A stretch of 18,991 nt of DNA from Chloroflexota bacterium. GTDB taxonomy: Bacteria > Chloroflexota > Anaerolineae > Anaerolineales > Anaerolineaceae. A program made the translations under genes and the position numbers. Location of the stretch: NCBI GenBank assembly GCA_012800995.1, contig JAAZIH010000140.1, positions 1 through 18,991 of the forward strand, in the 5' to 3' direction. Position 1 is the stretch's first letter. Each line of letters opens with the position of its first letter. Shown piece by piece: positions 1 to 18,991 of the stretch. The notes beneath the pieces were generated by a model. That model was not told where the DNA came from. It saw only the letters and a program-made list of their open reading frames with translations, and searched no databases.

Positions 1-54
1 CATTTGGCTTTTTTCACCATTAATAGTTGGGATTACAGATACTTTGCCTGACAT
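1..54 (-). CDS. Possible N-terminal fragment of a gene cut by the left edge
   Basis: On the minus strand an ATG at 54-52 opens a frame that stays open to the window edge. It reads MSGKVSVIPTINGEKSQM. A GGTGAG-like ribosome site lies about 8 to 9 nt upstream, but it sits inside the hairpin assigned to the end of the aminotransferase gene. Eighteen codons are too few to recognise a family. The plus strand is also partly open here in two frames, which stop at 49-51 and 80-82, so a gene end coming from the left is an alternative. I report this only as a candidate. Confidence 0.22.
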   Translation of the reverse strand, partial: MSGKVSVIPTINGEKSQM

Positions 55-83
55 CAAAAAAGCTCACCCCGCAGGATGAGCTT
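54..83 (-). terminator. Hairpin terminator after the aminotransferase gene
   Basis: On the minus strand a 10-bp stem (AAGCTCATCC pairing with GGGTGAGCTT, one G-T pair) closes a 4-nt loop and is followed by a run of T. It lies 28 nt past the aminotransferase stop codon. The T tract is short, so some read-through toward the left edge is possible. Confidence 0.6.
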
Positions 84-111
84 GTCAGTTTGTTTTGATG
101 ATGGATTTTTC

Positions 112-1200
112 TTAGGCAGGATATTCCTTTAAAACTTTTGCCAAACGTTTAATGCCTTCTTTAATCTCATCATCTTCCAACGCGCAGAAGGGCAGACGCA
201 CAAACTGATCGCCACCTTCCATATAAAAACCGCGTCCATCGGTGAGTTGCAAGCCGTTCTCTTTACCTAATTTCAAGAGCACGTCCATCTCAATCGGCTT
301 TTTAACGAACGCGCCGATGAAGAAACCACCATCCGGAACAGTCCAGTCACACAAACCGCTGAGTTCTTCCGCCATGGCTTTTGCCATCACATCACGTCGA
401 TGACCATACAAAGCCTTGAGCTCTTCCAATTGTTCATCCAGCCAGCCGCGTTTACAAAACTCATACACAATCGCCTGGTCAACATAGCTGGCATTAATAT
501 AGGTATCTTCAGCAATCTTCAAAGTCTGCGCCACAAGTTCTTCTGGCAAAACCATCACACCCACACGCAAACCAGGAGCGATCAACTTGCTGAAGGATGT
601 CATCATCAGAGTGATATCCGGCGCCATCTCCCAACATGAGGGAATGCTCTCGCCGTTATAGCGCAAGCGGCGGTAGGGCAAATCTTCGATGATGCGGAAG
701 CCATGCTCCCTTGCCAGAGCAACCAGCTCTTTGCGTTTTTCAAGGGGCATCATGCTACCGGTTGGATTTTGGAAATCAGAAACCACATAGAAAAAGTCAA
801 CCTTCTCGCCCTTGGCCAGTTTCTCTTTGAGTGGCGCGAAGTTCAAACCGTCTTTTTCGATAGGACAGGGCACAAGCTTAGCCTGGGCGCGCTTTAACTG
901 CGTGACCGTGCGGTCATAGGTCGGCTCTTCAATGGCGACGGTCAGCGAGCCCATCGGGAATGAACGCAAAACATGATCTAAAACGCACAAAGAGCCCGTG
1001 CCTATGACCACGCGATTGGCATCCACATCAAACTGTTCTGCCACCCAATCGCGCAGGGGCGGAAAACCAGCAGCTTTAGCATATTGCAAAACCTTTTCGG
1101 GATAGTCCTGCAAGGCAGTTTGCACACAAGCCTGAAGTTTCTCTGTCGCAAAACTTTGCGTTGGGGGAACACCACGAGTGAGCGCAATGATTTTTTTCAT
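112..1200 (-). CDS. PLP-dependent aminotransferase, class I/II (LysN/Aro8-like)
   Basis: This 362-residue protein is a fold-type I pyridoxal-phosphate aminotransferase. Seen in the sequence: the DFQNPTG signature with Asn145, an ED-LPY segment with Asp173 and Tyr176, the Schiff-base lysine Lys205 in SFSKLIAPGLRVG with Arg212 as phosphate contact, and a C-terminal FVRLPFC segment carrying the likely carboxylate-binding Arg. The order and spacing match the branch that holds 2-aminoadipate/aromatic aminotransferases and the catalytic domains of MocR regulators. There is no N-terminal GntR domain, so it is an enzyme and not a regulator. The protein is somewhat short for the family (often 390-400 residues). 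The amino donor cannot be read from sequence. AAGGAG lies 12 nt before the ATG, which is longer than ideal, but no other in-frame start exists nearby. It is transcribed alone or with the lipoprotein gene 145 nt upstream. Confidence 0.9.
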   Translation of the reverse strand: MKKIIALTRGVPPTQSFATEKLQACVQTALQDYPEKVLQYAKAAGFPPLRDWVAEQFDVDANRVVIGTGSLCVLDHVLRSFPMGSLTVAIEEPTYDRTVTQLKRAQAKLVPCPIEKDGLNFAPLKEKLAKGEKVDFFYVVSDFQNPTGSMMPLEKRKELVALAREHGFRIIEDLPYRRLRYNGESIPSCWEMAPDITLMMTSFSKLIAPGLRVGVMVLPEELVAQTLKIAEDTYINASYVDQAIVYEFCKRGWLDEQLEELKALYGHRRDVMAKAMAEELSGLCDWTVPDGGFFIGAFVKKPIEMDVLLKLGKENGLQLTDGRGFYMEGGDQFVRLPFCALEDDEIKEGIKRLAKVLKEYPA

Positions 1201-1345
1201 ACAGTGATTGATCTCCTTTTAGCTAAATATCTTCTGCCCTAATGGTAGCATGGATTGAATAACTTTGTTAGGGATAAAGAGAGCCATCCTAAGATTCCAA
1301 TGGTGCCGAAGCAATGATTTCGAGACCCTAATAAAACAGGATAAT

Positions 1346-2044
1346 CTATTGCTCTATCCATAAAAAACAGGGGTCTGGTCTATCATCTTTATCGCGTGAA
1401 GCACAAAAAGTTTTCACCGGTTCTGAATGATGTCCCGCTGCTTGTGTTTCATTTTGAGGCCATAAGCTAAACGTTACCGGGTTTTTCATAAGATCGCTTT
1501 GCCACTCGCCCTTAAAAAAGCTTTTATAAACATCGCTTTCCTTATTGTCTTCAAGCGTAAAGCCATAGCTGCGACCTGCCATCTGCACTTTAGCGATCAT
1601 CATATCCCCATCTTGCTCAAAGACAAGTTCAGCTTCAAGCAATCTTCCGGCATCTTCAAACCAAATGTACCATGTTCCTTTCCAGTAATCCGCAAAACTG
1701 ACATATGGGCGTTTTACGGTCGGTGATGGCGTTTTTGTTGCAGTGAGCTGTTCTTCATCTTTCTTGGCAGGTGTTTGCGTTCTCTCATCTTCATTTACAC
1801 CAAAATCAACAAGAAGCGAATCAGGAGCCTGTGTCTCTTCTATTTTTATGAAGCCATCCGGGGTTGATGTCCAGCGTTGTTGACCAGGTATCACCAAGCT
1901 GGGATCATGCGTTATCTCATAAGTTGCCCGCGCGCCGCTAAAGGGAATATCGGGCAATTTTCGCGCGCACGCGCCAAGGCTCAGCAAAGCTACCAACAAC
2001 AAACCAGAAAGAAATAATGAGAGCTGTTTTCGCGAGACAAACAT
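1346..2044 (-). CDS. Small lipoprotein of unknown function
   Basis: I do not recognise a family. The 232-residue product begins with a positively charged n-region (MFVSRK), a hydrophobic stretch and a lipobox LSLGAC, so Cys26 should be lipidated and the protein anchored on the outer face of the membrane. The mature part has a charged, low-complexity stretch around residues 85-110 (KKDEEQLTATKTPSPTVK), probably a linker. A second module of about 120 residues follows, rich in Trp, Tyr and Phe (YWKGTWYIWF), which looks beta-rich. Two cysteines near the C-terminus (FCASRDKDDRPDPCF) could form a disulfide loop. A GGAG lies 12 nt upstream of the ATG. It is divergent from glyS and 145 nt upstream of the aminotransferase gene. 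Function unknown. Confidence 0.8.
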   Translation of the reverse strand: MFVSRKQLSLFLSGLLLVALLSLGACARKLPDIPFSGARATYEITHDPSLVIPGQQRWTSTPDGFIKIEETQAPDSLLVDFGVNEDERTQTPAKKDEEQLTATKTPSPTVKRPYVSFADYWKGTWYIWFEDAGRLLEAELVFEQDGDMMIAKVQMAGRSYGFTLEDNKESDVYKSFFKGEWQSDLMKNPVTFSLWPQNETQAAGHHSEPVKTFCASRDKDDRPDPCFLWIEQ

Positions 2045-2227
2045 AATCTTATTTTACTCCAGATTTGACTCATGCCATTTCCATTTTTCAACACATCAAT
2101 CCTGACGCAAGAAGAGATGAAAAAACAAACATAACAGAACAGAAGAACTATTAGAGCTTGTAAGCCTATAGAGATATTCAAGTGCCTTGACCATCAACAA
2201 TTGTGCTTTTACCCTCCTTCTCTGAAG

Positions 2228-2233
2228 TATAAT
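2228..2233 (+). promoter_or_regulatory. Probable -10 element for glyS
   Basis: A perfect TATAAT lies 32 nt before the glyS start codon. The -35 is unclear: TTTTAC at 2207-2212 gives a 15-nt spacer and TTGTGC at 2201-2206 gives 21 nt. No T-box-like specifier structure is seen in the short leader. Confidence 0.45.
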
Positions 2234-2254
2234 TAGCCCGTTATACATTAATAC

Positions 2255-2258
2255 GAGG
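2255..2258 (+). promoter_or_regulatory. Ribosome binding site deciding the glyS start
   Basis: GAGG sits 7 nt before ATG 2266 but only 1 nt before the in-frame TTG at 2260. The ATG is therefore the real start, and the N-terminus is MKLGLDLQD. Confidence 0.75.
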
Positions 2259-2265
2259 TTTGACT

Positions 2266-5244
2266 ATGAAATTAGGCTTAGATCTTCAAGACATTATTTT
2301 CAAGCTCCAGACTTACTGGGCTGGGCAGGGCTGTTTGATTTGGCAACCCTACTACTCCCAGGTCGGTGCCGGCACCATGAACCCTGCCACTTTCCTGCGC
2401 GTGCTGGGTCCTGAGCCCTGGAAAGTAGCTTATCTTGAGCCTTCCGTGCGCCCTGATGACGGACGTTACGGCATAAACCCCAATCGGCTTCAACAGTTCT
2501 TCCAGTACCAGGTCATTCTCAAACCTGACACCGGCAACCCACAGGAACTTTATCTAAACTCCCTGCTCGCCCTGGGCATCGACCCCGCCCAACACGACAT
2601 CCGCTTTGTGGAAGACAACTGGGAATCACCCGCGCTGAGTGCCTGGGGCCTTGGCTGGGAAGTTTGGCTTGACGGGCAGGAAATCACCCAATTCACCTAT
2701 TTCCAACAGTCCGGCGGTGTACCACTGGAGGTCCCATCGGTTGAGATTACCTATGGTCTCGAACGCATTGCCATGACCTTGCAAAACATCAACCACTTTA
2801 AAGATATCCGTTGGAATGGCGAGCGCACTTACGGTGATGTTTACCAGGTTGCCGAACGCGAACACAGCAGCTATTACTTTGAAAAAGCCGATGTTCCCCG
2901 CTTGCGCGAAATGTTCCGCCTCTTCGTGGAAGAAGCTGAAAACGCGCTTGAAGGTGGCTTAGTCCTGCCAGCCTATGACAACATCGTCAAATCATCGCAC
3001 ACCTTCAACATTATGGACTCGCGTGGCGCGGTGGGTTTTACCGAACGCCAGGCGCTTTTTGGCAAAATGCGCGAACTCTCCCGTCGTGTCGCCGAAGCCT
3101 ACATTGCCCAGCGTGATGACATGGGCTATCCCTGGCTAAAAACAGAACAAGCCGAACTTGAGCTCGAACCTGTGGCCCTGCCAGTTGTCGACACCAAATA
3201 CGCCGACTTTTTGCTCGAAATCGGCACTGAAGAACTCCCCGTTGCCGATCTCGACGACGCGCTGGAACAACTCCAGCAAAGTTTCACAAAACGCCTGACT
3301 GACGCGCGTTTAAGCTATAGCCAGCTTGAAGTCCTGGGCACGCCCCGTCGTTTGAGCGTACTCATCAAAGACCTGCAAACCGCTCAGGAAGACCGTAAAG
3401 TTGAACTCAAGGGTCCACCCGCAGACCGCGCTTTTGATGCCGATGGCAAACCCACTAAGGTAGCCGAAGGTTTCGCGCGTGGCAAAGGTGTGGATGTCAG
3501 CGTGCTTGAAGTCAAAGACTTTGATAACGGACGCTATGTTGTGTTAAGCATGGAAGAAAAGGGCAGAAGTGCCATGGAAATCCTTGCCGAACAACTCCCG
3601 GAAATTTGCAATAGCATCCATTTCGTTAAATCAATGCGCTGGAACCAGAGCAAGGTGGCATTCTCGCGCCCGGCGCGCTGGCTTGTAGCGCTTTTGGGTG
3701 AACATGTCGTGCCCTTTAGTTTCGCGGGTCTGAAAAGTGACCGCCTGACCCGCGGCATGCGCTTTTCAGCCGAAGCTGTTTGCAGGCTGAAAAGCCCCAC
3801 AGACTATTTACCTTACCTTGAACGCGAAGGGATTGTTTTGGACCCCAGCCAACGCCGCGATATGATTTGGCAACAAGCCCGGACACTTGCTCAAAAAACA
3901 GGTGGACAATTGGAAGAAGACCCCGCGTTACTGGACGAACTCACCAATTTGGTCGAACGCCCCACTGCATTGTTGGGCAGCTTCGACAAGCGCTATCTTC
4001 AAAACTTACCCCCTGAAGTGCTCATCGCGGTAATGAAAAAGCACCAGCGCTACTTCCCTGTGCTTGATGCCGATGGGAATCTCAGCCGACACTTTATCAT
4101 CATCCGCAATGGCGACGATAAAAACGCTTCCATCGTCGTGGATGGTAACTTGCAGGTTATTTTGGCACGCTTTGCCGATGCTGAATTCTTCATCAAAGCT
4201 GACCGTGAAAAAGCCTTGGAAGATTTTGTGCCCGACTTAGCTCAGCTCACTTTCCAAAAAGAACTCGGCTCGATGCTCCAAAAAACCACTCGCATCGAAA
4301 AGCTTAGCCAACAATTAGCGGAAACGCTCGCGCTTGACACCGCGCAACAAAAAACAACAGCGCGCATTGCCAGACTTTGCAAGGCTGATTTAGCCACTGA
4401 TATGGTTGTAGAAATGACCGCCCTGCAAGGCGTGATGGGCAGATATTACGCGCGCCTGTCCGATGAGCCCGAAGCGGTCGCAGAAGGCATATTTGAGCAT
4501 TATTTGCCCCGTAGTGCCGATGACATGCTCCCCACCCAAGTTCCCGCGACGGTTGTGGGCATTGCTGATCGACTGGATTCCATCGTAGGCCTTTTCGCGG
4601 TGGGCTTAGCGCCAACTGCCAATAAAGACCCCTTTGCCTTGCGTCGTGCGGCTTTAGGACTGAACCAAATTCTTATTGGACTTGAGCTTGATTTTGACCT
4701 TCAAAACGCGTTGCGACTTGCTGCTGAAAACTATGATCTGGACATTTCGGATGAAGTTTTGCAAAACGCGCTTGAGTTTATCCAAGGTCGTTTACACGGC
4801 GTTTTATTGGACAAAGGCTACCGCTATGATGTCGTCGAAGCGGTTGAGCAAGTACAGTCTTCCAATCCCGCGAAGGCTAATCGCTGCGCGGAACTGTTGA
4901 ATAACTGGGTGCAAAAACCTGAGTGGGAGACCCTTCTGCCCGCTTACAGCCGTTGCGCGCGCATTACACGCAACATCAGCGAAACCTACCTGCTTGATCC
5001 AGAAGTCCTGCAAGATCCAGCAGAACACGCGCTCAATGAGGCTTTAAGTCAACTTGCGCCAGGCAGGTTTGAAGAAGCGCTCCATGCAGTAGAGCAACTC
5101 GTACCGAGTATCAACACCTTTTTTGACAAGGTTTTAGTTATGGCAGAAGATGAAAAAGTGCGCCAAAACCGTCTTGGCTTACTCCAGAACGTGGTCGCGC
5201 TCTTATCGCCATACGCTGATATTTCTAAACTGGAAGGCTTCTAA
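2266..5244 (+). CDS. glyS: Glycyl-tRNA synthetase, fused alpha and beta chains
   Basis: This cytosolic enzyme charges tRNA-Gly with glycine. Most bacteria with this type use two genes, glyQ (alpha, about 300 residues) and glyS (beta, about 690). Here one 992-residue chain carries both. Residues 1 to about 300 are the class II catalytic alpha part ([19 protein letters not shown], the Trp-rich [19 protein letters not shown] segment, and [10 protein letters not shown] near 160). The beta part starts near 311 with [11 protein letters not shown]. It includes KKHQRYFPV near 590, the [13 protein letters not shown] segment near 782, and a C-terminal anticodon-binding region from about 860. A stretch of about 15 residues joins the two halves without a stop or frameshift. 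Fused forms are known in chlamydiae and some other lineages. The start is set at ATG 2266 by the ribosome site. It is a single-gene unit with its own promoter, ending at the hairpin at 5277-5313. Confidence 0.97.
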
Positions 5245-5276
5245 AAATACGCTTTCCCTAAGCTTTTGGTGGATAC

Positions 5277-5313
5277 AAAAACGCCGGTTTCTCACACACA
5301 AGCCGGCGTTTTA
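5277..5313. terminator. Bidirectional terminator between glyS and the MerR gene
   Basis: A 13-bp stem (AAAACGCCGGTTT, 5278-5290, with AAGCCGGCGTTTT, 5300-5312, one G-T pair) closes a 9-nt loop. A flanking T run on the plus strand and an A run at the left make it work for both convergent transcripts. Confidence 0.9.
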
Positions 5314-5341
5314 GTTTGTCAGGATTATTATCAAGCCAATG

Positions 5342-6313
5342 TTATTCCCATTTTTGGACCACACCCAGGCTAACAAGTTTGCGAATGGTTTCAAGTCCTT
5401 CAGTAAGCGTTTTGCCTAAATAAGTTCCGCCTAATTTTTCTTGAACGGCGGGCTTATCATCCAGATATCTGCCAAAATAAAGCAGACGCGGCTTGGTTGA
5501 CAGTTTGGCTAATTGGGACGCGAAGTCGCGCATCAGGTAGGCTGTTGCCTCCTCGCCAACATAGAGACAGATAAACTTCGGTTTCGATATATGCGAATAG
5601 TCCAAAATATCTTCAATGGGCAAATCCTGCCCCAAATATTCCACAAAGAAGCCAGCTTGTCGCATTAACACAGCCAACATCAAAACATCGAGCTCTTTGG
5701 TCTCTCCTGGCCCGCTCCCAAGGAGGGTCAGCGCGCCCTCTCGCACGACCGGCAAACTGGTCATAAGGTTGAGCAGCTTGCTTTTGATATGCTGCGTTGA
5801 AACATGCACAGTCGCCATCGGAATGCCACCTTGATACCAGGCATGTTCCAATAATGCTACGCTTGGCTGAACGATTTCCTCAAAAATGGTTATTAAATCG
5901 AAGTACTTGCGCATTTCATCAACCACAGCCAGCAAACGGGTTTCATTGTGCGCAATCAATGCGCTTAGCATAATTTCGGCATAATCCCGGGCGGGCATGG
6001 GAGGTTTAAGTCGTGGTAGTTCAGGCTCCACTTTTTGTACACTTTCAGGCCAAGCACCATTTTCGCGAATATCATTAAACTGTTTTACAACCTGGCTAAT
6101 GCTCATCCCGGAATCTAATCGGCTTTTAACCCAAAGCAAGAGCTGAACGTCTTGCTCAGAATAAAGCCTGTAACCATTCTTAAGACGGGTGGGCTCTAAA
6201 AGCTCATAACGGCGCTCCCAGGCACGAAGGGTTACGGGTTTAATACCTGTGCGCGCCTGCACAGCCTTTATCGTAAAATGGGGCGCGGTAGAATAATTGC
6301 TGATACTGCTCAT
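5342..6313 (-). CDS. MerR-family regulator with CarH-like cobalamin-binding domain
   Basis: The 323-residue protein is a cytosolic DNA-binding regulator. Residues 12-80 form a MerR winged helix (FTIKAVQARTGIKPVTLRAWERRY, then NGYRLYSEQDV). Residues about 110-180 match the helical cap and 190-315 the Rossmann-like B12-binding part of the CarH/LitR group. In that group a W-x9-EH motif and an E-x-H motif hold cobalamin. Here the first reads W159-x9-V169-H170 and the second reads G203-E-T-K206-E, so the lower axial His is Lys. Cobalamin binding, if any, must differ from CarH. The gene shares ATGA (6310-6313) with the upstream CapA-type gene. Its AGGAGGA ribosome site (6318-6324) lies inside that gene, so the two are translationally coupled. 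Targets unknown. Autoregulation of this block is an inference. Confidence 0.9.
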   Translation of the reverse strand: MSSISNYSTAPHFTIKAVQARTGIKPVTLRAWERRYELLEPTRLKNGYRLYSEQDVQLLLWVKSRLDSGMSISQVVKQFNDIRENGAWPESVQKVEPELPRLKPPMPARDYAEIMLSALIAHNETRLLAVVDEMRKYFDLITIFEEIVQPSVALLEHAWYQGGIPMATVHVSTQHIKSKLLNLMTSLPVVREGALTLLGSGPGETKELDVLMLAVLMRQAGFFVEYLGQDLPIEDILDYSHISKPKFICLYVGEEATAYLMRDFASQLAKLSTKPRLLYFGRYLDDKPAVQEKLGGTYLGKTLTEGLETIRKLVSLGVVQKWE

Positions 6314-8064
6314 TGTGTCCTCCTGAGCGGCTCGGAAACGGCAAAAATCATAGTGAGGAATTTTTCCCGTTCTTCTGGGTCCATCAGTCTGGGTTGCCCC
6401 GTGTCTTCTATCGTAATAGTGTGAAGACGGGTATTGATGAGATGTCCCTGATAAAAATAATGTTCTTGAATAAAGCTGTCATAGGTGATGTAAAATTCGG
6501 GTTGTTCAAAAAAGAGATTACCAAGCCCATAATGAATAAAACTACCCTCATAAAACTCCATTGCCTTGGCAACATGCGATTGACTGCCATTCACAATCAC
6601 TGGACCCGCCTGGGCGACATCCCTGAAATCGCGCTCCTGTAATGAGGTGGCTTCTCGTATATAATCTTCCTGAAACTGGAAAGTAACGATGGGCAGATAA
6701 CCTTTCTGTCGCAAATTTGCCACCTCCGACTTTAACCAACCGAAGTCTTCGCAAGGTGCCGCGCCACTACGCTCATCTAATGCCCATGCCATCGTGGGTC
6801 CATACGAGTTACAGCCAATAAACGCCAAGCGATTGCCATTGTGCTCGATAAGCAAGGGGCTCTTCGCGTCCTCTTCGTTCACACCGCCCGCATACCACTG
6901 CATCTCATATTTTTCATACAAGTCAAGCGTAAAAGGCACCGAGTCGACCTTATAAAGCGCCAAAACGTCGTTATTATGATTGCCTGTTAGTTCAATGATG
7001 TCCGCGCCCAGATCATCAAGCAATTTGATATATTCGGGATTGCTGCAAAAAATAAAGCCTTCATAATCCGGGTCAGGATATGGACAGCCCTCATAAAAAG
7101 AGACTTCATTGCTGATGTGGGTCAAATCTGCCGCGCGCATGAGATCGCGGATTTTTTCACCCGGATAAAGCACACCTTCAGTCTCCATGGTAAAAGCTGT
7201 GTCGCGTGCCATAGCAGTAACGCCAGTCATAATCAGACTGGTGAGTTGCGATCTGTCGCGGTTTGGTACTGGCAAAATCATTGAAAAATCGAACTCATCT
7301 TCCGGATTCTCCCAATCGTCTTGCTCGTTATGAAAAACACCAACCCGCAAGTTTAATTTGTAGTCTTCAGGGTCAAAGTCATGGTCCAAAGGTGAAATAC
7401 CATCAATTGAAATGACCTTCCACTGCGGATCGAGCGCCTCGAAAGGGACTATCGCCCAATCTTTGCCCCAGGCATCGGCACTCATGTCGGCCAACTCCAT
7501 CAATGTTTTTATGTTTTTCGCCCAGCTCATATTAAGCAAATGCAGAATGGCAGCTTTGTCGTTTTGTGTCATGAGAACTTTCGCGTCTTCTCTGGTGACA
7601 TCCGGCGAAGAATTCCCTGCCAAAAAAGCCCGCAATTCCTCATAGCTGAGATTATCAGTCACCGTGAAGAATGGCGCTACGAGAACATAAGTCCAATCCG
7701 TTTGGGCTAAGGGCTCTAAACTTTTACCTTCATCAAATGGCACGATATGATAACGGCTTGACTTTTGGTCGCTTAGCCAAGAGCTACCTTCCGGCAACAT
7801 AATCTCTGAAACGAATGTCTCAGGCAGATCGATCTGCCAAAAATTAGCTGGCGGCGGAGTCGGTGTTGCTGTATTTGTAGCAGTAGGTGAAGGTGTTTCG
7901 GTTGGTGTTGGACTGGGGCTAAGTGTTGGAATATCAGTTGTGTTGATTGGTTCAGTATTGGTCGGCATCGCAGACGGAAGCGTGTTTTGACAAGCTCCCA
8001 AAAATGTTCCAAGAGCAAATATAAAGGTTATAAGAGCGGTTGATTTTGTTATATTTTTCGACAT
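6310..8064 (-). CDS. Lipoprotein with binding-protein-like domain and CapA-type domain
   Basis: The 584-residue product starts with a signal peptide and lipobox TFLGAC, so Cys25 is lipidated. Residues 26-74 are a Thr/Pro/Ser linker. Residues about 80-265 resemble a solute-binding (PstS-like) fold: YVLVAPFFTVTDNLSYEELRAFLAG at 126-150, then WAIVPFEALDPQWKVISIDG at 203-222. This part is inferred from pattern only. Residues 273-525 match the CapA/PgsA (poly-gamma-glutamate) family, a metallophosphatase-like fold. Seen there: IMTGVTAMARD (278-288), SNE at 318-320, TGNHNND at 360-366, and the end motif SQSHVAKAMEFYEGSFIHYGLGNLFF at 494-519. The usual first motif Asp and the HPH pair are changed (Val/Thr and SQSH). 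Family members act on cell-surface polymers, but the substrate here is unknown. It is followed by the overlapping MerR gene. Confidence 0.88.
   Translation of the reverse strand: MSKNITKSTALITFIFALGTFLGACQNTLPSAMPTNTEPINTTDIPTLSPSPTPTETPSPTATNTATPTPPPANFWQIDLPETFVSEIMLPEGSSWLSDQKSSRYHIVPFDEGKSLEPLAQTDWTYVLVAPFFTVTDNLSYEELRAFLAGNSSPDVTREDAKVLMTQNDKAAILHLLNMSWAKNIKTLMELADMSADAWGKDWAIVPFEALDPQWKVISIDGISPLDHDFDPEDYKLNLRVGVFHNEQDDWENPEDEFDFSMILPVPNRDRSQLTSLIMTGVTAMARDTAFTMETEGVLYPGEKIRDLMRAADLTHISNEVSFYEGCPYPDPDYEGFIFCSNPEYIKLLDDLGADIIELTGNHNNDVLALYKVDSVPFTLDLYEKYEMQWYAGGVNEEDAKSPLLIEHNGNRLAFIGCNSYGPTMAWALDERSGAAPCEDFGWLKSEVANLRQKGYLPIVTFQFQEDYIREATSLQERDFRDVAQAGPVIVNGSQSHVAKAMEFYEGSFIHYGLGNLFFEQPEFYITYDSFIQEHYFYQGHLINTRLHTITIEDTGQPRLMDPEEREKFLTMIFAVSEPLRRTQ
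6318..6324 (-). promoter_or_regulatory. Strong ribosome binding site for the MerR gene inside the CapA-type gene
   Basis: AGGAGGA on the minus strand stands 4 nt before the ATG at 6313. It is the best ribosome site in this block, while the CapA-type gene itself has none. Confidence 0.75.
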
Positions 8065-8081
8065 TTTTCGTATATCAATGC

Positions 8082-8110
8082 ATTATAGCGCTCTATACAA
8101 AGGCTTTCAA
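8082..8110 (-). promoter_or_regulatory. Near-consensus sigma-70-type promoter for the CapA-type/MerR operon
   Basis: On the minus strand TTGAAA (8110-8105) and TATAAT (8087-8082) are separated by exactly 17 nt. The start codon at 8064 comes only 17 nt after the -10 box, so the predicted leader is about 10 nt and contains no purine-rich ribosome site. The mRNA is probably almost leaderless. Confidence 0.8.
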
Positions 8111-8166
8111 TGAATCTACCATGATTAGCAACCCATTTTGTAAAAGCTTTGTAAAGGTTTCTGTTT

Positions 8167-8658
8167 TTAGGGATTATAACCGTCTGGTGTTGTTCCATAT
8201 TGGTTAAAAAGCGCTTCCCACTCTTCAATTTCGCCAACCGTTAAACCTTCAAAAGCTTTGGTTTTTTCAGGATTTTCAGACAGCTTAGCAATAAGTTCAT
8301 CGGCGAAATCCTCGCTTTTGATAATCTTCATATAGCGTGGTCGAGCAGCGGCTTGAATCATGCGATCGGAGCTGACCAAACATTGATTACGCGCTTCAGC
8401 ACCCAGCTTTTGAATATGCGCGATAATCGCCGCGTCAGCACTTTGCCCTGCTGGAACAAAAACCGCCTTAACTAAACCAAAGTTGCGTTCGCCACTTTGT
8501 CCTTCTGCGGCGTGGTCAAAAAAGACTTTGGCTCGGGATCGGGTGAGTCTTAAAAAGGGAATGAGCAAATCAATGAGTGCCATTTCATCTTCTGGATCGC
8601 TTAACTTAAGCCCTGGTATTTTAGGAATGAGATTATGTCCATCAATTATGTATTGCAT
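8167..8658 (-). CDS. NYN-domain RNase, YacP/Rae1-like
   Basis: The 163-residue protein fits the YacP branch of NYN (PIN-like) ribonucleases, whose Bacillus member Rae1 cuts mRNA on the ribosome. Acidic and polar active-site positions can be seen: IDGHNLI with Asp6 and Asn9, VFFDHA with Asp48, SADAAI with Asp75, and VSSDR with Asp98. Length matches the family (about 165-170). The spacing between the first Asp and the SAD motif is typical. Only a weak GAAGG lies before the ATG, and in-frame codons upstream reach a stop, so the start is fixed. It shares a 71-nt divergent promoter region with the zinc-ribbon operon. The CapA-type gene 102 nt downstream has its own promoter, so co-transcription is uncertain. 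The target RNA is unknown. Confidence 0.88.
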   Translation of the reverse strand: MQYIIDGHNLIPKIPGLKLSDPEDEMALIDLLIPFLRLTRSRAKVFFDHAAEGQSGERNFGLVKAVFVPAGQSADAAIIAHIQKLGAEARNQCLVSSDRMIQAAARPRYMKIIKSEDFADELIAKLSENPEKTKAFEGLTVGEIEEWEALFNQYGTTPDGYNP

Positions 8659-8671
8659 GCCTTCATTTTAC

Positions 8672-8700
8672 CTGATGGACAGCGCTTTTCCCATTATAAT
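8672..8700 (+). promoter_or_regulatory. Probable promoter for the zinc-ribbon/upp operon
   Basis: TATAAT at 8695-8700 lies 17 nt after a weak -35 (CTGATG, 8672-8677). The -10 region reads ATTATAAT on both strands, so it may also serve the divergent nuclease gene, for which I find no good -35. Confidence 0.5.
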
Positions 8701-8718
8701 AATGTAAGAACAACACAC

Positions 8719-8723
8719 GGAGG
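8719..8723 (+). promoter_or_regulatory. Ribosome binding site supporting a TTG start
   Basis: GGAGG is placed 6 nt before the TTG at 8730. No in-frame ATG lies nearby, so TTG is taken as the start codon. Confidence 0.8.
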
Positions 8724-8729
8724 TTCGTA

Positions 8730-10016
8730 TTGCAGGTCCCAAAGTATTATTTTCCGGGCTTCGAACAGGTACCATCTGAGCTTGATGGCGTGATGGTTTT
8801 CGCACCAATCCCTGAAAAAGACGAAGATGAAGTCCGTTCATATGCTTGCCCACAATGTGGCGGGCATTTGAAATTTGATGTCAATTCTGCAGGTATGGCT
8901 TGTATTTACTGTGGCTACACTGCCCCAGTCGCCACAAAGCAGGTTGGCAAAAGCGCCCAAAGCTTTGAGTTTACCCTTGAAAATGTCCAAGCCGCCGAAC
9001 AGGAATGGGAAACAGACCGCCAGCTTTTGCACTGCAATAATTGTGGCGCGGAACTGAGTTATCCCAAAGGTGCTGTGGCAGCCACTTGTCCTTATTGTGG
9101 TTCGAACAAAGTAAATCTTAGCTTGCCCAAAACCAAATCTTTACGCCCACAGGTTCTCTTACCCTTCTCCGCTACACCCGAGGCACTCAAACCACGCATT
9201 CAGGAATGGTTGAGCCAAGGCTGGATGCACCCCAAAACATTAAAAGATGCCGCCCAAATTGACAAGCTATCGCCCATCTATCTACCCTACTGGACTTTTA
9301 GCACGGCAATTGACGCAAGCTGGGAAGCGGAGGTGGGCCATTACGAGACCGAAACCTACTATGATTCCTCCAGCAAGTCATATAAAACGCGTCAGGTTTT
9401 GCGTTGGCGCTGGGAGAGTGGCGCGATTAGCCACCAATTCTCCGATATCACCATCAACGGTGTAAATCCTCAGCGCATCAACCATGCTATGCTCTCCGCG
9501 ATTGAACCGTTTAATCTGAGCGGATTAGTGCTCTTTTCGCCCGATTACCTGGTTGGGATGAATGTGCAAGCCTATGAAACGCCACTTAAAGAGGCATGGG
9601 AGTATGCCAAACAAGAAATTCGAACTGCGACAAACAGACTTTGTGAGAGAGATACCGGAAGCAGCCATGTGCGAAACATGAGCATTGATATGAGCTACGA
9701 TGATGAGCAGTGGCGTTACTTGCTTTTACCTGTTTATCTGTCTGGCTACAGTTACGGAGCCAACTATTACAACTTCATGCTCAACGGTCAAACTGGTAAA
9801 TTGGCAGGTGTCAAACCAGTAGACTGGAAGAAAGTGCGCACGGTCACCTGGCTTGTTGCCCTCATCCCCTTGCTTATCGCCCTTATCAGCCTGATTATCT
9901 CGAAAATAAGTGGCAGTGGAGCCTTGCCGGTCTTTAGCGGATTGATAGTTGTTCTTGGAATTGTTATATCCATAGCGCTTTATGTTCAAGCGAAAAACGC
10001 GGAGAAGATTACATGA
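8730..10016 (+). CDS. Double zinc-ribbon membrane protein
   Basis: The 428-residue protein begins at a TTG codon. Two zinc ribbons are plain: Cys40/Cys43 with Cys58/Cys61 (ACPQCGGH and ACIYCGY), and Cys102/Cys105 with Cys120/Cys123 (HCNNCGA and TCPYCGS). A conserved-looking middle part of about 240 residues follows (LSPIYLPYWTFSTAIDASWEAE, LLPVYLSGYSYGANYYNFMLNGQTG). Two membrane segments close the chain at about 370-391 and 398-421. The ribbons should face the cytosol. Similar proteins in databases often carry a PriA/helicase name because of the ribbons, but there is no helicase domain here. The next gene encodes a shorter relative and overlaps by ATGA. I cannot assign a reaction. Roles in membrane quality control or trafficking of a protein partner are only guesses. 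Confidence 0.85.
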   Translation: MQVPKYYFPGFEQVPSELDGVMVFAPIPEKDEDEVRSYACPQCGGHLKFDVNSAGMACIYCGYTAPVATKQVGKSAQSFEFTLENVQAAEQEWETDRQLLHCNNCGAELSYPKGAVAATCPYCGSNKVNLSLPKTKSLRPQVLLPFSATPEALKPRIQEWLSQGWMHPKTLKDAAQIDKLSPIYLPYWTFSTAIDASWEAEVGHYETETYYDSSSKSYKTRQVLRWRWESGAISHQFSDITINGVNPQRINHAMLSAIEPFNLSGLVLFSPDYLVGMNVQAYETPLKEAWEYAKQEIRTATNRLCERDTGSSHVRNMSIDMSYDDEQWRYLLLPVYLSGYSYGANYYNFMLNGQTGKLAGVKPVDWKKVRTVTWLVALIPLLIALISLIISKISGSGALPVFSGLIVVLGIVISIALYVQAKNAEKIT

Positions 10017-11059
10017 AAGAACAAGAAACTATTAATCGCCACGAGCCCACCCAAGGCAAATCACATGATTGCCCTGCCTGTCAGCGCGCATTTATAGTGC
10101 CGTCAGGATGGCAAGCTACTCCGTGCCCTCTCTGCCAACAAGCTTTACTACAGGTTTCATCAAACACGATGGATTCAGCCCCAATTGAGCTCATTGTCCC
10201 ACCTGCCTTAGATGCGCAAACCTTAAGTATGCGATTATCCCAGTTCACGAAAGGCAGTGCTTTTCCATACCCAGACTTCAAGGCTGAAAATCTGGGAAAA
10301 CGTTTGGTTTTGGTTTATTGGCCTGTTTGGCTGACTGACGCTGATCTTGACGGTGAATGGGATGCTGTATTTGCTTATGATTACCAGGTTGTATCCTCCC
10401 GCGAGAAAATGGGGAACGCCGGCTGGAGTAGCCAGGACGTGATCAAAACCCGGATAAAAGAAGAGCCTCGCAAGGGTTTCTTGAAACGCCATTATGATAA
10501 CGTGCTCTCACCCGCGCTTCATACACACGAGCAACGGCTTTCTCAGCTTGGCACGGTTGACCTAATGACCGCGCATAGCTGGCAAGCTATTAATACTGCC
10601 CAAAGTCTTGTTCAAAAAGAAACTCTCCACCCACATGAGCTCGAAGATGGGGTTAAAAATCAAATGGCTAATCTCGCAAGCGTGGACTGCCGAAAAGCGT
10701 CTGGGGCACAACATCCCAGGTCATTCACGTTCTATGGTGAATATAAGAACATGAACTGGACGAAAGGAATCGTACCCATGTTCACCACCTACTACGTGGA
10801 CGACAAGGGTACGCGCTACCCTATTGCGATTAATGGACAATCTGGCACGGTCTATGGACACCGAATGGCTTCAACAAAGAAAGCCTGGCTCTTCACCGGC
10901 ATCTTGCTCGCTTTAGCCATCATTTTGACGCTTGTGTTTTATTTCGCTAAAGCTGATTATTTTCTATGCGCATCTGTAGCACTCGTTCTAGCCTTCGCGC
11001 CAATCATCTATGCTGCCATCTGGAATAATAAGGAACGCGTTAAACCGCCCCTGGCTTAA
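10013..11059 (+). CDS. Single zinc-ribbon membrane protein, paralogue of the preceding gene
   Basis: The 348-residue product has one zinc ribbon (Cys20/Cys23 and Cys38/Cys41, DCPAC and PCPLC). It then repeats the plan of its neighbour: YWPVWLTDADLDGEWDAVF parallels YLPYWTFSTAIDASWEAE, and AINGQSGTVYGHR parallels MLNGQTGKLAGVK just before two C-terminal membrane segments (about 293-312 and 318-335). This suggests an old tandem duplication followed by loss or gain of a ribbon. Its ATG shares ATGA with the stop of the first gene, and GGAG stands 8 nt upstream. The two products may work as a heteromer; that is inference. No catalytic motif is recognised. Confidence 0.85.
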   Translation: MKEQETINRHEPTQGKSHDCPACQRAFIVPSGWQATPCPLCQQALLQVSSNTMDSAPIELIVPPALDAQTLSMRLSQFTKGSAFPYPDFKAENLGKRLVLVYWPVWLTDADLDGEWDAVFAYDYQVVSSREKMGNAGWSSQDVIKTRIKEEPRKGFLKRHYDNVLSPALHTHEQRLSQLGTVDLMTAHSWQAINTAQSLVQKETLHPHELEDGVKNQMANLASVDCRKASGAQHPRSFTFYGEYKNMNWTKGIVPMFTTYYVDDKGTRYPIAINGQSGTVYGHRMASTKKAWLFTGILLALAIILTLVFYFAKADYFLCASVALVLAFAPIIYAAIWNNKERVKPPLA

Positions 11060-11068
11060 AGGAATCTT

Positions 11069-11422
11069 ATGCTTGTCTATGTATTCATCTTCTTGTTCTA
11101 CTCCCTGGGCACATACTTAGCCATAACCCGCGATGGTTCGGAGCTTTCCTTATGGTTTTTGGCTTTTGGCTTAGCCCTTGATATCGCGATGCTTTTCTTT
11201 GACTGGATTGGCGCAAAATATGCCCCCCGCTTAGGCGAGGGAGACTTGGCCGCAAAGTTGTTACGCGTATTGTCGTTTTTCTTTTTTGGTTTAGCTTTCT
11301 TTTTGCGCATTCTCCCCAAAATTAAAAGCTTTAAATATATTATTGGAATAGCAATTAGCGTGTGGATAATCTTTTTCGCGCGTTCCTTATCACTCCATTT
11401 TAGAAAAAAGAGGTCTAAATGA
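11069..11422 (+). CDS. Small multi-pass membrane protein
   Basis: The 117-residue product is mostly hydrophobic, with about four membrane segments (roughly 2-18, 27-45, 65-83 and 86-105), a short loop [11 protein letters not shown] between the second and third, and a basic tail HFRKKRSK. I know no family. AAAGGA lies 6 nt before the ATG. The stop overlaps the upp start (ATGA), so it is translated within this operon. It may be a partner of the zinc-ribbon membrane proteins, judged from position only. Confidence 0.75.
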
Positions 11423-12042
11423 AATCTGTTTTTCCATCCCCACACCCCTTAGTCGCGACTAAACTCACTCTTTTGCGGGATCTTCGCACTGAACCTAAAA
11501 AGTTCCGTGAATTGGTGCGCGAAATTGCTGCGCTGTTAACTTACGAAGCTACCCTTGACCTTGCCACGCAAGACATCCCCTTGCGAACGCCTTTGGCAGA
11601 AACAACCGGACAAAAACTGCTCGAACGGATTGGGCTGGTGCCCGTGCTACGGGCTGGGCTGGGTATGGTTGAGGGCATTTGGGAGCTTATGCCCAGTGCC
11701 GAAGTTTGGCATATCGGGCTTTATCGTGACGAGCGCACACTAAAGCCGGTCTCTTATTACAACAGACTGCCCATTGAACCTACCGTTTCAGTTTGCCTGA
11801 TCCTGGACCCAATGTTAGCGACCGGTGGTTCCGCGGTCGCTACGGTGGACATTTTAAAACAGTGGGGGGTCAGTAAAATTAAGTATATAGGCATCATCGC
11901 CGCGCCTGAGGGCATCGCGCGACTGCAAGATGCCCATCCGGATGTGCCTATTCACATCGCTGGCATTGACGAACGATTAAACGAGCATGGTTATATCCTC
12001 CCTGGCCTTGGCGACGCGGGAGACAGAATGTTCGGAACATAA
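11419..12042 (+). CDS. upp: Uracil phosphoribosyltransferase
   Basis: This pyrimidine-salvage enzyme converts uracil and PRPP to UMP in the cytosol. The 207-residue length is normal (about 208). The PRPP loop [14 protein letters not shown] spans 126-139, the RAGLGM segment sits at 78-83, and the uracil-binding end motif [17 protein letters not shown] is complete at 191-207. AGAGG stands 5 nt before the ATG, which overlaps the stop of the preceding membrane gene. It is last in the operon, ahead of a long hairpin. Coupling of upp to zinc-ribbon membrane proteins is not a standard arrangement. Confidence 0.97.
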
Positions 12043-12056
12043 GACTTAAGTTGTTT

Positions 12057-12097
12057 ACAAACAAGAAATGACTCTTTAACGAGTCGTTTCTGTTTGT
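12057..12097. terminator. Long hairpin between convergent upp and methyltransferase genes
   Basis: Left arm 12057-12074 (ACAAACAAGAAATGACTC) pairs with right arm 12081-12097 (GAGTCGTTTCTGTTTGT), giving about 17 pairs with one bulged A, one G-T pair and a 6-nt loop. T tracts are weak on both sides, but the T-rich right arm and the position fit a shared terminator. Confidence 0.75.
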
Positions 12098-12108
12098 TAT
12101 GGTTTCGT

Positions 12109-13488
12109 TTACTTCCGTTTCATGAGATACATCGTGCGCTCTGAGCCCGTCACGGGTTTTTCATCCAAAATTGTGTAATATTCAGAAAACGCTTCTTTAA
12201 ATTCCCCAGGGTTGTAGTCCGGAAAAATATCCAAGCGTGAGCTCAAAAGACGCACCACCTGGGAATCCTGTTTAGGAACAAACTCAATAAGAAGATGCTC
12301 ACCCAATTCAGCAAAACTGCGTGCAACTTCCCTTAAAGGCACGTTGTTGGCAATCGCCATATGGTGAATCAAAGCCAATGCCATAATCAAATCAGCCGGC
12401 CCACGCTCTTTGAGTGAATCGCGTTCCTGATTATGCCAGCCAATTGACGGAGATGGATTCGTCAAATCCATTAGCAGTGGCAGCATGAACTTTTCTTTTT
12501 TCGATTTAACGATAGCGTAGTTTTGTTGAACAGCACCTGGATCAATATCAAAAGAAACGGTTGAGATACCCAAATCAGAGGCACAGCGGCTGAATTCGCC
12601 CGTATTGCCACCTAAATCCCATACCGTTTTAGGATTGATTTGCTTAATGAAATCTGCCACCAGGTCCCGTTTTGCCTCAAAAGAACTTTCTGTGTAATTA
12701 TTATCCTGATAATAATCTGCCCACTCAGTCATAATAGTCTTGACCTTAAGCGAGCGCACAACCGTAAGCAGGCTATCAAGCAGGTTATACAATGCTTGTT
12801 TTGACACTTTCCCGGTAAGCTCTTTTTGAGACAGTTTTTGATCGGCGTACTTTTGCTGGCTCTTGGCGTGGATATGAATGTGCGTTGCCAAACCAAAATT
12901 GAGTTTTGTGCTCTTGGGCAGTAATGCCGATGCTAAATCCAGAGGAATACCGTCTATATAGTTACGCATTAAAGCAAGCAAGCGGATATCGGTCTTCGCC
13001 ATCAAAGCCAAAGGCGCAAGAAAATGCTGGCAAAACTGTTTATATGCCACCCATGGTAAACCTTCTTTATATGCTTCAAACGAGAGCGTGTCAATAAAAA
13101 TTGGACGACCCTCGTGAAATTGGATGTTATATGCGCTGGCGTCTTTAAGCACCATGCCGTATTCTAAAGCGCGTCGCGCGATAGAAAGCGTTAGGATTGC
13201 CGCGTCTTTATATTGATTGAAGCACCATTCATAAGGATACGATATAAAATCAAGTTGTAAGGGCTTGATGATTTTATAAGCTTTGTCAGATATGGGCGAA
13301 AGGTCAAGCTCTGCTTCCTGGTGAGGTATCAGGGCATTGGCTTTACTCAGATGCTGGTAAAGGCCGGATGACATCAGCATATCAAAATCTTCTTTATAAG
13401 AATGATTTACCTGCCGATAAAACTCGCCATCCCGCTTGAACATAAACCCGCTTGGGTCACGAAAAGACGCGCTTACTTTTTCTGCCAT
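12109..13488 (-). CDS. Two-domain protein: kinase-like N-terminus and SAM methyltransferase
   Basis: The 459-residue protein has a C-terminal class I methyltransferase domain (about 270-459): motif I VWDLGGNTGEFS at 289-300, an acidic Asp314-x-Asp316 after the next strand, and LALIHHMAIANNVP at 371-384. The first 250 residues hold FKRDGEFYRQV, YPYEWCF (85-90) and GMVLKDASAYNIQF followed by RPIFIDTLSFE. This resembles the catalytic loop (Asp116, Asn121) and metal Asp (Asp133) of aminoglycoside-phosphotransferase-type kinases. Databases often call relatives simply SAM methyltransferase or NoeA-like. GAGG sits 5 nt before the ATG. The small YLDPGAGS membrane protein lies 102 nt upstream and the membrane sulfatase-like gene before that. 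A role in modifying a surface glycan or lipid-linked sugar is inferred. Confidence 0.85.
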   Translation of the reverse strand: MAEKVSASFRDPSGFMFKRDGEFYRQVNHSYKEDFDMLMSSGLYQHLSKANALIPHQEAELDLSPISDKAYKIIKPLQLDFISYPYEWCFNQYKDAAILTLSIARRALEYGMVLKDASAYNIQFHEGRPIFIDTLSFEAYKEGLPWVAYKQFCQHFLAPLALMAKTDIRLLALMRNYIDGIPLDLASALLPKSTKLNFGLATHIHIHAKSQQKYADQKLSQKELTGKVSKQALYNLLDSLLTVVRSLKVKTIMTEWADYYQDNNYTESSFEAKRDLVADFIKQINPKTVWDLGGNTGEFSRCASDLGISTVSFDIDPGAVQQNYAIVKSKKEKFMLPLLMDLTNPSPSIGWHNQERDSLKERGPADLIMALALIHHMAIANNVPLREVARSFAELGEHLLIEFVPKQDSQVVRLLSSRLDIFPDYNPGEFKEAFSEYYTILDEKPVTGSERTMYLMKRK

Positions 13489-13590
13489 TATTTCCTCATT
13501 TCCAATGCTTAAGGCAATCTAATGTCACTGTACCCGACTTCAATACAGCTATGCCTCTCTTTAGAAGCTATTCAAGAAGAAGTAAAACGT

Positions 13591-13830
13591 CTATTTATCT
13601 TTCTGGTCTTCAGTTATGTCGATTACTTCAGAAGATTCGATTTCTGTTGGGTCGAACTCAGCATCAGCACCTTTTTTACCAGTAAAAAAACTCTTGATCT
13701 GTTTCCAAAATACCCGTATAGCAACACCCGCGCCCAACAGAACCCCCAGTATGACTTGAATGATCAAGCTACCTGCCCCTGGATCAAGATATTGCTTTGG
13801 TTTCATTAGAAAAGAAAACAGTTGTGACAT
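13591..13830 (-). CDS. Small single-pass membrane protein with YLDPGAGS motif
   Basis: The 79-residue product has the motif YLDPGAGS at 14-21, then one membrane segment at about 22-41, a basic-aromatic stretch FWKQIKSFFTGKK and an acidic tail. From memory, short proteins with a YLDPGSGS-like motif followed by one or two membrane helices and a W-K-I-x-F end often sit beside sulfatase-like and methyltransferase genes; no function is established that I know of. AGAGG lies 4-5 nt before the ATG. Opposite-strand frames here are longer but lack ribosome sites. The order sulfatase, small protein, methyltransferase on one strand supports a common process. Confidence 0.8.
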   Translation of the reverse strand: MSQLFSFLMKPKQYLDPGAGSLIIQVILGVLLGAGVAIRVFWKQIKSFFTGKKGADAEFDPTEIESSEVIDITEDQKDK

Positions 13831-13908
13831 ATGACCTCTTTAGTTAGTATTTAAGTAGAAAAGACTTCAAAAAACAAGCCTTTGTTATCTTATCGTTATC
13901 AAAGTATT

Positions 13909-13983
13909 ATTTTAGCACAGGGATTTATATTTTGGTGTAAGGACTTAGTCAGATGTATTACAACTGTAACGGAAATAAAACAA
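13909..13983 (-). promoter_or_regulatory. Candidate promoters for the small membrane protein and methyltransferase genes
   Basis: In the 221-nt gene-free stretch, TTGTTT (13983-13978) and TAATAC (13960-13955) are 17 nt apart on the minus strand. A second candidate is an extended -10, TGCTAAAAT, at 13917-13909 with no clear -35. The rest of the stretch is AT-rich, with a repeated TGAAACGC (minus strand) near 13996-14012. I see no gene in it. Confidence 0.4.
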
Positions 13984-14051
13984 AATCCACCGCGTTTCAT
14001 ATTGCGTTTCACGTTTTGTGTATTATTTAGGATTAAACTTACTTGTCCCAT

Positions 14052-16001
14052 CTAATTTTCCTGTGGTTTCGGAACATCAGTCTCGTTAAATTCAAACCCG
14101 TCTTTCTTTAATCGGTCAATCATTAATTGATAAACCGTGTCAATATCAATAATGTCATCTGAACCGCAAACAGATACATAGCCAGGGACGGGACGGATAT
14201 TCCACTCATAAGTTTCAAGATCCAACTCTATATACCTGCCACAATTTTGAACAGCCATCAAATCAAACTGATAAAAAGGCGGATTATTGTATTCATTATC
14301 AATGGTTAATGCTTCTCCATCGCCATCACTATGCTTTAGTCGCACGCTAATAAGAGCTCTGTATTTATCTATAGGCGCGAGCAAAGACTCACCCGCCATC
14401 CATTCCGGGATTTCTGCTCCAAGATAGTCTAATATCGTTGGAGCGATATCGATATTTTGAGTATCTATCAAAATTTCGCCTGTGTAATCTGCCTCTGGAA
14501 TAAGCAAAATCAAGGGTATGGGCTTGTCGGTGACAAATTGCATAGCATGATCAGATCCAATAATAATAAGCGTATCATTTAAAATACCTGCGTTTTCCAG
14601 CTCCGTATAAAGACGTCTGATTGCATCATCAAAATCGAGTATGGCATCCTCATAGAAAGAAATATCCCAGTCAGCTTGTTGGTTAATGTCTAAATCCGCC
14701 GAAAACACTCGATTAAGGGGTTTAAAATCTGGCCCATGCGTGCCCATCCAGTGGATATGAAGAAAAACCGGACGTTCTGTATCCGAGAGAATCTCAGTCG
14801 CCCAGCTTATTTTCTGCTGGTCCTTAAACGCATCCGATGATTCAATTTGCCCTGTCATTTGCTGAAACTGGTTTTGCATTATATTTACCAGGAAGATATG
14901 TTTCAGCCTTGGAATGAGTCGGGTTTGTAATTCATAGAGGAAATATTCGTAATTTGTTGGCAAAGGCAATTTTCTGAAGCCGAAAAGCCGTGTTGTATTT
15001 GCGCCTCGTCCATTCACATAATCGAAAGCTTCTTTAAAATTTAGTTCGATAGCGTCAGCATAGTATTCATAACTATATTGGCCACAATAATATCCTGATT
15101 GTTTCAAGACAGCCGGAAGACTTTGGTAACTATCTTCTCCCCTAAGGATATCCGGTCGATACAAAACCCGAGTCTTTGTTGGGTATTTACCGGTTAGTAT
15201 TGACGTAACTGAGCCGCCTGTGTTGCCGGAGTTTGAAAAATGATTGCCCGCAATTAATGCTCGTGAAGCACCTGATTTTAAGAAAGGTGTTGTGTTTTTT
15301 TCATAGCCATAAACAGACATGTACTTTGTTTCAAGCCCATCCGCGGTGATGAGCACAACGTTCTTTTTATCTTGGACCCCCGATATTTCCAGAGCATTAT
15401 GGGGCTTTTGCATAAGCCCAAGGACAAAGCCGGTTATCACGATAATGACCATCAAGCCCATTACGGTAGCAACAAGCCTCTTGTTTTTTTCTTTTGTTCT
15501 GCGAGAAAGATTCTCAATCAAAGCCTTATGAAGCCTGGCAAAATCAAAAACGAAAAAGCCGGCAAGCAATAAAAAACCCATCGCATAATACAATCGCACG
15601 AAGCGCCTGCTGGTGATAATTCCTATTGACATCGTTATATAAGTCAAGTTATCGACAAACAGCAGAATGGTTGAAGCCATAATGAAAGCTGGGATAATCA
15701 TCATTAATCGGCTACCCCAATGGTTGCTGTCAAATTTTTTATGAACAAGGAAGTAAAGAACTGTCTGTATCAAACAAGCCAGCAAAGTTAACAAAGCAAT
15801 ACTGAAAAGCGGAATGGTCATTTTTTCAATTAGTGTTGTCTGGCTCATTGAAGAAGGCTTTGTAATCATAAAAAGCCATTCAGAACCCACATAAGCAAAA
15901 GTCACAAATAGAATCATCAGCCAGCCAGCTAACAAACGCACAAGATGCTTTGATTTTTCTTTTTGGGCTGGATTCAAGTCAGTTTTGTTCTCTTTCATCA
16001 T
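14052..16001 (-). CDS. Membrane-anchored sulfatase/phosphoglycerol-transferase-like protein
   Basis: The 649-residue protein has five predicted N-terminal membrane segments (about 23-45, 63-85, 99-117, 122-155, 177-198). An extracytoplasmic alkaline-phosphatase-superfamily domain follows, the plan of LtaS and related phosphoglycerol or phosphoethanolamine transferases. Metal and nucleophile positions are visible: LITADGLE with Asp221, SNSGNTGGSVTSILTGKYP with Thr261 as the likely nucleophile, HIHWMGTHGP with His417 and His422, and GSDHAM with Asp484 and His485. A Thr in place of the Cys/Ser of true sulfatases favours phosphotransfer over sulfate release. Three starts are possible: TTG 16004, ATG 16001 and ATG 15998. 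ATG 16001 overlaps the mutY stop by one base (TGATG) and is preferred. No strong ribosome site is seen, so coupling to mutY translation is likely. Substrate unknown. Confidence 0.88.
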   Translation of the reverse strand: MMKENKTDLNPAQKEKSKHLVRLLAGWLMILFVTFAYVGSEWLFMITKPSSMSQTTLIEKMTIPLFSIALLTLLACLIQTVLYFLVHKKFDSNHWGSRLMMIIPAFIMASTILLFVDNLTYITMSIGIITSRRFVRLYYAMGFLLLAGFFVFDFARLHKALIENLSRRTKEKNKRLVATVMGLMVIIVITGFVLGLMQKPHNALEISGVQDKKNVVLITADGLETKYMSVYGYEKNTTPFLKSGASRALIAGNHFSNSGNTGGSVTSILTGKYPTKTRVLYRPDILRGEDSYQSLPAVLKQSGYYCGQYSYEYYADAIELNFKEAFDYVNGRGANTTRLFGFRKLPLPTNYEYFLYELQTRLIPRLKHIFLVNIMQNQFQQMTGQIESSDAFKDQQKISWATEILSDTERPVFLHIHWMGTHGPDFKPLNRVFSADLDINQQADWDISFYEDAILDFDDAIRRLYTELENAGILNDTLIIIGSDHAMQFVTDKPIPLILLIPEADYTGEILIDTQNIDIAPTILDYLGAEIPEWMAGESLLAPIDKYRALISVRLKHSDGDGEALTIDNEYNNPPFYQFDLMAVQNCGRYIELDLETYEWNIRPVPGYVSVCGSDDIIDIDTVYQLMIDRLKKDGFEFNETDVPKPQEN

Positions 16002-17086
16002 CAATATTCAGACTTCTTTCTTATCAATTGTTCGGATATCATCCTATCAACTTTTCCCATTGGGAATTGTGCTAAGTCTTTGGGCTTTACCCATTTATAG
16101 CTTTCACACTCCGGCTCTCCGTGGGGTGTGAGTAACGATTCACCTATTTGTAAACGGGAAAGAAAAGCATGTAAGGTGATTTTATAGTGGGTATAAGCAT
16201 GTTTATAAACACCAAAACCTTCGCCGACATCAATCAAAACGCCCAGCTCTTCCATAATCTCGCGTTTGATGCCATCCTGCAAGCTTGTGTCGCTTTCCTC
16301 TAATTTACCTCCAGGGAATTCCCACATACCTCCCAGCAGATCGCCTTTGGCACGCTGCGTGATAAGCACTTTATCGCCCTCTTGTATCACCGCGGCGGTC
16401 ACAACATAATGAGGTACTTTGAGTTTTTCTTTGCGCTTTGGCAAATTATCTGCTGTACCCTGTTGATTGGCTTGACAAAGCTGAAGCAATGGGCACAATT
16501 CACAAAGGGGTTTGCGAGGCGTGCAAATGGTCGCGCCCAAGTCCATTAGAGCCTGGTTAAAATCACCCGGACGATTCAGCGATAATGTCTCCGCTGCCAG
16601 TTCTTGCAATCGCGCTTCCGTTGCTTTTTCCTCCAATTCTCCATCAATCGCAAACAAGCGCGCATAAACCCGACGAATGTTGCCATCAACCGCTGCTACA
16701 GGCTTATTAAAAGCAATCGACGCAATTGCTGCAGCGGTATAGGGACCGACACCGGGCAGTTTGAGCAAGTTGCTCAATTCGGACGGTACTTTGCCATTAA
16801 AATGCTCGACAATGTACCTGGCGCTACGGTGTAAACTCAAAGCCCGCCGGTAGTAGCCCAATCCTTCCCAGAGCTTCAAAACAGCTTGTTCTTCGGCATT
16901 TGCCAGGGCTTTGACACTTGGCCACGTTTCAATAAAACGCAGGTAATAGGGCAATACTGTATCGACCTGAGTCTGTTGCAACATAAATTCAGATACCAGA
17001 ACATGATAAGGCACGGGATGAGAACGCCAGGGGAGTACCCTGGCGTTTGTGTCGTACCAAGTCAGTAACAGTTTTTGGACAGGCAT
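16001..17086 (-). CDS. mutY: A/G-specific adenine DNA glycosylase
   Basis: The enzyme removes adenine mispaired with 8-oxoguanine. The 361-residue product has the HhH-GPD core (LPGVGPYTAAAIASIAF, 110-126), catalytic Glu33 in SEFMLQQTQ, Asp134 in AAVDGNIRRVYAR, and the iron-sulfur cluster cysteines Cys188, Cys195, Cys198 and Cys204 with the standard C-x6-C-x2-C-x5-C spacing. Residues about 225-350 are the Nudix-like domain that senses 8-oxoG. Its box (GGKLEESDTSLQDGIKREIMEELGV region, 259-283) is one residue longer than the usual form and has Asp266 near the usual Glu, in line with a binding and not hydrolytic role. The gene starts 2 nt after the stop of the small gene upstream and shares one base with the sulfatase-like gene downstream. 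Confidence 0.96.
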   Translation of the reverse strand: MPVQKLLLTWYDTNARVLPWRSHPVPYHVLVSEFMLQQTQVDTVLPYYLRFIETWPSVKALANAEEQAVLKLWEGLGYYRRALSLHRSARYIVEHFNGKVPSELSNLLKLPGVGPYTAAAIASIAFNKPVAAVDGNIRRVYARLFAIDGELEEKATEARLQELAAETLSLNRPGDFNQALMDLGATICTPRKPLCELCPLLQLCQANQQGTADNLPKRKEKLKVPHYVVTAAVIQEGDKVLITQRAKGDLLGGMWEFPGGKLEESDTSLQDGIKREIMEELGVLIDVGEGFGVYKHAYTHYKITLHAFLSRLQIGESLLTPHGEPECESYKWVKPKDLAQFPMGKVDRMISEQLIRKKSEY

Positions 17087-17088
17087 TT

Positions 17089-17391
17089 TTAAAACTGAAA
17101 ACCCCCTTTCAAGTCAAGCACTTTCACTTTGTAGTCATCCACAAAATCGAGCAACTCATTTTCAAGATCAGCCCATTCAACTGATTCAAAAAGGTGCCTC
17201 GCTTTCGTCAGCGTTGGTATCGTGCCACCCACCAACATGGTGGGTCTTTCGCCATAGGCAGTCAGCCAGGCGTCCGTTAGCACGAGTCCCAGTTGGTTCA
17301 CTTTGGGCAAGTATTCCCCTACAACGAACTCAAAGTATTGCTGCTCGTGACCCCGTTTGAGGTCCCAGGTCATAATAACTTTTACAGCCAT
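17089..17391 (-). CDS. Small alpha/beta protein, possibly dimeric ferredoxin-like (NIPSNAP-like)
   Basis: The 100-residue product has no signal or membrane segment. The pattern of an N-terminal strand (AVKVIMTWDL), a helix with GHEQQYFEFVVGEYLPKVNQLG, a strand with LTDAWLTAYG, another with PTMLVGGTI, and a second long helix (TKARHLFESVEWADLENELLDFV) resembles dimeric alpha-beta barrel proteins such as NIPSNAP or EthD types. I cannot name the family with confidence. It is packed between the MBL-fold gene (1-nt gap) and mutY (2-nt gap), so it is co-translated with both. Function unknown. Confidence 0.8.
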   Translation of the reverse strand: MAVKVIMTWDLKRGHEQQYFEFVVGEYLPKVNQLGLVLTDAWLTAYGERPTMLVGGTIPTLTKARHLFESVEWADLENELLDFVDDYKVKVLDLKGGFQF

Positions 17392-17392
17392 T

Positions 17393-18043
17393 TTAAAGCG
17401 CCATTAGTTTAGGATCCAAGGCGATAACACGGGTTTCCTCGGTAAAAGAAGATGCCGTTGCCTTGTATGACTCCATTGTTTCAAGCTGAGTAATGCCCAT
17501 TTCCTTTAAGAATTTGCTCAGCGGCTCAAGGGGCAGTTTGGAATGAGGCGTTTCGTAGTGCATTGGGATAACGATGTTGGGTTCAAGCATGCTGATCAGC
17601 TCAGCTGCTTTTGAGGCGTTCAACGCGCCACCTTCACCAACTGGCACCAGGGCGATGTTGATTTGCCCAAGTTCCTCTACCAAATTTTGAGCTGGAACAT
17701 TGTTTGCTTGCCCAAGATGCATAATAGTCATCGTGCCATAATCGTAAACATAAAGCGTGTTTCGTAAATCTTTTTTATTGGTCGTGAGTGGTGAAGTTTG
17801 AATGCCGGTAATAAAAACGCCACCCCGTTCATATTCACCCGGTCCATTAATAATGAAAGGTTCCGGGCGAATAACGCTTACGTTATTGTGAGCGAGGTCA
17901 TTACAGCTAACGGTGGCAATATCCGCTTTAAGTTTCAGCGGATTATATCCAGCTACTTTTGAATCAAAGGGATCCGTAACAACGGTTGCCATGCCACGCT
18001 CAACAAAGCGAAAACACGAATGTCCATACCAAGTAATTTCCAT
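17393..18043 (-). CDS. Metallo-beta-lactamase-fold protein with degraded metal site (UlaG-like)
   Basis: The 216-residue protein matches the UlaG-like/Lactamase_B_3 group: MEITWYGHSCFRF at the start, VVTDPFDSK at 21-29, and IPMHYET at 159-165 near the end. The HxHxDH metal motif, expected after DIATVS, reads C47-N-D49-L-A51-H52, so two His and the Asp are lost. The usual HLGD reads HLGQ (His109, Gln112). His8, His52, His109 and His162 remain. A hydrolase needing two metals is unlikely to work this way. It may bind one metal, or be a pseudoenzyme with a binding role. GGAGG lies 4 nt before the ATG. It is the first gene of the tight operon leading to mutY and the sulfatase-like gene. Length is normal for the group. 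Confidence 0.85.
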   Translation of the reverse strand: MEITWYGHSCFRFVERGMATVVTDPFDSKVAGYNPLKLKADIATVSCNDLAHNNVSVIRPEPFIINGPGEYERGGVFITGIQTSPLTTNKKDLRNTLYVYDYGTMTIMHLGQANNVPAQNLVEELGQINIALVPVGEGGALNASKAAELISMLEPNIVIPMHYETPHSKLPLEPLSKFLKEMGITQLETMESYKATASSFTEETRVIALDPKLMAL

Positions 18044-18082
18044 AAATCCTCCGCGCCTCGTTGTCGTACCTGAGGCTTCTTT

Positions 18083-18091
18083 ATTATATCA
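18083..18091 (-). promoter_or_regulatory. Extended -10 promoter for the MBL-fold/mutY operon
   Basis: On the minus strand TGATATAAT (18091-18083) is a TG-extended perfect -10 box. The -35 region at 16-17 nt is poor (TTTCGT or TTCGTC), which the extended element may offset. It lies 39 nt before the start codon. Confidence 0.6.
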
Positions 18092-18112
18092 GTTCAACGA
18101 GACAGACGAAAG

Positions 18113-18131
18113 TTATCTTGATGTTAGATAA
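18113..18131. repeat. Short dyad upstream of the MBL-fold/mutY promoter
   Basis: TTATCT (18113-18118) and AGATAA (18126-18131) form a 6-bp inverted repeat with a 7-nt spacer. It sits just upstream of the -35 region of the promoter at 18083-18091. This is where an activator could bind a poor -35 promoter, but such a short dyad can occur by chance. Confidence 0.3.
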
Positions 18132-18190
18132 GTTTTACGAAGTTTCGGACTGTTTTCTTTCACGCAACGAGATATCCCAAAAAACAATGA

Positions 18191-18949
18191 TCAGTTAACC
18201 GCTTTGAGAAAATCAGGTGTTTTTAAATTCTTTTCCAATAAATACGTGAAATGATGTTGAATGAGGTGTTTAATTTCCTGTTCGATTTCAGGCGGAATAA
18301 CTCTGTTTTTAATCTTTGACCAGGACGACCGTTGAAAATATCGTAGATACTTCAAGGCGTTCAAGGAAATACGCCATGCGGTCAGGTCAACTGAAAAACA
18401 TTTCGGGCACAATACTCCACCTAATTTTGGCGAATAATATTGCGGCTCGGGTTGAATTTTGGCATCACAGGCGAGACAACGATTGAGTTCTGGCCTAAAG
18501 CCAATATTCTCAAGCAACCTTAATTCGAAATAATGCACAACTGTTTCAGACGCAAAGCCTTCGTTAAGCCGTTGTAATCCATCAGCCAACGTCTGAAAAA
18601 GAGCGCGGTTTGGACCTTCCTCGTAACTGAAACGGTCAATTAGTTCCACAAGGTAGGCAGCTTGCGCGGTGAGCGTCAGGTCATCACGGATGTTCTGAAA
18701 AGTTTTTTGAGCTTCAGCCTGGGCAATCACCTCCCAGGTGCGTCCTTTGGCAAGTTGTAGTAACACCAGCGTAAAGGGCTCTAAATGACCCGCTTTACGA
18801 CTCTTCACTTTTCGCGCACCCTTGGCAATAGCTTGTAATTTGCCATGTTCTAAGGTGTAAAGCGTTAGAATGCGATCAGCCTCGTCATACTCGCGATGCT
18901 TGAGCACAATCGCCTGCGCGCGATAGGAACGTGACGCGCGTTGGCTCAC
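18191..18949 (-). CDS. recO: DNA repair protein RecO
   Basis: RecO helps RecR load RecA on single-stranded DNA in the RecFOR pathway. The 252-residue product has the N-terminal OB fold (YRAQAIVLKHREYDEADRILTLYT, then HGKLQAIAKGARK) and a helical C-terminal domain with a zinc-finger insert: Cys158/Cys161 (CLAC) and Cys181/Cys184 (CPKC). Length matches the family (about 240-260). The start is GTG at 18949. The ATG two bases upstream is out of frame and runs straight into TGA. AGGAG at 18960-18956 lies 6 nt before the GTG. A separate promoter for the next operon lies in the 147-nt gap downstream. Confidence 0.96.
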   Translation of the reverse strand: MSQRASRSYRAQAIVLKHREYDEADRILTLYTLEHGKLQAIAKGARKVKSRKAGHLEPFTLVLLQLAKGRTWEVIAQAEAQKTFQNIRDDLTLTAQAAYLVELIDRFSYEEGPNRALFQTLADGLQRLNEGFASETVVHYFELRLLENIGFRPELNRCLACDAKIQPEPQYYSPKLGGVLCPKCFSVDLTAWRISLNALKYLRYFQRSSWSKIKNRVIPPEIEQEIKHLIQHHFTYLLEKNLKTPDFLKAVN

Positions 18950-18990
18950 ATTTGTCTCCTATCCAATTGTCTTTGCATTAAAACCTCTTG
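18946..18990 (-). CDS. Possible C-terminal end of a gene cut by the right edge
   Basis: A minus-strand frame enters from the edge and reads QEVLMQRQLDRRQM before TGA at 18948-18946, overlapping the recO GTG as GTGA. This fits the overlap habit of the window. A second frame (PRGFNAKTIG, stop TAG at 18961-18959) is equally open, so the real upstream gene end cannot be decided. Confidence 0.25.
   Translation of the reverse strand, partial: QEVLMQRQLDRRQM
18956..18960 (-). promoter_or_regulatory. Ribosome binding site supporting the recO GTG start
   Basis: AGGAG on the minus strand lies 6 nt before GTG 18949. The closer ATG at 18951 would give only a single codon before TGA. Confidence 0.7.
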
Positions 18991-18991
18991 G

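What the first reader, a model, noticed from the sequence alone, without database searches (positions are those of the whole stretch)
12109..16001. Sulfatase-like transferase, YLDPGAGS mini membrane protein and kinase-like/methyltransferase fusion as a functional set
Three genes on one strand encode an LtaS-like membrane phosphotransferase, a 79-residue membrane protein with a YLDPGAGS motif, and a two-domain kinase-like/methyltransferase. I recall the same partners side by side in distant bacteria, which would argue for a shared, uncharacterised surface-polymer or lipid-head-group modification. Kinase, phosphotransferase and methyltransferase activities could act in series on one glycan, as in capped polysaccharides. 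The link is inference from position and domains.
Basis: partly seen in the sequence, partly recalled or inferred. Interest (0 to 1): 0.75.

Follow-up and report, generated by a model that had tools for sequence, protein, structure and literature searches.

The report
Widespread NoeA-like kinase-methyltransferase gene trio
Three neighbouring genes in an uncultured bacterium belong to a gene set that recurs in many bacterial phyla, includes relatives of the legume-nodulation genes noeA and noeB, and may put a methylated phosphate on a surface or secreted molecule together with a tiny, overlooked membrane protein.

Summary
In detail: an LtaS/PbgA-like membrane enzyme (AP), a 79-residue membrane protein (mini, YLDPGAGS) and a kinase-methyltransferase (MT). 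The linkage is ancient. Of 45 strong MT loci from 301 Chloroflexota genomes, found without using the mini, 42 have the mini within 200 bp on the same strand; 28 have an AP gene within 1 kb (17 on the opposite strand), against about one by chance. Of 29 mini loci from many phyla, 24 have MT and 24 have AP. MT is homologous to nodulation protein NoeA; Sinorhizobium records read nodL, unnamed mini, noeA, noeB. So the MT-AP pair is in print (PMC9758233), function unknown. New here: the mini as near-constant partner, also in the nod operon, and a residue parallel to WbdD, which phosphorylates a sugar and methylates that phosphate: its H132, H133 and R203 align to invariant H375, H376 and R451. AP has Thr (rarely Ser) at the sulfatase formylglycine position. 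Best reading: a WbdD-like methyl-phosphate enzyme with swapped domain order, working with a membrane mini and an outer-face phosphotransferase-like enzyme. The substrate and the roles of mini and AP are inference.

The parts
14052..16004 (-). AP: membrane-anchored alkaline-phosphatase-superfamily enzyme (sulfatase-like, LtaS/PbgA-like; position of NoeB), 650 aa
15219..15221 (-). AP codon T262, predicted nucleophile position (at the formylglycine position of S1 sulfatases)
   Evidence: Thr 31, Ser 1, gap 1 of 33 rows in A3; Thr 41, Ser 5 of 46 rows in A5; alignment to sulfatases
13591..13830 (-). mini: 79-aa membrane protein of the YLDPGxGS family
   Evidence: homologues; no Pfam/NCBIfam family
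13768..13791 (-). YLDPGAGS motif of the mini (residues 14-21)
12109..13488 (-). MT: NoeA-family kinase-methyltransferase, 459 aa
   Evidence: 35% identity over 99% of length to Sinorhizobium meliloti NoeA, E 1e-74; AF2 pLDDT 91.3
12751..13488 (-). MT residues 1-246, atypical kinase domain (D116, N121, D133 invariant)
   Evidence: motif-level match to the WbdD kinase, not significant on its own
12109..12741 (-). MT residues 250-459, class I methyltransferase domain with H375, H376 and R451
   Evidence: hhalign to the WbdD methyltransferase Prob 97.7, E 1e-11 for a single comparison; fold search
12064..12091 (.). Terminator-like inverted repeat between the end of MT and the convergent upp gene; the number of such sites in the region is at chance level

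Best explanation
The three genes are a functional set of the NoeA/NoeB type. In the cytoplasm MT uses its N-terminal kinase domain to phosphorylate a hydroxyl on a lipid-linked or secreted glycan (or related envelope molecule), and its C-terminal domain methylates that phosphate, as WbdD does in E. coli O9a but with the domains in the opposite order. The mini sits in the membrane with its YLDPGxGS end outside and a basic tail inside, and ties the modification to the membrane and to the AP enzyme. AP, anchored by N-terminal helices with its active site outside, then transfers or removes a phospho-group on the product. Shown here: gene linkage and co-occurrence, homology to NoeA, conserved residues, predicted folds. 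Inferred: phosphate methylation (about 0.6), glycan as substrate (about 0.6), roles of mini and AP (about 0.35).
For: MT-anchored census: 42 of 45 loci with mini within 200 bp on the same strand, AP within 1 kb of MT or mini in 28 of 45. For the 44 genomes other than the window's it is 27, where 0.9 (AP profile, 427 hits) to 1.3 (higher of profile and PF00884 counts) would be expected by chance. In 60 near relatives 19 have both MT and mini, 37 neither, 2 MT alone (both cut by contig ends) and 2 mini alone (one degenerate, one weak). Of 9 genomes with a single AP-profile hit, that hit lies beside MT in 7 as listed; for an eighth (G222) the place was not listed but the local census shows AP there. 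WbdD H132, H133 and R203 align to H375, H376 (29 of 29) and R451 (28 of 28 rows that reach it); in WbdD H132A, H133A and R203A each left no detectable methylation (PMC3482155 section 6). WbdD is the top Foldseek hit, narrowly; the methylphosphate capping enzyme MePCE is among the tied top rows of VIA-align. AP has Thr, rarely Ser, where sulfatases carry formylglycine, and lacks the next Arg.
Confidence: 0.5

Rival explanations
1. MT methylates a sugar hydroxyl or amine, as NodS does, and the kinase domain phosphorylates a different site or is a pseudo-kinase that only binds the substrate.
Against: R25, D116, N121 and D133 are invariant in 29 of 29, not expected of a dead kinase; R451 is present in 28 of 28 rows that reach it, and PMC3482155 says its WbdD counterpart has no structural equivalent in NodS or RebM and none in the O8 sugar methylase.
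Confidence: 0.25
2. The set modifies a lipid head group or polyprenyl carrier rather than a glycan.
For: AP relatives such as LtaP, EptA and PbgA act on or bind membrane lipids (matches; functions recalled); the neighbourhood is not dominated by glycan genes.
Against: nodL-mini-noeA-noeB lies in a Nod-factor operon; WbdD acts on a glycan; some glycosyltransferase and MBOAT genes are among the neighbours.
Confidence: 0.25
3. AP and mini form a sensor or regulator of envelope synthesis, as PbgA/YejM does, and MT is its effector.
For: PbgA/YejM heads the Foldseek list of the AP model; mini plus AP occur without MT in 4 of 29 loci.
Against: AP keeps the Thr/Ser, Asp and His positions in nearly all rows, which points to catalysis.
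Confidence: 0.15
4. The linkage is hitchhiking on mobile DNA without joint function.
For: Copies on plasmids (65 records, 57 of them Sinorhizobium) and on contigs binned as viral.
Against: Gene order changes while the partners stay together, MT and mini are present or absent together, and in the one genome that keeps the mini at the same site without MT and AP the motif is degenerate.
Confidence: 0.03

Closest known systems
NoeA/NoeB of Sinorhizobium (nodL-noeA-noeB operon) and Lani_1194/Lani_1195 of Legionella anisa (PMC9758233)
   Same: MT is homologous to NoeA over its full length; NoeB joins the AP alignment with the same Asp, Thr, His positions; mini, MT and AP side by side in Sinorhizobium
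   Different: The window's AP is 650 aa against 553 for NoeB and about 12% identical to it in the alignment; order in the window is AP-mini-MT; no nod genes in the window. The section of the paper that I read does not say what Lani_1193 is (65% of 816 neighbourhoods); it may be the mini, which I could not check.
WbdD of E. coli O9a (kinase plus phosphate methyltransferase, O-antigen chain terminator)
   Same: Same two activities predicted; H132, H133 and R203 matched by invariant H375, H376 and R451; kinase loop D...N...D shared at motif level
   Different: Domain order reversed, 459 against 708 residues, no fixed link to an O-antigen cluster seen. A domain-level picture of Lani_1194 beside WbdD is already in print (legend of Figure 6D); the residue match is from here.
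LtaS/LtaP, EptA-type phosphotransferases and PbgA/YejM
   Same: N-terminal membrane helices plus AP-superfamily domain, Thr at the nucleophile position
   Different: Sequence similarity to LtaS and EptA is low (E 3e-12 and 3e-10); donor and acceptor unknown
S1 sulfatases (PF00884)
   Same: Domain fold and Pfam family; best sequence matches in the PDB
   Different: Thr (rarely Ser) replaces the formylglycine residue, and the Arg of the sulfatase motif is missing

Membership tests
NoeA family (kinase-methyltransferase) | Full-length homology to NoeA | tested here: met
   35.2% identity over 99% of the query, E 1e-74; A1 alignment
NoeA family (kinase-methyltransferase) | Conserved PKA-like D166, N171, D184 positions | tested here: met
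   D116, N121, D133 in 29 of 29 rows; that these are the PKA positions is my reading of PMC9758233 and of the WbdD motif alignment
NoeA/NoeB cassette | AP-fold gene beside the NoeA homologue | tested here: met
   window; within 1 kb in 28 of 45 MT loci
NoeA/NoeB cassette | Role in Nod factor modification | not testable with these tools
   PMC9048898 calls it hypothesised (passages)
WbdD-type phosphate methyltransferase | His-His-Arg phosphate site (H132, H133, R203) | tested here: met
   hhalign, HMMER for the His pair; conservation 29/29, 29/29, 28/28
WbdD-type phosphate methyltransferase | Essential Tyr16 | tested here: inconclusive
   aligned to Y260 (16 of 29); invariant Y259 is one residue away
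WbdD family proper | Methyltransferase-kinase-coiled-coil order | tested here: not met
   order is kinase then methyltransferase, the chain ending with the methyltransferase; so it is filed as working like WbdD, not as a WbdD
S1 sulfatase | Cys or Ser made into formylglycine, in CxPSR | tested here: not met
   window has Thr262 and no Arg; some relatives have Ser there (1 of 33, 5 of 46)
LtaS/EptA-type phosphotransferase | Membrane-anchored AP domain with Thr nucleophile and Asp/His metal ligands | tested here: met
   the roles of the residues are recalled from LtaS/EptA, not from a call
LtaS/EptA-type phosphotransferase | Transfer of phosphoglycerol or phosphoethanolamine | not testable with these tools
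   needs an assay
PbgA/YejM | LPS-binding regulatory role | not testable with these tools
   fold similarity only

The most novel reading that the evidence does not exclude
A bacteria-wide methyl-phosphate modification system: NoeA-family enzymes cap a glycan with methyl phosphate in the cytoplasm, and a tiny, periplasm-facing membrane protein whose conserved YLDPGxGS end and in-membrane Gln form a docking or hand-over site joins that step to an outer-face phosphotransferase. Rhizobia took over the whole cassette, including an unnamed small gene between nodL and noeA, to alter a symbiotic signal or surface molecule.
Probability: 0.3. Interest if true: 0.82.

Novelty: new variant of a known kind. 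Interest (0 to 1): 0.62.

Why it matters
noeA and noeB were described as host-range nodulation genes in 1995 (title seen in reference lists), and the papers I saw still give no reaction for them. The residue match to WbdD makes one reaction directly testable: phosphorylate, then methylate the phosphate. The mini gives them an unnamed third partner inside the same operon. The same trio occurs in many phyla, so the answer would name a widespread envelope modification that is at present unannotated.

Tried and rejected
A second copy of the set in the window's genome: the only other DNA match (C28, E 7e-4, 46 bases) is to the intergenic stretch between AP and mini, not to one of the genes; rejected.

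AP as an ordinary sulfatase: rejected on the missing formylglycine residue and Arg, although sulfatases are its best sequence matches in the PDB. The name 'ribosomal protein L11 methylase PrmA' given by a source to some homologues: rejected, alignment and fold point to the NoeA family.

A single polysaccharide gene cluster as the standard context: not supported. Of 168 neighbour proteins listed I gave 120 to the scan; the families are mixed, and only the 25 commonest of 139 were shown.

This is an absence in these lists only.

Control for the His-His-Arg site with other methyltransferases: one search found 2 candidates and aligned none well; one search took 14, of which 9 aligned at E under 0.05, 2 cover the His site (Glu-His, not His-His) and none the Arg. 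Too small to count.

Rows dropped or weak: of 69 genomes with any MT-profile match, 24 had only weak matches (E 4e-5 to 9e-4) and were left out, leaving 45. Three of the 45 have no mini (L148 about half an MT gene, L149 a broken MT, L150 a divergent MT, E 2e-57). The weakest mini calls in that set have E 1e-7 to 1e-9 (L126, L098, L124, L114). Loci cut by contig ends are still counted as misses. L039 and L042 look nearly identical, and L024 and L132 carry the same mini, so counts hold a few duplicates. The AP profile was built partly from neighbours of mini or MT genes. Its background count is a lower bound, as only 28 candidates were scored in the richest genomes, hence the second estimate with PF00884. 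Two of 96 mini rows (L056, L128) did not fit the motif pattern and were left out of the 94.
Full report
What is there. The minus strand of 12109-16004 holds three genes in the transcription order AP (14052-16004), mini (13591-13830), MT (12109-13488). Downstream they meet the convergent upp gene, and upstream AP overlaps the end of a MutY-like gene by four bases. AP is a PF00884 protein, MT has only a weak methyltransferase match, and the mini has no family in Pfam or NCBIfam. The genome (G000, 1.38 Mb in 296 contigs, 81% complete) has just two PF00884 matches, one of them this gene. Named relatives are Anaerolineaceae (L024; P0020), so the window is most likely from Chloroflexota.

Is the trio real? 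Two samples were used. First, MT was searched as a profile in 301 Chloroflexota genomes. I kept 45 genomes with strong matches and dropped 24 with weak ones. Of the 45 loci, 42 have a mini within 200 bp on the same strand (40 upstream, 2 downstream of MT); 28 have an AP gene within 1 kb of MT or mini, 11 on the same strand and 17 on the opposite one. For the 44 genomes other than the window's, 27 have AP that near, where 0.9 to 1.3 would be expected from the number of such genes per genome. Nine of those genomes have one AP-profile hit only; in 7 the listing shows it beside MT, in G222 the place was not listed but the local census has AP there, and in G279 it is on another contig. Second, 29 loci were found through the mini in GTDB species genomes (capped, exact peptide patterns): Anaerolineaceae, Bacteroidetes, several proteobacterial groups, Acidobacteria, Planctomycetes, Omnitrophota, Nitrospinaceae, Leptospiraceae, Lentisphaeria and Clostridiales. 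MT is present in 24 of 29 and AP in 24 of 29. Four loci have mini and AP but no MT (L025, L036, L039, L042); L032, with neither, ends soon after the mini. 29 of 33 AP proteins match PF00884, but they are far diverged: apart from L024 (39%) and L026 (32%) identity to the window's AP is 11-18%. So the third partner is constant as a superfamily, not shown to be one orthologous gene.

Co-occurrence. In 60 near relatives, 19 have both MT and mini, 37 neither, 2 MT only (G011 and G015, where MT touches the contig end) and 2 mini only. One of the latter, G021, has upp and mutY on either side of a degenerate mini (HIDLGSGR in place of YLDPGxGS); neither MT nor AP is seen at the site, and no MT was found in that genome. 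The other, G056, has a weak match of a sister type. The G021 case, a single one, fits a motif that is needed only with its partners.

MT is a NoeA homologue. tblastn against plasmids gives S. meliloti NoeA at 35% identity over 99% of the query, E 1e-74. In S. meliloti 1021 a small open frame with YLDPGTGS lies between nodL and noeA. Three annotated records (S. meliloti ml47, Ensifer canadensis, Rhizobium sp. T1470) list it as a 71-residue 'hypothetical protein' in the order nodL, mini, noeA, noeB (in the last two one or both of the neighbours bear general names). In a tree of 29 MT proteins NoeA groups with a Nitrospinaceae sequence (100/100, long branches) and not with the two other alphaproteobacterial rows, which fits horizontal gain. 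PMC9758233 (section 8 read) describes the Legionella homologue Lani_1194 as kinase plus methyltransferase, its NoeB-like neighbour Lani_1195 with an alkaline-phosphatase fold, and neighbours Lani_1193 and Lani_1195 in 65% and 38% of 816 neighbourhoods; it does not say there what Lani_1193 is. PMC9048898 (passages) says NoeA and NoeB are hypothesised to modify the Nod factor; PMC3899959 (passages) notes noeA orthologues outside Medicago symbionts, one in a non-symbiont; PMC4053727 (passages) notes a truncated noeA in a strain that fails to nodulate many Medicago genotypes.

What is known and what is new. Known: NoeA/NoeB, their kinase-methyltransferase and AP folds, and their conserved neighbourhood. 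New as far as my searches go (open-access library only): the mini as near-constant partner and its place in the nod operon, the WbdD residue correspondence, and the joint presence and absence. 'YLDPG' occurs in no paper of the library, though Lani_1193 may be the same protein under another name.

Noticed in passing
L128 (G021:C19:10865-23083), mini at 5986-6219 minus: Same-genus genome with upp and mutY flanks and only a degenerate mini (HIDLGSGR) at the site, no MT or AP: looks like a natural loss case.
   Followed up: yes
L162 6001-6177 minus; L163 5185-5370 minus: A sister mini type, YIDPSTGGMLFQ, without MT in the stretch; an AP gene lies about 2 to 3 kb away.
   Followed up: partly
L154, L155, L156 (viral contigs): Three of five contigs binned as viral carry mini, MT and AP in a row; whether they are truly viral was not tested.
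   Followed up: partly
L053 7059-7307: Small gene between nodL and noeA in S. meliloti 1021 with a signal-peptide-like start and YLDPGTGS; not in that record's table here, 'hypothetical protein' in others.
   Followed up: yes
L149 (G151): MT gene broken into several pieces, no mini or AP nearby.
   Followed up: no
L127, L129: Close relatives with two or three tandem AP genes before the mini and one after MT.
   Followed up: no
window 8730-11422: Two zinc-ribbon-looking membrane proteins and a 117-aa membrane protein in a row; the latter two have no convincing Pfam family, the first was not tested.
   Followed up: no
window 2260-5244: Long frame that reads like a fused alpha-beta glycyl-tRNA synthetase (judged from the translation, not searched).
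   Followed up: no
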